This document shows, one piece after another, positions 1 to 64,000 of a DNA stretch of 64,000 bases. The first letter of the stretch is position 1; every line of letters begins with the position of its first letter. The stretch is taken from the NCBI RefSeq assembly GCF_009497155.1, contig NZ_WINI01000001.1, positions 620,001 through 684,000 on the forward strand, given 5' to 3'. The DNA comes from Glaciimonas soli (GTDB taxonomy: Bacteria > Pseudomonadota > Gammaproteobacteria > Burkholderiales > Burkholderiaceae_D). The notes below the pieces were generated by a model that saw nothing but the letters and a program-made list of their open reading frames with translations, was not told the DNA's origin and made no database searches. The position numbers and the translations under genes are program-made.

Positions 1-78
1 ATACGCTGACGACATGCAAACCAAAGACGCAGCAGCACCCGCAATGGCTGATAATTTCAGCCAAGTCACTTGTTTCAT
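1..78 (-). CDS. N-terminus of exported protein (truncated by window edge)
   Basis: An ATG at 78 on the minus strand follows a good ribosome binding site (GGAGA) and opens 26 codons that run off the left edge. The visible part reads as a signal peptide: MKQVTWLKL, then a small hydrophobic stretch (AIAGAAASLV) ending near SSAY. It is the next gene after the MFS transporter in the catabolic operon. An outer-membrane porin or a periplasmic binding protein for the same substrate would fit this place, but only the leader is visible, so the function is a guess. Confidence 0.6.
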   Translation of the reverse strand, partial: MKQVTWLKLSAIAGAAASLVCMSSAY

Positions 79-167
79 TTACTATCTCCAATATTTTTAT
101 AATGCGGACGAAAGTCCTATTTAAATCGCCACGGCGTTAACCGCGGCTCACAACCAAATTCATGGTC

Positions 168-1523
168 TCAGGCTGCTTGAGTCTGTTGTTTTAGTAATTC
201 TTGCTGGCGGTGCATATGACCTCCCTTGAACATCAAAGCAATTGCAGCAATCACTCCGGGAATCGCCAATAAGATAAACACAACGTTCAAACTTAAACCA
301 AGGCCGAGTACCAAACTGCCGCCAGCTGCGCCGAGAATCGAACCAAGTCTGCTGATCCCAAGCATCCATGAAACACCGGTTGCGCGTCCTACTGTCGGAT
401 AAAAAGCGGCTGCGAGCGTTGGCATTGAACCTTGGGCGCTGCTCATGAACATACCGGCAACAAAGACCAATGAACTCAATACAGTCAGGTCATGGAATCC
501 AAAACCTATCGCGCCTATGAAAATCGCACCGAGTAAATAGGAAGCGGCAATGGCTTTATGGGGATTAAATTTATCCATAAAATAACCAACAACAATGCCT
601 CCGATCAGGCCGCCTAATGGATATAGCGCCATGATTTTGGCACCGTCAGCCAAAGTAAACCCGGCATCTTTAACGATCACCGGCATCCAGCTCGTGACAA
701 AGTAAAAAATCACCATCCCCATGAACAGCGTGATCCATAAACAAATGGTCCCGAACAGATATTTTTCAGAAAAAATCACTGACAGTGCCGACTTGCCATC
801 CACTTGCGGCGGCAAAACAATCGTAAATTTATCGTTTACGGTGACCGAATTTGGGGAAATTTTGTTCAGAACACGAGCAATTTTTTTCTGAGGCCAGTTT
901 TGTACCACCATAAAGCGCGGCGACTCAGGTAGTAGGAACATTGCAAAGCTCAGGGCCAGAGGCACCAAACCTCCGACATAAAACAAACTATGCCAACCGA
1001 AATGCGGCACTAACCACGCAGCCAGATAACCGCCGGCCCAGGCGCCGACTACAAAACCCATGAACACGGTATTGACGATACGTGATCGGATGCGCTGCGG
1101 CGTGTATTCAGACATCAATGTCACCGCATTCGACATCGCTGCACCTAAGCCGATACCGGTCAAAAACCGCAACAGCGTCATTTCGACAACGCCACCAGCA
1201 AACGCGGAAGCTAGGGAGAAAATGCTGAACATAAATACCGAAACAATCAACACTTTACGACGGCCAAATTTATCAGCCAATATTCCCCCGCCCATTGAAC
1301 CAATCGCCAAGCCAATCAATGCCGCAGTAAACACTGGTGCCAATTCCATCCGTGTTACGCCCCAATCGTGCATCAGCGCCGGAACCAAAGGCCCCAAAAT
1401 CACCGTATCAAGACCGTCAGCAGCAACGATCAAAAAGCAAAAAATGAAAATTAAAATTTGATAGCCTGAAAAAGACTTTTCGTCGATGAAATTCTGCACA
1501 TCGATCTGACGCTGCTCACTCAT
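168..1523 (-). CDS. MFS transporter, aromatic acid:H+ symporter type
   Basis: This 451-residue inner-membrane carrier has about 12 hydrophobic segments. The first helix holds two acidic residues (ADGLDT, D36 and D39), as is typical of the PcaK/BenK/MhpT aromatic acid:proton symporter (AAHS) family. The loop between helices 2 and 3 has the MFS signature GGGILADKFGRRK at 78-90. It probably imports the substrate of the surrounding ring-oxidation operon, likely an aromatic carboxylate. It lies 68 bp downstream of the ferredoxin reductase gene on the same strand. The family call is firm. The substrate is inferred only from context. Confidence 0.88.
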   Translation of the reverse strand: MSEQRQIDVQNFIDEKSFSGYQILIFIFCFLIVAADGLDTVILGPLVPALMHDWGVTRMELAPVFTAALIGLAIGSMGGGILADKFGRRKVLIVSVFMFSIFSLASAFAGGVVEMTLLRFLTGIGLGAAMSNAVTLMSEYTPQRIRSRIVNTVFMGFVVGAWAGGYLAAWLVPHFGWHSLFYVGGLVPLALSFAMFLLPESPRFMVVQNWPQKKIARVLNKISPNSVTVNDKFTIVLPPQVDGKSALSVIFSEKYLFGTICLWITLFMGMVIFYFVTSWMPVIVKDAGFTLADGAKIMALYPLGGLIGGIVVGYFMDKFNPHKAIAASYLLGAIFIGAIGFGFHDLTVLSSLVFVAGMFMSSAQGSMPTLAAAFYPTVGRATGVSWMLGISRLGSILGAAGGSLVLGLGLSLNVVFILLAIPGVIAAIALMFKGGHMHRQQELLKQQTQAA

Positions 1524-1591
1524 ACAACTTCTCCTATGCGCCTGAGGCTAATCAGGCTACTTTTATTAAAATCAATCCACACCTTTTTTAA

Positions 1592-2806
1592 CTAAGGCTT
1601 AAGTGGTTTTGACACATCTTGCAAAATTTCCCTGTCAATTATTTTGCCCTGTGCCATCCAACGCTTGGCGACTTTGATATCGCGGCCGTTATTCAAAGCA
1701 ATCGCGCTACACAACACATCATCTTTGAAGAAAAATAACGTGGCATTTGCAGCGTCAAGATCGCCTCGCACGACCACTTCTGCATCTGCTGGTGCGAATC
1801 CTAAAATTTGCAGATTCAAATCATATTGATCCGACCAAAACCACGGTGCCTCGGCATGAATCTCATCACTGCCAAGCATCGCTTTAGCAACGACGACTGC
1901 CTGATTTTGGGCGTTCGCCCAAGACTCCAGACGCAAACGACCATCTGACAAATGATGCGGTTGGTTAGCAACATCGCCACAAGAGAAAATCAGTGAATCG
2001 GACGTACGGCCTTGGTTATCCACCACTATGCCGTTATCCACCTCCAGGCCACATGTCAACGCCAGGTCAACGTTGGGTGTTTGACCGATACCAGCAACGA
2101 CGACATCAGCTGTCAAAACGCTACCGTCTTTTAATTGCACCGAAATCGTTCCATCAAGGTCGGATAAGTTTTCCAGTTGCGAGTTAAGCAGAATCTTTAC
2201 GCCATTTTTTTCGTGCAGGGCTTGCAGCACAGCGGAAATCTGTAATGGCGCAGCGCGTGCGCATAGTCGTTCAAATGCCTCGACAACCGTGACCTCCAAT
2301 CCCAACTTGCGCGCAGTGGCAGCCACTTCCAAGCCAATCCAGCCACCACCAATCACTACCAATTGGCGCTTGCCGTCCAATGCCACCCGCAATGCGCTTG
2401 CGTCACTCAGTGTGCGCAGATAATGAACATGAGCATTGTTCGTGACACCTTCAGATAATCTGCGTGCCTCACCGCCGGTGGCCAGCACCAATTGATCGTA
2501 GTTCACGCTGCGGCTACTGCGACAATGCACGGTACGTGTAATCCGATCTATGCTGATAGCTTCGTCTGGCTGGATGCATTCAACGTTAAGTGCTTGAAAT
2601 TCTTCGTCAGAAATCAGCTGAACGGAGCTCAGCGATGCCGTGCCAGCTAATACCGCTTTCGATAGCGGCGGCCGCTCATAAGGCGCATGCGGTTCGGCTG
2701 CGATCATCAGCAAACGACCGGCAAAGCCTTCTGCCCGCAAGGTTTTCAACACCCAGCCAGCTGCCTGGCCACCGCCAATGACAACAATTGTGTTTGGCTT
2801 TTCCAT
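1592..2806 (-). CDS. FAD-dependent ferredoxin reductase of Rieske oxygenase system
   Basis: A 404-residue pyridine-nucleotide-disulfide-type reductase of the BphA4/HcaD/rhodocoxin-reductase class. It has an N-terminal FAD motif (GGGQAAG at 11-17), the PYERPPLSK segment typical of this class, a second dinucleotide motif for NAD(P)H (GGGWIGLE at 153-160) and the FAD ribityl motif CGDVA at 276-280. It would pass electrons from NAD(P)H to the Rieske ferredoxin encoded at 13472-13771, which feeds the oxygenase at 11957-13036. It starts 4 bp after the stop of the VOC gene, so the two are probably translationally coupled. The exact electron partner is inferred from the shared operon. Confidence 0.88.
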   Translation of the reverse strand: MEKPNTIVVIGGGQAAGWVLKTLRAEGFAGRLLMIAAEPHAPYERPPLSKAVLAGTASLSSVQLISDEEFQALNVECIQPDEAISIDRITRTVHCRSSRSVNYDQLVLATGGEARRLSEGVTNNAHVHYLRTLSDASALRVALDGKRQLVVIGGGWIGLEVAATARKLGLEVTVVEAFERLCARAAPLQISAVLQALHEKNGVKILLNSQLENLSDLDGTISVQLKDGSVLTADVVVAGIGQTPNVDLALTCGLEVDNGIVVDNQGRTSDSLIFSCGDVANQPHHLSDGRLRLESWANAQNQAVVVAKAMLGSDEIHAEAPWFWSDQYDLNLQILGFAPADAEVVVRGDLDAANATLFFFKDDVLCSAIALNNGRDIKVAKRWMAQGKIIDREILQDVSKPLKP

Positions 2807-2810
2807 CGCC

Positions 2811-3776
2811 TTAACCCTTCTTGGTATCCGTCATAAACTTACCGTCAACCGCTTTTACGTTGTGCTGGCGACGCGTATTACCATCAATACCGCCATCAAT
2901 CGCCCACTCTGCAAATCTGGTCGGGCCCGGTTCAAATTCGCGCGCTTGCCAAGCTGGCGTCAAGATATCTTCGTCCGCGTAATATTCGATCAAACCGCCA
3001 GCAGGATTGTTGAAATACCAAAAATAAGCAGATGAAATCGGATGACGGCCCGGTCCCAATTGCGTATCCCAGCCGCAGCGGCTGATATGCAAACCACCAC
3101 CAAATACTTCATGAATATCGCGAACGGTAAAGGCAACGTGATTCAAGCCGACTTTGCCATTTGGAAGTTGCAACAAGAAGAGATCGTGATGACCACCGTG
3201 TGGAGCGCAGCGCATAAACACACCACGATCTGGATAGCGATCCGAAGTCTCAAAACCCAATAAGTCGTGATAAAACTTTTCTTGGGCAGCGATACAATTG
3301 GTAAAAAACACTACATGACCGACTTCGACCGGTTCAGCTCTTTCATAAATTGCTGCCGGCGTATCAATTCGATTGTTGGCATCCCAAGTATTACTTGGCG
3401 AACCCTTTACATCAATCGCGCGCTTTTGCGTCACTTGCACCCGAATCGCCATACCGCTTGGGTCCAGGCAGCTCACGCTATTTTCAGTACTGACGTATCC
3501 AGGTTGACCAACTAACTTTGCGCGAACGAGATCAAGATCGGCTTTATTTGCTACGCCCCACACCACTTCACGCAAGGTTGGACCAGCTTCAAAAGCCGGG
3601 GGAAGAGTTGGGTCATTGATATCGGACAGCACAACGCGACAGCCATTGAGCGTTTCAAAGATTGCACCGTCAGCACTCTTCTCAACAGGCTTCAAACCCC
3701 AATCTGCAAAGAATTTCTGACACGCGGCGTGATCTTCCACACCGTAAGTAATTTGCTCAATACCCAATATGCTCAT
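2811..3776 (-). CDS. VOC-family type I extradiol ring-cleavage dioxygenase-like protein
   Basis: 321 residues with two glyoxalase-fold modules (about 1-120 and 148-270), the layout of type I extradiol dioxygenases such as BphC. The C-terminal module shows the expected iron triad: H154 (VGHVVF), H213 (LNHVAF) and E264 (GLIEYY). H196/H197 are placed like the second-shell catalytic His, and Y251/Y254 fall near the conserved Tyr. I infer meta-cleavage of a catechol made by the Rieske oxygenase. The first 140 residues are less typical, so another VOC activity cannot be excluded. It is followed 4 bp later by the ferredoxin reductase gene. The gap upstream carries repeat sequence. Confidence 0.8.
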   Translation of the reverse strand: MSILGIEQITYGVEDHAACQKFFADWGLKPVEKSADGAIFETLNGCRVVLSDINDPTLPPAFEAGPTLREVVWGVANKADLDLVRAKLVGQPGYVSTENSVSCLDPSGMAIRVQVTQKRAIDVKGSPSNTWDANNRIDTPAAIYERAEPVEVGHVVFFTNCIAAQEKFYHDLLGFETSDRYPDRGVFMRCAPHGGHHDLFLLQLPNGKVGLNHVAFTVRDIHEVFGGGLHISRCGWDTQLGPGRHPISSAYFWYFNNPAGGLIEYYADEDILTPAWQAREFEPGPTRFAEWAIDGGIDGNTRRQHNVKAVDGKFMTDTKKG

Positions 3777-3817
3777 TTTTTTCTTTCAAAATATCTGCAA
3801 CAGCTGTTCCAAAAGTT

Positions 3818-3954
3818 GGGTAGGCACGCTGTTCTGTCCATCCGGAGACTCCAGGGAGGAAAGGCATTAACGTCAGAGATAACAGCGCAGGCCTGCGTCT
3901 GTCATAGGTTCCTCGGATTAATACCGCGTGGGCAGACAAACGTGCCTACCCTAC
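3818..3954. repeat. Intergenic inverted repeat of the GTAGGGTRGGC type
   Basis: The 199-bp gap between the aldehyde dehydrogenase and VOC genes holds an 11-bp inverted repeat, GGGTAGGCACG at 3818-3828 and CGTGCCTACCC at 3941-3951. The right arm lies in a compact hairpin-forming unit at 3923-3954 (CGTGGGCA, then TGCCTACCCTAC), which resembles short intergenic repeats common in proteobacterial genomes. No coding potential is convincing here. The family assignment rests on appearance only. Confidence 0.5.
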
Positions 3955-3975
3955 CCCTGCATCACAACCGCAAAA

Positions 3976-5442
3976 TCAATTAGCCCAAGCCATGGGCGCT
4001 TCGTTCAAACCCCAATACATACTTTTTTGCTGGCTGTATTCAAGAATCCCGCGATGTCCTTTTTCACGTCCCATACCACTTTCTTTACGCCCTGTGAAAG
4101 GCGTCGTGATCGAAAATAATTTATACGTATTTATCCACACCGTGCCCGCATCCACCGCACGGCCAACACGCCACGCTCGCTTGTAATCCTGGGTCCAAAT
4201 GCCGGCAGCCAAACCAAACACACTATCGTTCGCCTCAGTCAATAAAGTCGCTTCATCATCGAACGGCATAGCAGCCAAGACCGGGCCAAAAATCTCTTCC
4301 TGGCACATTTGCGACTGATTAGTAAGACCTTCTATGATGGTAGGACTATAGAAAAATCCCCGATCAAATTCTGCACCTTGTGGGCGTTTACCGCCGGTCA
4401 ACAACTTACCGCCTTCACTCTGACCAATATCGACGTATCGCTCTATACTTTGTCTGTGTGCGGCACTGATCAACGGCCCCATCTGCGTGCTTTCGCTCTC
4501 AGGGTTGCCGACGCGCAGCTTCTCTGCTCCGGCGACCAAGCGCTGCATAAACTCCTGATAGATAGGACGCTCCACGAACAGGCGCGAACCAGCAATGCAC
4601 GCCTCGCCTGATGAACTAAAAATGCCATATAACACACCGTTTACAGCATGATCAAGATCAGCGTCTGCAAACACCATGGTCGGTGATTTTCCACCCAATT
4701 CCAGCGAAACAGGCATCAGCTTTTCTGCCGCCAGACGAGCAATACCACGCCCGACATTGGTACCACCGGTGAACGATACTTTTTTGACTAATGGATGATT
4801 GACCAGCGCATCACCTATCACAGAACCTTTGCCCGGCAAGACACTCAGCACGCCTTTTGGCACACCGGCGGCTTCGCAAATTTTGGCCAACTCCAACGCT
4901 AACAGCGGCGTCATTTCAGCCGGTTTAAGTACGACCGCATTACCCGCTGCCAATGCCGGAGCAAGTTTTTGCGCTTCGCTGGCAATCGGTGAATTCCATG
5001 GCGTAATTGCTACCACCACGCCAATCGGCTCGTGCGTGCTCATGGTCAAATAGTCACCACGACTAGGCGTGAGCGCATCTTCCAGCGTTTCCAGACACGC
5101 CGCAAAGTACTGAAACGTATTCGCAGCACTGGTAACCAATACGCGCGTTTCATTTATAGGCTTGCCGTTATCGCGGCGCTGTAATTGTGCCAGCTCTTCG
5201 TGTCGTGCGCGAATGCCAGCTGCAATACGGTATAGAACTGCGGCACGTTCATGCGGCTTTAAACCACGCCAGTTGTCGCGACGCCAGGCGGCATCAGCGG
5301 CTTGAATGGCCTCTTCCACATCGTTCAAATCTGCGCCAGCGACATCAGCGTTGACGCTTTGATCGGCAGGATAAATCGACGTGTAAATTGCGCCACGGCC
5401 GAGTTTCCATTCACCGCCGATAAAGATGGGTAAGGTTTTCAT
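3976..5442 (-). CDS. NAD(P)-dependent aldehyde dehydrogenase
   Basis: A 488-residue ALDH-superfamily enzyme of full family length. Key features are the TPWNSP coenzyme/active-site loop (148-153), the general base in LELGGKSP (E248) and the nucleophile in EACIAGSR (C282). It would oxidise an aldehyde or semialdehyde to the acid, as betaine-aldehyde, benzaldehyde or hydroxymuconic-semialdehyde dehydrogenases do. In this operon it is probably used after ring cleavage or after decarboxylation by the ThDP enzyme. It starts 80 bp after the aspartate-dehydrogenase-like gene. The class is firm and the substrate unknown. Confidence 0.88.
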   Translation of the reverse strand: MKTLPIFIGGEWKLGRGAIYTSIYPADQSVNADVAGADLNDVEEAIQAADAAWRRDNWRGLKPHERAAVLYRIAAGIRARHEELAQLQRRDNGKPINETRVLVTSAANTFQYFAACLETLEDALTPSRGDYLTMSTHEPIGVVVAITPWNSPIASEAQKLAPALAAGNAVVLKPAEMTPLLALELAKICEAAGVPKGVLSVLPGKGSVIGDALVNHPLVKKVSFTGGTNVGRGIARLAAEKLMPVSLELGGKSPTMVFADADLDHAVNGVLYGIFSSSGEACIAGSRLFVERPIYQEFMQRLVAGAEKLRVGNPESESTQMGPLISAAHRQSIERYVDIGQSEGGKLLTGGKRPQGAEFDRGFFYSPTIIEGLTNQSQMCQEEIFGPVLAAMPFDDEATLLTEANDSVFGLAAGIWTQDYKRAWRVGRAVDAGTVWINTYKLFSITTPFTGRKESGMGREKGHRGILEYSQQKSMYWGLNEAPMAWAN

Positions 5443-5522
5443 TTGTTTGTCTCTTTCTTTTTACGACATGTCCCGCGCTTTTTTCCTCTCTCCCTCTAAC
5501 GGGCGAGAGGCATCGCTCCGGA

Positions 5523-6323
5523 TTAGATTACGACCGGCCGCACCCGATTTTTTATAGCGCGAATAATGCTATAAGCCGTCAATGCTGAAGTTTTAGGATT
5601 CTCCGGCAGCGGATTGCCTTGTATTTCCATCTTCATTTGGCCAAACACGCCACGTGCTTCAATGGTGTGGATATTTTGCGTAGCAGCAGGATCGGCAATC
5701 AAAGTCACCTTGGTATGATCTAAACCAAGGCCTGCGATCGCCAAAGTGGCCGCAACGTTGGCATTTTTAGGATAAAGCTGCGCCGCTTCACGTGCGTTAC
5801 CGCGAAAAATAACGGTAGCTTCTGATAGTTCTGCCAACTTGAACAACTCTTCCGCTGGCGTGCCGATCCAGCTTAACGCTGGCTTACGTCCGGTATAGAG
5901 CACTTCATCCAGACCGCCAAATTTGGCAGCCGATATCGCGTCAATACCGCCAATCGCGCCAGACATTAACGTAATAGTTGCCTTACCCTGACGTGCCGCC
6001 GCTTCCAACTTTTCCTGCATGCCGTCGGATGCCAGCGCCCCGATCGAGACCAAAGCACAATCCACACCTGATGCCAGCAAGGGCAGCACACAAGCGGTCA
6101 ATGCGGCATGGCCTGCGCACTCCAAAACAAATTCGGGACGCTGCGGCAAATCGCTAATGCGGCTCACGACCACTACGTTGTCACCAACTTTGGCTTGCAC
6201 TTCGGCACGCATTTCCTCGTTATGAACAACGATTTGTGAAATGCGCACTTCGGCATCATTTTTTATCACTTTAAATACCGTGCAACCGATCGCACCGAAA
6301 CCTATCATCGTCACATTTAACAT
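5523..6323 (-). CDS. nadX: L-aspartate dehydrogenase family protein
   Basis: 266 residues with an N-terminal Rossmann motif (GFGAIG at 8-13) and the hallmark second half of the family: YPKNANVAATLA, ADPAATQNIHTIEA with putative catalytic H219, and NPKTSALTA near the C-terminus. Characterised relatives convert L-aspartate and NAD(P)+ to iminoaspartate, which becomes oxaloacetate plus ammonia or feeds NAD synthesis. No nadA or nadC lies nearby. Instead the gene sits between an ALDH and a ThDP-enzyme gene in a ring-oxidation operon, so the physiological substrate may be another amino or imino acid. The symbol reflects family membership, not a proven role. Confidence 0.78.
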   Translation of the reverse strand: MLNVTMIGFGAIGCTVFKVIKNDAEVRISQIVVHNEEMRAEVQAKVGDNVVVVSRISDLPQRPEFVLECAGHAALTACVLPLLASGVDCALVSIGALASDGMQEKLEAAARQGKATITLMSGAIGGIDAISAAKFGGLDEVLYTGRKPALSWIGTPAEELFKLAELSEATVIFRGNAREAAQLYPKNANVAATLAIAGLGLDHTKVTLIADPAATQNIHTIEARGVFGQMKMEIQGNPLPENPKTSALTAYSIIRAIKNRVRPVVI

Positions 6324-6366
6324 GGTAAATCCTTATGTTTTTCGTTCGAAAATGAAGTTGGTGAAA

Positions 6367-8028
6367 TCAATCTTTACGGATCGGTGGCCCGGCAAACTTG
6401 CTGGCAAATCCACCAATGGACAACATATCAACCTCAATCACATAAGGGCCGTTATGCGCCAGGGCGGTTTTCAACGCAGCATCAATATTGGCAAGATCGC
6501 TCACCTTCACATGTGGCAATTGCAGACTCGCACAATATTGAGTGAACTCTGGTTGGCCGATTTCTACACAATGGCGACGACCGCCGTATGTCGTATCTTG
6601 AATATTTTTGATGACGCCATAGCCACCATCGTTCATCAATAAAATGGTCATGTTGGCTTGCTCTTGCACAGCAGTGCATAGTTCGCCGATATTCACCTGT
6701 AAACCACCATCGCCAACGATACAAACCGTTTTACGGGATGGATTTGCCAGGGCCGCGCCAATACCCATTTGCACGCCTTGCCCAATACCGCCGCCAAGCG
6801 CATGTACACCATCACGAGGTTGGAAAATTTGCAAACCGCGGTTACCCCAAGTACTGTTGGAAATCGTTACATCACGCACCCATTGATAATCACGGCCAAC
6901 CGCCTTTTGCAAAGCCGACATCAACACACGATAAGGACCCAGGCCTTCTGCTAAATTTTCAACCGCAACAACTTTGACAGCAGCTAAATCGGATGGAAAT
7001 GCACTATCAACCTTAAGCTTGCCCTCCAACTTATCGGCCAGCGCATTAAGCGTCGCTTGCGCATCGCCATGAATGAATAACTGATTGCGATACCCGCGAT
7101 TGTCTGCACGTCCATCAGCATCGATACGATATAGATTTTGTGGCAACTTCAGTTGATACTTCAGTGTCTCATTGCCGCGCAAACGTGAACCTACCACCAC
7201 CATCGCATCACAGCTTTGATAGAATTTTTCAACATTCGATTGCACGTTGTAGGCGCCCAATGTCATCGCGTGATCTTCTGGAACGATACCGCGACCTTGC
7301 ACGCTGCTGACCACACCAAAGCCTAATTTCATCAGGCGCTCTACCGCTTTCCCAGCACCTCGCGCACCGCCGCCCAACCATAACAAAGGGCGTTTTGCAC
7401 TTGCCAAAATGTCCGCCAATTGCTGCACACGCGCATCATCTAAGGCGTAAGTGCCGCTCAATCGTGGTGCCAGATCGGTAGGCATTTCAACCAAGGCAGC
7501 TTGGATATCGATAGGAATTTCAACGCTGACCGGACCGGTAGGTGCAGTCAACGCAACACGGACCGCTTCACGCACTGTCGCCAATGCGGTATCTACCGTA
7601 CGGACACGAAATGCTGCTTTTGAGATCGCTTTGAGCATCGTCAATTGATCCGGCGCTTCGTGAATGTAAGCCAAATCCTGGTCCAGATAAGGTGTTTCAA
7701 TTTGTCCGGTGATATGCAACACAGGCGAACCTGCTGTCAGTGCTTCCACCATTGCGCCAGCGGCATTGCCTGCGGCCGTGCCGGTGCTAGTAAACGCAAC
7801 ACCGATGTTGCCAGTAACGCGAGCGCAAGCATCTGCCATGTTGACGCTACCGGCTTCGCCGCGGGCAGGCACATAACGGATTTTTTCACGACGACCAATC
7901 GCATCAAGGATCGGCATGTTGTGGATAGAGATCACACCGAAAGCGACCTTGACATCGCATTGTTCAAGAAATGCTGCGATTTGATCGCCAACTGTCGTTG
8001 TATTTTTAATTGTAGATAAATCAGACAT
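6367..8028 (-). CDS. Thiamine-diphosphate-dependent enzyme, acetolactate-synthase-like
   Basis: A 553-residue member of the large ThDP family with all three domains. The N-terminal Pyr domain has the activating glutamate (RGEAGS, E58). A central Rossmann-like domain (about 190-335) contains WLGGGARGAG. The C-terminal PP domain has the Mg/ThDP motif GDGG starting at 439 and the NDGGYG segment at 466-471. Relatives include acetolactate synthases, benzoylformate decarboxylase and other 2-oxo-acid decarboxylases and lyases. No small regulatory subunit lies nearby, so a catabolic decarboxylase or lyase is more likely than an anabolic synthase. Its start overlaps the preceding SDR gene by 8 bp. Confidence 0.85.
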   Translation of the reverse strand: MSDLSTIKNTTTVGDQIAAFLEQCDVKVAFGVISIHNMPILDAIGRREKIRYVPARGEAGSVNMADACARVTGNIGVAFTSTGTAAGNAAGAMVEALTAGSPVLHITGQIETPYLDQDLAYIHEAPDQLTMLKAISKAAFRVRTVDTALATVREAVRVALTAPTGPVSVEIPIDIQAALVEMPTDLAPRLSGTYALDDARVQQLADILASAKRPLLWLGGGARGAGKAVERLMKLGFGVVSSVQGRGIVPEDHAMTLGAYNVQSNVEKFYQSCDAMVVVGSRLRGNETLKYQLKLPQNLYRIDADGRADNRGYRNQLFIHGDAQATLNALADKLEGKLKVDSAFPSDLAAVKVVAVENLAEGLGPYRVLMSALQKAVGRDYQWVRDVTISNSTWGNRGLQIFQPRDGVHALGGGIGQGVQMGIGAALANPSRKTVCIVGDGGLQVNIGELCTAVQEQANMTILLMNDGGYGVIKNIQDTTYGGRRHCVEIGQPEFTQYCASLQLPHVKVSDLANIDAALKTALAHNGPYVIEVDMLSIGGFASKFAGPPIRKD

Positions 8029-8818
8029 GTCGCGCTAAGCCTCCAGAAACATCAATATGACTGCCGGTCGTGTACGAAGACATCGGACTGGCCAGGAAAA
8101 AAATTGCAGACGCGGCTTCTTCAGGCTTGCCGAGACGTCCAAGGTGTATATGTTTTTTATGCGCCAGTTCAGCGGTCCAGTCTTCCCAGCTTTGGCCGGG
8201 TGCGGCTTCCGAGGCATAACGTCGACGCCATTGACCAGACTCCACCAAGCCCACCAGGATAGAATTAACTCTGATTTTTTTTGGCGCAAACTCTACCGCC
8301 ATCGAATGCACCAGACTCAACACGCCGGCGCGCGCTGAAGAAGTGGCCACCATGTGCGGCTCTGGCTGCAGTGCCAACAACGAGTTGACACAAACAATGG
8401 ATGCTTGTGACGCTTGCTCCAGCAATGGCAAGAAAGCGCGGGTTGGATTAATGATGCTGAAATACTTCAATTCCAGTTCTTCACGCCAGGCATCATCAGT
8501 GGTGTTGGCGAATGTCGAGACGCGACCTTGACCGGCATTGTTGACCAGCATCGCAACACCGCCAAAGTGTTGCTGAACTTGTTCTGCAAATGCATTGATC
8601 TGATCGGCTTTTAAGACATCACATGACGCAGCAAACAAGGCTGCATCTGGAAATTTTTCACGCAACTGCTTTTCTGCACTGCGCAAACGCGTTTCATCAC
8701 GACCACAAAAGGCAACGTTCGCGCCCGCGGCGATAAAACATTCAACTGTGGCTAAACCGATGCCAGAAGAGCCGCCGGTAATGACAACAGTTTTGCCTTG
8801 CATATTGCTATTCATCAT
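8021..8818 (-). CDS. SDR-family oxidoreductase with non-canonical active site
   Basis: The ATG at 8818 is chosen because AGGTG lies just upstream and only 7 bp separate it from the end of the IclR gene; an upstream extension to 8878 has no support. The 265-residue protein has a clear SDR Rossmann motif (TGGSSGIG at 14-21), NNAG at 93-96 and the active-site Ser (S146). At the positions where YxxxK is expected (13 and 17 residues after S146) it has T159 and R163, within VATSSARAG. It may be an atypical dehydrogenase subfamily or may do non-redox chemistry. Its place next to the ThDP gene suggests action on an intermediate of the same pathway. Confidence 0.82.
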   Translation of the reverse strand: MMNSNMQGKTVVITGGSSGIGLATVECFIAAGANVAFCGRDETRLRSAEKQLREKFPDAALFAASCDVLKADQINAFAEQVQQHFGGVAMLVNNAGQGRVSTFANTTDDAWREELELKYFSIINPTRAFLPLLEQASQASIVCVNSLLALQPEPHMVATSSARAGVLSLVHSMAVEFAPKKIRVNSILVGLVESGQWRRRYASEAAPGQSWEDWTAELAHKKHIHLGRLGKPEEAASAIFFLASPMSSYTTGSHIDVSGGLARHV

Positions 8819-8825
8819 TTTTTGC

Positions 8826-9689
8826 TCACCTAAGTCCCAATGCTTTTTCAAACGGATGCGTCGTTTTTTTAGCGTCACCGCGATAATTCAATTGACGCGA
8901 TAACTCCATCGCTGCTGCGACCAGATCATCCACTAAATGTTGTTGGGCCAAACGCTCCTGATCTATCATCGGCACTGGCAAGGTCAGACTAATTGCGGCG
9001 ACTATCTTGCCGCTGTCATTGCGTACAGGCGCAGTGATAACCGAAATGCCTTTTTCAAAAAAGGACTGACTAATCGCATAACCGCGCTGCGCATCTTCCT
9101 GCACGCGTTGGTATAGTTCCTCAACGGTGTCAGGTGTAAATTCGGTAAAGCGCTGTAAGTGTTTTTCTGGGAATACCGTCTTAAGTTCTTCCAGGCTCAG
9201 ATCCCCCAACAGCACACGTCCAAGCACGGTAGCGTGCGCAGGCAATCGCGTTCCTACGTTGACAGTACTAAAATACGAATCGTGACTGGCGGCTTTGGCA
9301 ACAAACACAACATGACGATCATCGCGAATCACGATCTGACTGGAATATCCAGAACTGTCACGCAAACGCGTGATGATAGGTAAGCCCAGATCCGTCAACT
9401 CTAAAGAATTGAGATAGTCAAAACCCAAACGCAACACCGCAACGCCCAAACGGAAATAGCGTTCGTCTTGTCCGCGCTCGAGAAAACCTAGTGATTCCAG
9501 AGTTTGTAAAATACGAAATACAGTTGAGCGTGGGATATCCAGACGTCGCGCAATTTCAGGCGCACTCAATACTGGTTCACGTGCTGAAAATTCCATCAAG
9601 ATGCGCAAGCCGCGCTCCAAACCTGGGACGGTATATTTGCGGTCGGCGTCAGTTTCTGAGTCCGCCGGTTTTGTGTTTTGCATGGTCAT
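8826..9689 (-). CDS. IclR-family transcriptional regulator
   Basis: 287 residues: a disordered N-terminus, a winged helix-turn-helix at about 20-85 (LSAPEIARRLDIPRSTVFR) and a C-terminal IclR effector domain with typical segments RLPAHATVLGRVLL and GYAISQSFFEKGISVITAPV. IclR proteins commonly control aromatic catabolic operons in response to the pathway substrate. It lies inside the operon, overlapping the upstream hydrolase gene by 4 bp (ATGA), so it is probably co-transcribed and self-controlled. The operator may be the dyad around the -35 element at 13830-13862. Whether it activates or represses cannot be read from sequence. Confidence 0.9.
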   Translation of the reverse strand: MTMQNTKPADSETDADRKYTVPGLERGLRILMEFSAREPVLSAPEIARRLDIPRSTVFRILQTLESLGFLERGQDERYFRLGVAVLRLGFDYLNSLELTDLGLPIITRLRDSSGYSSQIVIRDDRHVVFVAKAASHDSYFSTVNVGTRLPAHATVLGRVLLGDLSLEELKTVFPEKHLQRFTEFTPDTVEELYQRVQEDAQRGYAISQSFFEKGISVITAPVRNDSGKIVAAISLTLPVPMIDQERLAQQHLVDDLVAAAMELSRQLNYRGDAKKTTHPFEKALGLR

Positions 9690-10564
9690 GCATGACTTTC
9701 ATTGCGTAATATTGAAATCACTGTTGCTGCAAATTCGTTTATAAATTGTGTGACTGCTTTTGCATCTTCGACATAGCAGGCATGACCGGCATTATCGAAA
9801 ATATAAAAAGGTACTGAGCGTTCTGCTCCTTGCAACTGTGCCGCCAGCTGCTGACATTTTTCAGGCGGCGTAATCGCGTCGGCGCTGCCTACGGCAATGC
9901 TGAGCGGGCCATCATACGTAGCGATACTTTCCGGTACGTCAGCATTCGCCAAAAGATGTGTCGCCTGTGCATAACCTGCTGCGGGAATGCGCGCCATGTT
10001 CCAGCGGATCCACTCCCGCTCGGCCACGCCGGCGTTTGCCGACAGCAAGTTGGCGGAACGCTTTTCTGCCATGCCTTCCATTCCTAATTCGGCCGCCATG
10101 CGCAAACGGCTATCCCGCTTTTCTGAGCGGACCAACGCTAAGTCTTTGCCATATCCAATCGCTGGCGATAGCAATAACAAACCCTGTACTTGTTGCGGAA
10201 AACGACCCGCAAATGCACTTGCCATGATCGCGCCAAGAGAATGGGCAACCAAAATGCAACGTTCGATGTTCATTGCATCCAGCCACGCTGCCAATTTCTG
10301 GCCGTAATCGTCGGCTTGTGGCTGTGCTGCGTCGACCGGTGTAGTTGCGCCGTAACCCGGCGCATCCCATGCCAGCACATGATGATCACGACCAAGAACA
10401 TCTAACTGACACACCCACGATGCCGCACCCGAACCGATACCGTGCAACAGCACTATCGGCAGGCGATTGTTGGCTGTGCCAGCTTCACGATAGCCAACGA
10501 CACCAAGTTTAGTGATGCATCGCTGCTCCGGAAAGCGGTCGAGTAAGTCGTGAAAGATGCTCAT
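9686..10564 (-). CDS. Alpha/beta hydrolase, possible meta-cleavage product hydrolase
   Basis: 292 residues with the full alpha/beta-hydrolase triad: nucleophile S109 in AHSLGA, acid D229 in VGSADAITPP, and H261 in DNAGHACYVED. The oxyanion segment is LLHGIGSGAASW (39-50). MhpC/BphD-type hydrolases, which split C-C bonds of meta-cleavage products, have this fold and sit in similar operons. Esterases and haloperoxidase-like proteins look alike, so the C-C hydrolase role is inference. The stop overlaps the start of the IclR gene, suggesting coupling. Confidence 0.82.
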   Translation of the reverse strand: MSIFHDLLDRFPEQRCITKLGVVGYREAGTANNRLPIVLLHGIGSGAASWVCQLDVLGRDHHVLAWDAPGYGATTPVDAAQPQADDYGQKLAAWLDAMNIERCILVAHSLGAIMASAFAGRFPQQVQGLLLLSPAIGYGKDLALVRSEKRDSRLRMAAELGMEGMAEKRSANLLSANAGVAEREWIRWNMARIPAAGYAQATHLLANADVPESIATYDGPLSIAVGSADAITPPEKCQQLAAQLQGAERSVPFYIFDNAGHACYVEDAKAVTQFINEFAATVISILRNESHA

Positions 10565-10609
10565 GATGATCGTTTATCTACACTCAGTTATTGCGCTCGG
10601 TCACTACAA

Positions 10610-11140
10610 TTAATCACGCTTGATTTGCGCCAGCGGATGATCAGCCGGGTATGTTGGGCGTATTGGTGCAGGCGAACCCAGCATCACGCACATCAATGCA
10701 TCTTCCTCGCCTATATTGATTTCACCACGATAGACGCCTGGAGGAATCGAGATCACATCGCGATCTGTAATAATTGTTTCCCAAGTCTCGCCGTCTTTTT
10801 CGCACATGACTTTGATTTTCCCGCGCAGGACGAAGAAAATTTCTTCCACGTCCGTATGTAAGTGCATCGGGCCTTCGTTCCCGGCCGGGATGATCATGGT
10901 GGAAAACGTGAAATGCTCTGAAGGAATCACATTCGTATCTTTTGCCACGCCTGTACCGCCGGTGCCGACATAACGCATTTGTGCGCGACGATATTTAGGG
11001 TCGTAATCTGCTTGAAACTTCAACGCATCCCAGTCATAACGGCGGGTTGAGTGACTAGCTACACGTGATTCCATCCATTGTTGAAAACTGTGTTCAGGTT
11101 TCTTTTCCCACGATGGTAGTTTTTGATCCATTTCAGCCAT
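10610..11140 (-). CDS. Cupin-domain protein
   Basis: A single-domain cupin of 176 residues, starting at the second of two in-frame ATGs because AGGAG lies 6 bp before it (an ATG at 11146 sits directly on the ribosome binding site). The metal-binding cupin motif is present: PMHLHTDVEEIFFVLRG supplies two His and one Glu. An N-terminal extension of about 50 residues (FQQWMESR, RRYDWD) precedes the barrel. Cupins in aromatic operons can be ring-cleaving dioxygenases, isomerases or ligand sensors. This one is shorter than gentisate dioxygenases. The function is unknown beyond probable metal-dependent chemistry on a pathway intermediate. Confidence 0.78.
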   Translation of the reverse strand: MAEMDQKLPSWEKKPEHSFQQWMESRVASHSTRRYDWDALKFQADYDPKYRRAQMRYVGTGGTGVAKDTNVIPSEHFTFSTMIIPAGNEGPMHLHTDVEEIFFVLRGKIKVMCEKDGETWETIITDRDVISIPPGVYRGEINIGEEDALMCVMLGSPAPIRPTYPADHPLAQIKRD

Positions 11141-11196
11141 TTTCATCTCCTAATTTTTGCAACAACTCTTGAACATACTAATAGACAGGAACACCA

Positions 11197-11964
11197 TTAA
11201 TTCATCACAAAACCGCCATTGACCGGCAACAACTGCCCAGTGACAAAGCGTGCGGCGTCAGACAATAAAAACAATACCGTGCCACTCACATCTTCTGGCA
11301 CTTGTGGCCGTTGAATTGCGCGTCCCTGCAGATAATATTGATGGCGTTCCGCAGGAACATAGGCAGTCGCTTCTACATCGGTTAAGCCGGGCGCGATAGC
11401 ATTGACAACAACATGATCGGCACCCAATTCGCGCGCCAGAGAGCGTGTCATAGCGATCACCGCACCTTTGCTGGCAACATACGCCAGTAAATTAGGCGCA
11501 CCCCACATTGCGGTATCGGAAGCAATATTGATGACGTTGCCGCCACCGGTTTTGCGTAAATGTGGTAACACCGCGCGTGTCATCAGCCAAGTGCCTCGCA
11601 CGTTGACTTGCATCACACGATCCCACATGTCAACTTCCAGCTGCTCCAGTGTTTTGCCACCGGAATTCGTAATCGCGCCATTGTTAATCAGGCCATCCAA
11701 GCCGCCTAATAACGTTGCTGCGCGATCAGCACAAGCAATAACAGAATCGGGCGAATTCAAATCCAGCGCGACAAAGTGCGCTGTAATTCCTTCTTCACGC
11801 AACCGCGCTGCAGTTGCCTCACCTTGTTCTGTCAAGATATCAGCTAATACAATTTGAGCACCGGCTTTGCCTGCGGCACGCGCAAATTCAGCACCCAAAC
11901 CGCGGGCTGCGCCGGTAATGAGAATGCGTTTTCCAGCAAGCTGTGCAGATGAATGATCAAGCAT
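11197..11964 (-). CDS. SDR-family dehydrogenase, canonical active site
   Basis: The ATG at 11964 overlaps the end of the Rieske oxygenase gene by 8 bp and is preferred over an upstream extension to 12009 inside that gene. The 255-residue protein has GAARGLG (18-24), NNGA (94-97) and a standard catalytic triad S149, Y162, K166 (spacing 13 and 4). It ends in a FabG-like PVNGGFVMN tail. It probably oxidises an alcohol or cis-dihydrodiol formed by the adjacent oxygenase, which would yield a catechol. Reduction of a ketone is also possible. Tight linkage with the oxygenase supports sequential steps. Confidence 0.87.
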   Translation of the reverse strand: MLDHSSAQLAGKRILITGAARGLGAEFARAAGKAGAQIVLADILTEQGEATAARLREEGITAHFVALDLNSPDSVIACADRAATLLGGLDGLINNGAITNSGGKTLEQLEVDMWDRVMQVNVRGTWLMTRAVLPHLRKTGGGNVINIASDTAMWGAPNLLAYVASKGAVIAMTRSLARELGADHVVVNAIAPGLTDVEATAYVPAERHQYYLQGRAIQRPQVPEDVSGTVLFLLSDAARFVTGQLLPVNGGFVMN

Positions 11965-13036
11965 TATTTTGTTGTGTTTCTTCAGATTTTTGTTGGGCAC
12001 TAAGTTCACGGTGTGCCGCCAAAGCCTCTAACTGCGCACTGGCCTTTTGTTCCAGCATGCGGCGTGTACGTGTCACACCGATATCATGCTGGTACAAAAA
12101 TTCGTTGTTGCGCGCATCAGGAATCATATTTTCCAACACGGCACGATCTTGTTCCAGCACGTCCCAATGCAAACCTTCCAGACGATTTTTGTACAGGAAA
12201 CGCCATGCATCACGCTGCCAGCCTTGCACTTTACGGCAGCGCCAGAAATAGACCTGACAATTTTCTTCATCCACTGGCACAGCAAAACCGATGATGTAGA
12301 AGCTGCCACCGGGGCCGAATTTCTTCTTGTAAGGGATACTCAAACGCAGCCACATCGTGCCGGTTTCGCCCAGCTCAACCCAATCGAAATTCATGTCACG
12401 TTGATTGACTTTTTCAAACATGATGCCGGTATCAGTTTTACGAACACGCATGTCGGCTTGTTTGTCGCCCTCTGCCATCGAATGTGATGTCGCGTGCAAA
12501 TAAGCGCCATGCATAGGATCCATCACATTGTCGATCGCGTAGCGATAATTGCACTTCCAGTTAGACAAGCAAAGGAAGGATGACCATTCGTCAGAAGCCA
12601 TTTCTTCAGGCAAGTTCAATGGTGTAGGCTCTGGATGCAGCTCATCGCCAAACCAGAGAAAAATCGCGCCGTTGCGCTCTTCCACCGGATACGATTTGAT
12701 GCAAGTTTTGCCTTCAAGCGGGCACGCATTTACCGCCGGCACCTTTTCGACGGTACCCTTGCTGTTGATTTCAATACCGTGATACCAGCAAGCAATACGC
12801 TCACCTAAATTCCAACCTAATGACAAACGTGCGCCGCGATGCGGACAGCGATCTTCCAATGCGTGCACTTGATTTTTGCCATCGCGCCAAAGCACGATAT
12901 TTTCGCTCAGACGTGTGACGCCGATAGGCGCACTATTGACTTGCCAGCTTGCGGCAACCGGATACCAGTAATTTTTCAGGCCGCGATTAACCAGTGCTTG
13001 CGCTGCGGATTGTGTTGTTGTCGTTACTTCACTCAT
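11957..13036 (-). CDS. Rieske non-heme iron oxygenase, alpha subunit
   Basis: The catalytic oxygenase of the operon, 359 residues. The Rieske [2Fe-2S] site is CPHRG (C64, H66) with CWYHG (C83, H86). The mononuclear iron site is DPMHGAYLH, with bridging D173 and ligands H176 and H181. No gene for a beta subunit is present, so the enzyme probably forms alpha-only trimers like carbazole dioxygenase or the phthalate-dioxygenase group. With the ferredoxin at 13472 and the reductase at 1592 it makes a three-component system. It would insert one or two oxygens into an aromatic or heteroaromatic ring, or remove a methyl group. The substrate is unknown. Confidence 0.93.
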   Translation of the reverse strand: MSEVTTTTQSAAQALVNRGLKNYWYPVAASWQVNSAPIGVTRLSENIVLWRDGKNQVHALEDRCPHRGARLSLGWNLGERIACWYHGIEINSKGTVEKVPAVNACPLEGKTCIKSYPVEERNGAIFLWFGDELHPEPTPLNLPEEMASDEWSSFLCLSNWKCNYRYAIDNVMDPMHGAYLHATSHSMAEGDKQADMRVRKTDTGIMFEKVNQRDMNFDWVELGETGTMWLRLSIPYKKKFGPGGSFYIIGFAVPVDEENCQVYFWRCRKVQGWQRDAWRFLYKNRLEGLHWDVLEQDRAVLENMIPDARNNEFLYQHDIGVTRTRRMLEQKASAQLEALAAHRELSAQQKSEETQQNNA

Positions 13037-13088
13037 GCTGTGTCCTCCAACTTTTTCGGATGCTTGGGATACTTGGTGTGCTTGTTAG

Positions 13089-13385
13089 TTATGCTGCAAG
13101 ACTGTGCAACTGAGCGGCCAGTGATACTTCAGTCCACTGCTGGCCGTCCATCGTACGAATACCCTGTACATTCAAATGGTCGACGACTGCTGGCAAGGTT
13201 TCTGCACCTGACTCAAAACACTTCAGCAAAGCATCACCAAGAGCATTTTCGTAATCCGTTGGCAACGCGGCGCGATGCTGCCAAACCAGATTGGTGGCTG
13301 TGCCTGGCTTTTCGATTTGCCCCTTGCCGGCAACGTTATTTGGTTGCGGCGCGCTCCACGGGCGAAGGTTGGGATTGAAGTCCAT
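13089..13385 (-). CDS. Small protein with recombinase-like HTH tail
   Basis: 98 residues, lying 52 bp before the Rieske oxygenase gene in the same transcription unit. The N-terminal half is Pro/Asn-rich (FNPNLRPWSAPQPN). The C-terminal half, VVDHLNVQGIRTMDGQQWT, resembles the short helix-turn-helix found in the recombinase region of large serine recombinases (LNxxGIxTxxGxxW). There is no catalytic recombinase domain, so it is not a transposition gene. Its fixed place between ferredoxin and oxygenase genes suggests a partner or assembly factor of the oxygenase, or a small regulator. Both ideas are inference. Confidence 0.7.
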   Translation of the reverse strand: MDFNPNLRPWSAPQPNNVAGKGQIEKPGTATNLVWQHRAALPTDYENALGDALLKCFESGAETLPAVVDHLNVQGIRTMDGQQWTEVSLAAQLHSLAA

Positions 13386-13471
13386 ATTTGTCTCCTGACA
13401 GGATGATTGTGAAATACCGATTTTGGTGCGCGATTTTTATTATTCGTGCGCTACCGCTTGCAAATCTGATG

Positions 13472-13771
13472 CTAGAGCTGAATCTGAACCTGACCATCCA
13501 CGATTTGAATCGGATAGATGGTCACATCGCTACCCGGTCCTTTTGTGCATTTTCCGGTTTTAATTTCAAAAACCGCCTCATGCAACGGACATTCGACCGT
13601 ATCCCCATCCACAAAACCCTGGCTCAATCGCGCATAAGCGTGAGGGCAAATATCGGCGATAGCGTAAGGTTTTTCATCGACCAGGAATACACCGATCTCT
13701 TTACCCTCAACGGTGACCGAGACGCCTTGATCTTGATCTAACTCACTCGCCTTACAAATGTTTTTCCACAT
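13472..13771 (-). CDS. Rieske-type [2Fe-2S] ferredoxin
   Basis: About 99 residues from the ATG at 13771, which has GGAA just upstream; an in-frame ATG at 13783 would add four residues (MEQI) but lacks a ribosome binding site. The cluster motif is CPHA then CPLH, with 15 residues between the two halves. It is a soluble electron carrier from the FAD reductase (1592-2806) to the oxygenase (11957-13036). It is the first gene of the operon, roughly 35 nt downstream of the predicted transcription start. Soluble ferredoxins of this type are standard partners of alpha-only and alpha/beta dioxygenases. Confidence 0.9.
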   Translation of the reverse strand: MWKNICKASELDQDQGVSVTVEGKEIGVFLVDEKPYAIADICPHAYARLSQGFVDGDTVECPLHEAVFEIKTGKCTKGPGSDVTIYPIQIVDGQVQIQL

Positions 13772-13812
13772 GATTTGTTCCATATATAAAACAACGTTTC
13801 TTTTATGGGTTA

Positions 13813-13862
13813 ATCATAGGATCTGGGAATCTCCTTGTCAATCGCTATTTTTCGAAAGGAGA
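13813..13862 (-). promoter_or_regulatory. Sigma-70 promoter and candidate operator of the Rieske operon
   Basis: On the minus strand there is a perfect -35 hexamer TTGACA (13836-13841), a 17-bp spacer and the -10 hexamer TATGAT (13813-13818). Transcription would start near 13806. A 7-bp inverted repeat, TCTCCTT (13830-13836) and AAGGAGA (13856-13862), flanks the -35 element and could be the operator of the operon-encoded IclR protein. The promoter is seen directly. The operator role is inference. Confidence 0.75.
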
Positions 13863-13971
13863 GTTTGAGGATGCTCTAGCAAATTAATACTCACGTTGTG
13901 ACGACTCTTCAGAACAGAAAAACCCTAAGATTTGTGCTTATTTTGGACAATTAATCTATCAACCCATCCGA

Positions 13972-14119
13972 TCAGAAATTTTCTTTTTTCACTTCTTGAA
14001 GTTGGCGAGCAAGCACAAAAGCAGGACCTTCATCTTCTCCGTTGCGCAAGATCTATTTATTTCTTCTTTAAAAAATGCGCCAAGCGTCGGTAATAAGCAA
14101 CGGCATCATCAGTTTTCAT
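13972..14119 (-). pseudogene. Possible gene remnant or small ORFs upstream of catabolic operon
   Basis: The 500-bp gap between the ferredoxin and TonB-receptor genes holds a minus-strand ATG at 14119 opening a 20-codon frame (TDDAVAYYRRLAHFLKKK, then a stop). In a second frame it is followed by an open stretch reading NGEDEGPAFVLARQLQEV to a stop at 13972. Both pieces look protein-like, which could mean a small gene broken by a frameshift. Equally it may be chance. I do not recognise either piece. Outside this stretch, the promoter and the Fur box, I see nothing in the gap. Confidence 0.2.
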
Positions 14120-14140
14120 TGATTTCAAGAAATCTTTTAT

Positions 14141-14159
14141 TGCAATGAGAATCATTATT
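14141..14159 (+). promoter_or_regulatory. Fur box upstream of TonB receptor
   Basis: The 19-bp segment containing AATGAGAATCATTAT matches the classic Fur consensus (GATAATGATAATCATTATC) at 14 of 19 positions by my count. It lies about 135 bp before the receptor ATG, in an A+T-rich stretch suited to a promoter. Iron-repressed expression of the downstream receptor and hydroxylase genes is inferred. Confidence 0.75.
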
Positions 14160-14293
14160 ATTTATATTCGTGCTTTGGCTACGCAGATTGCAGATAACTG
14201 CTTCTGTTCGCGGCCATTCTTGTCGTCCCAACAAAATAAATTCCCCTATCATGCGCATCGAATACAGCGCAAATAGGCTCAATAAGGATAGTA

Positions 14294-16459
14294 ATGAATC
14301 ACCGCCTCACCCCGTTAGCCGCGACCATCGTCACACTTTTTGCAGCGCCATTCACTCTCCCGCAAATTGCCTTAGCCCAGACAAGTCCAGCCGTTGAAGT
14401 GCTGCCACAAATCATTATTAAAGATAGCAAGCCGATTAACGATTACGAAGCAGGGAAAAGTACGATCGGTGGGAAAACGCCGACTGCTACGCGTGATATT
14501 GCGCAAACGGTCAATGTAGTCAACCGCGCGGTGCTGGATGCACAAGGCGTGGCTTCTTTGCAAGAGGCATTGCGCAATGTTCCGGGGATTACCATCGGCG
14601 GTGCTGAAGGTGGTCAGATCGGCAATAACATTAATTTGCGCGGTTTTACTGCGCGTACCGATATGTATCTGGATGGCGCACGTGATCGCGGTCAGTATTA
14701 TCGCGACACTTATTACCTGGATTCTGTCGAGGTGTTAAAAGGCCCATCATCAATGCTCTTTGGCCGTGGCTCAACTGGTGGCGTCATCAATCAAGTCAGC
14801 AAAAAGCCAATGCTGAATGACGCCAATCAAATCACGGCAACCGTCGACACCAATGGCGGCGTTCGCACTACTGGCGACTTTAATCGCCAATTATCGGACA
14901 CCTCTGCATTCCGTGTTGAAATGATGGCGCAAGATGTCAAGACCACCCGCGATGAGATGACTAATCAAGATTTCGGTATCGCACCATCATTGCGTTTTGG
15001 GATCGGCACGCCGACGGAAGTCACCTTATCAGCCATGATTTCGCACAATTCCGACATGCCTGATTACGGTGTGCAATCACTTAATGGTCATCCGGTGAAT
15101 GTACCGAGAAATACTTATTACGGCCTGACAGATGATAAAACGGTGCAAGATGTTGCCATCGTCAGCGCACGTATTGAGCACAAGATTAATGACAACCTGA
15201 CCTTGCGCAATCAAACACAATTTAGCAATTACATCACCGATGCACGTGAAACTGCGGCACAAAAAGTCGGCACATTGGTTGGCAGCGTATTTACGCCGCT
15301 GCCAACAGCAACCACCGGCAATTACACCAACCTGCCGATGAGTCAGCTGTCAGTGCAATTGCAAAGTCATGACCGGAATATTCATGATCAATCGCTAGAT
15401 AACCAAACTGACCTGATTGCCAAATTCGATACTGGCAGCATCAAGCACACCATGATCGCTGGTGTCGAATTAAGCCGCGACACCTACAATAATCAAGGCT
15501 ACACCCGCAATAACATGCCTGTGGTGTCGCTGATTGATCCGGTTTATATGTCGACCCCGTCCAGCGTTACCACCAGCATCGGCAATTTGGTTGAGTCCAC
15601 CGCTAACTCATTCGGTGCCTATGTCAATGACACTGTTGAGCTAACCAAGCAATGGAAATTGGTCGGTGGTGTGCGCTGGGATCGTTATCAAGCTAGCTTA
15701 AGCAACTCCATTAGCTTGCCAGCCCATGTCGATCAAACCGTTGACTTTACCAGTGTGCGCGGTGGGATTATTTATCAACCGACTGATTGGCAGTCATACT
15801 ATGTTTCCTACGGCACGTCATTCGATCCATCGCTGGAACAATTGACTGTCACCTCGGGCCAACAAAATCTGGCCCCGGTAACAAACAAAACATATGAAGT
15901 CGGCGCCAAATGGAATGTGCTGGACGATAACCTTTCGCTCACCGCTGCGGCCTTTAATATCGAACAAGATAATGCGCGTACTCAGGTTTCCACTGGTGTG
16001 TACACGCTGGATGGGAATGTCCGGGTAACGGGTTATGAATTAGGCCTGGTTGGTCATCTGACTAAAAAATGGCAAGTGATGGGTGGCTATACCAAACTCA
16101 ATCCTTTCATTATTAAGGCCTCAGCATTGGATGGTTCACAGGGCAAAGTGTTGGCCAATACGCCACGCCACAATGTCACCTTATGGAGCACGTACAACGT
16201 CAACAAAGAATGGGAATACGGCGGTGGGATGGTCTATATGTCGCAACGCTATGCCAGCAATACCAACGTGGTTTCCGCTGGCGGTTATACCCGCTGGGAT
16301 GCAACCGTGGCTTATCATCAGCCTAAATACGATGTGCGTGTAAACTTGCTCAATCTGACTAACAAACAGTATTACGATGCATTGATACCGTCCGATGGTG
16401 GTCGCGCAGTGCCTGGTATCGGACGTACTGGCATGGTCACCGTTACTTATCGTTTTTAA
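14294..16459 (+). CDS. TonB-dependent catecholate siderophore receptor, Fiu/PiuA-like
   Basis: 721 residues. A signal peptide ends near ALAQT (about residue 29). A plug domain follows (about 60-170; SLQEALRNVPGI, NINLRGF, VEVLKGPSSMLFGRGSTGGVINQVSKK as separate conserved blocks). A 22-strand barrel ends in a terminal aromatic residue (VTYRF). The protein imports ferric siderophores across the outer membrane using TonB energy. The next gene is a YbiX/PiuC hydroxylase, as in fiu-ybiX of E. coli and piuA-piuC of Pseudomonas, which supports a catecholate or monomeric-catechol substrate. A Fur box precedes it. The exact ligand is unknown. Confidence 0.9.
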   Translation: MNHRLTPLAATIVTLFAAPFTLPQIALAQTSPAVEVLPQIIIKDSKPINDYEAGKSTIGGKTPTATRDIAQTVNVVNRAVLDAQGVASLQEALRNVPGITIGGAEGGQIGNNINLRGFTARTDMYLDGARDRGQYYRDTYYLDSVEVLKGPSSMLFGRGSTGGVINQVSKKPMLNDANQITATVDTNGGVRTTGDFNRQLSDTSAFRVEMMAQDVKTTRDEMTNQDFGIAPSLRFGIGTPTEVTLSAMISHNSDMPDYGVQSLNGHPVNVPRNTYYGLTDDKTVQDVAIVSARIEHKINDNLTLRNQTQFSNYITDARETAAQKVGTLVGSVFTPLPTATTGNYTNLPMSQLSVQLQSHDRNIHDQSLDNQTDLIAKFDTGSIKHTMIAGVELSRDTYNNQGYTRNNMPVVSLIDPVYMSTPSSVTTSIGNLVESTANSFGAYVNDTVELTKQWKLVGGVRWDRYQASLSNSISLPAHVDQTVDFTSVRGGIIYQPTDWQSYYVSYGTSFDPSLEQLTVTSGQQNLAPVTNKTYEVGAKWNVLDDNLSLTAAAFNIEQDNARTQVSTGVYTLDGNVRVTGYELGLVGHLTKKWQVMGGYTKLNPFIIKASALDGSQGKVLANTPRHNVTLWSTYNVNKEWEYGGGMVYMSQRYASNTNVVSAGGYTRWDATVAYHQPKYDVRVNLLNLTNKQYYDALIPSDGGRAVPGIGRTGMVTVTYRF

Positions 16460-16471
16460 CCAGAAAATAAA

Positions 16472-16506
16472 GTAGGATGGGTACCGTTGTACGTAATCCA
16501 TCCTAC
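16472..16506. repeat. Hairpin between receptor and hydroxylase genes
   Basis: A 9-bp perfect stem, GTAGGATGG (16472-16480) and CCATCCTAC (16498-16506), encloses a second 4-bp stem GTAC-CGTT-GTAC. There is no T-run, so it is not a typical terminator. It may stabilise the receptor mRNA or tune expression of the downstream hydroxylase gene, or be a member of a dispersed GTAGGATGG-type repeat family. Confidence 0.55.
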
Positions 16507-16540
16507 GATTTGCATCAGATTTAAAGCTATCGAATAAATT

Positions 16541-17227
16541 ATGTTGCTACACATTCCCCATGTATTAAATGCCGAACAACTTCGCTTGGTTCGAGACAAA
16601 TTACATCATGCCGGCGACGCATGGGTGGACGGCCGTGTGACAGCTGGTCATCAGGGCGCACAAGTTAAACATAATTTGCAAATTGATGAGCATTCGGCAG
16701 TAGCAGTCGAGTTGGGCGATGTCATTCTTGAAGCGCTGGAGCGTCATCCGCAATTTATCAGCGCCGCCCTGCCCAATCACGTCTATCCTCCGATGTTCAA
16801 TCAATATCGGGGCGGCATGCAATTTGGCAGTCATGTGGATGGTGCGATCCGCCTGATACCAGGCAGTCGCGCCAAGATTCGCACGGACATTTCAGCCACT
16901 TTATTTTTGACTGATCCAGCCGACTATGATGGCGGTGAGTTGATGATCGAAGATACCTATGGCGTGCACCCGGTCAAGCTGGCCGCTGGTCATATGATTC
17001 TGTATCCGGCAACCAGCCTGCACCAAGTTAATCCTATTACACGCGGCACACGACTGGCATCCTTTTTCTGGATTCAAAGCATGATCAGGGATGACGCTCA
17101 GCGCACGCTGTTGTTCGATCTTGACAGCGCGATTCAACGCTTGACACAGAGCGGCGCGGATACTGCTGCTTTAGTGCAGTTGACTGGCAGTTATCATAAT
17201 CTGTTGCGGATGTGGACCGACATTTAA
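16541..17227 (+). CDS. piuC: Fe(II)/2-oxoglutarate-dependent hydroxylase, YbiX/PiuC family
   Basis: 228 residues with the family's iron and cosubstrate ligands: H98 and D100 (SHVDGA), H161 (SLHQVNP) and R171 (GTRLASFFW). The fold is the prolyl-4-hydroxylase-like jelly roll, followed by a C-terminal helical part. Family members are regularly encoded beside Fiu/PiuA-type receptors and are iron-regulated. A role in modifying or releasing iron from the imported siderophore has been suggested but is not settled. It starts 81 bp after the receptor gene, with the hairpin in between, and is probably co-transcribed. Confidence 0.88.
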   Translation: MLLHIPHVLNAEQLRLVRDKLHHAGDAWVDGRVTAGHQGAQVKHNLQIDEHSAVAVELGDVILEALERHPQFISAALPNHVYPPMFNQYRGGMQFGSHVDGAIRLIPGSRAKIRTDISATLFLTDPADYDGGELMIEDTYGVHPVKLAAGHMILYPATSLHQVNPITRGTRLASFFWIQSMIRDDAQRTLLFDLDSAIQRLTQSGADTAALVQLTGSYHNLLRMWTDI

Positions 17228-17270
17228 CTTGAAATTTCGAAATACCAAATAATGTAACGCACACACCGCA

Positions 17271-17429
17271 GTCATTCCCGCGAACGCGGGAATCCATTTT
17301 ACACAATGCAAAACTACTTAAACGGACGATGGATACCCTGTTTTCGCTAGGGCGACGCATCATAGAATTTGAAAACAATTACGCCACATTACTTGAGCAA
17401 TATGGATTCCCGCGTTCGCGGGAATGACG
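17271..17429. repeat. Palindromic repeat pair, locus A
   Basis: Two inverted copies of the window's dispersed repeat: GTCATTCCCGCGAACGCGGG with an AATCCAT tail at 17271-17297, and its reverse complement ending in GGGAATGACG at 17402-17429. A decayed third unit (GGATACCCTG, then CTAGGGCGACG) lies between them at about 17330-17358. Each unit is itself a hairpin. It fills the gap between the hydroxylase gene and the convergent LysR gene, where it could also limit read-through. Confidence 0.8.
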
Positions 17430-17463
17430 TTGGTTGGATTATTGCTGTCCGCAACATCCGACA

Positions 17464-18399
17464 TTAAGCTGCGGCCATCCCCAATCCAACTGCCACTTCA
17501 GAAATTAACCGGCGTAACCACACGACGTCCGGCGCTACATGAGAACGCGCATGCCATAGCATGTAGAAGCGCATTTTTGGCATCTCGAATGGCAATGGAA
17601 AAACGCTCACAGGCCAGTCTTCAATGAATTGATTGGCAAACTGACGCCCAGTAGTAAAGATCAAATCCGATTTAGCCAACACGTGCGGGACCAAAGCAAA
17701 ATAAGGAATCGCTACCTGGATATTTCGCTTTAATCCTTGTTCAGCCAGTGCTGCATCAATACTGCTGCGATGACCTTCAATATACGGGGTTGGCGCCAGA
17801 TGCGGCATTTCCACATAATATTTGAGTGTCAGCCCCTTTTTTGCCACCGGATGATCACGATGCATCATGCACACCACTTCATCCTCAAATAGCTGCGACA
17901 AGTGCAAATGCTCTGGTGGGTCCGGCCAGTTACCAATCACCAGGTCAAGACGACCTGCCTCCAAAGCATTCGCATAATCAAGTCCGGCATCCAAAGCATG
18001 CACCATCAGGCTAGCGCCCGGTGCACGGCGCCTCACCTGCTCGATGATGGATGGAATCAGCAGGACATTGAGATAGTCTGGCGTACCGATATGAAATACG
18101 CGCGCAGTACTTCCCGGCGCAAAAGCGGCAATCGGAGCGCCTATCTTTTCAAAGACATCCAAGCCTTGCTTAGCGAGCGCCAACAACTCTTCACCACGCT
18201 CGGTCGGCACCATGCCGGTTTTACCGCGTACCAGAATGGCGTCACCCGTCAATTCACGCAGACGTTTCAGCGTGTTGCTGATAGTCGGTTGTGACTGGCC
18301 TAATTTGATGGCAGTACGCGACACACTCTTTTCAACCAGCAAAGTGTGTAGAACACGTAACAAGTAAGTATCAAGATGATGGTTAGCGCGTGATGTCAT
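17464..18399 (-). CDS. LysR-family transcriptional regulator
   Basis: About 311 residues from the ATG at 18399; a GTG at 18426 would add nine residues with no better ribosome binding site. The N-terminal winged helix (HLDTYLLRVLHTLLVEKSVSRTA, then QSQPTISNTLKRLRELTGD) is standard for LysR. The remainder is the two-lobed effector domain of NodD/Nac-like type. It is divergent from the tetR-type gene and convergent with the siderophore hydroxylase gene, so no target is obvious. The adjacent reductase unit has its own repressor. Confidence 0.88.
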   Translation of the reverse strand: MTSRANHHLDTYLLRVLHTLLVEKSVSRTAIKLGQSQPTISNTLKRLRELTGDAILVRGKTGMVPTERGEELLALAKQGLDVFEKIGAPIAAFAPGSTARVFHIGTPDYLNVLLIPSIIEQVRRRAPGASLMVHALDAGLDYANALEAGRLDLVIGNWPDPPEHLHLSQLFEDEVVCMMHRDHPVAKKGLTLKYYVEMPHLAPTPYIEGHRSSIDAALAEQGLKRNIQVAIPYFALVPHVLAKSDLIFTTGRQFANQFIEDWPVSVFPLPFEMPKMRFYMLWHARSHVAPDVVWLRRLISEVAVGLGMAAA

Positions 18400-18499
18400 T
18401 GAGGATAATAAGTACAAGATAAACACTTATAGGATAACGGATATAAGCATATTTATACGCAAGTATTGCGTATAAGCTTTATATTTCATAGGAGATCAT

Positions 18500-18528
18500 T
18501 TTAAAAATCACTAGACGACTGGTCTAAT
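18500..18528 (+). promoter_or_regulatory. Autoregulatory operator and promoter of NemR-like repressor
   Basis: The palindrome TAGAC-GACTG-GTCTA (18512-18526) lies in the 17-bp spacer between TTTAAA (18500-18505) and TCTAAT (18523-18528), which form a plausible -35/-10 pair ahead of the repressor gene. The same design occurs at 19241-19270. Binding would block RNA polymerase. Confidence 0.75.
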
Positions 18529-18547
18529 TTAAAATAATATACTTGTC

Positions 18548-19171
18548 ATGCGACCAGACTACGATACAACTAAGCGTCATATCCTTGATGCAGGCCAACA
18601 GATCATTGCCGTCAAAGGCTTTGCCGGTGTTGGTTTGAGCGAAATTCTCACTGCCGCGGATATTCCCAAAGGGTCGTTTTATCATTACTTTGGCTCTAAA
18701 GAACAATACGGCTGCGCCCTAATACAGCAATATTTTGACGATTATTTTTTGGCCTTAGAAACGCTCTTTCGACCAAATTCAGATCACGCATCGTCAAATC
18801 CCCCCCACACTGCACGCGAACGTCTGATGAAGTATTGGCGCGGCTGGCAAGCCATGCAAGTAAGTTGCAGCGCCAAAGAAAAATGTCTGGTTGTCAAGTT
18901 AAGTGCAGAGGTTGCCGACTTATCCGATGATATGCGCCAGATATTGCGCGATGGTACGCAAGAAATAATGACACAATTAGCGGAAGTAATTACTGAAGGC
19001 ATTAATGACGGATCTCTGTCGGCGCATCTTGATCCTGATAAGACGGCACAAATGCTCTATCAAATGTGGTTAGGCGCTAGTTTGCTGGCGAAATTGCAAC
19101 GAAATAGCATTGCAATGGAAAATGCAATGTTGTGTACCACTGAAATTCTAAAACCTCCTTCAAATTCATAA
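18548..19171 (+). CDS. nemR: TetR-family repressor, NemR-like electrophile sensor
   Basis: 207 residues: a TetR DNA-binding domain (about 8-55, ending IPKGSFYHYFGSKEQYG) and an effector domain. The segment KCLVVKLSAEVADLSDDMR closely matches E. coli NemR around its redox-sensing Cys106 (CLTVKLSAEVCDLSEDMR, recalled from memory); the matching residue here is C113, with C107 nearby. NemR is inactivated by hypochlorite, quinones and reactive aldehydes and then releases genes for detoxifying enzymes. Here the target is the oxidoreductase gene 138 bp downstream, which carries the same operator. Confidence 0.85.
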   Translation: MRPDYDTTKRHILDAGQQIIAVKGFAGVGLSEILTAADIPKGSFYHYFGSKEQYGCALIQQYFDDYFLALETLFRPNSDHASSNPPHTARERLMKYWRGWQAMQVSCSAKEKCLVVKLSAEVADLSDDMRQILRDGTQEIMTQLAEVITEGINDGSLSAHLDPDKTAQMLYQMWLGASLLAKLQRNSIAMENAMLCTTEILKPPSNS

Positions 19172-19240
19172 TTAAGCAGTACCCGCAATCAACGTAATGC
19201 AAGTAACTTAATTAAGTAGCAAGTATCACGTGACTTTCTT

Positions 19241-19270
19241 TTAAACTCAAATTAGACGACCGGTCTAATT
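19241..19270 (+). promoter_or_regulatory. Operator and promoter of the NemR-controlled reductase gene
   Basis: A perfect palindrome, ATTAGAC-GACCG-GTCTAAT (19251-19269), sits between TTAAAC (19241-19246) and TCTAAT (19264-19269), spaced 17 bp. It has the same half-sites, central 5-bp spacing and promoter position as the site before the repressor gene. This strongly suggests one repressor controls both. Confidence 0.82.
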
Positions 19271-19309
19271 TAATAGTTCGTTACCTTATTTAACCAAAAG
19301 GAATTAGCC

Positions 19310-20341
19310 ATGACACAAAACAACACTATCAATCGTCGCGTTGTTCTCGCCTCCCGCCCTCACGGCACGCCAACCTTAAGTAATTTTCGCTTAGAAGAAA
19401 CGGCCATCCCTACTCCAGCCACTGGCCAAGTTTTGTTGCGCGTTACGTATCTTTCCTTAGATCCCTACATGCGCGGCCGTATGAGCGATGGCCCGTCATA
19501 TGTTGCACCAGTTGCGATCGACGAGGTAATGGGCGCAGGAACCGTCGCACGCGTCGAAGCGTCGCAGCATCCTGACTTTAAAGCTGGCGACCTCGTGCTA
19601 AGCCAAAGTGGCTGGCAAGACTATGCACTCTCCGATGGCACAGGCCTGACCAAGCTAGATCCAAACATGGAAAAGCCATCTTACGCTCTAGGCGTACTTG
19701 GCATGCCAGGTTTCACGGCGTACGTTGGTTTGCTTGACATTGGCCAACCAAAAGCGGGAGAAACAGTCGTGGTCGCTGCAGCAACTGGCGCGGTCGGTTC
19801 GGTCGTCGGGCAAATTGCCAAACTAAAGGGCTGCCGCGTAGTCGGCATTGCCGGTGGCGCGGACAAATGCCGTTATGCGGTTGAAGAGCTTGGTTTTGAT
19901 GCCTGTATAGACCATCGCAGCGCTGACTTTCCGCAACAATTAGCGAAGGCCTGCGCCAAGGGAATCGATGTTTATTTTGAAAATGTTGGTGGCCCGGTAT
20001 TCGCAGCAGTGCTGCCTTTATTGAATGTCGCTGCGCGCGTAACCGTGTGTGGATTAATCGCACAATACAATGCTACAGACGTGGGCGATGGCCCCGATCA
20101 ATTGCCATTGTTGATGCGTGCCATACTGACCAAACGTATCAAAATGCAGGGCCTGATTATTTTTGATCACTATGCAACACGCCAGAGTGCATTTTTAAGC
20201 GATATGAGCACGTGGCTCAAAGAAGGAAAAATCAAGTTTCGTGAAGATATTGTCACTGGCTTGGAAAATGCACCGCAAGCTTTCCTTGGCCTGCTGGAAG
20301 GCAAAAATTTCGGCAAGGTTATTGTTAATGTCGCAGGCTAA
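19310..20341 (+). CDS. NADPH-dependent oxidoreductase, CurA/leukotriene-B4-dehydrogenase type
   Basis: A 343-residue zinc-free medium-chain reductase. It has PYMRGRMSDGPSYV (about 53-66), the coenzyme motif AATGAVGSVVGQ (about 158-169) and VYFENVGGPVF (about 223-233), all hallmarks of the CurA/PTGR subfamily. These enzymes reduce the C=C bond of alpha,beta-unsaturated carbonyls with NADPH, fitting control by an electrophile-sensing NemR-like repressor. A strong ribosome binding site (AAGGA) precedes the ATG. It is followed 36 bp later by the DJ-1/PfpI gene. Confidence 0.9.
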   Translation: MTQNNTINRRVVLASRPHGTPTLSNFRLEETAIPTPATGQVLLRVTYLSLDPYMRGRMSDGPSYVAPVAIDEVMGAGTVARVEASQHPDFKAGDLVLSQSGWQDYALSDGTGLTKLDPNMEKPSYALGVLGMPGFTAYVGLLDIGQPKAGETVVVAAATGAVGSVVGQIAKLKGCRVVGIAGGADKCRYAVEELGFDACIDHRSADFPQQLAKACAKGIDVYFENVGGPVFAAVLPLLNVAARVTVCGLIAQYNATDVGDGPDQLPLLMRAILTKRIKMQGLIIFDHYATRQSAFLSDMSTWLKEGKIKFREDIVTGLENAPQAFLGLLEGKNFGKVIVNVAG

Positions 20342-20377
20342 TTGGCACTCCCAACCATTTTGAAACAGGAAAACCTC

Positions 20378-21061
20378 ATGAAAATACTAATGGTATTAAC
20401 CTCACACGACCAACTCGGCAATACCGGTAAAAAAACCGGTTTCTGGCTAGAGGAATTCGCGGCACCCTACTACGCATTTTTGGATGCTGGCAGTACTATT
20501 ACGCTGGCCTCACCAAAGGGTGGCCAGCCTCCGCTTGATCCTAAGAGTGATGAACCTGATGCGCAGACAGAAGCAACTGAACGCTTCCGTAAAGATGACG
20601 CCGCCAAAACAGCATTGGCAACAACCATCAAGTTATCAACGGTAAAAGCGGATGCATACGATGCCGTGTTTTACCCTGGCGGTCATGGTCCGCTATGGGA
20701 TTTGGCCGAAGACAAAGATTCAAAAGCGTTAATTGAAACCATGTACGCCGCTGGCAAACCAGTATCGGCTGTATGCCACGCACCTGGTGTATTACGTCAT
20801 GTCCAAGCTAGCGACGGTACTCCACTAGTAAAGGGAAAGCATGTCACTGGTTTTTCTGACAGTGAAGAAGCGGCTGTCGGATTGACTGATGTCGTGCCAT
20901 TTTTAGTTGAAGCTGAATTTAAAAAACTCGGTGGAATATATAGCAAAGGCCCCGACTGGAGCAGCTATGTACAGGTTGATGGTAATTTGGTGACAGGACA
21001 AAATCCTGGCTCATCGGTGGCTGTCGCACAGGAAGTCTTGAAGTTATTGAAATCTGCTTAA
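20378..21061 (+). CDS. DJ-1/PfpI-family protein, HchA-like class I amidotransferase fold
   Basis: 227 residues from the ATG at 20378 (GGAA 8 bp upstream; a TTG at 20342 is unlikely). The nucleophilic elbow is AVCHAPG with C133 and H134, and E26 is placed to complete the Glu-Cys-His set of glyoxalase-III/Hsp31-like proteins. Conserved YPGGHGPLWDL lies at 99-109. Family members convert methylglyoxal to lactate without glutathione or act as chaperones. Co-transcription with the NemR-controlled reductase gene supports a role in reactive carbonyl detoxification. Confidence 0.87.
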   Translation: MKILMVLTSHDQLGNTGKKTGFWLEEFAAPYYAFLDAGSTITLASPKGGQPPLDPKSDEPDAQTEATERFRKDDAAKTALATTIKLSTVKADAYDAVFYPGGHGPLWDLAEDKDSKALIETMYAAGKPVSAVCHAPGVLRHVQASDGTPLVKGKHVTGFSDSEEAAVGLTDVVPFLVEAEFKKLGGIYSKGPDWSSYVQVDGNLVTGQNPGSSVAVAQEVLKLLKSA

Positions 21062-21097
21062 TTAACTAAGGCCAAATAATTATTTCAAAAATACCCT

Positions 21098-21164
21098 CGT
21101 CATCCTCGCGAACGCGGGAATCCATCTTACGTAACTTGGATCCCCGCGTTCGCGAGGATGACGG
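21098..21164. repeat. Palindromic repeat pair, locus B
   Basis: Two inverted copies of the dispersed repeat, CGTCATCCTCGCGAACGCGG at 21098-21117 (unit to 21124) and the mirror unit CCCCGCGTTCGCGAGGATG within 21137-21164, 12 bp apart. Together they can fold into one long hairpin. They lie just downstream of the DJ-1 gene and before a bidirectional terminator. Confidence 0.82.
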
Positions 21165-21223
21165 CGATAATTTTTAAATCGATTATTTGCTATTACTTAA
21201 GATATGCTGATACAGCAAAAAAT

Positions 21224-21256
21224 AAGGGCATGGATATACCGTGCCCTTGTTTTTTT
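21224..21256. terminator. Bidirectional rho-independent terminator
   Basis: The stem AAGGGCATGG/CCGTGCCCTT (10 bp with one G-T pair, loop ATATA) is followed by GTTTTTTT on the plus strand and by TTATTTTTT on the minus strand. It ends both the NemR-controlled transcript and the convergent upp transcript. Confidence 0.88.
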
Positions 21257-21267
21257 CCCCACCATTT

Positions 21268-21918
21268 TTACTTGGTGCCGAATATTCGGTCCCCTGCATC
21301 ACCCAAGCCCGGAACGATGTACGCATGTTCGTCCAGACGATTATCCAAGCCAGCGACATATAACTTAACGTGCGGATGCGCATCTTGAAAAACCTTGACG
21401 CCTTCCGGTGCAGCCACCAACGCCAGAAAAATAATTTGTGCATCAGTCACGCCGCGCTGCTTCAACACATTAACCGCATATACCGCCGAATTGCCGGTTG
21501 CCACCATAGGATCACAGAGTATAAATGTACGCTCGGCCAGATCGGGCAGGCGCACCAAATACTCTACAGGCTCCAATGTCTCTGGATCCCGATAAACACC
21601 AATATGGCCAACACGCGCCGAGGGAATCAAATCAAGCAAGCCGTCACTCATACCAATCCCGGCACGTAAAACCGGCACGATCGCTAACTTACGACCGGCA
21701 ATGATAGGTGCGTCCATACTTTGTATAGGCGTCTCTATGCGCTGAGTGGTAAGGGGTAAATCACGTGTAATTTCATATCCCATCAATTGCGTAATTTCAC
21801 GCAGCAACTGACGGAAAGTGCGCGTCGAGGTATCTTTCATGCGCATATGCGTCAGCTTATGCTGAATCAATGGATGATCAAGAATGAAGAGATTGGGGAA
21901 ACGTGGATCATGTAGCAT
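21268..21918 (-). CDS. upp: Uracil phosphoribosyltransferase
   Basis: About 216 residues from the ATG at 21918 (a TTG at 21927 would add three). It converts uracil plus PRPP to UMP in pyrimidine salvage. The PRPP loop is [13 protein letters not shown] (about 134-146 from the chosen start). The uracil-binding C-terminus is [27 protein letters not shown]. Length and motifs match the bacterial family throughout. It ends at the bidirectional terminator and lies 65 bp after the merR-like gene. Confidence 0.96.
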
Positions 21919-21938
21919 GGCGGGCAATCTGAGGAAGC

Positions 21939-21965
21939 AAGGATGACTGAGACGATGTCATCCTT
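21939..21965. other. Hairpin between merR-like gene and upp
   Basis: A perfect 9-bp stem, AAGGATGAC and GTCATCCTT, with a 9-nt loop. No T-run follows in the direction of the genes, so it is at best a weak terminator or an RNA processing or stability structure. Confidence 0.45.
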
Positions 21966-21982
21966 GGTAGTGTTATTTTAAT

Positions 21983-22399
21983 TTACGGACGCACCTCAGG
22001 CACTGACGGCACCGTTAGCAATTCCAAAATTTGTTCGAGTTCGTGATGAACTTCGATCAGATTTATTTTATTTTGCGCCGCTTCTTGCGAAGCCGCGATT
22101 GAATCTTTTTCTGCTTGACCTAAACGGTCGTCAAGTTTGTTGCGCGCACCGCTAATGGTAAAACCTTGTTCGTACAACAGCTCCCGAATATGGCGTATCA
22201 GTAGCACTTCATGATGCTGATAATAACGGCGATTGCCGCGGCGCTTTACAGGTTTCAGTTGCGTAAATTCTTGTTCCCAATAGCGCAGCACATGCGGTTT
22301 GACGCCACACAAATCGCTCACTTCACCAATGGTGAAATAGCGTTTAGTCGGAATCGGCGGTAAAACGATAAGTTCAGACTTACTAATTCGATCGGTCAT
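21983..22399 (-). CDS. MerR-family transcriptional regulator
   Basis: 138 residues. The N-terminal MerR helix-turn-helix (about 20-90) reads YFTIGEVSDLCGVKPHVLRYWE and RRGNRRYY. A short coiled-coil tail follows (SIAASQEAAQNKINLIEVHHELEQ). There are no conserved metal-binding cysteines in the tail. In Burkholderiales a gene of this kind regularly follows ihfA. Its targets are not known to me. It lies 38 bp after ihfA and is probably in the same transcript. Confidence 0.9.
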   Translation of the reverse strand: MTDRISKSELIVLPPIPTKRYFTIGEVSDLCGVKPHVLRYWEQEFTQLKPVKRRGNRRYYQHHEVLLIRHIRELLYEQGFTISGARNKLDDRLGQAEKDSIAASQEAAQNKINLIEVHHELEQILELLTVPSVPEVRP

Positions 22400-22437
22400 G
22401 GATTAGTGGAATAAATTAACCAACATTAAAGATTAGT

Positions 22438-22869
22438 TTAAAGGGTAGATGAAAACGTCTGCGTTGCTGGAGTAACGCCAACTGCAGCCTCATCCACCAT
22501 GCCTTTTAATTTTTGGCTGGCATGAAAAGTAACGACCCGTCGTGCGGTAATCGGTATTTCTTCGCCCGTTTTAGGATTACGACCAGGGCGCTGCGGTTTA
22601 TCGCGTAACTGAAAATTACCAAAACCAGACAATTTGACCGCTTCGCCACGTTCCAAGGTTTTACGGATTTCATCGAAAAAAGTTTCGACCATGTCCTTGG
22701 CTTCACGTTTGTTCAGACCAACTTGTTCGAACAAAAGTTCTGCCAATTCTGCCTTAGTTAAGGTTGGTAGATCTTTTTCGGCCTGTGAGCGGGCTTGAGC
22801 TTCCCGCATTGCCCGATTCAGATCGGCATCCAATATGGACTCAAATTCGACTGCTGGCATATCGTTCAT
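22438..22869 (-). CDS. ihfA: Integration host factor alpha subunit
   Basis: 143 residues of the HU/IHF family. The DNA-bending arm is present ([23 protein letters not shown] as conserved blocks, about 81-103), then [12 protein letters not shown]. IhfA pairs with IhfB to bend DNA at specific sites in transcription, recombination and replication. The protein is longer than the roughly 100-residue E. coli form: an N-terminal extension of about 32 residues ([20 protein letters not shown]) and a C-terminal tail. The ATG at 22869 has AGGGTGAG upstream. Linkage to pheT is the same as in E. coli. Confidence 0.94.
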
Positions 22870-23025
22870 TCAGTTATTCTCACCCTGTCGTTTTTGATCT
22901 TCTGTGCGCTCTCTGCCTCAACACTTTCAGTCTCAGCATTAAGCACACATTGCCAATGTTATTTTTATACGAAAACCATGGTTTTTCAACATGGCTTTCA
23001 CTTCAGTATCATTTTAATTACGATA

Positions 23026-25452
23026 TCAAGTGCGTAATTTTGCACCATCAAGCTTGCTGATGGCTGTGATCAAAACATTCATCGCAGCGTCAACAGCATC
23101 GTCTTGCAGGGTGTTTTCAGTATCTTGCAAGGTAAACCGGAAAGCAAGACTTTTTTCGTCATTTTCCAACCCTTTCCCATGATATTCATCAAATAAAACA
23201 AAGGCTTGCAAGATTTTGCATGCTGCATTGTTTTTTTGCTCACGAGCGAAAATATCTAGTAAATCCTGCGCAGGAATTGCTTGTTTGACTACCACGGCCA
23301 AGTCACGAACCACAGCCGGGAACTTGGAAATCTCGCGATAGCTTGGCACTACGCGTTGCTGCAAAGCGCTGGCATCAACTTCGAACAATACTGGCGCTAA
23401 TGGCAACTCATATTTTTGCTGCAGACGCGGGTGCAATTCACCGATGAAGCCCACAACCTTATCGCCACACTGCACTTGCGCTGAGCGGCCTGGATGCAAG
23501 GCTGGATGATCGATTTTAGTAAAATGCAAAACCGTCGGCGCGAATAACGCTTCCAAATCTGCTTTAACGTCAAAGAAGTCAATCGCACGTGTAGCCTGGC
23601 CCCACTGCTCCTCCACTTGCGCACCATATGCCAGTGCAGCAACGCGTTTAGGCTGATCAAAACCGGCAACCGATAGAGGGCCATCCTGTGTTTCTTTGCT
23701 GCGTAAAAATATCGTGCCGGTTTCAAAAACCCGTACACGGCTAACTTTGCGATTCAGATTGTATTTAACATTGGCAACCAGATTGGCAATCAGCGTCGAA
23801 CGCATCACACTTAGCTGACTTGCAATCGGGTTAAGCAATTTGATCGGTTGCAAGTTAGCCGCAAAATCAGCCTCCCATGCTTCCTCAACAAAACTGAAAT
23901 TAATCACTTCCTGGTAATCCAATGCCGCCAATTTATGGCTGATCGCAAACAGCGAGCGCGTATTTTCCGGATCGGCCAACATCGCACTTGCGGCCACTGG
24001 CGGCAACGCAGGAATATTTTCAAAGCCGTAAACGCGGACGATTTCCTCGATCAAATCTTCTTCGATTTCGATATCGAAACGATATGACGGCGGCGTCACA
24101 GAAAACACTCCGGGCTCTTGCGTGAAGCTCAATCCCAGGCGCGTGAAAATATCTGCAATCAATGCATCGGTTAATGGCACGCCTATCACTTTGACTGCGC
24201 GAGCAGTCCGCACACTAACTGGCGCACGCTTCGGCAAATTAGGACTTTGATCATCGATAGGGCCAACTTGCGTCTGGGCTGTGCCGCAAATATCGATCAA
24301 CAGAGCGGTAATACGCTCGATATGTTCCACCGTCGTCGCGAAATCAACGCCGCGCTCAAAGCGATGCGCTGCGTCGGTTGAGAAATTGAAACGGCGCGCC
24401 CGCCCTTGTATCGCTTGCGGAAACCAGAAAGCGGCTTCCAGATAGATATTTTGGGTTTCCAGCGAAACGGCAGTCGCGTCACCACCCATGATACCGGCCA
24501 ACGATTCGAGTTCTTTGTCATCAGCAATCACGCCTATCCAGTCATCGACCTTGACCGTATTACCATTCAACAGCTTCAACTCTTCGCCGGCTTTACCCCA
24601 GCGTATATCCAAACCGCCATGGATTTTATCCAGATCGAACACGTGTGAAGGTCGCCCTAATTCCAGCATCACATAATTCGAAATATCAACCAATGCCGAC
24701 ACCGAACGCTGACCGCTGCGCTCCAAACGCTGCTTCATCCAATGTGGCGTCTCAGCCTTTGCGTTTAGACCACGAATGACACGTCCAGAAAAACGGCCGC
24801 ATAAATCAGGGGCTGAAATTTTGACCGGCAACACTTCCGTCGTCGTCACGTCAACTTTTTTGAAAGTCGGCTGTTTTAACTCGATACCAGTCAACGCAGA
24901 AACTTCACGTGCAACACCAAGCACTGATAAGCAATCGGCCTTATTCGGCGTTAACTTGATCGTGAACTTCAAATCATTGAGTTCGTAATAATCGCGGAAA
25001 TTCTGACCGACCGGCGCATCGTCAGGCAGTTCTAACAAACCGCCGTGGTCTTCAGATAGTTTTAACTCACGCGCTGAACACAACATCCCTTGCGACTCAA
25101 CGCCACGCAATTGACCTAGCTTGATTTCAAACGGTTTGCCATCGGCACCCGGCGGCAACACCGCGCCCACCATCGCACAAGGGACTTTAAGGCCCGGGCG
25201 CACGTTAGGTGCACCGCAGACTATGGTCAAAGTAGTACCAGTGCCAACATCGACCTGGCACACATTCAATCGATCAGCGTTCGGATGTTTCGCTGTCTCC
25301 AGTACATGACCCACCACGATATGCGTAAACGGTGGTGCGACTGGTTCAACCTCTTCTACTTCAAGACCCGACATGGTCAGTAAATGGGATAGTTCGGCCG
25401 AAGTCATCTTCGGATCGACCATGGTACGCAGCCAGCTTTCAGAGAATTGCAT
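23026..25452 (-). CDS. pheT: Phenylalanyl-tRNA synthetase beta subunit
   Basis: 808 residues, full length for the bacterial subunit. In order: an EMAP-like tRNA-binding domain (about 40-150), B3/B4 editing domain (about 210-375; [20 protein letters not shown]), B5 DNA-binding-like domain (about 405-475), the core synthetase-like fold and a C-terminal anticodon-binding ferredoxin fold (about 715-808; [19 protein letters not shown]). It forms the alpha2beta2 enzyme with PheS, whose gene lies 74 bp upstream. Confidence 0.97.
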
Positions 25453-25526
25453 AGGAAACCTTCAAAAACTTTTAGTGATGTAGTCTAAGTCCTTCTCCTG
25501 TAGGCAGGAAAAGGAACAATGCAGTA

Positions 25527-26543
25527 TTAATTAAATTGCTTGAGGAAGCGTAGATCGCCTTCGTAAAACAAGCGCAAATCGTTAATACCATAACGCAGCA
25601 TCGTCAGACGTTCCAAACCGGAACCAAAAGCGAAGCCGATGAACTGTTCAGGATCCAAGCCCATATTACGCACCACGTTAGGGTGCACCTGACCAGCACC
25701 GGACACTTCCAGCCAGCGTCCTTTTAGCGGACCGCTGCCAAAAGCGATATCGATCTCAGCTGACGGCTCAGTAAATGGGAAATAAGATGGGCGGAAACGC
25801 ACTTGCAAATCGTCTGTCTCAAAGAAAGCTTTGACGAAGTTCAGGTACACGCCTTTCAGATCGGCAAAACTGATATCTTCGCCAATCCACAAACCTTCAA
25901 CCTGATGAAACATCGGCGAATGCGTAGCATCGCTATCGACGCGATAAGTACGACCTGGCGCGATGACCTTGATCGGTGGCTTGTTCATGCGGGCATAACG
26001 TACTTGCATCGGGCTGGTATGCGTACGCAGCAATAGCTGCTTGCCGTCAGAGTCTTTGCCATCAATGTAAAAAGTGTCTTGCATTGACCGTGCAGGATGA
26101 TTTTCCGGACTGTTCAATGCCGTAAAGTTGGTCCAGTCATTTTCAATTTCCGGGCCGTCTGCCACATCAAAACCGATGGAGCGGAAAATCTCCTCAACGC
26201 GTTGCCAGGTGCGCATCACGGGGTGAATACCGCCAACACCGCGTCCACGGCCGGGCAACGTGACGTCGATCGCTTCAGCATTTAAGCGCTCTTCCATTTG
26301 CGCGTTAGCCAAAGCATCACGGCGTGCCGTCAGTGCGTTCTCAATCTGTTGTTTGGCAACGTTGATGACCGCGCCTTGCGTTTTACGCTGTTCCGGATCT
26401 AACTTGCCGAGCGCTTTCATTTGCTCGGTGATTTGACCGGTTTTGCCTAGATATTTGGCTTTTGCATTTTCCAGTGCTGCTGCATCCGGCGCCTCTGCAA
26501 AATCGGTTTGTGCTTGAATTACTAATTGTTCTAAGGAGTTCAT
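25527..26543 (-). CDS. pheS: Phenylalanyl-tRNA synthetase alpha subunit
   Basis: 338 residues. An N-terminal coiled coil (1-85) contacts tRNA. The class II catalytic core has motif 2 ([22 protein letters not shown]) and motif 3 ([15 protein letters not shown]). The phenylalanine-pocket segment [12 protein letters not shown] is present. It activates Phe and charges tRNA(Phe) with PheT. It lies 196 bp after rplT, with a strong hairpin in the gap but no Phe-rich leader peptide that I could find. Confidence 0.97.
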
Positions 26544-26656
26544 ACAGTGTCTTCTGCCTCTCGGAAACTGATTCGATTTTCAAAGCACATTTATATTAAT
26601 AAATAACCGCGCTTTAGAAATAGAACAAGGGAATAAAAATTGCTCTTGAAAACACA

Positions 26657-26688
26657 AGCGGGGCAAAGGTGTTGACCTCAGCCCCGCT
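26657..26688 (-). terminator. GC-rich hairpin between rplT and pheS
   Basis: A perfect 8-bp stem, AGCGGGGC (26657-26664) and GCCCCGCT (26681-26688), with a 16-nt loop. On the minus strand it is followed by TGTGTTTTC, a weak T-rich tail. It could be a leaky terminator lowering pheST relative to ribosomal protein output, or an attenuator. Confidence 0.5.
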
Positions 26689-26739
26689 AGAGATTGCCAG
26701 CATAATTCACACCGGCAAAACTACATAATTAAATAATAA

Positions 26740-27099
26740 TTACGCAGCGATTTTGGCTTTGACTTGATTGACAATCGCAGCAAACGCTGGCTTGTCCATC
26801 ACTGCCATATCGGCCAGAACTTTACGATCCAGTTCGATTGAAGCGCGCTTCAAACCGTTCATGAATACGCTGTATGTAACGCCATGCTCACGTGAAGCGG
26901 CGTTGATACGGGCGATCCACAATGCACGGAATACGCGTTTCTTGTTACGACGATCACGGTAAGCGTATTGACCAGCGCGCATAACTGCTTGCTTGGCAAC
27001 ACGATAAACCTTACTGCGGCGGCCGCGGTAACCCTTAGCAAGGGCAAGAACTTTTTTATGACGGGCACGAGCTGTAACCCCACGTTTTACTCTAGGCAT
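26740..27099 (-). CDS. rplT: 50S ribosomal protein L20
   Basis: 119 residues of the highly basic L20 family, starting [17 protein letters not shown], with [13 protein letters not shown] and [11 protein letters not shown] in the 23S-rRNA-binding N-terminal half. L20 is needed for early 50S assembly, and in E. coli it represses the rpmI-rplT mRNA. It lies 23 bp after rpmI. Confidence 0.98.
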
Positions 27100-27122
27100 A
27101 ATAACTCCTTAATAGTGTGAGG

Positions 27123-27320
27123 TTAAGCGGTTGGCATCATGCGGGTAACGGAAGCCATGTTTGTATCATGGACACCGACGGAACCGCGCAACTGACGTTT
27201 GTTCTTGGTAGTTTTCTTAGTCAAGATGTGACGTTTGAACGCTTGACCGCGTTTAACAGTACCACCCGGACGGACACGAAAGCGCTTTTTAGCACTGCTT
27301 TTCGTTTTCATTTTTGGCAT
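27123..27320 (-). CDS. rpmI: 50S ribosomal protein L35
   Basis: 65 residues from [14 protein letters not shown], with the family's [18 protein letters not shown] centre. The start at 27320 is the family start; an in-frame ATG at 27329 would add three residues. It is part of the infC-rpmI-rplT ribosomal unit. Confidence 0.97.
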
Positions 27321-27362
27321 AACATTCACTGTCTTTTATGACAGTCCTCTTTTAACATGATT

Positions 27363-27398
27363 GCAGGTGGCAACAATTCGCTGCACTTGGATGCCTGC
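27363..27398 (-). promoter_or_regulatory. Structured segment in rpmI leader
   Basis: The 202-nt infC-rpmI gap contains an outer stem GCAGG/CCTGC (27363-27367 and 27394-27398) with an inner stem (about GTGCAGC pairing with GTTGCCAC, one bulge). A second small hairpin CGGTA-TGCATA-TACCG lies nearer infC. In E. coli L20 binds an RNA structure upstream of rpmI. This could be the equivalent control site, but similarity was not tested. Confidence 0.4.
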
Positions 27399-27522
27399 TC
27401 TCACTTGTTTAAACCCAATGACTTTGTTCCGTCATCAGATTTCGCAACAGAACGGTATATGCATACCGAACTGACGCTTTTTGGATAACTTGATTGAATT
27501 CTCTTTCAAGCCATCACAAAAT

Positions 27523-28047
27523 TTATTTCTTCTTCTTAGGACCTAGCATCATCACCATCTGACGACCTTCCATTTTTGGCCACTGCTCAACTTGGCCAAA
27601 TGGTTCCAGATCAGCTTTCAGACGTTCTAGCATACGCATACCAATTTCTTGGTGAGCCATTTCACGACCGCGGAAGCGTAGTGTGATTTTGGTTTTGTCG
27701 CCATCTTCCAGAAACTTAGTCAAATTACGCAATTTGATGTTGTAATCGCCATCATCAGTGCCGGGACGGAATTTAACTTCCTTCACCACAACCACTTTTT
27801 GCTTCAGTTTGACTTCGTGCGCTTTCTTCTGCTCTTGGTATTTAAACTTACCATAATCCATCAGACGCGCTACCGGAGGCACCGCATTTGGCGCGATCTC
27901 CACCAGATCAACGTTCGCTTCTTCTGCTAAACGCAGGGCTTCTGCCGAAGAGACGATACCGAGTGGTTCGTTATCTACTCCGCTTAAACGCAATTCTGGC
28001 GCAGTAACTTCACCATTGATGCGATGTTGTGATTTGTCCGTAGCTAT
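27523..28047 (-). CDS. infC: Translation initiation factor IF-3 (AUA start codon)
   Basis: 174 residues when started at the ATA at 28047, which follows AAAGGAA by about 7 nt and gives the family N-terminus [25 protein letters not shown] at 27993 would remove 18 conserved residues, and no in-frame ATG or GTG exists. The N domain (to about 85; [35 protein letters not shown]), linker helix and C domain ([31 protein letters not shown]) are complete. IF-3 binds 30S and rejects non-canonical starts. Its own rare start codon is the basis of autoregulation in E. coli (AUU there). Confidence 0.95.
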
Positions 28048-28117
28048 TGCAATTTCCTTTAAAAATCAAATGAATAAGCCGTGCTCCCACGCTGCGAGCC
28101 CCGTTAGGAGAACTCGC

Positions 28118-30025
28118 TTAGGCTTTGGTTTCAATCTCAGTTTTGAGACGCTCAACCAGTACATCAATCGGCATGACACCCAGATCGACGTTGCCTCGCG
28201 CACGCACGGCCACTGTATTTGCATCACGCTCTTTATCACCTACGACAAGGATATAAGGCGGTTTCTGCAAAGAATGCTGGCGTATTTTATAGGTAATCTT
28301 CTCATTACGCAAATCAGACTCTACTCTAAACCCTTGTTTTTTCAGTGTTTGTACAACATTTTGCACATATTCGGCTTGCGATTCGGAAATATTCAAAACG
28401 ACAACTTGCACTGGCGCCAGCCACAATGGCATCGCACCAGCATGATTTTCTATCAACATACCGATAAAGCGCTCCAATGAACCCACAATCGCGCGATGCA
28501 ACATCACCGGCACTTTGCGGCCATTGTCTTCAGTGACATATTCCGCACCTAAACGCCCTGGCATCGAGAAATCAACCTGCATCGTGCCGCATTGCCAAGA
28601 ACGCCCAATCGAATCCTTCAGGTGGTATTCAATTTTCGGGCCGTAAAATGCGCCCTCACCTGGCAACTCTTCCCATTCAGTACCTGAAGCACGAATCGCT
28701 TCGCGCAGTGCATTTTCGGCCTTATCCCAGACCGCATCTTCACCAACCCGTTTTTCAGGACGCAAAGCCAGTTTGACGGCGATATCAGTAAAACCGAATT
28801 TAGAGTACACATCGCGCACGACTTTATCGAAAGCCGCGACCTCATCTTGCACTTGTTCTTCTGTGCAGAAAATATGACCATCATCCTGCGTAAAGCCACG
28901 CACCCGCATCATGCCGTGCAAGGCGCCTGAAGGCTCATTACGATGACATTGGCCGAATTCGCCGAAGCGCAGCGGCAAATCACGATAACTATGCAAATTT
29001 GCATTGAAAATTTGTACATGACCCGGGCAATTCATCGGCTTCAACGCATAACTGCGATTTTCCGAATCGGTAGTGAACATATTGTCACGATAATTTTCCC
29101 AATGACCGGTCTTTTCCCACAAAGTACGATCGAGAATCTGCGGCGCTTTCACTTCCTGATAACCACTATCCTGATACACACGACGCATGTACTGCTCAAC
29201 TTGCTGCCATATAGTCCAGCCTTTTGGATGCCAGAAAATCATGCCAGGCGCTTCATCCTGAAAGTGGAATAAATCCAGCGCGCGACCTAGCTTGCGATGA
29301 TCGCGTTTTTCCGCCTCTTCCAGCATGTGCAGATAGGCCTCTTGCTCTTCCTTTTTAGCCCATGCAGTGCCGTATACGCGTTGCAACATTTCATTTTTAG
29401 CATCGCCGCGCCAATACGCACCTGCCAACTTCATCAGCTTGAATACTTTCAACTTGCCAGTTGATGGAACGTGTGGTCCGCGGCACAAATCAGTAAAAGC
29501 ACCCTCTGTGTACAAAGAAACATCTTGATCAGCGGGAATCGATTCAATAATCTCTGCTTTATACGCTTCACCGATAGATTTGAAATACGCGACCGCCTCA
29601 TCGCGCGGCAAAACTTTACGTGTTACCGGTTCATCTTTTTTCGCCAATTCGCCCATCTTCTTTTCAATCGCCACCAAGTCTTCTGGTGTGAACGGGCGTT
29701 TGTACGCAAAGTCGTAGTAGAAGCCATTTTCAATCACTGGCCCGATAGTTACTTGCGCATCAGGAAACAATTCTTTCACTGCATACGCCAACAAATGCGC
29801 AGTCGAATGGCGAATGACATCCAATCCCTCTGGATCTTTGTCAGTAATGATGGCCAGCTTAATATCGTGATCGATCAAATATGAAGTATCGACCACCACA
29901 CCGTCGACCTTACCTGCCAAAGCTGCTTTTGCCAGGCCTGCGCCAATAGAGGCTGCGACTTGCGCAACGGTCACTGGTGCTTCAAATTGACGCTGCGAAC
30001 CATCAGGAAGTTGAACTGAAATCAT
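28118..30025 (-). CDS. thrS: Threonyl-tRNA synthetase
   Basis: 635 residues, full length. In order: TGS domain (1-62), editing domain with HSTAHLL zinc/His motif (about 75-220), class II catalytic core with zinc ligands in MNCPGH, motif 2 ([15 protein letters not shown]) and motif 3 ([15 protein letters not shown]), and the anticodon domain (about 535-635). It charges tRNA(Thr). GGAG lies 8 nt before the ATG. It heads the thrS-infC-rpmI-rplT cluster, and its leader carries a Thr-codon leader peptide and a terminator, implying control by threonyl-tRNA supply. Confidence 0.97.
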
Positions 30026-30110
30026 TTTTTAACTCCACGTAGCCACTAATTAATGGCTAGCTATAAATTGAAATGCAAAATTGGGAAGCGTTACAAAAAC
30101 GCAGACGAAA

Positions 30111-30141
30111 AAAAACGCGGGCTAGCCGCGCGTATTTTTCA
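30111..30141 (-). terminator. Rho-independent terminator in thrS leader (attenuator)
   Basis: On the minus strand the stem ACGCG-C-GG / CC-CGCGT (7 bp, one bulged C, loop CTAG) is followed directly by eight T residues. It lies about 85 nt before the thrS start and about 27 nt after the leader-peptide stop. Flanking A and T runs extend the stem and make it potentially bidirectional. Stopping transcription here would prevent thrS expression. An alternative fold pairing TGCGCG of the leader-peptide region with CGCGCG of the stem is possible and would free thrS. Confidence 0.78.
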
Positions 30142-30167
30142 AACTAATAAGATGAAAAAGACCTCGA

Positions 30168-30209
30168 CTAGTGTCGCGCACAGATTGTGGTGGTAGTTCG
30201 CGGTGTCAT
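30168..30209 (-). CDS. Putative thrS leader peptide MTPRTTTTICARH
   Basis: A 13-codon ORF from ATG at 30209 to TAG at 30168, with an AAAGG-type ribosome binding site about 10 nt upstream. Five of 13 codons are Thr, four of them consecutive (ACT ACC ACC ACA). It sits just upstream of a rho-independent terminator and thrS, like the leader peptides of amino-acid attenuators. Stalling on scarce Thr-tRNA would be expected to favour read-through into thrS. It was recognised by codon content and position. No homologue was searched. Confidence 0.75.
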   Translation of the reverse strand: MTPRTTTTICARH

Positions 30210-30424
30210 AACCAGGATGCCTTTCTCGCTCTTACAGATGATAGTTAACATTACTATAAACCTCTGTTGATGATACCAGAATTTTATAAGATGAACAGAA
30301 GTCGCCAGCAAAAATTTAAGAGAACTAGCCGCAATTCCGTCGGCCACTTTTCGAAGCAATTATAAATTCCTGTAGCGCACATTTGCCACATTTCTCATTT
30401 AGCAACATTGAAATAGATAGAATT

Positions 30425-30489
30425 GTGCTGACGCCCAGTGATGCTCGGCGATATGATCATCGCCTGAATGGCAAGTAGACTGTCAGCAC
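30425..30489. other. Unassigned structured element (possible RNA)
   Basis: A perfect 8-bp stem, GTGCTGAC (30425-30432) and GTCAGCAC (30482-30489), encloses a second 6-bp hairpin GGCGAT-ATGATC-ATCGCC (30447-30464) and possible GCC(C)A/TGGC pairing between them. It lies in the 472-bp gap between the efflux operon and thrS, upstream of the thrS leader. No open frame covers it and it does not resemble a tRNA. It could be a small RNA, an upstream mRNA structure or a repeat. The rest of the gap holds the thrS leader and repeat pair C. Confidence 0.45.
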
Positions 30490-30562
30490 TATCGCAAAAG
30501 CCGAATGCTCCCGAGACCTCCGACGGCGAGTAATATTAAATACAACCAATTAGAAAAAATGG

Positions 30563-30630
30563 CCGTCATCCTCGCGAACGCGGGGATCCAAATTGCGTAG
30601 CGTGGATTCCCGCATTCGCGGGAATGACGG
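30563..30630. repeat. Palindromic repeat pair, locus C
   Basis: Inverted units CCGTCATCCTCGCGAACGCG (unit 30563-30590) and TTCCCGCATTCGCGGGAATG (unit 30603-30630), 12 bp apart. They lie about 50 bp downstream of the last efflux gene on the minus strand, where the long hairpin could protect mRNA ends or slow read-through toward thrS. Confidence 0.82.
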
Positions 30631-30681
30631 GGGTGTTTTCAAAATGATCGTTTGATCTTACTTAATTTGACTCCTATATTT

Positions 30682-32175
30682 TCATGGAGCTGCGGTAGCG
30701 ACATGGTCAGGGCGATCAACACTCTGATTCCACCAACCACCACCTAATGCTTGAAACAACGCCACCGTATCGGCATACCGCGCCGCTTGTGCTTGCGCCA
30801 GATTAATCACTGTTTGCTGGTAAGTTTGTTGAGCCTGCAACAAAGTCTGCGGTGTGGTCGCACCCAGCTCTACAGAACGCTGTGCAATCGTCAAACTTTT
30901 CGCTGCAGCACGCTCTGCAACAGCCTGCGTTTGCAATGCGTCCGCATCGTATTGCAACGCACGCAAGCTATCGGCTACATTTTGAAACGCCTGAATTACC
31001 GTACTGCGATACTGTGCATCCGCCTGCTCTAACAATGCGACTGCCGCGCGTTTTTTATGCAATAACTCACCGCCAGCAAATAGCGGTTGTGTCAAACCAC
31101 CTGCTACACTCCACAACCCCGTACCGGAAGTAAATAAGCTTCCCAATGTTGCAGCGGCGCTGCCGATGTTGGCACTCAAGGTTAGTTGCGGCAACATATT
31201 CGCCGTTGCTACACCGACTGCTGCACTGGCAGCATGCAATTGCTCCTCGGCAGCACGAATATCAGGTCGCTGACGCACCAGATTTGATGGCAAGCTTACT
31301 GGCAACTGTTGCGGCAAATGCAATTGCGACAGCTCAAATTTCTCATCTAGCTCATCGCTGGGGAAACGCCCGGCCAAGGCCGTCAATAAATCGCGTTGCT
31401 GCGCCAGCGATTTTTGTAACGGTGGCAAAGTCGCCTTCGTTTGCGCCAACGCAGCCTCCTGTGCCAGCACATCGGCTTGCGCCACATCACCAAGCTTATA
31501 TTGACGTTGCAATATAACTAGCAATTTTTCCTGCGATGTAATGATTTTCCGCGTCGCTGAAATTTGCGCACGTAGCGCCGCTTCCTGCACCGCTGCCGCC
31601 GCCACGTTTGAAGTGAGCGTCAGATAAGCGGCCTCCAATTCCATCCGTTGCTGCGCGGCTTGCGCTTCCAACCCTTCAACCTGGCGACGATTCGCACCAA
31701 AGGCATCAAAGGTATACGCCACACTGACCTGCGCAGTCTGCAGATTGAATAGTGGCGGCGTTCCTGCTGCAACAGCGGTCGTCACTCTCTGACGACTTGG
31801 TGTCAGGCTGGCATTCACACTAGGATAGAACGCGCCATTTTGCACGGCAACCTGCTCTTGTGCAGCACGCAAAGCGGCTTTTGCTGCTTCCAGAGTAGGA
31901 CTGTTTTTAATCGCTTGTTCTATTACCGCATTCAATGGCGCAGATTCAAATAAAGTCCACCACTGTGCCGGAATATCTTTGCCTTCAACAAACTGCTGCG
32001 CCTCTCCGGCTTGCGTATCGGCTGCAGCAGTTTTAGTCACCAACGGTTCCTTGGTATAGCCCTGCACTGCTGGCGCATCCGGTTGTTTAAAATCGGGGCC
32101 GACGGCACAACCTGACAATGCGGACAATGCCAACACGACAGCAGCAACGAGTGGACGATGTTTTATTTTGTTCAT
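30682..32175 (-). CDS. Outer-membrane efflux lipoprotein, NodT/OprM type
   Basis: 497 residues. A lipoprotein signal peptide ends in LSGC (C23), then the NodT-family start AVGPDFKQPDAPAV. Two long alpha-helical repeats of the outer membrane factor fold follow, rich in Ala/Gln coiled coil (for example EALRAQISATRKIITSQEKLL), with LPSNLVRQRPDIRAAEEQL marking the second repeat. It is the trimeric exit duct of the tripartite pump encoded by the two genes upstream, 14 bp after the RND gene. Confidence 0.92.
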   Translation of the reverse strand: MNKIKHRPLVAAVVLALSALSGCAVGPDFKQPDAPAVQGYTKEPLVTKTAAADTQAGEAQQFVEGKDIPAQWWTLFESAPLNAVIEQAIKNSPTLEAAKAALRAAQEQVAVQNGAFYPSVNASLTPSRQRVTTAVAAGTPPLFNLQTAQVSVAYTFDAFGANRRQVEGLEAQAAQQRMELEAAYLTLTSNVAAAAVQEAALRAQISATRKIITSQEKLLVILQRQYKLGDVAQADVLAQEAALAQTKATLPPLQKSLAQQRDLLTALAGRFPSDELDEKFELSQLHLPQQLPVSLPSNLVRQRPDIRAAEEQLHAASAAVGVATANMLPQLTLSANIGSAAATLGSLFTSGTGLWSVAGGLTQPLFAGGELLHKKRAAVALLEQADAQYRSTVIQAFQNVADSLRALQYDADALQTQAVAERAAAKSLTIAQRSVELGATTPQTLLQAQQTYQQTVINLAQAQAARYADTVALFQALGGGWWNQSVDRPDHVATAAP

Positions 32176-32189
32176 TTTTCTATCCTCTC

Positions 32190-35100
32190 TTAACGACCAT
32201 CAACGGCTGCACTGGTGCCGCGACGGCTTTCTACCCATCGTTCTAGCGTGTAATAAAACGCCGGCAAAATAAATAAAGTCAGCAAAGTCGCCACCACCAA
32301 ACCACCTACCACCACTGTCGCCAAGCCGCGTTGCACATCAGTACCAACGCCGGTGGCCATCGCTGCTGGCAGCATGCCTAGGGAAGCGACGGTAGCGGTC
32401 ATTAACACCGGACGGAAACGTTCAAATGCGCCGGCCAGCACGGCTTCCCTCAACGGCGTTCCTTGAGTACGCACACGATTAATGTTCGACACCATGATGA
32501 TGCCGTTCTGTACAGCGACACCAAACAAGGCGATGAATCCGACCCCCGTAGCGACGTTGATGGTATTGCCAGTTACATGCAACGCAATTAACCCGCCTAA
32601 AGCGGCCAATGGCACCACACCCAAAATCAGCAATGCCTGCCGCAATTTGCCAAAACCGGCATAAAGAATCACCGCCATCAGCGCCAACACCAGACCAAAT
32701 ACCAACTCTAGGCGCGCTTGTGCTCTTTCCTGATTTTCGAATTGTCCCGCCCACTCCAGTCGATATTGATTTTTATCGAAATGCACTTTTTGCTCCACCT
32801 GCGCCTTGGCGTCTTTGTAGTACGACAGCAAATCTCTATCCGCATAATCCAAACTGATGGTTAACTGTCTGTGCGTACTTTCGTGCGCAATCGTGCTTTC
32901 TCCCGTGGTGGTATGAATATTCGCCACTTGTGATAGCGGGATCTGTGCCCCACCGGATGAGGTCAATAGTAAATTGCCCAATGCCTCGGGACTATTACGA
33001 GTATCCTTAGGAAAGCGCACTGTGATGTTATGCACGCGATCTGCTACGTACATCTGCGATATCGGCGCACCACCAATACCGTTCTGAATTAAATTGGCAA
33101 TATCGGCCACATTAATTCCCAACCGCGCAGCGGCAGCTCTGTCAATATCAATCGCTATCTGCGGCACCGGCGGTTCCTGGAATATGGCGGCATTGGCCGT
33201 GCCTTTTACGCCATGCAAAACATCCACAATCTGACCACCGATGCGGCGCAATTCTTTGAAATCATCGCCATAAATACGGATCACCAACGGGCTATGCGCA
33301 CCCCCGACAGCATCGTTGACACCATCGCTAATCGGTTGACTGATACCTATGGAAAAACCCGGCAATTGTTGCAGGCGTTTATTCAAGCGATGTACAAATT
33401 CGTCCTTGGTCTCACCATTCGCCCAAGTGTCATACGGCGTCAATCCAACAGGTACTTCGATATGTGATGGCGTCCATGGATCCGTACCGTCATCGCTACG
33501 CCCCATTTGCGTGATGGCATATGACACCTCTGGAAACGCCAATAAAGTGCGACGCAATTCACCTGCCATTTCGCTGCTTTTCTCCAAAGACAAACCCGAT
33601 GGCATTTGCACTTGCAGCCAAAGCGTTCCTTCATCCATATTCGGCATGAATTCATGCCCAATTGTCGAACCCAAAGCGATCACAGCCGCCAGTGCCACAC
33701 CGCCAATGCCGAACGAAATAACGGGGTTATTCAACAAAGCTGCTAAGGTTTTTCTATAACCTGCGGTCAGCCATTCCAATGGCTTGTTATGAAAAATCTT
33801 ACGTGGCTTACGCAATGCCATATAGGCTAAACCCGGTACCAACACCAGACTGGACAACAAGGCACCAATCAAGGCATAACTCACCGTCAGCGCAATCGGC
33901 GACAATAACTTTCCTTCAGCCCGTTCGAACGCAAATAGCGGCAAATAGGCGGCAATAATGATCAAGGTTGCAAAGAAAATCGGCCGTATTACTTCAGTGG
34001 TCGCATCACGCACATCGACTTCCGTCAACTCTTCGGTCGGCTTGGCTTCACGGCGCCGCAAGATCGCCTCCGTCACCACGATTGCACCGTCCACGATAAT
34101 CCCGAAGTCAATCGCGCCTAACGAGAATAAATTCGCCGGCATCTTGGTGATATACATCATGATGAACACAGCCACCAAAGCCAACGGTATCGTCACTGCC
34201 GCAACCAGGGCACTGCGTGGACTACCGAGAAACAGGATCAATACAATACAAACCAGACCGATACCCTCCATCACCGTGTGACTAACTTTCTGGACAGTCA
34301 AATCGATCATGTCGCTGCGATCAATGTAGGGCACTATCTTGACACCCATCGGTGTCAGGCGCTTCTGCAGTTCAGCCACTTTGGCATGCACATCCTTGAT
34401 CACCTCAGATGCATTTTGATACTTCAATAACTGGACAATACCTTCTATCGTATCGGGATTATTATTCTTGCCCAGAATGCCTTGACGCTCTTGATGACTG
34501 TATTGTAGTTTGCCGAGATCACGTACCAATACTGGTACGCCATTGACCTGCTTCACCACCACATTACCCAGATCAGTCAGGCTGCGCATCAAGCCTATAC
34601 CGCGTACGACATAGCCCTGTTCGCCACGCGAAATCCGACTGCCGCCTGCATTAGCATTATTGTTATTAATCGCCGTCGTCACATCCGCCAGCGCGACACC
34701 GTAATGTTGCAATTGTTTGGGGTCGACTTCCAGCTGATATTCCATCGTCATGCCACCGAAATTATTGACACCCGCAATACCAGGTACCTGCTGCAACTCC
34801 GGTATCACAATCCAACGCTGAATCTCGGACAACTCCATCAAATTTTTGGTATCTGATTCCAAGGTATAACGATAAATTTCGCCAGCAGGGCCTGTCACCG
34901 CATCCAGACTGGGAGTAATTCCAGCAGGCAGCGTTGCTTGCGTCATACGCTCTGTGACACGTTGACGTTCCCAATAGTCTTCAGCGCCATCTTTAAATGT
35001 CAGCGTAATCAGCGATAAGCCAAACGTGCTTGATGAGCGCATATGAACTAATCCCGGCGTGCCGCTTAATTGGCGCTCTAATGGAATAGTGATCTGCTGC

Positions 35101-35285
35101 TCGATTTCTTCAGCAGCCAAACCCGGGGCTTGCGTTGTCACTTGCGCCGTAACATCGGCCAATTCCGGATACGCTTCAACCGCCATCCGAGTCCAGGAGT
35201 AATAACCAAACAGTGCCACCAACACCGTCACCAAAATCACTGCATAACGCTTTTGCAGGCAGTAGCGGACAATATTGTTAATCAT
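32190..35285 (-). CDS. RND efflux transporter, HME (CzcA/CusA-like) family
   Basis: A 1031-residue inner-membrane proton antiporter with 12 transmembrane helices and two large periplasmic loops. The fourth helix carries DFGIIVDGAIVVTEA, the heavy-metal-efflux (HME) signature with the acidic proton-relay residues, rather than the GLVVDDAIVVVE of drug pumps. It would export a metal cation with the adaptor and outer-membrane partners. Methionine clusters diagnostic of Cu/Ag transport were not evident to me, so the metal is unresolved. Its start overlaps the adaptor gene by 8 bp. Confidence 0.92.
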   Translation of the reverse strand: MINNIVRYCLQKRYAVILVTVLVALFGYYSWTRMAVEAYPELADVTAQVTTQAPGLAAEEIEQQITIPLERQLSGTPGLVHMRSSSTFGLSLITLTFKDGAEDYWERQRVTERMTQATLPAGITPSLDAVTGPAGEIYRYTLESDTKNLMELSEIQRWIVIPELQQVPGIAGVNNFGGMTMEYQLEVDPKQLQHYGVALADVTTAINNNNANAGGSRISRGEQGYVVRGIGLMRSLTDLGNVVVKQVNGVPVLVRDLGKLQYSHQERQGILGKNNNPDTIEGIVQLLKYQNASEVIKDVHAKVAELQKRLTPMGVKIVPYIDRSDMIDLTVQKVSHTVMEGIGLVCIVLILFLGSPRSALVAAVTIPLALVAVFIMMYITKMPANLFSLGAIDFGIIVDGAIVVTEAILRRREAKPTEELTEVDVRDATTEVIRPIFFATLIIIAAYLPLFAFERAEGKLLSPIALTVSYALIGALLSSLVLVPGLAYMALRKPRKIFHNKPLEWLTAGYRKTLAALLNNPVISFGIGGVALAAVIALGSTIGHEFMPNMDEGTLWLQVQMPSGLSLEKSSEMAGELRRTLLAFPEVSYAITQMGRSDDGTDPWTPSHIEVPVGLTPYDTWANGETKDEFVHRLNKRLQQLPGFSIGISQPISDGVNDAVGGAHSPLVIRIYGDDFKELRRIGGQIVDVLHGVKGTANAAIFQEPPVPQIAIDIDRAAAARLGINVADIANLIQNGIGGAPISQMYVADRVHNITVRFPKDTRNSPEALGNLLLTSSGGAQIPLSQVANIHTTTGESTIAHESTHRQLTISLDYADRDLLSYYKDAKAQVEQKVHFDKNQYRLEWAGQFENQERAQARLELVFGLVLALMAVILYAGFGKLRQALLILGVVPLAALGGLIALHVTGNTINVATGVGFIALFGVAVQNGIIMVSNINRVRTQGTPLREAVLAGAFERFRPVLMTATVASLGMLPAAMATGVGTDVQRGLATVVVGGLVVATLLTLFILPAFYYTLERWVESRRGTSAAVDGR

Positions 35286-36507
35286 TTAGCAAAACTCCGC
35301 CTGCCACCACAACGCGATCACCGGCATTCACACCGCTTTGAATGCGTATTTGCCCGTTTTCTTCGTGGCCGGTCACCACCGCATGACGCACAAACGTCCA
35401 CGGCGCAGTTTCGACAAACACGGTCGTGTCATCGTTATTCATCAATAATGCTGAAGTCGGCACTATCGGCTCAGCATTCTGCGTTACCGAAAATGCGGCA
35501 TTGGCAAACATGTTCGACTTGAATTTTTTGTCCGTGTTGGAAACGCTAATGCGTACCAGAGTGCGGCGTGTATCTGGCTGCAAAATATCACTGATGAAAG
35601 CCACCTGACCCTGGAATTTTTGACCTGGATAGGCTGGCAAGCTCATGTCAACCGTTTGCCCTTTGCGTACCGCCGAGATCATGTTCTCTGGCACATTCGC
35701 AGTAATCCACACTTTGTCCAGATTGGCGATCGTCATCATGCTTGCGGTCGGATCATTTGCACTTTGCCCCACGCCTATCGATAACGCAGAGATAGTGCCG
35801 GATTCCGGTGCCACGATATTGAGCCGCGGTCCGCTGCCGACGGCTACTGCACCGGCAGTACTCAACGATTTCAGCCGGGTATCGGCACGCGTAAACTCGG
35901 ACTCCGCTTGCACATAGCTACTTTGCGCACCTTCCAAATCTTTAACTGCACCACCGCCAGCATCCTGCACACCACGTTGACGATCCAAGGTTTTTTTTGC
36001 CAGTTGCAAAGCATCGCGTGCTTTTTGTACATCCGACGTTGCCTGCGCAAAATCGCCGGAAGCCAACACCAACAGCAATTGCCCTTTTTGTACGTGATCG
36101 CCCAAACCCACTTTTAGCTCGAGCACTTTACCCGCAACCGGCGGCAAGATATTAATTGTGCGCGCCGGATCTGCTTCAACTTGTGCTGGTATTTCCAGCA
36201 CGTGCGCGGCATCCGATACCGCCACATCTTGCACCTTGACTCTGGTGCGCAATGGTGAATTGGCCGGAATAACGATCTGATCGCCTTTGCGGATCATCAT
36301 CTCCACAGGACCGTTGTCCGCTGACGCATGCGCATTTTTACGTGCGCCGCCAAACAGCATCCACGCGACACCAATAATTGCTAAAACAATCACGGCGAAT
36401 ATCAGGAGGTTCTTTTTATGCTGGGAGAAATTATTTTGCATGATGAGACTTTTAAATTCGGAGCTACGTAAAAATGCAAACTTTTGCTTTTTTTGCAAAG
36501 TAAGCAT
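35278..36507 (-). CDS. RND efflux periplasmic adaptor (membrane fusion protein)
   Basis: Up to 409 residues. An internal ATG at 36441 gives a protein starting MQNNFSQHKKNLLIF, whose membrane anchor (FAVIVLAIIGVAWMLF) then sits at the very N-terminus as is usual for this family, so it may be the true start. Next come a lipoyl/barrel-sandwich hybrid (PPVAGKVLELKVGLGDHVQKGQLLLVL), a coiled-coil hairpin (DVQKARDALQLAKKTLDRQ), the second lipoyl half (IVAPESGTISAL) and beta-barrel domains. It links the RND pump to the outer-membrane channel. It is the first gene of the efflux operon. No metal-binding His-rich N-terminus is seen. Confidence 0.9.
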   Translation of the reverse strand: MLTLQKKQKFAFLRSSEFKSLIMQNNFSQHKKNLLIFAVIVLAIIGVAWMLFGGARKNAHASADNGPVEMMIRKGDQIVIPANSPLRTRVKVQDVAVSDAAHVLEIPAQVEADPARTINILPPVAGKVLELKVGLGDHVQKGQLLLVLASGDFAQATSDVQKARDALQLAKKTLDRQRGVQDAGGGAVKDLEGAQSSYVQAESEFTRADTRLKSLSTAGAVAVGSGPRLNIVAPESGTISALSIGVGQSANDPTASMMTIANLDKVWITANVPENMISAVRKGQTVDMSLPAYPGQKFQGQVAFISDILQPDTRRTLVRISVSNTDKKFKSNMFANAAFSVTQNAEPIVPTSALLMNNDDTTVFVETAPWTFVRHAVVTGHEENGQIRIQSGVNAGDRVVVAGGVLLND

Positions 36508-36623
36508 CGCGGGTTAACGCCATCCGCCATCGGACAACACAGTGAAATAGAAGGGATAGAGAATGTTCATGCTAATCGGTCATTATGACAACAGCATGGA
36601 ACAACAGCAGATTAACAATGAAT

Positions 36624-36668
36624 CCTGTCAGCAACCTGATGGAAAGCTGACAAAATGCTGACAACAGG
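36624..36668. promoter_or_regulatory. Candidate operator dyad upstream of efflux operon
   Basis: CCTGTCAGCA (36624-36633) faces TGCTGACAACAGG (36656-36668), an imperfect inverted repeat, and a third GCTGACA copy lies at 36646-36652. It is about 120 bp upstream of the adaptor gene in a 279-bp gap with no convincing ORF. It could bind a two-component or MarR/ArsR-type regulator of the pump. No regulator gene is adjacent. Confidence 0.4.
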
Positions 36669-36703
36669 CGCGAAGGGCAAATTAGTTGAAAATTTACAAC
36701 AGC

Positions 36704-36730
36704 AATACGGTCAGCATGCATAACCGTATT
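36704..36730 (-). terminator. Hairpin downstream of hemW
   Basis: A perfect 8-bp stem, AATACGGT (36704-36711) and ACCGTATT (36723-36730), with an 11-nt loop, about 57 nt after the hemW stop. The minus-strand tail is only mildly T-rich (GCTGTTGTAAATTTT), so it is a weak terminator candidate. Confidence 0.45.
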
Positions 36731-36786
36731 GCCGTTACTCTTACAATTCGATGGGAACTGGCAGAAAGCCAATAGGAGGGAAGAAT

Positions 36787-38064
36787 CTAGTCTTGCAAAA
36801 ACATTTGTTGCAGATCGTTGAGGAAACGCTCACCCAAAGCAGTTGGCTTGATAACCTGATGATCGCGATAGAGCAGACCTTTGGCCTCTGCGTCATTTAA
36901 TGCTTTTTCAATCACATTGATAGACATGCCAGTGCGTTCGGCGAATAAATTCGGCTCGAAGCCAGCATTCAGGCGCAATGCATTGAGCATGAATTCGAAG
37001 CCAAGTTCGCCACGAGCGATTTCGGTTTCTTCCTGAATCACATTCCCCAAACGCGTTTGCTCAAGATAGGTTTTCGGCTGCTTATAACGCATTTGCCGAA
37101 TCACGCGATGCGGGAAAGATAGCTTGGAATGAGCGCCTGCGCCAATACCCAGATAATCACCAAACTGCCAGTAATTCAAATTGTGACGCGCCTGACGGCC
37201 AGCTTGCGCATAAGCCGAAACCTCGTAATGCCCATAACCGGCATTTGTGGTGAGTTCTGCGATCATGTCTTGCATTTCAGCGCTGGCATCATCATCGGGG
37301 ACGACCGGTGGATATTTGGCAAAATACGTATTCGGTTCCAATGTCAGATGGTACAAAGACAAATGCGGCGGTGCGAAGTTAATCGCGGTACTGACGTCTT
37401 GCTGCGCTTCTGCCAAGGTCTGCGATGGCAAGGCGTACATCAGATCAAGATTAAAATTATCGAAAGTTTTTTGCGCTATTTCTACCGCACGACGCGCTTC
37501 GCCGTCATCGTGAATCCGACCCAATGCTTGCAGATGACGGCCATTAAAACTTTGAATGCCAATCGACAAACGGTTGATGCCGCTCTGCCGATATGATTTG
37601 AATTTTTCGACCTCAAAGGTGCCTGGATTGGCTTCCATCGTGATCTCTGCTGCGCCATCCAATGGCAGCAAGGAACGGATATCCGACATCAACTTGTCCA
37701 AACCCGCAGCTGACATCAGGCTGGGCGTGCCGCCACCGATAAAAATGGAGTAAATCTTGCGTCCCCAAATCAGCGGCAAGGCACTTTCTAAATCAGCACG
37801 TAATGCCGCCAGATATTCTTCCTCGGGGAATCCGATTCCACCCTGCGCCTCATGCGAATTGAAATCGCAATAAGGACATTTTTTAACGCACCACGGGAAG
37901 TGTACGTAGAGCGACAACGGCGGCAAAGCACTCAGATGCAACGCGCCCGGCTGCAAATAGGCCAGCGCAGCTTGCGCTGCACCGTCTAATTTACCCTCAG
38001 TCTTTATTGCGTTTGGCTTATCGGCTAACTTACCGACGTTACCAATTGGTTTAATAGGAATCAT
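36787..38064 (-). CDS. hemW: Radical SAM heme chaperone HemW
   Basis: 425 residues. The radical-SAM cluster motif is CVKKCPYCDFN (C59, C63, C66), followed by FIGGGTPSLMSAAGLDKLM and EITMEANPGTFE, then a HemN-type C-terminal domain. The CxxxCxxC form with one fewer cysteine after the cluster and the shorter length point to HemW, a heme-binding/inserting chaperone, not the oxygen-independent coproporphyrinogen oxidase HemN. An N-terminal extension of about 40 residues is unusual. It overlaps rdgB by 4 bp, an order common in Burkholderiales. Confidence 0.92.
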   Translation of the reverse strand: MIPIKPIGNVGKLADKPNAIKTEGKLDGAAQAALAYLQPGALHLSALPPLSLYVHFPWCVKKCPYCDFNSHEAQGGIGFPEEEYLAALRADLESALPLIWGRKIYSIFIGGGTPSLMSAAGLDKLMSDIRSLLPLDGAAEITMEANPGTFEVEKFKSYRQSGINRLSIGIQSFNGRHLQALGRIHDDGEARRAVEIAQKTFDNFNLDLMYALPSQTLAEAQQDVSTAINFAPPHLSLYHLTLEPNTYFAKYPPVVPDDDASAEMQDMIAELTTNAGYGHYEVSAYAQAGRQARHNLNYWQFGDYLGIGAGAHSKLSFPHRVIRQMRYKQPKTYLEQTRLGNVIQEETEIARGELGFEFMLNALRLNAGFEPNLFAERTGMSINVIEKALNDAEAKGLLYRDHQVIKPTALGERFLNDLQQMFLQD

Positions 38065-38642
38065 CGTAATTTCTCGACCAACGCACGCAAAGCCTGGCCG
38101 CGATGCGATATTGCATTTTTTTCAATGGCGCTTAGTTCCGCTGCTGTTTTCCCCAATGCCGGCAAGAAAAAATGCGCATCATAACCAAAACCACCTTCGC
38201 CGCGTGGCTCCGCGATCATCTGGCCGTGCCAGCACCCATCGGCAATCACCGGCTGCGGATCGTCGGCATGACGAACAAAGACCAGAACGCAATAATAGTA
38301 AGCCGATTTATCGGTGTGCTGCGCCAGATCAGCGATCAATTTGCGATTATTTGCTGCGTCTGATTTCGGTTCGCCAGCATAACGTGCTGACAATACACCT
38401 GGTGCGCCGTGCAAAGCATTCACGCAAACGCCGGAATCATCTGCTAAAGCGGGCTTACCAGTCAGACGCGCGGCATGGCGCGCTTTGGTCAGCGCATTTT
38501 CAACAAACGTCAGGTAAGGTTCATCTGCTTCGGGGACGTTAAATTCACCTTGTGGATGGACGTCGAAACCGACGGTGGCCAGTAGCTGCCCGAATTCTTT
38601 TAATTTGCCAGCGTTATTCGACGCCAAAATCAGAGTGTTCAT
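38061..38642 (-). CDS. rdgB: XTP/dITP diphosphatase (RdgB/HAM1)
   Basis: 193 residues. N-terminal LILASNNAGKLKEF (4-17) binds substrate phosphate, ADDSGVCV holds catalytic acidic residues, and the C-terminal GYDAHFF and SHRGQAL motifs complete the site. It hydrolyses deaminated purine nucleotides to keep inosine and xanthosine out of DNA. The stop overlaps the hemW start by 4 bp. Confidence 0.96.
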   Translation of the reverse strand: MNTLILASNNAGKLKEFGQLLATVGFDVHPQGEFNVPEADEPYLTFVENALTKARHAARLTGKPALADDSGVCVNALHGAPGVLSARYAGEPKSDAANNRKLIADLAQHTDKSAYYYCVLVFVRHADDPQPVIADGCWHGQMIAEPRGEGGFGYDAHFFLPALGKTAAELSAIEKNAISHRGQALRALVEKLR

Positions 38643-38773
38643 AGAGGGAGTGGTCGGGCACGGTTTGGCGTGTCCTGGAAATTATCAACGACTGTTGAGA
38701 TGAGGTTAATAGATACGATAGATACGAAATACCACGGGCGTGGCCGAGTCTTGCCCGTTACGCCCTTACGGTA

Positions 38774-39508
38774 TTATCTCAAACCCAGAGTTTTTCGTTG
38801 TAAGGCAATCAAATCAGTAATCCCCGCTTGCGCCAACTCCAGCAAACTATTCAACGTTGCCCGATCAAATGCTGCACCTTCTGCCGTACCCTGCACTTCA
38901 ATAAAGTGACCGGCATCGGTCATCACAACATTCATATCGGTATCACAACCGGAATCTTCCAGATAATCCAAATCCAGTACTGGTGAGCCTTGATATACCC
39001 CGACCGAAATCGCTGCCACAAAATGCTTGAGCGGCATTGCGCTGATTGCTTTGCTTTCCACCAACGTGGAAAATGCATCATATGCCGCCACCATGGCACC
39101 GGTAATCGCGGCAGTACGGGTACCGCCATCAGCTTGAATCACGTCACAATCAAGATGCAGAGTGCGTTCGCCGAAAGCTTCCAGATCAAACGCAGCACGC
39201 AAAGAGCGGCCGATTAAACGTTGAATTTCCTGAGTGCGGCCCGATTGTTTGCCGCGTGCAGCTTCTCTGTCCATTCTGGTATTGGTCGAGCGTGGCAGCA
39301 TGCCATATTCCGCGGTCAGCCAGCCCTGCCCTTTACCCTTCAAGAATCCAGGTACTTTATCTTCCAGGCTAGCTGTGCAAATCACTTTGGTATCACCGAA
39401 TTCGACCAATACTGAACCTTCAGCGTGCTTGGTATAGTTGCGTGTCAGACGCACTTCGCGCAACGAGTCAGCAGAGCGTCCGCTGGGGCGTGTAATAGAT
39501 GACATCAT
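38774..39508 (-). CDS. rph: Ribonuclease PH
   Basis: 244 residues of the RNase PH phosphorolytic 3'-exoribonuclease family that trims tRNA 3' ends. Conserved blocks include [46 protein letters not shown] (phosphate site) and [18 protein letters not shown]. The full length is present, unlike the truncated K-12 gene. The start may be either of two adjacent ATGs. It precedes rdgB-hemW on the same strand with a 131-bp gap. Confidence 0.96.
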
Positions 39509-39612
39509 TAGTTCCTTGTTTGTTTAATCGTCAGGCCTGCTCAATGAACAGAGCCGACAATCTGAGCTTAATGATGGATGAAATACACGAAGCCCATTTC
39601 ACCTATCTTCAG

Positions 39613-40590
39613 CTATTTTTTTGTGTAGTCTTGCGCATCGCTTGATTTCAACGCTGCGCCGCTCGGCATAGTGACGTTATTGGATTTTTCAATCGCGCCG
39701 CGAATCTCTTCTATCGCCTTCTCTATATCCACATCGTCAAATGCATCAGTCTCGTCGGTGGCCGAAATGCGCGGGGCCTGAATTGTCGTGGTTAAACTGC
39801 CAATTGGCAAGGTGTGTGTCGCTATTGATGTCAAAGGATCATCTATATTGCCATTGCTGCCCCACGCCAATGCCAATGCAGTGACATTATCGCTGTGTTT
39901 GCCGGCAATACCAACCGCACTCGAAATCAAATCAGGGACCGCACGTACTATCGTATTGCTTTGCAAACGTTGCGCCATCAAATGATCTGGCAACATCGAC
40001 CACAGTCCGTCCGAACACAGTAACATCACGTCACCGGCCTGCAGGCTGACACGGCGCGAGAGTTCGACCATTGGCATATTGGTCGCGCCCAGACAATTAA
40101 ATAACTTATTCCGATCAGGATGCGTCGCGCGTTCCGATGGATCGACTTTGCCCTGCGCAATTAAGGTTTCTATCCGCGAGTGATCACGCGTACGCGCCAA
40201 AATCTGCCCCTGTCGCATCCAGTACAAACGCGAATCGCCGCAGTGCGCCCAAAACGCACTGTTGTGCTGAATCAGACAGGCAACTACCGTGGTCCTTGGC
40301 GTTTCGGCCAGTTTATGCACTTCGTGGAAACGATGAATTTCCATATGAGCAGCAATAAAACTGTCCTCCAAAAACCGTTCTGGTTTTTTGATATAAGGCT
40401 GAGCATTTTTTTGGAATAACGCACCGATGGTTTGCATCGCAATATTTGCCGCGATTTCCCCATGCAAATGACCGCCCATGCCATCCGTTAATAACAATAA
40501 CAACGCATCGCGTGTAAAGCTATAACCCATTCGATCTTGATTGACTTTACGGCCGCCAATGTGGCTTTCTTGATAAACAGAAAATCGCAT
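39613..40590 (-). CDS. PP2C-type Ser/Thr protein phosphatase
   Basis: 325 residues with PPM-family metal motifs: NQDRMG (D20), LTDGMGGHLHGE (D36, G37), HCGDSRLY (about 116-123), LLCSDGLWSM and SDNVTALAL. It removes phosphate from Ser/Thr in an Mn/Mg-dependent manner. The C-terminal 80 residues after the PP2C fold are low-complexity and acidic (TDAFDDVDIEKAIEEI). It is paired with the kinase gene upstream and probably counteracts it. The 166-bp gap between the two genes is filled mostly by a palindromic element. Confidence 0.93.
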   Translation of the reverse strand: MRFSVYQESHIGGRKVNQDRMGYSFTRDALLLLLTDGMGGHLHGEIAANIAMQTIGALFQKNAQPYIKKPERFLEDSFIAAHMEIHRFHEVHKLAETPRTTVVACLIQHNSAFWAHCGDSRLYWMRQGQILARTRDHSRIETLIAQGKVDPSERATHPDRNKLFNCLGATNMPMVELSRRVSLQAGDVMLLCSDGLWSMLPDHLMAQRLQSNTIVRAVPDLISSAVGIAGKHSDNVTALALAWGSNGNIDDPLTSIATHTLPIGSLTTTIQAPRISATDETDAFDDVDIEKAIEEIRGAIEKSNNVTMPSGAALKSSDAQDYTKK

Positions 40591-40627
40591 GCAAATTCTT
40601 TAGTTGATATATTAATCGGCGCTTACC

Positions 40628-40758
40628 AGACTCCTTTCGAAACCGTAGCGAGCGGGTCAAGATTATGCCGACGATGTTAAAACCTTGCAGCCGTACCCAG
40701 GTACGGTGAGCATCACAGACGCAATCTTGATTCTCGCAGTAGGTTACAAAAGAAGTCT
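40628..40758. mobile_element. MITE-like long palindromic element
   Basis: A 131-bp imperfect palindrome with 17-bp terminal inverted repeats (AGACTCCTTTCGAAACC at the left; the reverse complement of the right end reads AGACTTCTTTTGTAACC, 14 of 17 identical). Internal arms GCGAG and TCAAGATT pair with AATCTTGA and CTCGC, and the centre is the perfect hairpin CCGTACC-CA-GGTACGG (40691-40706). It encodes nothing and overlaps the kinase stop codon. The shape suggests a miniature inverted-repeat element or a mobile RNA hairpin. Confidence 0.6.
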
Positions 40759-41782
40759 ACTGGGTGTTCTCTTGAATCATCGTATTCAACGGCGCTTCTT
40801 GCTTGCGAAGCATGGAGCGGAAATCTAAATGGGTAAAAAACATGCCACGCACTTTGCGTTTCACTTGATCAGTCAGCGTGACCTTTTCTTCTACCACTGG
40901 CATCGCTAATGCTCTTTGCAAGGCAAACACACTTTGCGGGCGCTGCATCGGGTCTAACATCAGACTCCAACGCACTACCTGAATTAATTCGGCAGAATAG
41001 ATACCCTCTAATTTACGCAAATGCCCTTCCATCTTGTCACTGGTTTTACGCTGATCCGCTGGTTGCGGAGGTGCGCCCACCATACAGGCAAAAATCGATG
41101 CACCTATACTGTAAATGTCTGTCCACGGCCCCAGATTGCCATTTCTTTCATACAGCTCGATCGGCGCGAAGCCCGGCGTATACATGGGATAAAGCTTAGG
41201 TGCATCAGTGCGCAAAGTCTGTCTGGCAGCACCGAAGTCGAGCAAAATCGGCGTGCCGTCAGCACGCAAATAAATATTCGCTGGCTTCAAATCCAGATGT
41301 AGCAACTTATGCGTATGCACTTCGCGCAAGCCGTTCATCACATGGCGAAACATCTTGCGGATAAATTTCTCGGATACCAGCGGCTTCTCGCCCTTCTCAC
41401 GGCGTCGCACAATATGTTCTTGTAGTGAGCGACCAGACTCATACGCCATCACCATGTAGACTGTTTCATTAGCGCGAAAGAAATTCAAGACGCTGACCAC
41501 ATTGGGATGCGTAATATTGGCTAATGCACGGCCCTCTTCAAAAAAACACTTCAGACCGATGCGAAAAGTCGGCAGATTTTCCGGAGGAATCGCAGGTGCC
41601 AGCTCGCCCCATTGACGTAATGCCAATGAACTTGGCAAATATTCTTTAATCGCAACCGCATTGCCATCTTCGTCATACGCGAGGTACACAATACTGAAGC
41701 CACCGGATGCAATCTTCTTTACAATGCGATATCCCGCAATTTTGAGCCCATCGGGCAATGGGGCATTATTTTGTGCAGCCAT
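40757..41782 (-). CDS. Serine/threonine protein kinase
   Basis: 341 residues, a cytoplasmic eukaryotic-like kinase without a transmembrane or PASTA region. The Gly-rich loop is ASGGFSIVYLA (about 25-35), the ATP-anchoring Lys is K46 (AIKEYLP), the catalytic loop is HLDLKPANIYL (D164) and the metal loop is LDFGAAR (D182). The catalytic loop has HLD in place of HRD, so this is a non-RD-type kinase. The C-terminal 60 residues are basic (DQVKRKVRGMFFTHLDF). It is encoded upstream of a PP2C phosphatase, a typical reversible-phosphorylation pair. Confidence 0.93.
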   Translation of the reverse strand: MAAQNNAPLPDGLKIAGYRIVKKIASGGFSIVYLAYDEDGNAVAIKEYLPSSLALRQWGELAPAIPPENLPTFRIGLKCFFEEGRALANITHPNVVSVLNFFRANETVYMVMAYESGRSLQEHIVRRREKGEKPLVSEKFIRKMFRHVMNGLREVHTHKLLHLDLKPANIYLRADGTPILLDFGAARQTLRTDAPKLYPMYTPGFAPIELYERNGNLGPWTDIYSIGASIFACMVGAPPQPADQRKTSDKMEGHLRKLEGIYSAELIQVVRWSLMLDPMQRPQSVFALQRALAMPVVEEKVTLTDQVKRKVRGMFFTHLDFRSMLRKQEAPLNTMIQENTQ

Positions 41783-41890
41783 ACTATTCCTCTAGTTAGG
41801 TTTTGCTTTTTGTTTTGCACACTTCAATTAGTGTGAGATTGTCTTGATTATTCATAAAATTGTAAAGAAGAAACAAAAAAGGATCGCATT

Positions 41891-42820
41891 TTGAACAACT
41901 CTCTGACCCCCTTCAGTATGACTGGCTATGCCGTCAATACACGTGAAAGCGCCTTTGGTACGATTACAGTCGAACTGAAAAGCGTCAATTCGCGCTTCCT
42001 CGACCTGCAATTTCGCCTCAACGATGACTTGCGCTCGGTAGAGCCGGCGCTGCGCGAGGCAATCATGGCACGGGTAAATCGCGGCAAAGTAGAGTGCCGC
42101 CTGAGTTTTGGCCGTAAAGCCGATACCGGTAACAGCCAGGCTCTGAACAGCACCGTCTTGGCCAACTTAATGGATTTACAAAAGACCATAGAAAAACAGT
42201 TCACCGATGCCAAACCGCTATCTGTTGGCGAAATATTACGCTGGCCAGGTGTCATCGAAGAAGCCAACATTAGCCAGGAAAGCCTACAAGCTGACGTGAT
42301 CGCCACATTGGCGACAACACTGGATGCCTTTGTTGAGTCCCGTGCCCGTGAAGGCGCAGCATTGAGCGCGGCCATTGTCAGCCGTATCGACACCATGGAA
42401 GCGATCGTTCAACGCATTACACCGCTAGTGCCGCAAGTGATCGCCCAATTCCAGCAAAAAGCCATCACCCGCATGCAAGAAGCGCTGGGATTGGCGCAAC
42501 AAACAAGCGCAGAGAATGCAAGCCCGGTAGCGTCACGAGAAGAAGTGCTGGATAGAATTCGTCAGGAGGTAACCCTCTATGGCATCCGCATCGACATCGC
42601 CGAAGAACTGTCACGCCTGGCGGCACACTTGAGTGAAACTCGCCACATCCTGAAAAAAGGTGGCCAAGTTGGCAAACGTCTCGATTTCATGATGCAAGAA
42701 CTGAACCGCGAAGCCAACACCGTCGGCTCCAAAGCTGCGATTAAGGAATTGGCTGACGCGTCTATGGAATTGAAGTTATTGATAGATCAGATGCGGGAGC
42801 AGGTGCAGAATTTAGAGTGA
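41891..42820 (+). CDS. yicC: YicC-family endoribonuclease
   Basis: 309 residues from the TTG at 41891, which has AAAGGA about 8 bp upstream. The first ATG (41918) would remove only nine residues, giving MTGYAVNTRE. Conserved blocks are SMTGYA, ELKSVNSRFLDLQFR, EVTLYGIRIDIAEELSRL and GGQVGKRLDFMMQELNREANT(V)GSKA near the C-terminus. YicC proteins are RNases implicated in small-RNA turnover and stationary-phase fitness in E. coli. It is divergent from the kinase gene. The usual downstream gmk is not adjacent here. Confidence 0.93.
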   Translation: MNNSLTPFSMTGYAVNTRESAFGTITVELKSVNSRFLDLQFRLNDDLRSVEPALREAIMARVNRGKVECRLSFGRKADTGNSQALNSTVLANLMDLQKTIEKQFTDAKPLSVGEILRWPGVIEEANISQESLQADVIATLATTLDAFVESRAREGAALSAAIVSRIDTMEAIVQRITPLVPQVIAQFQQKAITRMQEALGLAQQTSAENASPVASREEVLDRIRQEVTLYGIRIDIAEELSRLAAHLSETRHILKKGGQVGKRLDFMMQELNREANTVGSKAAIKELADASMELKLLIDQMREQVQNLE

Positions 42821-42917
42821 AATTTGCGGTGACAATCGCCGCAGAACTAAACACGGAACCACCGACCACCTCACCTAACACCATCCAGGGCTGTTCAATG
42901 CTCCCTTAATGTCAATT

Positions 42918-43000
42918 CGTCGTTCCCGCGAACGCGGGAATCCATGTTGCAATTGAAATTGAAAACGTAATTTGGATCCCCGCGTTCGCGAGGACGACGG
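42918..43000. repeat. Palindromic repeat pair, locus D
   Basis: Inverted units CGTCGTTCCCGCGAACGCGG (unit 42918-42944) and GATCCCCGCGTTCGCGAGGA (unit 42973-43000), 28 bp apart, between yicC and the helicase gene. The repeat reaches to within 66 bp of the helicase start. Confidence 0.82.
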
Positions 43001-43065
43001 ATTTCTTGACGGGTTTCTTGATTTTGGCGTTGAACAGCCCTGTAACACCACCGGACCTGGTAATA

Positions 43066-45213
43066 ATGAACAACACCAACCCCGTGCGCTTCACACCGCA
43101 TGGCTTGATTCCCACAGAAGAACAACTCGCCATTCAATTATCTCAACGCAAGGTGACGTTGATTGAGGCAAATGCTGGTGCGGCTAAAACGACCACTTTA
43201 GCGCTCAGAATCGGTGAGGCGATTGCGCGTGGCCTGCCGCCTGAAAAGATTCTGGCTCTCACGTTTACGCCGGAAGCGAAAGATGTCATGAAAACGCGGT
43301 TGCTGGACCTGGGCATCCCACAAGCAACAATCGCGCTGCTGCGCGTGCACACGTTTGAAGAATTTGCGGAAACAGTACTGCGCAACCTGGAAGAGGATAT
43401 TCCCCCGCACATTTCGGAGAAAGATCAAAAGCTGGTTGTCCTAGAAGCGATTCGCCGCGTCAGTCAACATTACCTGGGGCAAGTCGACTTTTTAGATATC
43501 CGCACCCATAACATCGCTATTAGCCAATTCATTGCATGTCAGTTGCAACTGAAAGCGACGTTGTCGCTAGAAATTGATGTTCAGGATATGGGCTTAGAGG
43601 AAATAGCCCGGCAACTCGATGTGCCATTGACTGATTACTTAACAACTCTGGAATATGAAAATATTCGCTTGGGAAATAGCGACGAAATTTTGTTTAGAGG
43701 CGCGTTTGATGCAACGTACGATCTTGCACGCAATTTGGTGCTCAACCCTGAAACTCAAAATGCCCTGCCGCATTTTGGCCTAGTCGTTTGTGATGAATTG
43801 CACGATTTGAATGAAGCATCGTTTCAAATTTTAGTCGCCCTGCTCGGCATGGATAAACTCTATTTCGTCGGTGCCGGCGATAAGGATCAGGTCATCTATT
43901 CAAAGCTTGGTGCAGATGCCATGTTTTTGCGCCACCGCTTCAATGACCTTTTTCCCGGCACCGTGCGTTTACCACTCACCATGACATATCGTCATGGCCC
44001 ACATTTGGCCTATGCCACAGGCGAGTTTAAAAATAAAAAAGTAGATTCCAATCTGCCGTTGCATACAGAAATCAAACAACTTCATTACGGCGCCAACGAT
44101 AGTGCAGAAAATGACAGCAGCTGTGCTGATCGCGTTGTGGATGCCATTAACAAATGGAAATCTGAGAAATATCCATTAGACACTTGTGCGATTTTGCTAC
44201 GCGATCGACATCAGGCTATCGCCATCGAAAACGCATTAGTACATGCAAAGATAGGTTATCGAACGCTTAGCATGCAGAGCTATCTTCAGTGCGACGAAAT
44301 TCTTTTCTTGCGCGGCATGATCGCCATCGCGCTAGACAATCTATCCACCGTAAAATCAATGGCGGTGCGCAAAGAAATCATCGACTCACTGATACTTTTT
44401 GGCGAGCTTGAATACGTCCCCGCGGAAATGGGCTACGACATACGTGATGTATCAGAGGTACCTAGCCTGTTGCGCGGTTTCTTCAGCGGCAGATTTGAAC
44501 GAGACGCAACCGGAAAAAAGGCAGCGATAGTTGATGCAGTCAACTACATGAAAGAACTCCCGCCAGTAACATCTGCCGCGATTGCCCTTGCCGAGGTGTG
44601 TAATCGCATGGATTTAAAAGCAGTCGCCAAGCGTATCTACATTAACCCTTACGATGCCGCCATCGTTTCAAAATCCATTGATGGTTTCATCGAAGCGGCG
44701 CAACAATCGAAAAAAAGTTTGCGGGAATTTTCCGAATGGATCACGCTCGTGGATAGTTTTTTCACATCAAGAAAAAGCAAAGATTTGGTCGTACTTGACT
44801 GCGTAACCAATGCCAAGGGCAAGGAATTCAATCACGTTATTTTGCCATTCCTGGAAAACGGTGAGTTTCCCAATTTGATGAAAGACCATAAGGAAGAAGA
44901 AAATCTGTTCTATGTTGGCATCACACGAGCACAACTACGTCTGACGTTGATTTCACCCAGCGATGGCAACAACCGCAGCGCATTCATTCAACGCATGGCA
45001 TTGCCGTCTTCTAAAACACAGGCCGATGCAGCGGTCGAACAAAATCAGTCGCGCGCCATCGTGCAACCAACGCGTATTGATCTGGCGGTTGCCTATGCGG
45101 ATAGAGATATCGTTAAAGCATTAGGCGCACAATGGGATGTGGCGCGCAAAGTCTGGTGGGTGAAGCCCGGATTGGATATTGCGCCATTTAAACAATGGCT
45201 TCCTAAGAAGTAA
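43066..45213 (+). CDS. UvrD/Rep-like superfamily 1 helicase with C-terminal DUF5710 domain
   Basis: 715 residues from the ATG at 43066; an upstream ATG at 43006 begins in repeat DNA and is unlikely. The helicase motifs are in order: Q-type GLIPTEEQ, a degenerate Walker A NAGAAKTTTL (K41), ILALTFTPEA (Ia), CDELHD (II), GAGDKDQVIYS (III), TMTYRHGP (IV), NAKGKEFNHVILP (V) and FYVGITRAQLRL (VI). The last 50 residues, AVAYADRDIVKALGAQWD then WWVKPG, match the DUF5710 pattern found in nucleic-acid-processing proteins. A repair or mobile-element defence role is possible. It is a lone gene between yicC and an OmpA-family gene. Confidence 0.85.
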   Translation: MNNTNPVRFTPHGLIPTEEQLAIQLSQRKVTLIEANAGAAKTTTLALRIGEAIARGLPPEKILALTFTPEAKDVMKTRLLDLGIPQATIALLRVHTFEEFAETVLRNLEEDIPPHISEKDQKLVVLEAIRRVSQHYLGQVDFLDIRTHNIAISQFIACQLQLKATLSLEIDVQDMGLEEIARQLDVPLTDYLTTLEYENIRLGNSDEILFRGAFDATYDLARNLVLNPETQNALPHFGLVVCDELHDLNEASFQILVALLGMDKLYFVGAGDKDQVIYSKLGADAMFLRHRFNDLFPGTVRLPLTMTYRHGPHLAYATGEFKNKKVDSNLPLHTEIKQLHYGANDSAENDSSCADRVVDAINKWKSEKYPLDTCAILLRDRHQAIAIENALVHAKIGYRTLSMQSYLQCDEILFLRGMIAIALDNLSTVKSMAVRKEIIDSLILFGELEYVPAEMGYDIRDVSEVPSLLRGFFSGRFERDATGKKAAIVDAVNYMKELPPVTSAAIALAEVCNRMDLKAVAKRIYINPYDAAIVSKSIDGFIEAAQQSKKSLREFSEWITLVDSFFTSRKSKDLVVLDCVTNAKGKEFNHVILPFLENGEFPNLMKDHKEEENLFYVGITRAQLRLTLISPSDGNNRSAFIQRMALPSSKTQADAAVEQNQSRAIVQPTRIDLAVAYADRDIVKALGAQWDVARKVWWVKPGLDIAPFKQWLPKK

Positions 45214-45265
45214 TCCGCAACCATCAAGACTTATAGTTTATTTCACATCAATCTATAAAAACAAA

Positions 45266-45290
45266 ATGCCCGACAAACTACATCGGGCAT
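45266..45290 (-). terminator. Rho-independent terminator of OmpA-family gene
   Basis: A perfect 8-bp stem, ATGCCCGA and TCGGGCAT, with a 9-nt loop. On the minus strand it is followed by TTTGTTTTTATAG, about 28 nt after the stop codon. Confidence 0.82.
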
Positions 45291-45317
45291 CGTTACTTTG
45301 TAAAATTGCGCAGCTGC

Positions 45318-46355
45318 TTAATTCACCTGTCTTTCAATCGTAATATCTTCCAATTCAACTCGGCGGTTTGGCTCCAGACACTTAATGAGTTCTGCTTTAT
45401 TTTTCTGATTACACTGAACTACTGGATTGCTTTTTCCTTTGCCAATCGCGGTCAAACGAGATGCATCAACACCGTGACTAACCAGATAAGCTTTCACAGT
45501 CTCTGCACGGCGCTGTGACAATCTTAGATTATATTGATCAGAGCCAAGACGATCAGTGTAGCCAGTAATACTGACATTGCCGATTTGATTATTCGATGCC
45601 ATCACACTGGCAAATTTATCCAGTTCCGGTTGTGGCAAGCGTAACTTGTCACTATCAAAAGCGAACAAACTAGTCGACGACAACGTGATTTTTTCGAAGC
45701 GCGGCGCCGGAGGCGGTGGTGGTGCCATCGGGGCCATTACTGGCGCCGCTGCTACGACAGGCGCAGCGGCAGGCATTCTGCCAAAGGTGTACATCAAGCC
45801 TATGCCCAACTTCAGTGTGTTAGCTCCACCGCTGTCACGCGTGTTGAAATTGTTATTGCTGCTTAAAAATGCATGTGCAGCGTGGATGTTTGCATCCACG
45901 GCCCATTGGTCACTGAATGCATAACGCAAGCCAAGACCAGCGTTCAAGTACGGCGAAGTTTTGGATGCTTCGTAACTATAATAATTGCTTTTATCATATT
46001 CAGCCCCACCACCAACTAGTAAATAGGGTTGCCAGGCGCTACGCGAAAACAGGTACAAGGCATCGACGCCCAAGGTATTTTGTTTATAGGTGCCGCCGTC
46101 TTTGCTGTAGCGCGAGTAAGTGGTGCCAAGTTGCACATCCCAGTCTGGGGATAATGCTCGGCCAACGCTCAAACCAACACCTGGAGCATTCTTATCTTGG
46201 CCATTCAGGAAACCGGTATAGGCATCAAGCAATGTTGCTTGCCCCTCTACATACCAGGATGGGTTGTACGTCATGGTGGAGCTTTGTGCTGAAGCGTTCA
46301 AGGCCAAAGTACAGAACAAGGCCAATAGAGCAAGATTCAATTTATTTATCTTCAT
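45318..46355 (-). CDS. OmpA-family outer-membrane protein
   Basis: About 345 residues from the ATG at 46355, chosen because AAGGA lies about 9 nt upstream and the signal peptide then starts MKINKLNLALLALFC and ends at ASA-QS. An 8-stranded OmpA-like barrel follows (about 25-190; WAVDANIHAAHAF), then an Ala/Pro hinge (VVAAAPVMAPMAPPPPPAP) and a C-terminal peptidoglycan-binding domain (about 225-340) with SITGYTDRLGS, NLRLSQRRAETVKAYL and EPNRRVEL. A Cys pair (VVQCNQ, IKCLEP) may form a disulfide as in OmpA. It anchors the outer membrane to the cell wall. Confidence 0.92.
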   Translation of the reverse strand: MKINKLNLALLALFCTLALNASAQSSTMTYNPSWYVEGQATLLDAYTGFLNGQDKNAPGVGLSVGRALSPDWDVQLGTTYSRYSKDGGTYKQNTLGVDALYLFSRSAWQPYLLVGGGAEYDKSNYYSYEASKTSPYLNAGLGLRYAFSDQWAVDANIHAAHAFLSSNNNFNTRDSGGANTLKLGIGLMYTFGRMPAAAPVVAAAPVMAPMAPPPPPAPRFEKITLSSTSLFAFDSDKLRLPQPELDKFASVMASNNQIGNVSITGYTDRLGSDQYNLRLSQRRAETVKAYLVSHGVDASRLTAIGKGKSNPVVQCNQKNKAELIKCLEPNRRVELEDITIERQVN

Positions 46356-46567
46356 TATGATCATTCCTTGAGTAACGTTTAAAAACAAGGTATCCACACA
46401 AATAAAGCATTATTGAGACCTTGCCATAGTTTCCCAAAATCAATCAAAAATCAAGCATACTATTTCCGACTGCTACATAAAACAGACAGTTAGTCGCCAA
46501 AAGCCATGCATTTGAACGATTTTTAATGTTTTTATGTGTTTTTGCTAATGAGGTGATGCATCCCGCA

Positions 46568-47152
46568 TCACAACTTGCTGAATTGGATTTGCCCACGACT
46601 GAGATCCGCCAGCATTTGTTGTAAAGCTGGCAGTACGTCATCGGGCACAGCCAAGATCATTTGCGCGCCGTGCGCATCAAAGGTTTCAGACTCAATTAGC
46701 GCGTTCAATTCCATCACGCGCGCTTTGAGCACTGGTAATAACGCAAAGCTGCAATGAAAAGTGACGCGTTGCCGTTGGATGATTTCGCAGCGCTCAGCCA
46801 ACTGCAAACACTTGGCAGCACTGCCACCATATGCACGCGCCAACCCACCTGTGCCTAGTTGTATGCCGCCATACCAGCGAGTAACGACGATGACGCACTG
46901 ATCCCAGTCTTGCGTTTCTATGGCGGCCAAAATCGGCCGCCCTGCCGTGCCACTGGGTTCGCCCGCATCGCTGAAGCGATATTGTTGACCGCATTTCCAT
47001 GCCCAGCAATTATGCGAAGCAGTAAGGTCACTGTACTGCGAGATAAAGGCTTGCGCCTCCTCCGCACTGCTAATTGGCGCAGCTTGGGCCAGGAAGCGAC
47101 TTTTACGAATTTCTTCGCGATATTGGCAAAGAGTGAGAAGAGTTGCTGACAA
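46568..47152 (-). CDS. yigZ: YigZ/IMPACT-family protein
   Basis: 194 residues with the UPF0029 (IMPACT) N-terminal domain: KSRFLAQAAPISSAEEAQAFI, ASHNCWAWKCG, SDAGEPSGTAGRPIL and VTRWYGGIQLGTGGLARAYG. A shorter C-terminal ferredoxin-like domain follows (about 130-194). In bacteria the function is not settled. The eukaryotic relative regulates translation through Gcn2. It starts 3 bp after the LprI-like gene. Confidence 0.93.
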   Translation of the reverse strand: MSATLLTLCQYREEIRKSRFLAQAAPISSAEEAQAFISQYSDLTASHNCWAWKCGQQYRFSDAGEPSGTAGRPILAAIETQDWDQCVIVVTRWYGGIQLGTGGLARAYGGSAAKCLQLAERCEIIQRQRVTFHCSFALLPVLKARVMELNALIESETFDAHGAQMILAVPDDVLPALQQMLADLSRGQIQFSKL

Positions 47153-47155
47153 AAA

Positions 47156-47647
47156 TTATAATCCGCCCGGAATAAATTCTTGTAAATCCTTAGTGCGTTC
47201 TTCAGTATGGCTCACCATACAATTTAGATAGGCAATGGAGCGTATCGAGCCGCCAGCGTTGTACGTTTCCAGTGCCCTGCAATCATTTTCACGGAAAGTC
47301 AGCCACGCTCTTTGTGCCGTCACCAGCTGTTTTTTGACGAGTGAATATTTAAGATCAGCCTCATCAGGGAGTGACAATTTTTTCAACAGCACTTGATACG
47401 CCAGATTCAATTCTTTTTCGGCCTGCGCAAACTGTGTCTTCGAACATTGTTCCATTTCGCCAGTGTTACGTTGCGTGACGCAGGGATCTTCCAATTGCGC
47501 CTGCACTTGCTCGCGCGACGGCAATGCTAGCTGCTGATCGTCTTGCATAGCTGGCTTGGGTTGAGTCTCTGACGAGGCATCTGCGAAAGCAAAGATCGGG
47601 CAGAACAAACATACAGCGAGCATAACTTTACACATAGGATTACGCAT
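47156..47647 (-). CDS. LprI/DUF1311-family secreted protein
   Basis: 163 residues. A signal peptide (CKVMLAVCLFCPIFAFADA) is followed by a linker and the DUF1311 module with paired cysteines: CVTQRNTGEMEQCSKTQF, then LNLAYQVLLKKL, WLTFRENDCRA and SIAYLNCM. This cysteine pattern is that of the lysozyme-inhibitor LprI group. A periplasmic or surface role, perhaps against lysozyme, is inferred. The start may be at 47635 (MCKVML). It ends 3 bp before the yigZ start. Confidence 0.85.
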   Translation of the reverse strand: MRNPMCKVMLAVCLFCPIFAFADASSETQPKPAMQDDQQLALPSREQVQAQLEDPCVTQRNTGEMEQCSKTQFAQAEKELNLAYQVLLKKLSLPDEADLKYSLVKKQLVTAQRAWLTFRENDCRALETYNAGGSIRSIAYLNCMVSHTEERTKDLQEFIPGGL

Positions 47648-47682
47648 AAATTTCCCTTCTAATTTCAGCCATTTTACTTAGC

Positions 47683-47712
47683 AAAAGAGGTCGACTTGCG
47701 CCAACCTCTTTT
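47683..47712. terminator. Terminator downstream of hom
   Basis: The stem AAAAGAGGT/ACCTCTTTT (9 bp, 12-nt loop) lies between hom and the LprI-like gene. On the plus strand it ends in six T residues; on the minus strand, the direction of hom, in CTTTTGC. It probably separates hom from the following genes. Confidence 0.7.
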
Positions 47713-47751
47713 TTCAATCAAAGCACGTCGAAAGAACTGGTTTAACGTTCG

Positions 47752-49062
47752 TTAGTTCAGCTCTTCTAAACGAATTTTAGTAACCTTACCTACTACTGTC
47801 GCTAAATTTTCAATTTTAGCGATGGCAGTTTCGACGTTCTTTTCTTGCGTTTTATGCGTCAGCATAATGATATCGGTCTGAGTTTCGCCGTCTGCCGGCT
47901 CTTTTTGCAGCATAGCGTCAATAGATATCGATGAATCGGCCAAGATACGCGTGACATCCGCCAGCACACCAGCCTGGTCAGTGACATGCATACGTAAATA
48001 ATAGCTGGTGGTGATCTCAGCCATCGGTAAAATTTTGGTGTCGGCCATGGCATCTGGTTGGAATGCCAAATGCGGTACGCGATGTTCTGGATCAGCAGTT
48101 GCCAAGCGTGTGATATCGACCAAATCAGCGATCACTGCCGAGGCGGTTGGCTCTGCGCCTGCACCTTTGCCGTAATACAGCGTCTCACCCACCGCGTCAC
48201 CGCGCACCAGTACGGCGTTCATTGCACCTTCTACATTGGCAATCAAACGGCTAGCTGGAATCAACGTTGGATGCACACGCAATTCAATCCCGGCATCAGT
48301 GCGCTTGGTAATACCGAGCAGCTTGATACGATAGCCGAGTTGCTCGGCGTAGCGAATATCGGTTGCCTGCAATTTAGTAATACCTTCCACATGCGCTTTG
48401 TCGAACTGCACCGGAATACCGAATGCAATAGAAGCCATGATCGTCAATTTATGTGCGGCGTCGACACCTTCAATATCGAAAGTCGGATCAGCTTCGGCAT
48501 AGCCCAAACGCTGTGCTTCTTTCAGCACAATGTCAAAGTCCAAACCCTTGTCACGCATTTCGGACAAGATGAAATTGGTGGTGCCATTAATGATGCCGGC
48601 AATCCATTCGATGCTATTTGCGGTCAAGCCTTCGCGCAGCGCTTTGATGATGGGAATGCCACCAGCGACCGCAGCCTCAAAAGCGACCATCACGTTTTTT
48701 TCTTGTGCCGCTTTAAAAATTTCATTGCCGTGGGTAGCGATCAGCGCTTTGTTCGCAGTGACTACGTGCTTGCCATTGGCAATTGCCTTCAAAACTAAAT
48801 CCTTGGCGATACCATATCCACCTATCAATTCGATGACGATGTCGATGTCTGGATTATTGACGACGAGGTTGGCATCACTGACCACTTCTACTTCATTGTT
48901 GGTCAATTCTTTGGCGCGCTCGGTGTTGAGATCAGCCACCATCGTAATTTCAATGCCACGGCCAGCGCGCGCAGCAATTTCTTGCTGGTTACGCTTTAAT
49001 ACGTTAAACGTGCCGGAACCGACAGTGCCTATGCCAAGCAAACCTACTTTGATGGATTTCAT
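47752..49062 (-). CDS. hom: Homoserine dehydrogenase
   Basis: 436 residues: an NAD(P)-binding domain with GLLGIGTVGSGTF (8-20), a catalytic domain with GGIPIIKALREGLTAN and GIINGTTNFILSEM, lysine- and acid-containing EADPTFDIEGVDAAHK, and a C-terminal ACT domain (about 350-430; RMHVTDQAGVLADV) for feedback by threonine. It reduces aspartate semialdehyde to homoserine. It lies 81 bp after the aminotransferase gene. thrC, often next in Burkholderiales, is not adjacent. Confidence 0.97.
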   Translation of the reverse strand: MKSIKVGLLGIGTVGSGTFNVLKRNQQEIAARAGRGIEITMVADLNTERAKELTNNEVEVVSDANLVVNNPDIDIVIELIGGYGIAKDLVLKAIANGKHVVTANKALIATHGNEIFKAAQEKNVMVAFEAAVAGGIPIIKALREGLTANSIEWIAGIINGTTNFILSEMRDKGLDFDIVLKEAQRLGYAEADPTFDIEGVDAAHKLTIMASIAFGIPVQFDKAHVEGITKLQATDIRYAEQLGYRIKLLGITKRTDAGIELRVHPTLIPASRLIANVEGAMNAVLVRGDAVGETLYYGKGAGAEPTASAVIADLVDITRLATADPEHRVPHLAFQPDAMADTKILPMAEITTSYYLRMHVTDQAGVLADVTRILADSSISIDAMLQKEPADGETQTDIIMLTHKTQEKNVETAIAKIENLATVVGKVTKIRLEELN

Positions 49063-49143
49063 GATCTTTACTATCCGTAAATGAATAACAACTAAAGTTA
49101 ACGCCCTTCACCGGCAAGCAGGAGAGGCAACATGCTATATGAA

Positions 49144-50373
49144 CTAAATCTTACCGTGCCGCTTGCGATAACCTTCCAGGAAGTGCGCAATGCGACCGAC
49201 TGCTACCGTCAAGTCTTCAGGATTAGGCAAAAACACTAAACGGAAGTGATCCGGGGTCGGGCAGTTAAATCCTGTACCTTGTACGATTAACACTTTCTCT
49301 TCCGACAGCAATTGATAAGCAAAATCCTGATCGTCTGCGATCGGATACATCTGTGGATCCAGACGCGGGAACATATAAAGCGCAGCCTTAGGTTTGACGC
49401 AAGTCACGCCAGGAATATCGGTCAACAATTTATGTGCAATATCGCGTTGTCGGGTTAAACGGCCGCCAGGCGCAACCAGATCATTAATACTTTGATAGCC
49501 GCCCAACGCAGTTTGAATCGCAAACTGACCTGGCGCATTGGCACACAGGCGCATAGAGGCCAATATATTCAAACCTTCAATATAGCCTTTAGCATGTTTC
49601 TTCTCGCCCGACACCACCATCCAGCCAGCACGATAACCGCAAGAACGGTAGTTTTTCGACAAGCCATTGAAGGTAACAAACAATACATCATCCGCCAGAG
49701 AGGCAATTGAGGTATGCGTTTGGCCGTCGTATAGGACTTTGTCGTAAATTTCATCGGCAAAAACAATCAATTGATGCTCGCGCGCCAAATCAACAATTTG
49801 CTGCAACAACGCATCCGGATATAAAGCGCCGGTAGGATTGTTCGGATTAATGACAACTATTGCACGTGTGTTGGCGTTGATCTTGCTTTTGATATCTTCG
49901 ATATCTGGGAACCAATCGTTCTGCTCGTCACAGATGTAATGACGCGGTGTGCCGCCGGAAAGGCTGACCGCCGCTGTCCACAACGGATAATCCGGCCACG
50001 GCACCAATACTTCATCGCCGGTATTGAGCAAGGCATTCATGCTCATTACGATCAGTTCCGACGCGCCATTACCGAGGTAGATATCCTCAATCTTGACGCC
50101 TTTGATGTTCTTTTGCTGGGTGTAATGCATCACCGATTTACGTGGCGCAAACATGCCTTTGGAGTCGGTATAGCCAGAAGCGTTGCCCATGTTACGGATC
50201 ATATCCTGCACGATTTCATCCGGCGGCTCGAAACCGAACACAGCCAGATTGCCAATGTTCAGCTTGATGATCTTATGACCCTCTTCTTCCATCTGGCGCG
50301 CTTTTTCAAGCACAGGGCCACGGATGTCATAACATACGTCATCTAGTTTTTTCGATTTCTGAATCGGGCGCAC
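49144..50373 (-). CDS. alaA: PLP-dependent alanine/aspartate-type aminotransferase (AlaA-like)
   Basis: 409 residues of class I aminotransferase fold. PLP contacts are NGASELI (about 102-108), NPNNPTGALYP (about 176-186) and FADEIYDKVLY. The Schiff-base lysine is in FNGLSKNYRSCGYRAGWM. The N-terminus (KLDDVCYDIRGPVLEKA) and overall pattern match E. coli AlaA, which makes alanine from pyruvate and glutamate. In Burkholderiales this gene commonly precedes hom. The exact substrate is inferred. Confidence 0.9.
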   Translation of the reverse strand: MRPIQKSKKLDDVCYDIRGPVLEKARQMEEEGHKIIKLNIGNLAVFGFEPPDEIVQDMIRNMGNASGYTDSKGMFAPRKSVMHYTQQKNIKGVKIEDIYLGNGASELIVMSMNALLNTGDEVLVPWPDYPLWTAAVSLSGGTPRHYICDEQNDWFPDIEDIKSKINANTRAIVVINPNNPTGALYPDALLQQIVDLAREHQLIVFADEIYDKVLYDGQTHTSIASLADDVLFVTFNGLSKNYRSCGYRAGWMVVSGEKKHAKGYIEGLNILASMRLCANAPGQFAIQTALGGYQSINDLVAPGGRLTRQRDIAHKLLTDIPGVTCVKPKAALYMFPRLDPQMYPIADDQDFAYQLLSEEKVLIVQGTGFNCPTPDHFRLVFLPNPEDLTVAVGRIAHFLEGYRKRHGKI

Positions 50374-50723
50374 AATGCAATCCTTAGCTGTTAGGGGCGT
50401 TTCTTAAATAATGGGCAGAACCAGTCATTCTGCCGAAAGCATAGAGCTTTATCAACCAAATTATCGACTAATTGTCGTGCAAGTTGCATGCAAGCGCGTC
50501 GTATGCCCAGTTTTGTATCTCTCAGGCAAAACGCTAATAAATTTCGTCTACACTTAATTTCTATTCAGATATTTATGTAAACACACTTCTGAGCATGCGG
50601 AAAACGCTACAATGCAGCACTTTATTTGTCATTTTACGGAAACTGCCGCGCTGATTGTTGTCATAAGCTATTGTTATTAACACATTCAATAAGCAGGCAT
50701 GCTCGCAATCAGATGAAGAACCT
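50374..50723. other. Intergenic region between alaA-like gene and arn cluster
   Basis: A 350-bp gap between divergent genes, A+T-rich toward the arn side. A TACAAT -10-like hexamer stands near 50608 without a convincing -35. I see no strong terminator, repeat or ORF. It should contain the promoters of both the aminotransferase-hom unit (minus) and the Mth938/arn unit (plus), with any PmrA/PhoP-type site unrecognised. Confidence 0.5.
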
Positions 50724-51158
50724 ATGAAACTTCACCACACCGCCACCCAACAATACCAAACTGTGACCGCCTATGACGATCATGGTGTGGAAATCAACGC
50801 ACAGCGCTTTACATTTAGTTTGCTGGTGCTGCCGGAAACCGCTCCCGTGGCGTGGCCTGTGCCTGGCTTTGAACGCTTGCATGCAGAACATTTCGCGCAC
50901 ATCGCCAGTACCAATCCCGACGTCGTGATATTGGGCACTGGATTAAAACAGCGCTTCGTCCACCCTAAGCTCACCACCGTGCTGACCGATCGCCGTATTG
51001 GGGTTGAATGCATGGACAATCAAGCTGCTTGTCGCACTTACAATATCTTGATGGCAGAAGGTCGCAAGGTTGCACTGGCACTCATTTTTAACACCGATGT
51101 TAACAGCGATGTTGACGCCTCAAACACACAATCAGAGGAAAACTCAAAAGATGCGTGA
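50724..51158 (+). CDS. Mth938-like domain protein (DUF498/AAMDC family)
   Basis: 144 residues. The core (about 8-125) has the family pattern PDVVILGTGLKQRFVHP, GVECMDNQAACRTYNILMAEGRKVALAL. The acidic Asn/Ser tail is not conserved. Members occur widely as small soluble proteins of unclear function; one group is linked to NADH:ubiquinone oxidoreductase assembly (NDUFAF3). It overlaps the arnT start by 8 bp, so it is probably translated together with the lipid A operon. Confidence 0.87.
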   Translation: MKLHHTATQQYQTVTAYDDHGVEINAQRFTFSLLVLPETAPVAWPVPGFERLHAEHFAHIASTNPDVVILGTGLKQRFVHPKLTTVLTDRRIGVECMDNQAACRTYNILMAEGRKVALALIFNTDVNSDVDASNTQSEENSKDA

Positions 51159-52911
51159 ACTGCATAAATCCAAAACCTTTGTCTGGCTGCTTTTTCTCTT
51201 ATTTTGCATAATCTGGTTCTATATGCTGGGTGCGCGCACTCTGGTGCCGACCGACGAAGGACGTTATGCCGAAATGGCAAGGGAAATGGTCGCTACAGGC
51301 GACTGGATTACTTTGCGCTTAAACGGTATCAAATATTTTGAGAAACCGCCACTGCAAACGTGGATGAATGCACTCACATTCGAGGTTTTTGGTCTGGGTG
51401 AGTGGCAAGCCCGCCTATGGACGGGCTTATGTGGCCTATTGGGCGTGGTGCTGGTTGCATTTACTGGTCGCAAAGTATTTTCTGAGCGCGTCGGCTTCTT
51501 CGCAGCTCTAGTACTTGGTTCGAGCTTTTTTTGGGCTGGCCTGGGCCATATCAATACGCTCGATATGGGCCTGTCTGGCATGATGACGATCTCGCTGGCC
51601 GGATTGTTGCTGGCACAGCGTAGCGATGCAACCAAAACAGAGCAGCGCAATTACATGCTGTTGTGCTGGGCTGGGATGGCGCTGGCGGTCTTGTCAAAAG
51701 GCTTGATTGGCATTGTCTTACCGGGCGCTGTACTGGTGCTCTACACGCTATTTTCGCGCGACTGGGGTATCTGGAAGCGTTTGCACTTGATCAAAGGATT
51801 GATACTTTTCTTTGTTATCGCGACGCCTTGGTTTGTCCTCATTTCGCTTAAGAATCCGGAATTTCCTTATTTCTTTTTCATCCACGAACACTTCGAACGC
51901 TTCACTAGTAAAATCCATCACCGTTACGGTCCGCCTTATTATTTCGTGCCTCTTTTGGTGCTGGGCATCATTCCTTGGCTGGGCGTATTGGTCCAAAGTT
52001 TGTGGAATGGCGCGCATGAACGCAGTGCCGACTCCGGCTTTCAGCCGAAAAAGATGCTGTTGATCTGGACGTTGTTCATCTTCTTCTTTTTCAGCATTTC
52101 TGACTCCAAACTGCCGTCATACATTTTGCCGATTTTTCCATCACTGGCATTGCTGATCGCTTGCCACTTGGACAAAGCATCGAACAAAGCGATTAATGCT
52201 TCTGCCTGGTTACTCTTAATTCCGGGCGTAATCGGCATGGCGCTGGCATGGAAAATCCCAACACTAGCCAAAGATGCATTTTCAAAACCATTGATGGAAG
52301 CGCATGTACCTTGGGTATTTGCAGCCTCAGTGATTGCCACTATTGGCGCAATTGCGGCATTGATGTTGTCGCGCCGTCAAAAAGAATGGGCGATCGTTGC
52401 CCTTGCTGTCAGCGGCTTCATTGGTGGTCAGGCCCTGATGTATGGCCATGACGCGCAAGGACGCTACTCTGCTGGTGTTGACCTCCTCCCTGCCATCAAA
52501 GCAGAGTTGACACCGGATACGCAATTATTCGTGGTCGGCAAATATGAACAATCATTGCCATTTTATCTACGCCGGACCATGACCATGGTGCAGCATATGG
52601 ATGAACTGGAATTCGGTCTCAAGCAAGAGCCGCAATTGTGGATTCCTACCATAGCTGGGTTCGTCACAAAATGGACTGAGGATCAGGCTGCCGGTAAAAA
52701 AGACATGGCCATCATCCGCCCGGAAAATTACGCGGAGTTAAAACAGCAAGGTGTGCCTATGCGAGTGATTGCACAAGACCCACGCCGTGTGGTGGTGGTG
52801 AATAACAACATCACGCCTGTTGTGCCAGCCAACACAAACAAAGCCACTGAAGCACCAGGAACAGCCTCTACCGACGAAGCTACCCCTGCACCAGCACCGT
52901 CAGCTTATTGA
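51151..52911 (+). CDS. arnT: Undecaprenyl-phosphate-Ara4N:lipid A transferase
   Basis: 586 residues from the ATG at 51151, with AGAGGAAA upstream; upstream in-frame ATGs lie inside the Mth938 gene. It is a GT-C/PMT-type integral membrane glycosyltransferase with about 12 helices and the ArnT signature PTDEGRYAEMAREMVATGDW in the first periplasmic loop, then FEKPPLQTWM. It transfers 4-amino-4-deoxy-L-arabinose from the undecaprenyl carrier to lipid A at the periplasmic face, lowering negative charge and conferring polymyxin resistance. The C-terminal Thr/Pro/Ala tail (about 30 residues) is not conserved. Confidence 0.93.
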   Translation: MRELHKSKTFVWLLFLLFCIIWFYMLGARTLVPTDEGRYAEMAREMVATGDWITLRLNGIKYFEKPPLQTWMNALTFEVFGLGEWQARLWTGLCGLLGVVLVAFTGRKVFSERVGFFAALVLGSSFFWAGLGHINTLDMGLSGMMTISLAGLLLAQRSDATKTEQRNYMLLCWAGMALAVLSKGLIGIVLPGAVLVLYTLFSRDWGIWKRLHLIKGLILFFVIATPWFVLISLKNPEFPYFFFIHEHFERFTSKIHHRYGPPYYFVPLLVLGIIPWLGVLVQSLWNGAHERSADSGFQPKKMLLIWTLFIFFFFSISDSKLPSYILPIFPSLALLIACHLDKASNKAINASAWLLLIPGVIGMALAWKIPTLAKDAFSKPLMEAHVPWVFAASVIATIGAIAALMLSRRQKEWAIVALAVSGFIGGQALMYGHDAQGRYSAGVDLLPAIKAELTPDTQLFVVGKYEQSLPFYLRRTMTMVQHMDELEFGLKQEPQLWIPTIAGFVTKWTEDQAAGKKDMAIIRPENYAELKQQGVPMRVIAQDPRRVVVVNNNITPVVPANTNKATEAPGTASTDEATPAPAPSAY

Positions 52912-52917
52912 GGACAC

Positions 52918-53289
52918 ATGAACATCACCGCTTTTATTTTTCTTTTTACAGGTATTTGTTTAAACGCAGCCGCACAGTTGTTTTTGAAAGCCGGAACCAA
53001 TGCCGTTGGCGTTATCAGTCTGACGCCGCAAAACTGGTTTGCCACTGGCATCAAACTGGTGAGCCAATTGCCGATACTTGCCGGTCTGGCCTGTTATGCA
53101 ATTTCACTCATCGTCTGGATCATTGGTCTGTCGCGCGTAGATGTAACGATTGCTTATCCAATGCTGTCGCTGGGCTACATTATCAGCGCTGTCGGCGCCT
53201 GGTATTTTCTGGGTGAAGCGGTATCGCTACAACGTTTGCTCGCGATAGCGATCATTATTGTTGGTGTAGCATTATTGGCGCGTAGCTAA
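52918..53289 (+). CDS. arnE: SMR-like membrane protein, ArnE-type flippase subunit
   Basis: 123 residues forming four transmembrane helices of the small-multidrug-resistance fold: ICLNAAAQLFLKAG in helix 1, VTIAYPMLSLGYIISAVGAWY in helix 3 (split here by family blocks), and LLAIAIIIVGVALLA in helix 4. In arn operons such proteins (ArnE/ArnF) flip undecaprenyl-phosphate-Ara4N across the inner membrane. Only one such gene is present here, so it may work as a homodimer. It starts 6 bp after arnT. Confidence 0.82.
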   Translation: MNITAFIFLFTGICLNAAAQLFLKAGTNAVGVISLTPQNWFATGIKLVSQLPILAGLACYAISLIVWIIGLSRVDVTIAYPMLSLGYIISAVGAWYFLGEAVSLQRLLAIAIIIVGVALLARS

Positions 53290-53360
53290 TCACTCAATGC
53301 GGCGAGTCTAATTGCGCTTTAGACTCCGCTTTACTTACGATATTTTTTGGACAAGATCTC

Positions 53361-54500
53361 ATGAGCCAACTACCATTTTTACCATTTTCCAAACCTACCA
53401 TTGACGAAGCCACCATTGCCGCTGTAAGTGATGTATTACGTTCCGGCTGGATTACCAGCGGTCCTAAAGTACAGGCCTTTGAACAGCAGTTATCAGAGTA
53501 CTTTGGCGGTCGTCCGGTACGTACTTTTAACTCCGGCACCTGCACGATGGAAATTGCCTTGCGCATAGCCGGCATCGGTGTTGGCGATGAAGTGATCACC
53601 ACACCCATTTCATGGGTCGCCACCGCCAATGTCATCATCGAAACCGGTGCTACACCAGTATTTGCTGACATTGATCCGGTTACCCGCAATATCGATCTGG
53701 ATAAAGTAGAGGCAGCGATTACGCCACGCACGAAAGCGATTATTCCGGTGTACTTGTCTGGCTTACCGGTCGACATGGACAGGTTATACGCCATCGCCAA
53801 AAAGCATAATTTACGCATCGTCGAAGATGCGGCGCAAGCAATTGGCTCTACCTGGAAAAACCAACGCATTGGTGCTTTTGGCGATTTTGGCTCATTTAGT
53901 TTTCAAGCCAATAAAAACATCACCTGCTCCGAAGGCGGTTGCCTGGTGTTGAACAATGCTGATGAAGCGCGATTAGCAGAAAAATATCGCCTCCAAGGTG
54001 TCACTCGCACCGGATTTGATGGGCTGGATGTTGATGTCTTAGGTGGAAAATTTAACATGACCGATGTAGCAGCCGCCATCGGCCTTGGACAATTTGCGCA
54101 CATAGAAGCCATTACCGCACATCGCAAAAAACTGGCGCAACATTATTTTGCTTGTTTAGGCAGTGATTTTGAACAAAAATATGGCGCGCAATTGCCAGTG
54201 CCTGATTTTGAAAATAGTAACTGGCATATGTTCCAATTGGTACTGCCTGAACGCAAAGATGGTCGCCCTGCCCGCGCCACATTCATGGAACAAATGCAAG
54301 AACGCGGCATCGGCATTGGTTATCATTATCCCGCTATCCATTTGCTGAAAATGTATCGTGAACGCGGCTTCAAAGAAGGCATGTTCCCGATTGCAGAAAA
54401 AGTAGGACGCTTGATTGTTACATTGCCGATGTTTAATGTAATGACCACCAGCGATGTCGAGCGTGCTGTAGACGCGGTAAAATCGGTACTCGCGCACTAA
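53361..54500 (+). CDS. arnB: UDP-4-amino-4-deoxy-L-arabinose aminotransferase
   Basis: 379 residues of the DegT/DnrJ/EryC1 sugar aminotransferase family. Motifs include SGWITSGPKVQAFE, NSGTCTMEIAL, VEDAAQAIGSTWKN and the PLP lysine in SFQANKNITCSEGG (K185, equivalent to the ArnB active-site Lys). It transaminates UDP-4-keto-pentose with glutamate to give UDP-Ara4N. It lies 71 bp after the flippase gene with GACAAGATC-type spacing and is followed by arnC 33 bp later. Confidence 0.95.
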   Translation: MSQLPFLPFSKPTIDEATIAAVSDVLRSGWITSGPKVQAFEQQLSEYFGGRPVRTFNSGTCTMEIALRIAGIGVGDEVITTPISWVATANVIIETGATPVFADIDPVTRNIDLDKVEAAITPRTKAIIPVYLSGLPVDMDRLYAIAKKHNLRIVEDAAQAIGSTWKNQRIGAFGDFGSFSFQANKNITCSEGGCLVLNNADEARLAEKYRLQGVTRTGFDGLDVDVLGGKFNMTDVAAAIGLGQFAHIEAITAHRKKLAQHYFACLGSDFEQKYGAQLPVPDFENSNWHMFQLVLPERKDGRPARATFMEQMQERGIGIGYHYPAIHLLKMYRERGFKEGMFPIAEKVGRLIVTLPMFNVMTTSDVERAVDAVKSVLAH

Positions 54501-54533
54501 AACCGCAACAACAATTATATTTTTCTAAGACTC

Positions 54534-55490
54534 ATGAAACCAGAACTGAGCGTTGTTATCCCGGTTTATAACGAAGAATCCGGTCTCGCCAAATTATTCG
54601 CGCGCCTGTATCCGGCATTGGATGCATTGGGCAAGACGTATGAAATCGTATTCGTCAATGATGGCAGCCGTGATGCCTCGGCTGCGATTCTTGCGGATCA
54701 ATTTCGACTCCGCCCGGACGTTACGCGTGTAGTGTTATTTAGCGGGAATTTTGGCCAACACATGGCTATCCTGGCCGGCTTTGAAGCTAGCCGTGGGGAT
54801 ATCGTCGTAACACTGGACGCTGACTTACAGAATCCACCGGAAGAAATCGGCAATCTCATCGCCAAAGTGCATGAAGGTTACGATTACGTTGGCTCCATTC
54901 GCCGCGAACGACAAGATTCTGCCTGGCGCACTATTGCTTCTAAAGCAATGAATCTTTTGCGCGAAAAAGTTACCCATATCAAGATGACCGACCAAGGCAA
55001 TATGTTGCGCGCTTATAGCCGCAATGTGGTTGATATGATTAATCAATGCAAAGAAGTGAATACCTTCGTGCCGGCGTTGGCCTACACTTTTTCACGCAAA
55101 CCAACTGAGATTATTGTGGAGCATGAAGAGCGCTCTGCAGGCGAATCCAAGTATTCATTTTATAGCTTGATCCGTCTCAATTTCGATCTGATAACCGGCT
55201 TCTCCTTGGTCCCATTACAGATTTTTTCGCTTGCGGGCGGCTTGTTAGCCTTCGCTTCTGCCGCATTATTTATCGGGATGTTAATACGTCGCTTTATAGT
55301 GGGTGCAGAGGTACAAGGTGTTTTCACACTGTTTGCGATCAATTTTTTCTTGATTGGCGTACTACTATTTGGAATCGGTTTAGTCGGCGAATATGTTGGT
55401 CGCATTTATCAGCAAGTACGCGCACGTCCGCGCTATGTGGTCCAAGCGACATTAGAGCAGTCATCTGCCGAAGATAAAGATGCATCGTGA
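54534..55490 (+). CDS. arnC: Undecaprenyl-phosphate 4-deoxy-4-formamido-L-arabinose transferase
   Basis: 318 residues: a cytoplasmic GT2 domain (1-225) with ELSVVIPVYNEE, FVNDGSRDAS, DADLQNPPEEI and a Q/R-containing region, then two C-terminal transmembrane segments (about 230-255 and 265-290) for membrane anchoring. It attaches formyl-Ara4N to undecaprenyl phosphate. The end overlaps the first possible start of the formyltransferase gene. Confidence 0.95.
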   Translation: MKPELSVVIPVYNEESGLAKLFARLYPALDALGKTYEIVFVNDGSRDASAAILADQFRLRPDVTRVVLFSGNFGQHMAILAGFEASRGDIVVTLDADLQNPPEEIGNLIAKVHEGYDYVGSIRRERQDSAWRTIASKAMNLLREKVTHIKMTDQGNMLRAYSRNVVDMINQCKEVNTFVPALAYTFSRKPTEIIVEHEERSAGESKYSFYSLIRLNFDLITGFSLVPLQIFSLAGGLLAFASAALFIGMLIRRFIVGAEVQGVFTLFAINFFLIGVLLFGIGLVGEYVGRIYQQVRARPRYVVQATLEQSSAEDKDAS

Positions 55491-55500
55491 GAATCATGTT

Positions 55501-56433
55501 ATGAGTGACACAATCAAAACCGCCGTCGTATTCGCTTATCACAATGTTGGTGTGCGCTGTCTGAAAGTCCTGCTGGCGCGTGGAGTTGATGTCAAATTGG
55601 TGATTACCCATGAAGACAATCCGCAAGAAACGATTTGGTTCGAGTCGGTAGCTGCGCTTTGCCTTGAGCATGGCATTCCGACGATAGCGCCAAACGATCC
55701 GCGCATACCCGAATTGTTATCGCAAGTTGCAACGCTGCAGCCCGACTTTATTTTCAGCTTCTATTACCGTCATATGCTGCCGGTCAATTTGCTGGCGCTA
55801 GCTAAACATGGCGCTTACAACATGCATGGTTCCTTACTGCCTAAATACCGCGGTCGCGTACCTATCAATTGGGCGGTACTGCATGGTGAAACAGAAACCG
55901 GCGCAACTTTGCATGAAATGGCCGCTAAACCAGATGCCGGTGCCATCGTTGCCCAAACATCAGTGCCGATTTTGCCCGACGATACTGCGCATGAAGTATT
56001 TGGCAAAGTAGTGGTGGCGGCAGAACAGACGCTTTGGCGCGTATTACCGGCGATGCTGGCTGGGCAAACGCCACAACTTCCCAATGACCTTTCACAAGGT
56101 AGTTATTTTGGAGGCCGCAAGCCAGAGGATGGACAAATCAATTGGCAACAATCGGCACAACAGGTATATAACCTATATCGCGCCGTCGCGCCGCCCTACC
56201 CGGGCGCATGGACTGTTATCAACCAACAAACATTCGTGATTGAAAATGCGCGTTTGCTAAATAGTGATACATTAAATCTGCTATCAAATTTGCCTATCGG
56301 CTTAGCAGTAGTGGATAATTGCATTTTCGGCGTTTGCGGCGACGGTCACGCGCTGTTGATTCACCAACTTACATCTGATGGAAAATCTGTTTCTGCAGCG
56401 ATGCTGCAAGCGATTCTCCAGCAAAAACAGTAA
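55501..56433 (+). CDS. arnA: UDP-Ara4N formyltransferase (stand-alone ArnA N-domain)
   Basis: About 310 residues from the ATG at 55501, 10 bp after arnC (an ATG at 55480 would add seven). The formyltransferase triad is N107 and H109 (YNMHGSLLP) and D145 (KPDAGAI), each five residues later than N102, H104 and D140 of E. coli ArnA. A C-terminal OB-like domain has RAVAPPYPGAWT. It uses 10-formyl-THF to formylate UDP-Ara4N. In E. coli this is fused to the decarboxylase. Here the two are separate adjacent genes. Confidence 0.92.
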   Translation: MSDTIKTAVVFAYHNVGVRCLKVLLARGVDVKLVITHEDNPQETIWFESVAALCLEHGIPTIAPNDPRIPELLSQVATLQPDFIFSFYYRHMLPVNLLALAKHGAYNMHGSLLPKYRGRVPINWAVLHGETETGATLHEMAAKPDAGAIVAQTSVPILPDDTAHEVFGKVVVAAEQTLWRVLPAMLAGQTPQLPNDLSQGSYFGGRKPEDGQINWQQSAQQVYNLYRAVAPPYPGAWTVINQQTFVIENARLLNSDTLNLLSNLPIGLAVVDNCIFGVCGDGHALLIHQLTSDGKSVSAAMLQAILQQKQ

Positions 56434-56482
56434 ATAATATTCATTAAATAATATTTAGCAATACTTACCAAGAAGAATACAT

Positions 56483-57544
56483 ATGAAAAAAGTCCTCATC
56501 CTCGGCGTTAACGGTTTCATCGGTCATCATTTATCCAAACGGATTCTGGAAACCACCGATTGGCACGTCTACGGCATGGACATGATGACTGATCGCATCA
56601 CTGATTTGTTAGAAAATGAAGAATACAAATCACGCATGCATTTCTTTGAAGGTGATATCACCATCAATAAAGAATGGGTCGAATATCATGTTAAAAAATG
56701 TGATGTGATTTTGCCGCTGGTAGCAATTGCGACGCCATCGACTTACGTCACCAATCCGCTGCGCGTATTTGAGCTGGACTTTGAAGCCAATCTGCCTATC
56801 GTGCGCTCAGCCGCAAAATATGGCAAACATTTGGTTTTCCCGTCGACATCTGAAGTCTATGGCATGTGTCACGACGAAGAATTTGATTCTGAAGAATCCG
56901 AATTGATCTGCGGCCCAATCAACAAACCACGCTGGATTTATTCTTGCGCCAAACAACTGATGGATCGCGTGATCTGGGGTTATGGCATGGAAGAAAAAGA
57001 TAAACTCAACTTTACCTTATTCCGTCCGTTTAACTGGATTGGCGCTGGCCTGGATTCTATCCATACGCCAAAAGAAGGTAGTTCACGCGTTGTGACACAA
57101 TTCTTTGGTCACATTGTTCGCGGCGAAAACATTTCGTTAGTCGATGGCGGTCAACAAAAGCGCGCCTTCACACACATCGGCGATGGCATTGATGCTCTGA
57201 TGAAAATCATCGACAACAAAGACGGTGTCGCAAGCGGCAAAATCTACAACATTGGTAATCCAGTCAATAATTATTCGATCCGTGACTTGGCCGATATGAT
57301 GTTGAAATTGGCTGCGACTTATCCGGAATATGCTGATTCTGCGAAAAAAGTACAAATCGTCGAAACGACTTCTACCGCGTATTACGGTAAAGGCTATCAA
57401 GACGTGCAAAATCGCGTTCCAAAAATCACCAATACCTGTGATGAACTCAATTGGAAACCGACCACTACTATGGGCGAAACCTTGCGCAATATCTTTGATG
57501 CTTACCGTACCCATGTAGCGGAAGCACGTGGATTGATGGATTAA
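56483..57544 (+). CDS. UDP-glucuronic acid oxidative decarboxylase (stand-alone ArnA C-domain)
   Basis: 353 residues of the extended SDR family. The NAD motif is GVNGFIGHHL (8-17). Catalytic residues are S123 and E124 (STSEVYG) with Y153 and K157 (YSCAK), matching S433, E434 and Y463 of E. coli ArnA in spacing. RPFNWIGAGLDSI and GGQQKRAFTHIGDG follow. It oxidises and decarboxylates UDP-glucuronate to UDP-4-keto-pentose, the first committed step of Ara4N synthesis. A good AAGAAG region precedes the ATG. arnD begins 8 bp after its stop. Confidence 0.93.
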   Translation: MKKVLILGVNGFIGHHLSKRILETTDWHVYGMDMMTDRITDLLENEEYKSRMHFFEGDITINKEWVEYHVKKCDVILPLVAIATPSTYVTNPLRVFELDFEANLPIVRSAAKYGKHLVFPSTSEVYGMCHDEEFDSEESELICGPINKPRWIYSCAKQLMDRVIWGYGMEEKDKLNFTLFRPFNWIGAGLDSIHTPKEGSSRVVTQFFGHIVRGENISLVDGGQQKRAFTHIGDGIDALMKIIDNKDGVASGKIYNIGNPVNNYSIRDLADMMLKLAATYPEYADSAKKVQIVETTSTAYYGKGYQDVQNRVPKITNTCDELNWKPTTTMGETLRNIFDAYRTHVAEARGLMD

Positions 57545-57551
57545 AACTAAC

Positions 57552-58514
57552 TTGCCTCTATTAACTCTTAAAATCGATGCCGACACTTATCGCGGCACAC
57601 GTGAAGGCGTACCTAATCTGGTACGTCTTCTGACAAAATATCAAGCACGTGCGACATTTTTATTTTCGCTCGGACCTGACCACACCGGCTGGGCATTGAA
57701 ACAAGTGTTTCGCCCCGGCTTCTTCAGTAAAGTTTCCCGCACTTCTGTAGTCGAACATTACGGTCTCAAAACCTTGATGTACGGTGTTTTATTGCCGGCG
57801 CCCGATATAGGAAAAACCTGCGCCAGTTACATGCAAGCGGTGCAAACGGCGGGCTTTGAGTGCGGCATCCACACCTGGGATCATCGTGTCTGGCAGGATC
57901 ACGTCAGACAACGAGATGCGGCATGGACGCAAGCCACCATGCAACGCGCATTTGACCGCTTCAAACATGTCTTTGGCGTAGCCCCAAGAACTCACGGCGC
58001 AGCTGGCTGGCAAATGAATCCTTTTGCATTTGAACAGCTAGAAACGTTCAACATCGCCTACTCGTCCGATGGCCGTGCCATGTTGACAGATGCGGGTGAT
58101 TTGGCCGATCCTGCTGCTGGCCCGCATCGTTTAAGTGTCAATGGCAAAACCCTGCAGTGCATACAGTTGCCAACCACGTTACCGACTTTGGATGAGTTAC
58201 TTGGCCGCAGCTTCAATGGTACGGAATTAGATGCATCCAACATCGCTGCGCATATATTGAAGCTGACCGCCGAGCCACGGGATCACGTATTTACCTTGCA
58301 TGCCGAGCTTGAAGGTCAAAAACTTGCCCCCATATTCGAGCAGTTGCTACAAGGTTGGCGTGCTCAAGGCTACGATCTGGTATCAATGGAAGATTACTAC
58401 CAACAGGTAAAAAATCAGACCTTACCAACCTTACCGCTGACATGGGCTGAATTGCCAGGGCGTTCTGGGGAAATGATAATGCAACCTATCAATAACTCGA
58501 CTTGTGGTTCCTGA
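57552..58514 (+). CDS. arnD: Undecaprenyl-phosphate formyl-Ara4N deformylase (TTG start)
   Basis: 320 residues of the NodB-type polysaccharide deacetylase family. The TTG at 57552 gives PLLTLKIDADTYRGTREGVP, matching the ArnD N-terminus (VGLRIDVDTFRGTREGVP); no ATG lies close. Conserved SLGPDHTGWALKQ, GIHTWDHRVWQD and HGAAGWQMNP supply metal and catalytic residues. It removes the formyl group from the lipid-linked sugar so that ArnT can use it. The ribosome binding site is weak, and translation may depend on the upstream gene. Confidence 0.92.
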   Translation: MPLLTLKIDADTYRGTREGVPNLVRLLTKYQARATFLFSLGPDHTGWALKQVFRPGFFSKVSRTSVVEHYGLKTLMYGVLLPAPDIGKTCASYMQAVQTAGFECGIHTWDHRVWQDHVRQRDAAWTQATMQRAFDRFKHVFGVAPRTHGAAGWQMNPFAFEQLETFNIAYSSDGRAMLTDAGDLADPAAGPHRLSVNGKTLQCIQLPTTLPTLDELLGRSFNGTELDASNIAAHILKLTAEPRDHVFTLHAELEGQKLAPIFEQLLQGWRAQGYDLVSMEDYYQQVKNQTLPTLPLTWAELPGRSGEMIMQPINNSTCGS

Positions 58515-58629
58515 GTTACTGATTGCTCTATAGGTGTGATCAAGCAGCTGCTTGGTCTTACTTAACATTTTTCTGCACTAGCAATACATGAATAATTGCG
58601 TCAGCATTTTCCAAGAACAGGATAATAAA

Positions 58630-59106
58630 GTGGCAGAACAACCATCCATACTTAATAAGACAGTACCTGAGTTTTCCGCTGCAATGACTGGCGATCAGAC
58701 GTTTACCCTATCAAATTATCAAGGTAAAAATCTGGTGCTCTACTTTTACCCTAAAGACAATACGCCAGGCTGCACTACCGAAGGCATTCAATTTCGCGAT
58801 TTGTATCCAGAATTTCAACAGCACAATACCCATTTGTTCGGCATTAGCCGTGATAGCTTGCGTTCGCATGAGAATTTCAAGGCCAAGCTAGAAATGCCTT
58901 TCGATTTAATTTCCGATCCTGACGAAACGCTATGCAACATGTTCAATGTCATGAAGATGAAAAATATGTATGGTAAGCAAGTGCGCGGTATAGAACGCAG
59001 CACATTTGTGATTGACGGCAATGGTAAATTGGTGAAAGAATGGCGTGGAGTGAAAGTCCCTGGACACGTTGCTGATGTGCTGGAATTTGTGAAAACACTT
59101 GCTTAA
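58630..59106 (+). CDS. bcp: Thioredoxin-dependent peroxiredoxin, Bcp type
   Basis: The GTG at 58630 has AGGA 8 bp upstream and gives 158 residues with the family start ILNKTVPEFSA; an ATG at 58588 would add 14 residues without a ribosome binding site. The peroxidatic cysteine is in KDNTPGCTTEG (C48). The resolving cysteine found five residues later in E. coli Bcp is replaced by a non-Cys residue; C102 (ETLCNMF) is the only other candidate. It reduces H2O2 and organic peroxides. It follows arnD by 115 bp and ends at a strong terminator. Confidence 0.92.
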   Translation: MAEQPSILNKTVPEFSAAMTGDQTFTLSNYQGKNLVLYFYPKDNTPGCTTEGIQFRDLYPEFQQHNTHLFGISRDSLRSHENFKAKLEMPFDLISDPDETLCNMFNVMKMKNMYGKQVRGIERSTFVIDGNGKLVKEWRGVKVPGHVADVLEFVKTLA

Positions 59107-59181
59107 CGATTTACTTGATTTACTTAAATTCCTTGCTTAACCCTTGGATAGCAACCTGAATTGAATAACGCACTCTTAGCA

Positions 59182-59230
59182 AAGCCGTTTGAGAACAAGG
59201 CCTTAGGCCTTCTCAAGCGGCTTTTTACTT
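59182..59230 (+). terminator. Rho-independent terminator after bcp
   Basis: Paired arms AAGCCG/CGGCTT, GAGAA/TTCTC and AAGGCC/GGCCTT form a long stem with loop TTA, followed by TTTTTACTTTT. It ends the arn-bcp region. The rest of the 300-bp gap before phoH holds only a five-codon ORF (ATG at 59268) with a strong GGAGG site and an A+T-rich presumed promoter. Confidence 0.88.
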
Positions 59231-59407
59231 TTCAATTTGTAATTTGATCAGTGTTGGAGGATTTTCAATGATTAAATTGATATAAATCTTTTTTATTTTT
59301 TTACGCTTCATTTTCACGCTAGACTGATCACGGATGGACTGGTTCGTGCCATTATCAAAACGGACTATTTTTAATCACTGAAGCGTCACCACTAAAGCGA
59401 GGTTTTT

Positions 59408-61138
59408 ATGCCATTACCAAAAGTACCAACCAAACCCGCTGCCCTATTATCCGTTGCGGATTACCCAAAAGCAGAGGCTGGCAAAGCCGTTAAACCCCAT
59501 ATCGCCGCAGTCGAACCCATCGCTCGTGTTACATCCATTAGCGCGGCTCCACAAGCGCGGAATAAAATTAAACCCGTTGAAGCCACACCATTGCCCGTTG
59601 TTGCGCGCATAGTTGAAGCGCGTCAAACGGACAAAACATCCAAGTCCAAATCGAAAACTGCGGCAGAACAAGCCAGCAAACCAACCGAAACACGCTCTAA
59701 ATCCAGTACCAGTCGTGCTGCTGACAAATCGGGGGTCACCAAATTATTTGTACTCGACACCAATGTATTGATGCACGACCCAACATCGCTGTTCCGCTTT
59801 GAAGAACACGATATTTATTTGCCTATGGTGACGTTGGAGGAACTCGACAACCATAAAAAAGGAATGTCAGAAGTGGCGCGCAATGCGCGTCAAGTATCAC
59901 GTTCACTGGATGCATTAGTGAGCAACGTTGCAGATCATGAAATCGATCAAGGCATCCTGTTGTCCAAGCTCGGCAACAAAGATGCTAAAGGCCGCTTGTT
60001 CTTCCAGACCAAACTGCAAAATGCGGCATTACCTGAAGGCCTGCCGGTCGGTAAAGCGGACAATCAAATTCTAGGTGTCGTTCGCGGGCTCGAAATTGAG
60101 ACACCGGATCGCCCTGTGGTGCTGGTGTCCAAAGACATCAACATGCGGATCAAGGCCCGCGCAATGGGCTTGCCAGCAGAAGATTATTTCAATGACCATG
60201 TGCTGGAAGATACCGATTTGCTGTATTCAGGCATACAGCAATTACCGGATGACTTCTGGGTCAAACACGGCAAAGGCATCGAATCCTGGCAAGAAAATAA
60301 ATTTGGTACAGGTTATACGTTTTACCGCCTGACCGGACCATTAGTGCCTTCACTACTGGTGAACCAGTTCGTTTTCATCGAACCTAAAAATGGTGAACCT
60401 GCATTCTATGGCCAAGTAGCGCAAATCAATGGCAAGACTGCAGTACTACAAACGCTGCGTGATTATGCCCATACCAAAAACAGTGTATGGGGAGTTACCG
60501 CACGCAATCGCGAGCAAAATTTTGCCTTGAATCTGTTAATGAATCCGGACTGTGACTTTGTCACTTTGCTGGGGCAAGCAGGCACTGGTAAAACTTTGCT
60601 GGCATTGGCAGCAGGATTGGCACAAGTCTTGGAAACCAAAACCTATAACGAAATCATCGTCACCCGTGTCACCGTACCGGTCGGCGAAGATATCGGCTTC
60701 TTGCCAGGTACGGAAGAAGAAAAAATGGGACCATGGATGGGTGCCTTCGACGACAATCTGGAAGTGTTGAACAAATCCGATTCTGATGCTGGTGAATGGG
60801 GACGTGCTGCAACGCAAGATCTGATCCGTTCTCGCATCAAGATCAAGTCGCTCAACTTCATGCGCGGCCGTACTTTCGTCAATAAATTTTTGATCATCGA
60901 CGAAGCACAAAACTTGACGCCGAAACAAATGAAAACTCTGGTTACTCGTGCTGGCCCTGGAACCAAAATCATTTGCTTAGGAAACATCGCGCAGATTGAT
61001 ACGCCTTACCTGACTGAAGGATCAAGCGGATTAACTTATGTGGTCGACCGTTTCAAAGGCTGGTCGCATAGTGGTCATGTGACGTTGGCACGTGGCGAGC
61101 GTTCACGATTGGCAGATCATGCTAGCGATGTGCTTTGA
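59408..61138 (+). CDS. PIN-domain PhoH-like ATPase
   Basis: 576 residues. A basic, low-complexity N-terminus (1-110; KTSKSKSKTAAEQASK) is followed by a PIN ribonuclease domain (about 112-250; LFVLDTNVLMHD, VTLEELDNHKKG) and a C-terminal PhoH/RecD-like ATPase domain (about 365-576) with Walker A GQAGTGKTLLAL (near 389) and Walker B-type IIDEAQNLTP (near 497). Proteins with this PIN-PhoH order act as RNA helicase/nucleases in some bacteria. GAGG precedes the ATG. It is a single-gene unit ending at a terminator. Confidence 0.93.
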   Translation: MPLPKVPTKPAALLSVADYPKAEAGKAVKPHIAAVEPIARVTSISAAPQARNKIKPVEATPLPVVARIVEARQTDKTSKSKSKTAAEQASKPTETRSKSSTSRAADKSGVTKLFVLDTNVLMHDPTSLFRFEEHDIYLPMVTLEELDNHKKGMSEVARNARQVSRSLDALVSNVADHEIDQGILLSKLGNKDAKGRLFFQTKLQNAALPEGLPVGKADNQILGVVRGLEIETPDRPVVLVSKDINMRIKARAMGLPAEDYFNDHVLEDTDLLYSGIQQLPDDFWVKHGKGIESWQENKFGTGYTFYRLTGPLVPSLLVNQFVFIEPKNGEPAFYGQVAQINGKTAVLQTLRDYAHTKNSVWGVTARNREQNFALNLLMNPDCDFVTLLGQAGTGKTLLALAAGLAQVLETKTYNEIIVTRVTVPVGEDIGFLPGTEEEKMGPWMGAFDDNLEVLNKSDSDAGEWGRAATQDLIRSRIKIKSLNFMRGRTFVNKFLIIDEAQNLTPKQMKTLVTRAGPGTKIICLGNIAQIDTPYLTEGSSGLTYVVDRFKGWSHSGHVTLARGERSRLADHASDVL

Positions 61139-61205
61139 TTTTTATGCTGATTATCCGCATTAATATTATGTAATTTTTTTGTAAATTTGCCTTAAATACA
61201 CGGAG

Positions 61206-61246
61206 TAAGCGTGATTCAATATAATTGGATCACGCTTATTTTTTTT
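61206..61246 (+). terminator. Strong rho-independent terminator after phoH-like gene
   Basis: A perfect 10-bp stem, TAAGCGTGAT and ATCACGCTTA, with inner CAAT/ATTG pairing in the loop, followed by eight T residues. Confidence 0.93.
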
Positions 61247-61276
61247 CGACGATCAAAAGTATTTTGGACAATACAA

Positions 61277-62026
61277 ATGAAAATCGCAGTGCTTTCGGAC
61301 ATACACGGCAATATCTGGGCATTGGAGGCTGTGCTTGCTGATATCAAAAAACAAGGTGTCGATTTAATCGTTAATGCTGGCGATATTCTCTCCGGTTGTT
61401 TAGAGCCTGCCGCCACCGCTGATGTATTAATTTCGTTGAATTTACCTACCATTGCAGGTAATCACGAACGACAATTGCTCGCCAGGTGCCATCATGTAAC
61501 AACTGCCGACGAACAAAAAAACGCCGATCAATTTGCCTTCGATCATACGACTTCAACGCATCAAACCTGGTTAAGCTTACTACCGCCGACATTAGAAATT
61601 ACTACTGATATTTTCATGTGCCACGGAACGCCCTCCTCCGATCACACTTATTTTCTAGAGGAAGTAGATGAACATGGCAGTCGCCTCGCGAGTGCGAATA
61701 GAATTGCGTTTTTTGCTGAGGGAATACAACACAGTTTAATCATTTGCGGGCACTCCCATAAACCACGCACTCATGCACTTTCCAATGAAAGACTCGTGGT
61801 TAATCCGGGCAGTGTAGGCCTGCAAGCTTACGATGACGATCACCCCTATTACCACACCATTGAAAATGGCAGCCCACATGCACGATATGCGATCTGCGAA
61901 CAAAACAAAAATAGCTGGGATATTCAACATCGTTGCGTTACTTACGCGCATGAAAAAGCAGCTGCAACAGCAAAACGAAATGGATCAGAAAGCTGGGCGA
62001 GATGGATCACAACTGGCCGGGCATGA
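61277..62026 (+). CDS. Metallophosphoesterase of the YfcE/calcineurin-like family
   Basis: 249 residues from the ATG at 61277; an ATG at 61211 lies within the upstream terminator and is rejected. Metal-binding motifs are in order: SDIHGN (D8, H10), NAGDILSG, AGNHERQ, CHGTP, GHSHKP and NPGSVG. It would hydrolyse a phosphomonoester or phosphodiester with two metals. The C-terminal 50 residues (AHEKAAATAKRNGSESWA) are helical and outside the core. The substrate is unknown. Confidence 0.9.
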   Translation: MKIAVLSDIHGNIWALEAVLADIKKQGVDLIVNAGDILSGCLEPAATADVLISLNLPTIAGNHERQLLARCHHVTTADEQKNADQFAFDHTTSTHQTWLSLLPPTLEITTDIFMCHGTPSSDHTYFLEEVDEHGSRLASANRIAFFAEGIQHSLIICGHSHKPRTHALSNERLVVNPGSVGLQAYDDDHPYYHTIENGSPHARYAICEQNKNSWDIQHRCVTYAHEKAAATAKRNGSESWARWITTGRA

Positions 62027-62111
62027 AAAAAGCCAAGTAAAATGCGAATCGCCCTTAGTCGTGCGGCTCTTTATTACCAACCTAAATCTTCGTTAAATCT
62101 GGATATTAAAT

Positions 62112-62303
62112 ATGAGATTACTAATTGCTTTTATCTTGCCTTGGCTAACGTTCTTCACCATAGGCCGGCCTTTTGCCGGCATTTTTTGCCTCATCTTGCA
62201 AATCACATTAGTAGGCTGGATTCCAGCAACAATCTGGGCTGTATATGCTTTAAGCCAATACAAGACGGATCAAAAAATTGAAAAGGCGTTAAGAAAAACT
62301 TGA
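62112..62303 (+). CDS. YqaE/Pmp3-family small membrane protein
   Basis: 63 residues with two transmembrane helices (MRLLIAFILPWLTFF; FCLILQITLVGWIPATIWA) and a charged C-terminus (YKTDQKIEKALRKT). The LQITLVGWIPATIWAVYAL block is the hallmark of the Pmp3/YqaE group, which affects membrane potential and stress tolerance in yeast and bacteria. The family's usual N-terminal PP(L/V)xV motif is reduced. It is followed by a terminator. Confidence 0.8.
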   Translation: MRLLIAFILPWLTFFTIGRPFAGIFCLILQITLVGWIPATIWAVYALSQYKTDQKIEKALRKT

Positions 62304-62351
62304 CCTCGATCTAGATCTTTTCGAACAAAAGAAAGTGTATTTATAAAACAA

Positions 62352-62382
62352 AAATGCTCCGATAAATGGAGCATTTTTTCGC
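62352..62382 (+). terminator. Rho-independent terminator after yqaE-like gene
   Basis: A 9-bp stem, AAATGCTCC and GGAGCATTT, with loop GATAAAT and six T residues. A further palindrome, ACTTGCGG-TG-CCGCAAGT (62391-62408), lies 9 bp later. The remaining gap to the mdcH-like gene holds nothing I recognise. Confidence 0.87.
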
Positions 62383-62506
62383 TACAAACGACTTGCGGTG
62401 CCGCAAGTAGAGAGCACTTAACAATTGGTCGTCAAGCGAATAGTTATCCAGTAAAAATAAACGTTTGATCCGCATCGCATCGCAGAAATGTTAATCCTTT
62501 GGAAGC

Positions 62507-63433
62507 TCATAAACGTTCCAGCCAGTTGAGCACGCCTTGCAAAGTCCGAAATTCACTCACGGAACGACACGCGATGTGTGGATGACGTGCCTGCAGCATG
62601 CGCGAAAGCGCCGCGCCGGGGCCCAGTTCCAGCGCCGCCGTAATCCGATGTTCGGCGCAGGCATCCATGCACGCGTTCCAATGTATCGTTTGCGCTATTT
62701 GACTAGACAAAACAGATACGGCTTGCTCCTTTTTTGTCACGATTTCGCCGGACAAACCTGACAGTACGGGCAGCTGCGGATCGCAGCATAACTGCGTTCG
62801 CAGTTCTTCCGCAAATGGCGCGACTGCTGCGTTCATCAGTGGCGTGTGTGACGCCACCGTTACCGGCAGCACGTTTATCCGGCCGCCGAGCCGAATAATG
62901 TCGTCGGTGATAATGCGGAGATCGTGATAATAACCACCGACGATACAGCTATCGACATCGATCTCGATCGCCACATAAAGCTGCAACGGCGCGACCAAGG
63001 TGGCCACGGCGCAGACCTCGATACCGCTGACGGCAAATAGTACCTGGCGCGGCGATTGCTGCGCACAGACATCCATCAGATTAGCACGCAACGCCGCTAA
63101 CCTGATAGCCGGCTGTGGAGCAACTACGCCGGCTATGGCATGGGCAGCGAGCTCGCCTATGCTGTAACCAGCCACCAATTCAGGTATCGGCACAAAATCT
63201 TTGAGCGCCGACCAGGCCGCCAGCGACGCCGCCACAATCAGCGGCTGCGCGAGGCGATTGGAAAACAATAGGGAGTCGTCAGTCAAGATCCGCGTCAGTG
63301 GTTGTCCGAGATCGGCCTCCGATAACCATTGATCCGGCAACGCAGCAGTGCGCGGATCGGCGCGCAGCAGGTCGAACATCGCCGAATGCTGGCCGCCTTG
63401 CCCCGGGCACAGAATTGCCAGACGCGGCATCAT
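62507..63433 (-). CDS. mdcH: Malonyl-CoA:acyl-carrier-protein transacylase, MdcH-like
   Basis: 308 residues of the acyltransferase fold: CPGQGGQHSAMF near the N-terminus, nucleophile S91 in AGYSIGELAAH, catalytic H195 in VTVASHTPLMN and ELGPGAALSRML near the end. The GYSIGE form and ILCPGQGGQ start resemble MdcH, which loads malonyl groups on the carrier subunit of malonate decarboxylase, more than FabD (GHSLGE). No other mdc gene is visible before the window ends; they could lie beyond the edge. The coding sequence looks more GC-rich than its left neighbours. Confidence 0.82.
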   Translation of the reverse strand: MMPRLAILCPGQGGQHSAMFDLLRADPRTAALPDQWLSEADLGQPLTRILTDDSLLFSNRLAQPLIVAASLAAWSALKDFVPIPELVAGYSIGELAAHAIAGVVAPQPAIRLAALRANLMDVCAQQSPRQVLFAVSGIEVCAVATLVAPLQLYVAIEIDVDSCIVGGYYHDLRIITDDIIRLGGRINVLPVTVASHTPLMNAAVAPFAEELRTQLCCDPQLPVLSGLSGEIVTKKEQAVSVLSSQIAQTIHWNACMDACAEHRITAALELGPGAALSRMLQARHPHIACRSVSEFRTLQGVLNWLERL

Positions 63434-63469
63434 TGTTGATCTCCCCCTTTCGCTTTGCTTAATTGAATC

Positions 63470-64000
63470 TTATCGCATTACGTAGCCACCCTTGCTGATG
63501 ACCGTCAGCTCGATGAAATTTAAGCCGTCGTGGCTGGATGGACCGTATTTCAGCGACAAGCCACCCAAATCATATCCGCCCATGCTTTCCAGCGCACTGA
63601 CCAGACCTTCGCGCGTAGGCTTATTGCCGGTGCGGCGCAATCCTTCGACCAGAACTTTGGCAGAAATGTAGCCTTCCATCGCAGGATACGAATCAGATAA
63701 TTCACTGTGGTTTTTTACCGCCGTTATGAATTCTTTAGAGATGGCAGTAACCGGGCTATCCGGGCTCGGGAACACTTGGGTCATGCCGATACCGCGGGCA
63801 TCCTTACCCAGGCTTTGCACGAATGCCTTTGAGCTGACGTTTGATAGTGTAACCAATTGCTGATTACCACCAGCCAAGCGATATTCCTTGATGAACGCCG
63901 CGCATGGCTTGGCAGTGCAAATCAGCAGCACCGCTTGCGGGTTAGAGGCAAAAATCTTCTTCACGGCCGCTTCCACCGCTACGGTATTACGCTCATAACT
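63470..64000 (-). CDS. Periplasmic branched-chain-amino-acid-type binding protein, C-terminal part
   Basis: The open frame runs off the right edge; 176 residues of the C-terminal portion are visible. Segments such as NPQAVLLICTAKPCAAFIKEYRLAG, GMTQVFPSPDSPVTAISKEF and YPAMEGYISAKVLVEGLRRTG (given as family blocks) match the Leu/Ile/Val-binding (periplasmic binding protein type 1) family of ABC transporters or receptor-linked sensors. The ligand is unknown. It lies 36 bp upstream of the mdcH-like gene, so the two may share a transcript, but the intervening T-rich segment may also separate them. Confidence 0.85.
   Translation of the reverse strand, partial: SYERNTVAVEAAVKKIFASNPQAVLLICTAKPCAAFIKEYRLAGGNQQLVTLSNVSSKAFVQSLGKDARGIGMTQVFPSPDSPVTAISKEFITAVKNHSELSDSYPAMEGYISAKVLVEGLRRTGNKPTREGLVSALESMGGYDLGGLSLKYGPSSHDGLNFIELTVISKGGYVMR

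Follow-up and report, generated by a model that had tools for sequence, protein, structure and literature searches.

A conserved Thr-codon leader and intrinsic terminator upstream of thrS: a putative transcription attenuator in Glaciimonas soli and other Betaproteobacteria

In the Glaciimonas soli window (the whole 64-kb stretch of DNA that was analysed), the gene for threonyl-tRNA synthetase (thrS) is preceded by a short ORF with a run of Thr codons, an intrinsic terminator, and an antiterminator that competes with the terminator. We infer that these elements most probably act as a ribosome-mediated transcription attenuator through which Thr-tRNA charging controls thrS (probability about 0.82). 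The elements are conserved among relatives and the two pairings are mutually exclusive; ribosome stalling, termination and a response to threonine would be the consequences. Stalling at the Thr codons, as put forward in a preliminary description of this DNA, is supported at the sequence level by the conservation of the ORF, its Thr codons and stop, the terminator, and the competing antiterminator. The kind of system is classical: leader-peptide attenuation is known for the amino acid operons thr, his, and trp in enterobacteria.

Leader ORF and terminator upstream of thrS

The features are as follows.

30270–30278, minus strand: predicted promoter, extended -10 TGGTATCAT (from sequence conservation)
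30220–30227, minus strand: Shine-Dalgarno sequence GAGAAAGG of the leader ORF, inside the conserved TAAGAGCGAGAAAGGCA (30234–30218)
30168–30209, minus strand: leader ORF MTPRTTTTICARH with stop codon; 13 codons, Thr at codons 2, 5, 6, 7, and 8
30194–30202, minus strand: region 1, CGCGAACTA, codons 3–6; can pair with region 2
30165–30171, minus strand: region 2, CTAGTCG, overlapping the stop codon; 5' side of the antiterminator, pairs with 30128–30122
30153–30159, minus strand: UUUUUCA, second 5' segment of the antiterminator (from masked-ribosome folding); together with its flanks also able to pair with the Shine-Dalgarno region
30135–30141, minus strand: UGAAAAA, partner of 30159–30153 in the antiterminator (from folding)
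30122–30128, minus strand: region 3, CGGCTAG; 5' arm and loop of the terminator, 3' side of the antiterminator (from pairing and folding)
30108–30133, minus strand: intrinsic terminator (region 3:4) with eight T, between the leader ORF and thrS
28118–30025, minus strand: thrS, threonyl-tRNA synthetase, the putatively regulated gene; ORF of 635 aa, ATG at 30025

The 13-codon ORF with four consecutive Thr codons that had been described upstream of thrS is present, with its ATG at 30209 and a TAG stop at 30170–30168; Thr is spelled ACA at codon 2 and ACT ACC ACC ACA at codons 5–8. Together with its Shine-Dalgarno sequence, which is kept throughout the Oxalobacteraceae alignment (A1) and in several other families, this makes a translatable short ORF with Thr codons. 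A longer in-frame ORF, MLTIICKSEKGILVMTPRTTTTICARH (ATG at 30251), was rejected because it is not conserved in the genus. The terminator consists of the stem-loop ACGCGCGG-CTAG-CCCGCG (30133–30116) followed by eight T (30115–30108). This T run agrees with the preliminary description, whose spacings of about 27 and 85 nt differ slightly from those measured: the stem begins 34 nt past the stop codon (27 nt when the A tract is counted), and the T run ends 82 nt before the thrS ATG. The 64 kb contain a single short ORF that combines a run of four or more Thr codons with a strong terminator behind it, against a mean of 0.0 in 40 Markov-shuffled copies; if the terminator condition is dropped, Thr-run ORFs number 4, against 0.45 per 64 kb in shuffled sequence.

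Conservation of the leader in the Oxalobacteraceae

The family of the window can be assigned with fair confidence as the Oxalobacteraceae, the nearest named relatives being Massilia and Janthinobacterium. Loci were gathered through similarity of the thrS protein alone (full-length relatives are 64–92% identical), and the upstream element was therefore not selected for. A leader beginning MTPRT or MAPRT was found at 86 of 93 Oxalobacteraceae thrS loci; seven genomes of the family lack an intact box and keep thrS. Codons 2–5 are almost invariant at the nucleotide level (ACA, CCG, CGA, ACT). Thr is found at codon 6 in 70 and at codon 7 in 68 of the 86 leaders, spelled with all four synonymous codons at the former position and at least three at the latter, and in the 13-codon leaders the entropy of the third base at both codons exceeds that of the first and second. 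The stop-region motif TAGTC was found at 74 loci and is in frame at 73 of them, all except L165; it lies either 39 or 42 nt after the ATG, such that the frame is held despite length changes of 3 nt; 12 loci in which the motif is altered or displaced were left unscored. Conservation of an ORF, of synonymous Thr codons and of an in-frame stop is what a translated Thr leader predicts.

The terminator is paired in 97.8% of the cells of alignment A1, and in one genus of the family (L132, L171, L188, and L189) the arms GCACGG/CCGTGC replace GCGCGG/CCGCGT. The comparison of upstream regions proposed in the preliminary description thus finds both the Thr codons and the terminator conserved, and their absence from close relatives, which had been named as grounds for abandoning the proposal, does not occur. 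Five Oxalobacteraceae loci (L118, L143, L155, L119, and L138) have lost the leader ORF and retain a terminator before thrS. In the 60 nt before thrS, a further stem-loop that ends just before the thrS Shine-Dalgarno sequence often occurs in the family (30061–30035 in the window); an E. coli-type ThrRS operator would have an anticodon-like stem-loop at the thrS ribosome binding site, but the sequence and loop of this one vary.

Antiterminator and competing pairings

The antiterminator pairs CTAGTCG with CGGCTAG (regions 2:3) in 98.6% of the cells of alignment A1, compared with 18–35% when the partner is slid, and in the window UUUUUCA:UGAAAAA lengthens it. The 2:3 pairing beats that of shuffled spacers both within and outside the Oxalobacteraceae; against the same control, the pairing of region 1 with region 2 is stronger in other families and not stronger in the Oxalobacteraceae, where the Shine-Dalgarno region GCGAGAAAGG pairs with UCUUUUUC past the stop codon better than in shuffled spacers, although the P values of all three comparisons ignore relatedness. 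The SD:CUUUUUC pairing may stand in for the 1:2 stem in the Oxalobacteraceae. The 1:2 helix itself, CGA(A)CTA:TAGTCG, is paired in 95.9% of cells, compared with 5–37% when slid, and shows no covariation.

Regions 2 and 3 covary across families: CTAGTCG:CGGCTAG in the Oxalobacteraceae corresponds to TCGAGG:CCTCGA in Burkholderia, GTTCGCGC:GCGCGGAC in the Comamonas type, and CTAGACGCG:CGCGCCTGG, with one mismatch, in the Massilia type. In the Comamonas type, GTTCGCGC is able to pair either with CGCGAAC of the leader codons or with GCGCGGAC of the terminator. Among 42 divergent leaders, regions 2 and 3 of the same leader pair better than regions drawn from different leaders (39 of 20,000 permutations gave a value as low). 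Inside the Oxalobacteraceae alone the element varies too little to give a sufficient covariation signal; besides the terminator, the RNAalifold consensus of the family alignment contains just a small CGGU/ACCG hairpin at the start codon of the leader. This hairpin, kept in the Oxalobacteraceae, was set aside as it is missing where the box begins CGTTATG. The antiterminator originally suggested, TGCGCG in the leader paired with CGCGCG of the terminator stem, did not hold up: the leader segment is not conserved, and relatives have GAGCGAC or similar there. In the window itself, masked-ribosome folding suggests that CGCG may contribute further pairs.

When the full window leader is folded with a ribosome masking A-site codon 2, 5, 6, or 7, the antiterminator forms with P 0.97–1.0; with the ribosome at codon 8, it forms only before region 4 has been made. 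A ribosome at the stop codon leaves the terminator, as does the absence of a ribosome (P 0.85). Across the Oxalobacteraceae, the terminator arm pairs downstream with a mean P of 0.99 for a ribosome at the stop codon and 0.98 without one. A ribosome at codon 6 makes the antiterminator dominate at equilibrium in 60% of Oxalobacteraceae genomes and in 5% of those of other families, for which a kinetic argument is therefore needed; equilibrium exclusivity of antiterminator and terminator is strong in the window, partial in the Oxalobacteraceae, and weak outside. When RNA truncated before region 4 is folded, real spacers can hardly be told from shuffled ones, and this test is given no weight in favour of attenuation.

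In the proposed mechanism, RNA polymerase would start near 30263, with a ribosome trailing it through the 13-codon leader. With ample Thr-tRNA, the ribosome would reach the stop codon and cover region 2, allowing region 3 to pair with region 4 and transcription to stop at about 30108. If charged Thr-tRNA were short, the ribosome would stall at Thr codon 2 or codons 5–8 and cover region 1, and the freed region 2 would pair with region 3, so that no terminator would form and thrS would be transcribed. If no ribosome is present, folding likewise predicts the terminator.

Transcription into thrS

Upstream of the leader lies a conserved promoter-like site for which a -10 element only is predicted; TCTGGTATCATC or TCTGGTATGATC occurs there, at varying distance, in eight close relatives in which the flanking sequence is not conserved, and the transcription start is estimated at around 30263. 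A start downstream of 30111, which had been held to count against attenuation, is therefore not what the promoter-like -10 element at 30278–30270 suggests. Between the predicted thrS promoter and an outer-membrane efflux gene is a REP-like long imperfect inverted repeat (30555–30640; CCGTCAT...GCGGGAATCC / GGATCCCCGCG...ATGACGG).

One or two tRNA-Val(GAC) genes lie directly upstream of the thrS leader at L004, L005, L006, L014, L018, L034, L112, and L115. This arrangement is found in many relatives and is absent from the genus of the window; where it occurs, the leader may be cotranscribed with tRNA-Val. The terminator might accordingly do no more than close an upstream transcript, with a thrS promoter behind it and the short ORF being incidental. 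The adjacent tRNA-Val, together with a few genomes (L119 and L138) that have lost the leader and retained tRNA-Val, terminator, and thrS, is the best argument for this explanation. However, no tRNA stands at this position in the window or its genus, which nevertheless keep the leader, the terminator, and the upstream -10 element; in 12 relatives the U tract of the terminator ends 17–23 nt ahead of thrS, a gap too short for a separate promoter, so that thrS must be reached through the terminator; and the conserved ORF and antiterminator would be left unexplained. We consider termination of an upstream transcript to be an improbable account of the element.

A nearly invariant core beyond the Oxalobacteraceae

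The attenuator-like leader appears, from sequence comparison, to be widespread in the Betaproteobacteria. Outside the closest set, 76 named thrS loci were scanned; 29 of them have the core GGTTATGACACCGCGAAC with at most two mismatches within 400 nt upstream (23 of them exactly), whereas shuffled sequences never came closer than six mismatches. Carriers include Burkholderia, Paraburkholderia, Cupriavidus, Comamonas, Acidovorax, Roseateles, Methylibium, and Rhodoferax. In Ralstonia the PRTTT frame is retained but entered from a different start codon (MIQAPRTTTASERQ), and R-T plus further Thr is kept in Vogesella (MFKRTTTTRISR), Achromobacter (MFFPPARTTT...), and a Rhodocyclaceae genome (VVTRTCTRVGL); the leaders of Vogesella, Aquitalea, and Achromobacter have a Thr run without the MTP part. 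In an order-wide sample, 58 of 260 genomes contain a core match, some of them by chance; all exact matches that were inspected stand before thrS, L181 less certainly, since its thrS was missed by the motif test and the sequence past the terminator looks like thrS. Loci outside the Oxalobacteraceae and the named set were retrieved using the core as the pattern, which biases conservation at those loci and not at the family or named loci. The core occurs exactly once in the Glaciimonas soli genome, in which a search for a second copy gave nothing better than two mismatches.

The 17-nt core is nearly invariant across many families. It keeps ACA, ACT, and CGA even in GC-rich members, where these are rare codons in thrS genes, and persists where codons 6–8 no longer encode Thr (MTPRTQEITL..., MTPRTWSFH..., MTPRTCFFLR); some other families have lost the Thr run and retain only Thr2 and Thr5. 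Region 1 pairing accounts for CGCGAAC and not for GTTATGACAC. It is possible, although we regard it as doubtful, that the near-invariant core GTTATGACACCGCGAAC has a second job, either as a site at which ThrRS or some other factor binds the RNA or as a programmed MTPRT arrest.

Another reading is ThrRS autoregulation, in which the core RNA would bind ThrRS to bring about termination or to affect translation, with the ORF being secondary. E. coli thrS is autoregulated by ThrRS on its own mRNA, and the nucleotide conservation of GTTATGACACCGCGAAC exceeds what a leader peptide needs, but the reading frame and synonymous Thr codons are also conserved, inspection of the core by eye showed no tRNA-like fold, and the element lies far from the thrS start and, unlike that of E. 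coli, does not overlap the thrS ribosome binding site; ThrRS autoregulation thus has little probability. It is very unlikely that the leader peptide senses something other than Thr-tRNA, for example through nascent MTPRT stalling the ribosome: in several families T2, P3, and T5 hardly vary and the later Thr codons do, but codons 2–5 are conserved as nucleotides too, which a peptide alone would not require, and the Oxalobacteraceae keep Thr codons 6 and 7 with free third bases.

Comparison with known systems and implications

Charging-dependent attenuation of thrS would resemble several known devices. The E. coli thrL/thrABC attenuator likewise comprises a short ORF with Thr codons, an intrinsic terminator, and an alternative stem; thrL (Rfam Thr_leader) controls biosynthesis genes through Thr and Ile codons, and the thrS leader has no sequence match to it. 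Leader-peptide attenuation of an aminoacyl-tRNA synthetase gene is likewise represented by E. coli pheM/pheST, with Phe codons at pheST instead of Thr codons at thrS, which heads the same gene cluster. In the E. coli thrS operator, ThrRS acts on translation via an mRNA structure that resembles tRNA and lies at the ribosome binding site; the target gene is the same, and Glaciimonas soli instead has a transcription terminator upstream. The Firmicutes thrS T-box is also a sensor of tRNA-Thr charging that governs a terminator before thrS, but T-box RNA binds tRNA directly and needs no translation. An Rfam search matched no family to the thrS leader, with neither T-box nor Thr_leader at gathering score or among matches to E 5.

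Naville and Gautheret (2010; PMC2965389) described leader-peptide attenuators of the Bacillus genes hisS* and hisZ; these are likewise computationally found leader peptides before a synthetase or synthetase-like gene, with His codons and in Firmicutes, and the main text of that study does not mention thrS. No thrS leader attenuator was found among the open-access papers searched, in which thrS as a target and the breadth across the Betaproteobacteria seem to be unreported.

Gene order, together with the lack of a strong minus-strand terminator between the genes, suggests that infC-rpmI-rplT-pheST would respond as well. Within this cluster, the stretch from rplT to pheS holds a 29-codon ORF (...FSRAIFIPLFYF with stop; 26703–26614, minus strand) reminiscent of the pheM leader of E. 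coli. It is not followed by an intrinsic terminator, and 20 relatives showed no clear counterpart when ORFs with four or more Phe in eight codons were sought, a threshold that the window ORF itself does not reach. As read by eye, the apparent start of infC (28047, minus strand) is the rare codon ATA behind AAAGGAAA.

If the core does have a second job, the system would combine leader-peptide attenuation with RNA-binding control, and the Thr run would be a lineage-specific feature. If attenuation is correct, a large group, with Burkholderia, Ralstonia, and Massilia among its members, would control the ThrRS gene by stalling at Thr codons, whereas the same gene is governed by ThrRS–mRNA binding in E. 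coli and by T-boxes in Firmicutes, and a charging sensor would stand at the head of the translation-gene cluster thrS-infC-rpmI-rplT-pheST.

Follow-up and report, generated by a model that had tools for sequence, protein, structure and literature searches.

The kinase–phosphatase locus of Glaciimonas soli raises the question of whether the palindrome between the two genes is a mobile element that entered the operon or a fixed regulatory structure belonging to it. We analyzed a stretch of 64,000 nucleotides (hereafter the window), in which a first-pass annotation made from the letters alone had interpreted the palindrome as an inserted miniature inverted-repeat element (MITE) that may act as an RNA structure changing the kinase-to-phosphatase ratio. 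The features of the locus are listed in Table 1.

Table 1. Features of the kinase–phosphatase locus in window coordinates.
Feature	Position	Strand	Basis
PP2C-type Ser/Thr phosphatase gene, 325 aa, PF13672	39613..40590	-	
Remaining 37 nt between element and phosphatase start	40591..40627	-	
Element, imperfect long hairpin, MITE-like	40628..40758	+ (model strand, opposite to the kinase/phosphatase mRNA)	sequence, fold, covariance model
Left 17-bp arm AGACTCCTTTCGAAACC	40628..40644	+	inverted-repeat comparison
Central hairpin GCCGTAC-CCAG-GTACGGT, helix well conserved in the family	40690..40707	+	
Right 17-bp arm, 14/17 identical to left arm, abuts kinase stop codon	40742..40758	-	
Kinase stop codon TAG, overlaps right end of element	40757..40759	-	
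Ser/Thr protein kinase gene, 341 aa, Pkinase PF00069	40757..41782	-	

The palindrome and its imperfect terminal inverted repeats were found as described. A search of the window with the arm returned matches with 0 and 3 mismatches, where 0.11 would be expected by chance. The + strand RNA of the element folds at -44.4 kcal/mol, far better than shuffled sequences (z = -3.95, none of 200 as good), and the mRNA (-) strand from kinase stop to phosphatase start (40591-40759) folds at -54.0 (z = -3.65, one of 200 shuffles as good). When the element alone is considered, this copy folds more stably on the - strand (-50.7) than on the + strand (-44.4). Some details of the description had to be adjusted. 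The central hairpin is present but falls slightly short of perfection, as one of its seven pairs is G-T. The kinase stop codon, which had been placed inside the element, overlaps it by the last two bases of the arm. Finally, the element does not fill the intergenic space, as 37 of 166 nt remain before the phosphatase ATG.

A covariance model of the family (R1), for which the window copy was one of the eight copies used in building, matched 40639-40747 with 79.2 bits, the sole match in the window at E ≤ 1. The window copy is atypical: in place of the 5′ (upper) inner-loop motif it has a stretch that is longer by about 10 nt, a variant common to one other copy of the same genome (L002/L106). The element is short, 131 bp with 17-bp arms, and the listing of open reading frames started at 100 aa. 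The phosphatase has Stp1/IreP as its best NCBIfam match, with 162.9 bits under a cut-off of 230. An intrinsic terminator was considered and rejected, as no - strand terminator site lies at the element and no U-tract follows the hairpin in the mRNA sense; a terminator-type site on the + strand, at 40737-40762, runs antisense to the operon. No sigma-70-like promoter was found in 40400-41000, and the Rfam 15 covariance models gave no match at E ≤ 1 in window positions 40000-41500.

The site was then compared with its counterparts in relatives. Eighty loci were fetched, 79 of which hold both genes, and none of these 79 carries the element between kinase and phosphatase; three weak R1 matches all lie elsewhere in the loci. 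The gap between the two genes is 166 nt here, whereas in the 79 relatives its median is 19 nt and the longest measures 145 nt. In the closest named kinase relative found, Collimonas antrihumi (88% identity), the kinase ends with the same terminal residues, judged by translation, and is followed by 96 nt of other sequence. Thus, because no copy occupies this site in 79 relatives, the window copy is an insertion, and the pattern that had been named as speaking for a fixed structure, a single copy conserved here in all relatives, was not seen. Sites free of the element were likewise found for six other copies of the same genome: none of 20 orthologous regions in congeners had an R1 match. The gap lay within 25 nt of the empty-site gap in eight of these regions and held 44-396 nt of other sequence in the remaining 12, so that gap divergence between congeners is large. 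At three copies with a gene at their right end (L097, L101 and L110) the gene-side homology reaches within 2 nt of the element, and the native gene end was therefore kept.

Further copies, for which the annotation had proposed a search, are present both in the genome itself and in relatives. In the source genome (G000, 4.27 Mb in 30 contigs), blastn gave ten rows, including the window copy and two rows at one spot. The covariance model gave 21 rows at E ≤ 1, corresponding to 19 distinct places (E ≤ 2.3e-4); the other two rows are the second strand of a perfect palindrome (L103/L112) and one weak row (E 0.8). In this search 150 of 418 candidates were scored. R1 matched 23 genomes in a set of 60 made up of the source genome and relatives, and 43 in a sample of 300 from Burkholderiales that likewise included the source genome, in many families. 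As limited numbers of candidates were scored per genome, copy numbers are lower bounds.

The family was not found in Rfam or in the open-access literature searched, where five core strings, one strand each, had no occurrence. Rfam also gave no match on the cores of six other copies. At the right edge of one copy of the source genome (L096) there is a match to RF02837 (anti-hemB, Burkholderia RNA 7) at 1609-1717 (- strand), with 45 bits slightly under the gathering score of 49.5. Another place in this genome (L013, G000:C26:22543) holds a palindrome that is shorter and differs in its interior but has an arm of this kind (AGACTTCTTTCCAAACCGTAG). Tandem arrays were seen elsewhere, with four copies in L320 (G182:C9:133697-134183) and three in L162 (G009:C139), their starts about 125-240 bp apart. 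One genome, G102, has 227 arm-like sites (≤2 mismatches) in 3.4 Mb, a very heavy element load that makes it a good place for studying active movement.

The footprints of transposition differ between lineages. In a distant genus (G249 and G102) 18 copies were read, two of them without full flanks and several with a gene called on one side only. Sixteen cores average 88% pairwise identity and some are identical. Identical 4-mers lie exactly outside the 17-bp arms in 7 of the 16 copies with full flanks (CAAT, ATCT, AAAT, AGTT, ATTC, AAAA and CGAA), compared with 2.5% in a cross-paired control. In a second lineage, G021, a 5-mer repeat occurs near the ends of 8 of 24 copies, where 0.7 were expected. 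Searching this genome with the arm led to an IS5-family insertion sequence of 1258 bp, present in eight copies with ends GG..ACCTC.AA.AACC. Its transposase matches NF033581 with 271.6 bits (cut-off 140), and seven of the eight copies have identical 4-bp flanks (TTAA, ATGA, ATAA, TTGA, TTAA, GGAA and TGAA).

The direct repeats that the annotation had proposed to look for thus exist in these lineages, but not in the source genome, where none of 19 copies had them (no excess over a cross-pair control) and the window copy has no clean one. Neither was an excess seen in G009 (5-mers 0 of 42; 4-mers 6 vs 4.4 expected) or in 37 copies of other genomes (5-mers 0; 4-mers 6 vs 3.6 expected). No mobilising transposase was found in the source genome, and no insertion sequence was matched to the arms of the window copy. 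Relatives of the G021 transposase at E ≤ 1e-20 are absent from both G000 and G009, and the 58 arm sites of G009 include no inverted pair at IS-like spacing. Outer arms differ between lineages, a difference for which a single transposase cannot account. REP/RAYT was rejected as the mobiliser, since Y1_Tnp genes occur in 46 of 60 genomes, namely in 20 of the 23 that carry the element and in 26 of the 37 that lack it. The short hairpin downstream of groEL in the source genome had suggested that a core inserts into pre-existing hairpins, which would then form the variable arms; we did not adopt this idea, as the direct repeats lie outside the arms in the mobile lineages. In G249, three copies (L302, L307 and L308) have an intact left arm, while their right side runs into another sequence that they share (TATTGATCCGGCAAT and similar). 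They may represent a composite element or a larger one.

Taken together, the ends, the copies, the element-free sites and the target duplications in two lineages identify a MITE family, and this family is mobile. The view of the palindrome as a mobile miniature element is supported by the copies, the empty sites and the duplications elsewhere. Our reading, which we consider very probable, is that the family is non-autonomous and Burkholderiales-wide, that the window copy inserted at the kinase stop codon, and that copies at stop codons have been retained with a hairpin that is useful or harmless there.

To describe where copies sit relative to genes, we read 122 of them, i.e. 49 plus 83 matches minus ten rows. 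Dropped were four rows fetched twice (L118, L138, L124, L140), one identical to L133 (L216), one near a contig end (L128), one incomplete (L225) and the second-strand matches of L103, L096 and L156. The set covers 42 of at least 68 copies in G009 and 24 of 25 in G021. Genes were called by our own codon-usage caller and not taken from annotation; genomes without their own training stretch, as well as two rows lacking a genome label (L136 and L137), were scored with the codon model of another genome, and loci L240-L250 were used solely in the first training of the caller.

In 58 of 122 copies, the window copy among them, the stop codon of an element-facing gene falls -3..+6 nt from the right end; in 3 it falls equally near the left end. 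A random intergenic point would give 1-2.6% per orientation. By set, the right/left counts are 5/0 of 19 in the source genome, 26/1 of 42 in G009, 7/1 of 24 in G021 and 20/1 of 37 in others. When groEL (four rows of one orthologous locus) was counted once and the tandem array (three rows) was excluded, 55 right and 3 left of 116 remained. In the G249/G102 genus, only 1 of 18 copies lies at a stop, a diverged one, again with its right end. Older copies tend to sit exactly at gene ends in one orientation.

Such placement could arise from the target taste of the transposase, if it prefers NTRA-like sites and no selection acts on orientation. The 4-bp flanks of the G021 insertion sequence are compatible with this, and several copies have duplicated the stop codon itself on the far side (CTAG in L107, L131 and L224; TTGA in L171 and L182). 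However, the stop-like duplications in G021, as we read them, occur on either strand, yet those at real stops are at the right end in seven and at the left end in one of 24 copies, and duplications in G249/G102 are varied, with the single stop placement mentioned above. We therefore regard target taste as a doubtful explanation of the one-way placement. Retention of copies in the favored orientation, as in our preferred reading, would account for it.

Next, we examined the structure of the hairpin. In G009, 37 copies align gap-free and share a six-helix structure in which 94.9% of 1554 cells are paired, compared with 82.0% after shuffling and at most 42.3% when slid; as the structure was derived from the same sequences, it is favored over the slid controls, and as copies are related by descent, the cells are not independent events. 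Double changes were found at 30 of 42 pairs, with a covariation score of 0.415 vs 0.169. Similarly, 13 copies of G021 have 97.0% of cells paired vs 83.6% when shuffled, double changes at 26 of 43 pairs and a covariation score of 0.451 vs 0.175. In a 2-bp helix between two inner loops, A-U is changed to U-A in 5 of 37 G009 copies with the neighbors unchanged. Between the helices lie near-constant motifs, around GTAGCGAGC, GAGAAGCGCA, GAGCATCGCA and GCGCAGTAG, and a GTAG motif is present at both inner arm ends on the same strand. These results indicate that copies diverge in sequence yet keep the hairpin through paired changes.

We also asked on which strand the hairpin folds. With a strand-neutral structure, G-U cells outnumber A-C cells on the + strand in four sets (77:45, 23:10, 28:8 and 21:9), with 12:15 in the fifth, and in 99 of 122 copies it is the + strand that folds more stably as RNA. 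However, when the G009 structure was derived from the other strand, G-U exceeded A-C there instead (67:34), so this strand signal is not robust. It hints weakly at folding on the strand opposite the upstream mRNA.

A folding strand of defined polarity would suit a single-stranded DNA element like REP/RAYT or an integron attC site, for which a tyrosine recombinase would recognise the folded top strand and the asymmetry would set the orientation. Unpaired conserved positions at fixed spacing, GTAG at both inner arm ends, one-way placement at stops and the two + strand tendencies just described could all be read in this manner. We nevertheless consider this quite unlikely, as the clearly mobile lineages have 4-bp target duplications and IS5-type ends, the G-U signal reverses with the other-strand structure, and Y1-transposase genes do not track the element. 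Identity with integron attC was itself considered informally, from the attC boxes, and dropped.

A conserved copy was found downstream of groEL (assigned by NCBIfam). In the congeners G001, G003 and G004 it follows the groEL stop codon, and among them the element is 92-94% identical, compared with 68-80% for the adjacent non-coding sequence and 92-94% for the 3′ part of groEL. Two compensatory changes were seen, G-C to A-U in a small helix (G004) and G-U to C-G (G003). In G002 a hairpin occupies the same site, but its lower stem has been rewritten into a paired one and the lower inner loop has been lost. The source genome carries only a short hairpin after groEL (L349), whose outer arms are similar to those of the 130-bp hairpin of the congeners; either the core has been lost here or the site predates the insertion. 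With a conservation equal to that of the preceding gene, the groEL copy is a strong candidate for a working element.

Could the kinase–phosphatase palindrome, then, be a fixed ancestral regulatory RNA of this operon that was never mobile? A fixed, conserved copy does exist at another locus, after groEL, in congeners, and the strong fold on both strands together with the co-varying family structure would also agree with such an RNA. This explanation is nonetheless highly improbable: the site lacks the element in 79 of 79 relatives, the genome holds it at 19 places, and target duplications accompany it in G249/G102. An ancestral feature at this site is already refuted for the relatives examined, and recent exaptation is possible.

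Alternatively, the paired changes may result only from intrastrand template switching, in which one arm is copied onto the other, in a MITE that decays neutrally. One copy of the source genome, L103 (G000:C29:232491-232589), has become a perfect palindrome over about 60 nt at its centre, as expected from such switching, and the loss of an inner loop for a paired stem at the G002 groEL site fits as well. In most copies, though, the inner loops are unpaired and conserved, and single pairs were swapped while their neighbors stayed unchanged, both in the 2-bp helix of G009 and in the groEL helix of G004. Neutral decay moreover predicts neither the 58:3 orientation at stops nor the identity of the element after groEL. 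We thus find this account unlikely, and return to a mobile family in which some copies are kept.

For that family the following course of events can be proposed. Its members have inverted arms of about 17 bp and, in at least two lineages, are moved with 4-bp target duplications of the kind left by a DDE transposase; the ends in one of the two match those of an IS5-family insertion sequence. The window copy would have inserted between the two genes, at the stop codon of the kinase, once its lineage had separated from the relatives examined, and the kinase would thus have kept its native stop. Copies at stop codons in this orientation would have been retained, their hairpin being useful or harmless in the 3′ untranslated or intercistronic part of the mRNA, where it probably alters processing or decay as ERIC does. 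At the window site this may uncouple the kinase portion of the mRNA from the phosphatase portion. A change of the kinase-to-phosphatase ratio through RNA structure, as the annotation had suggested, is plausible by this analogy; purely by inference from ERIC, the effect might be less kinase mRNA relative to phosphatase mRNA, or uncoupled translation.

ERIC is the nearest precedent. The passages on these elements (also IRU) in PMC2229807 and PMC10969869 describe 127-bp repeats of enterobacteria that form long stem-loop transcripts, lie between genes or at 3′ ends and are co-transcribed. In Yersinia, according to the same passages, ERIC at the 3′ end of a gene alters mRNA decay with orientation being crucial, and reviews report an orientation-dependent destabilisation of the upstream transcript. 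The long stem-loop and the intergenic or 3′-end placement are common to both families. By these descriptions, the present family differs in belonging to another order (the nearest relatives of the source genome are Burkholderiales, not enterobacteria) and in having arms of 17 bp, duplications of 4 bp in lineages where it moves, and a core that combines conserved inner loops with co-varying stems; ERIC is listed with 7-bp terminal inverted repeats and TA termini in the relevant part of PMC2229807.

Other known systems resemble the family in part. With IS5-family insertion sequences and their derived MITEs it shares the arms of G021, which match IS5-family ends, and the 4-bp duplications; unlike them, it has a structured hairpin as its interior, which recurs across many families of the order while the arms vary by lineage. 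REP, REPIN and RAYT systems likewise consist of intergenic palindromes with copy numbers in the tens or higher, and GTAG REPs often supply the TAG stop codon of flanking reading frames, as stated in a part of PMC3733652. GTAG occurs in our element too, but here as a single 130-bp unit whose two ends carry GTAG on one and the same strand, with target duplications in the mobile lineages and without a tie to Y1-transposase genes. QMITE2 of Coxiella burnetii, as summarized in PMC10969869, is similarly a bacterial MITE at gene 3′ ends, mainly in 3′ untranslated regions. It has other dimensions (7-9 bp repeats, 23-29 bp terminal inverted repeats and a 113-145 bp core), and that summary of QMITE2 mentions neither a stop-codon register nor one-way orientation (PMC10969869).

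One-way retention at stops and conservation after groEL argue that some copies work at gene ends, which suggests that they have been put to use by their hosts. By analogy with ERIC, a role at gene 3′ ends would be the best reading. A more far-reaching idea, which we put forward tentatively as a possibility, is that the mobile hairpin has been domesticated order-wide as a portable gene-end module: the transposase would bring it to stop-like sites, selection would keep the orientation, and a host factor would read the inner loops, in RNA or in folded single-stranded DNA, and act on the 3′ end of the gene. This family offers many insertions in which to count placement, orientation and structure, and younger copies in one genus serve as a control. 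The old question of a regulatory role for bacterial MITEs and REP-like palindromes, as opposed to their being junk, thus becomes directly testable.
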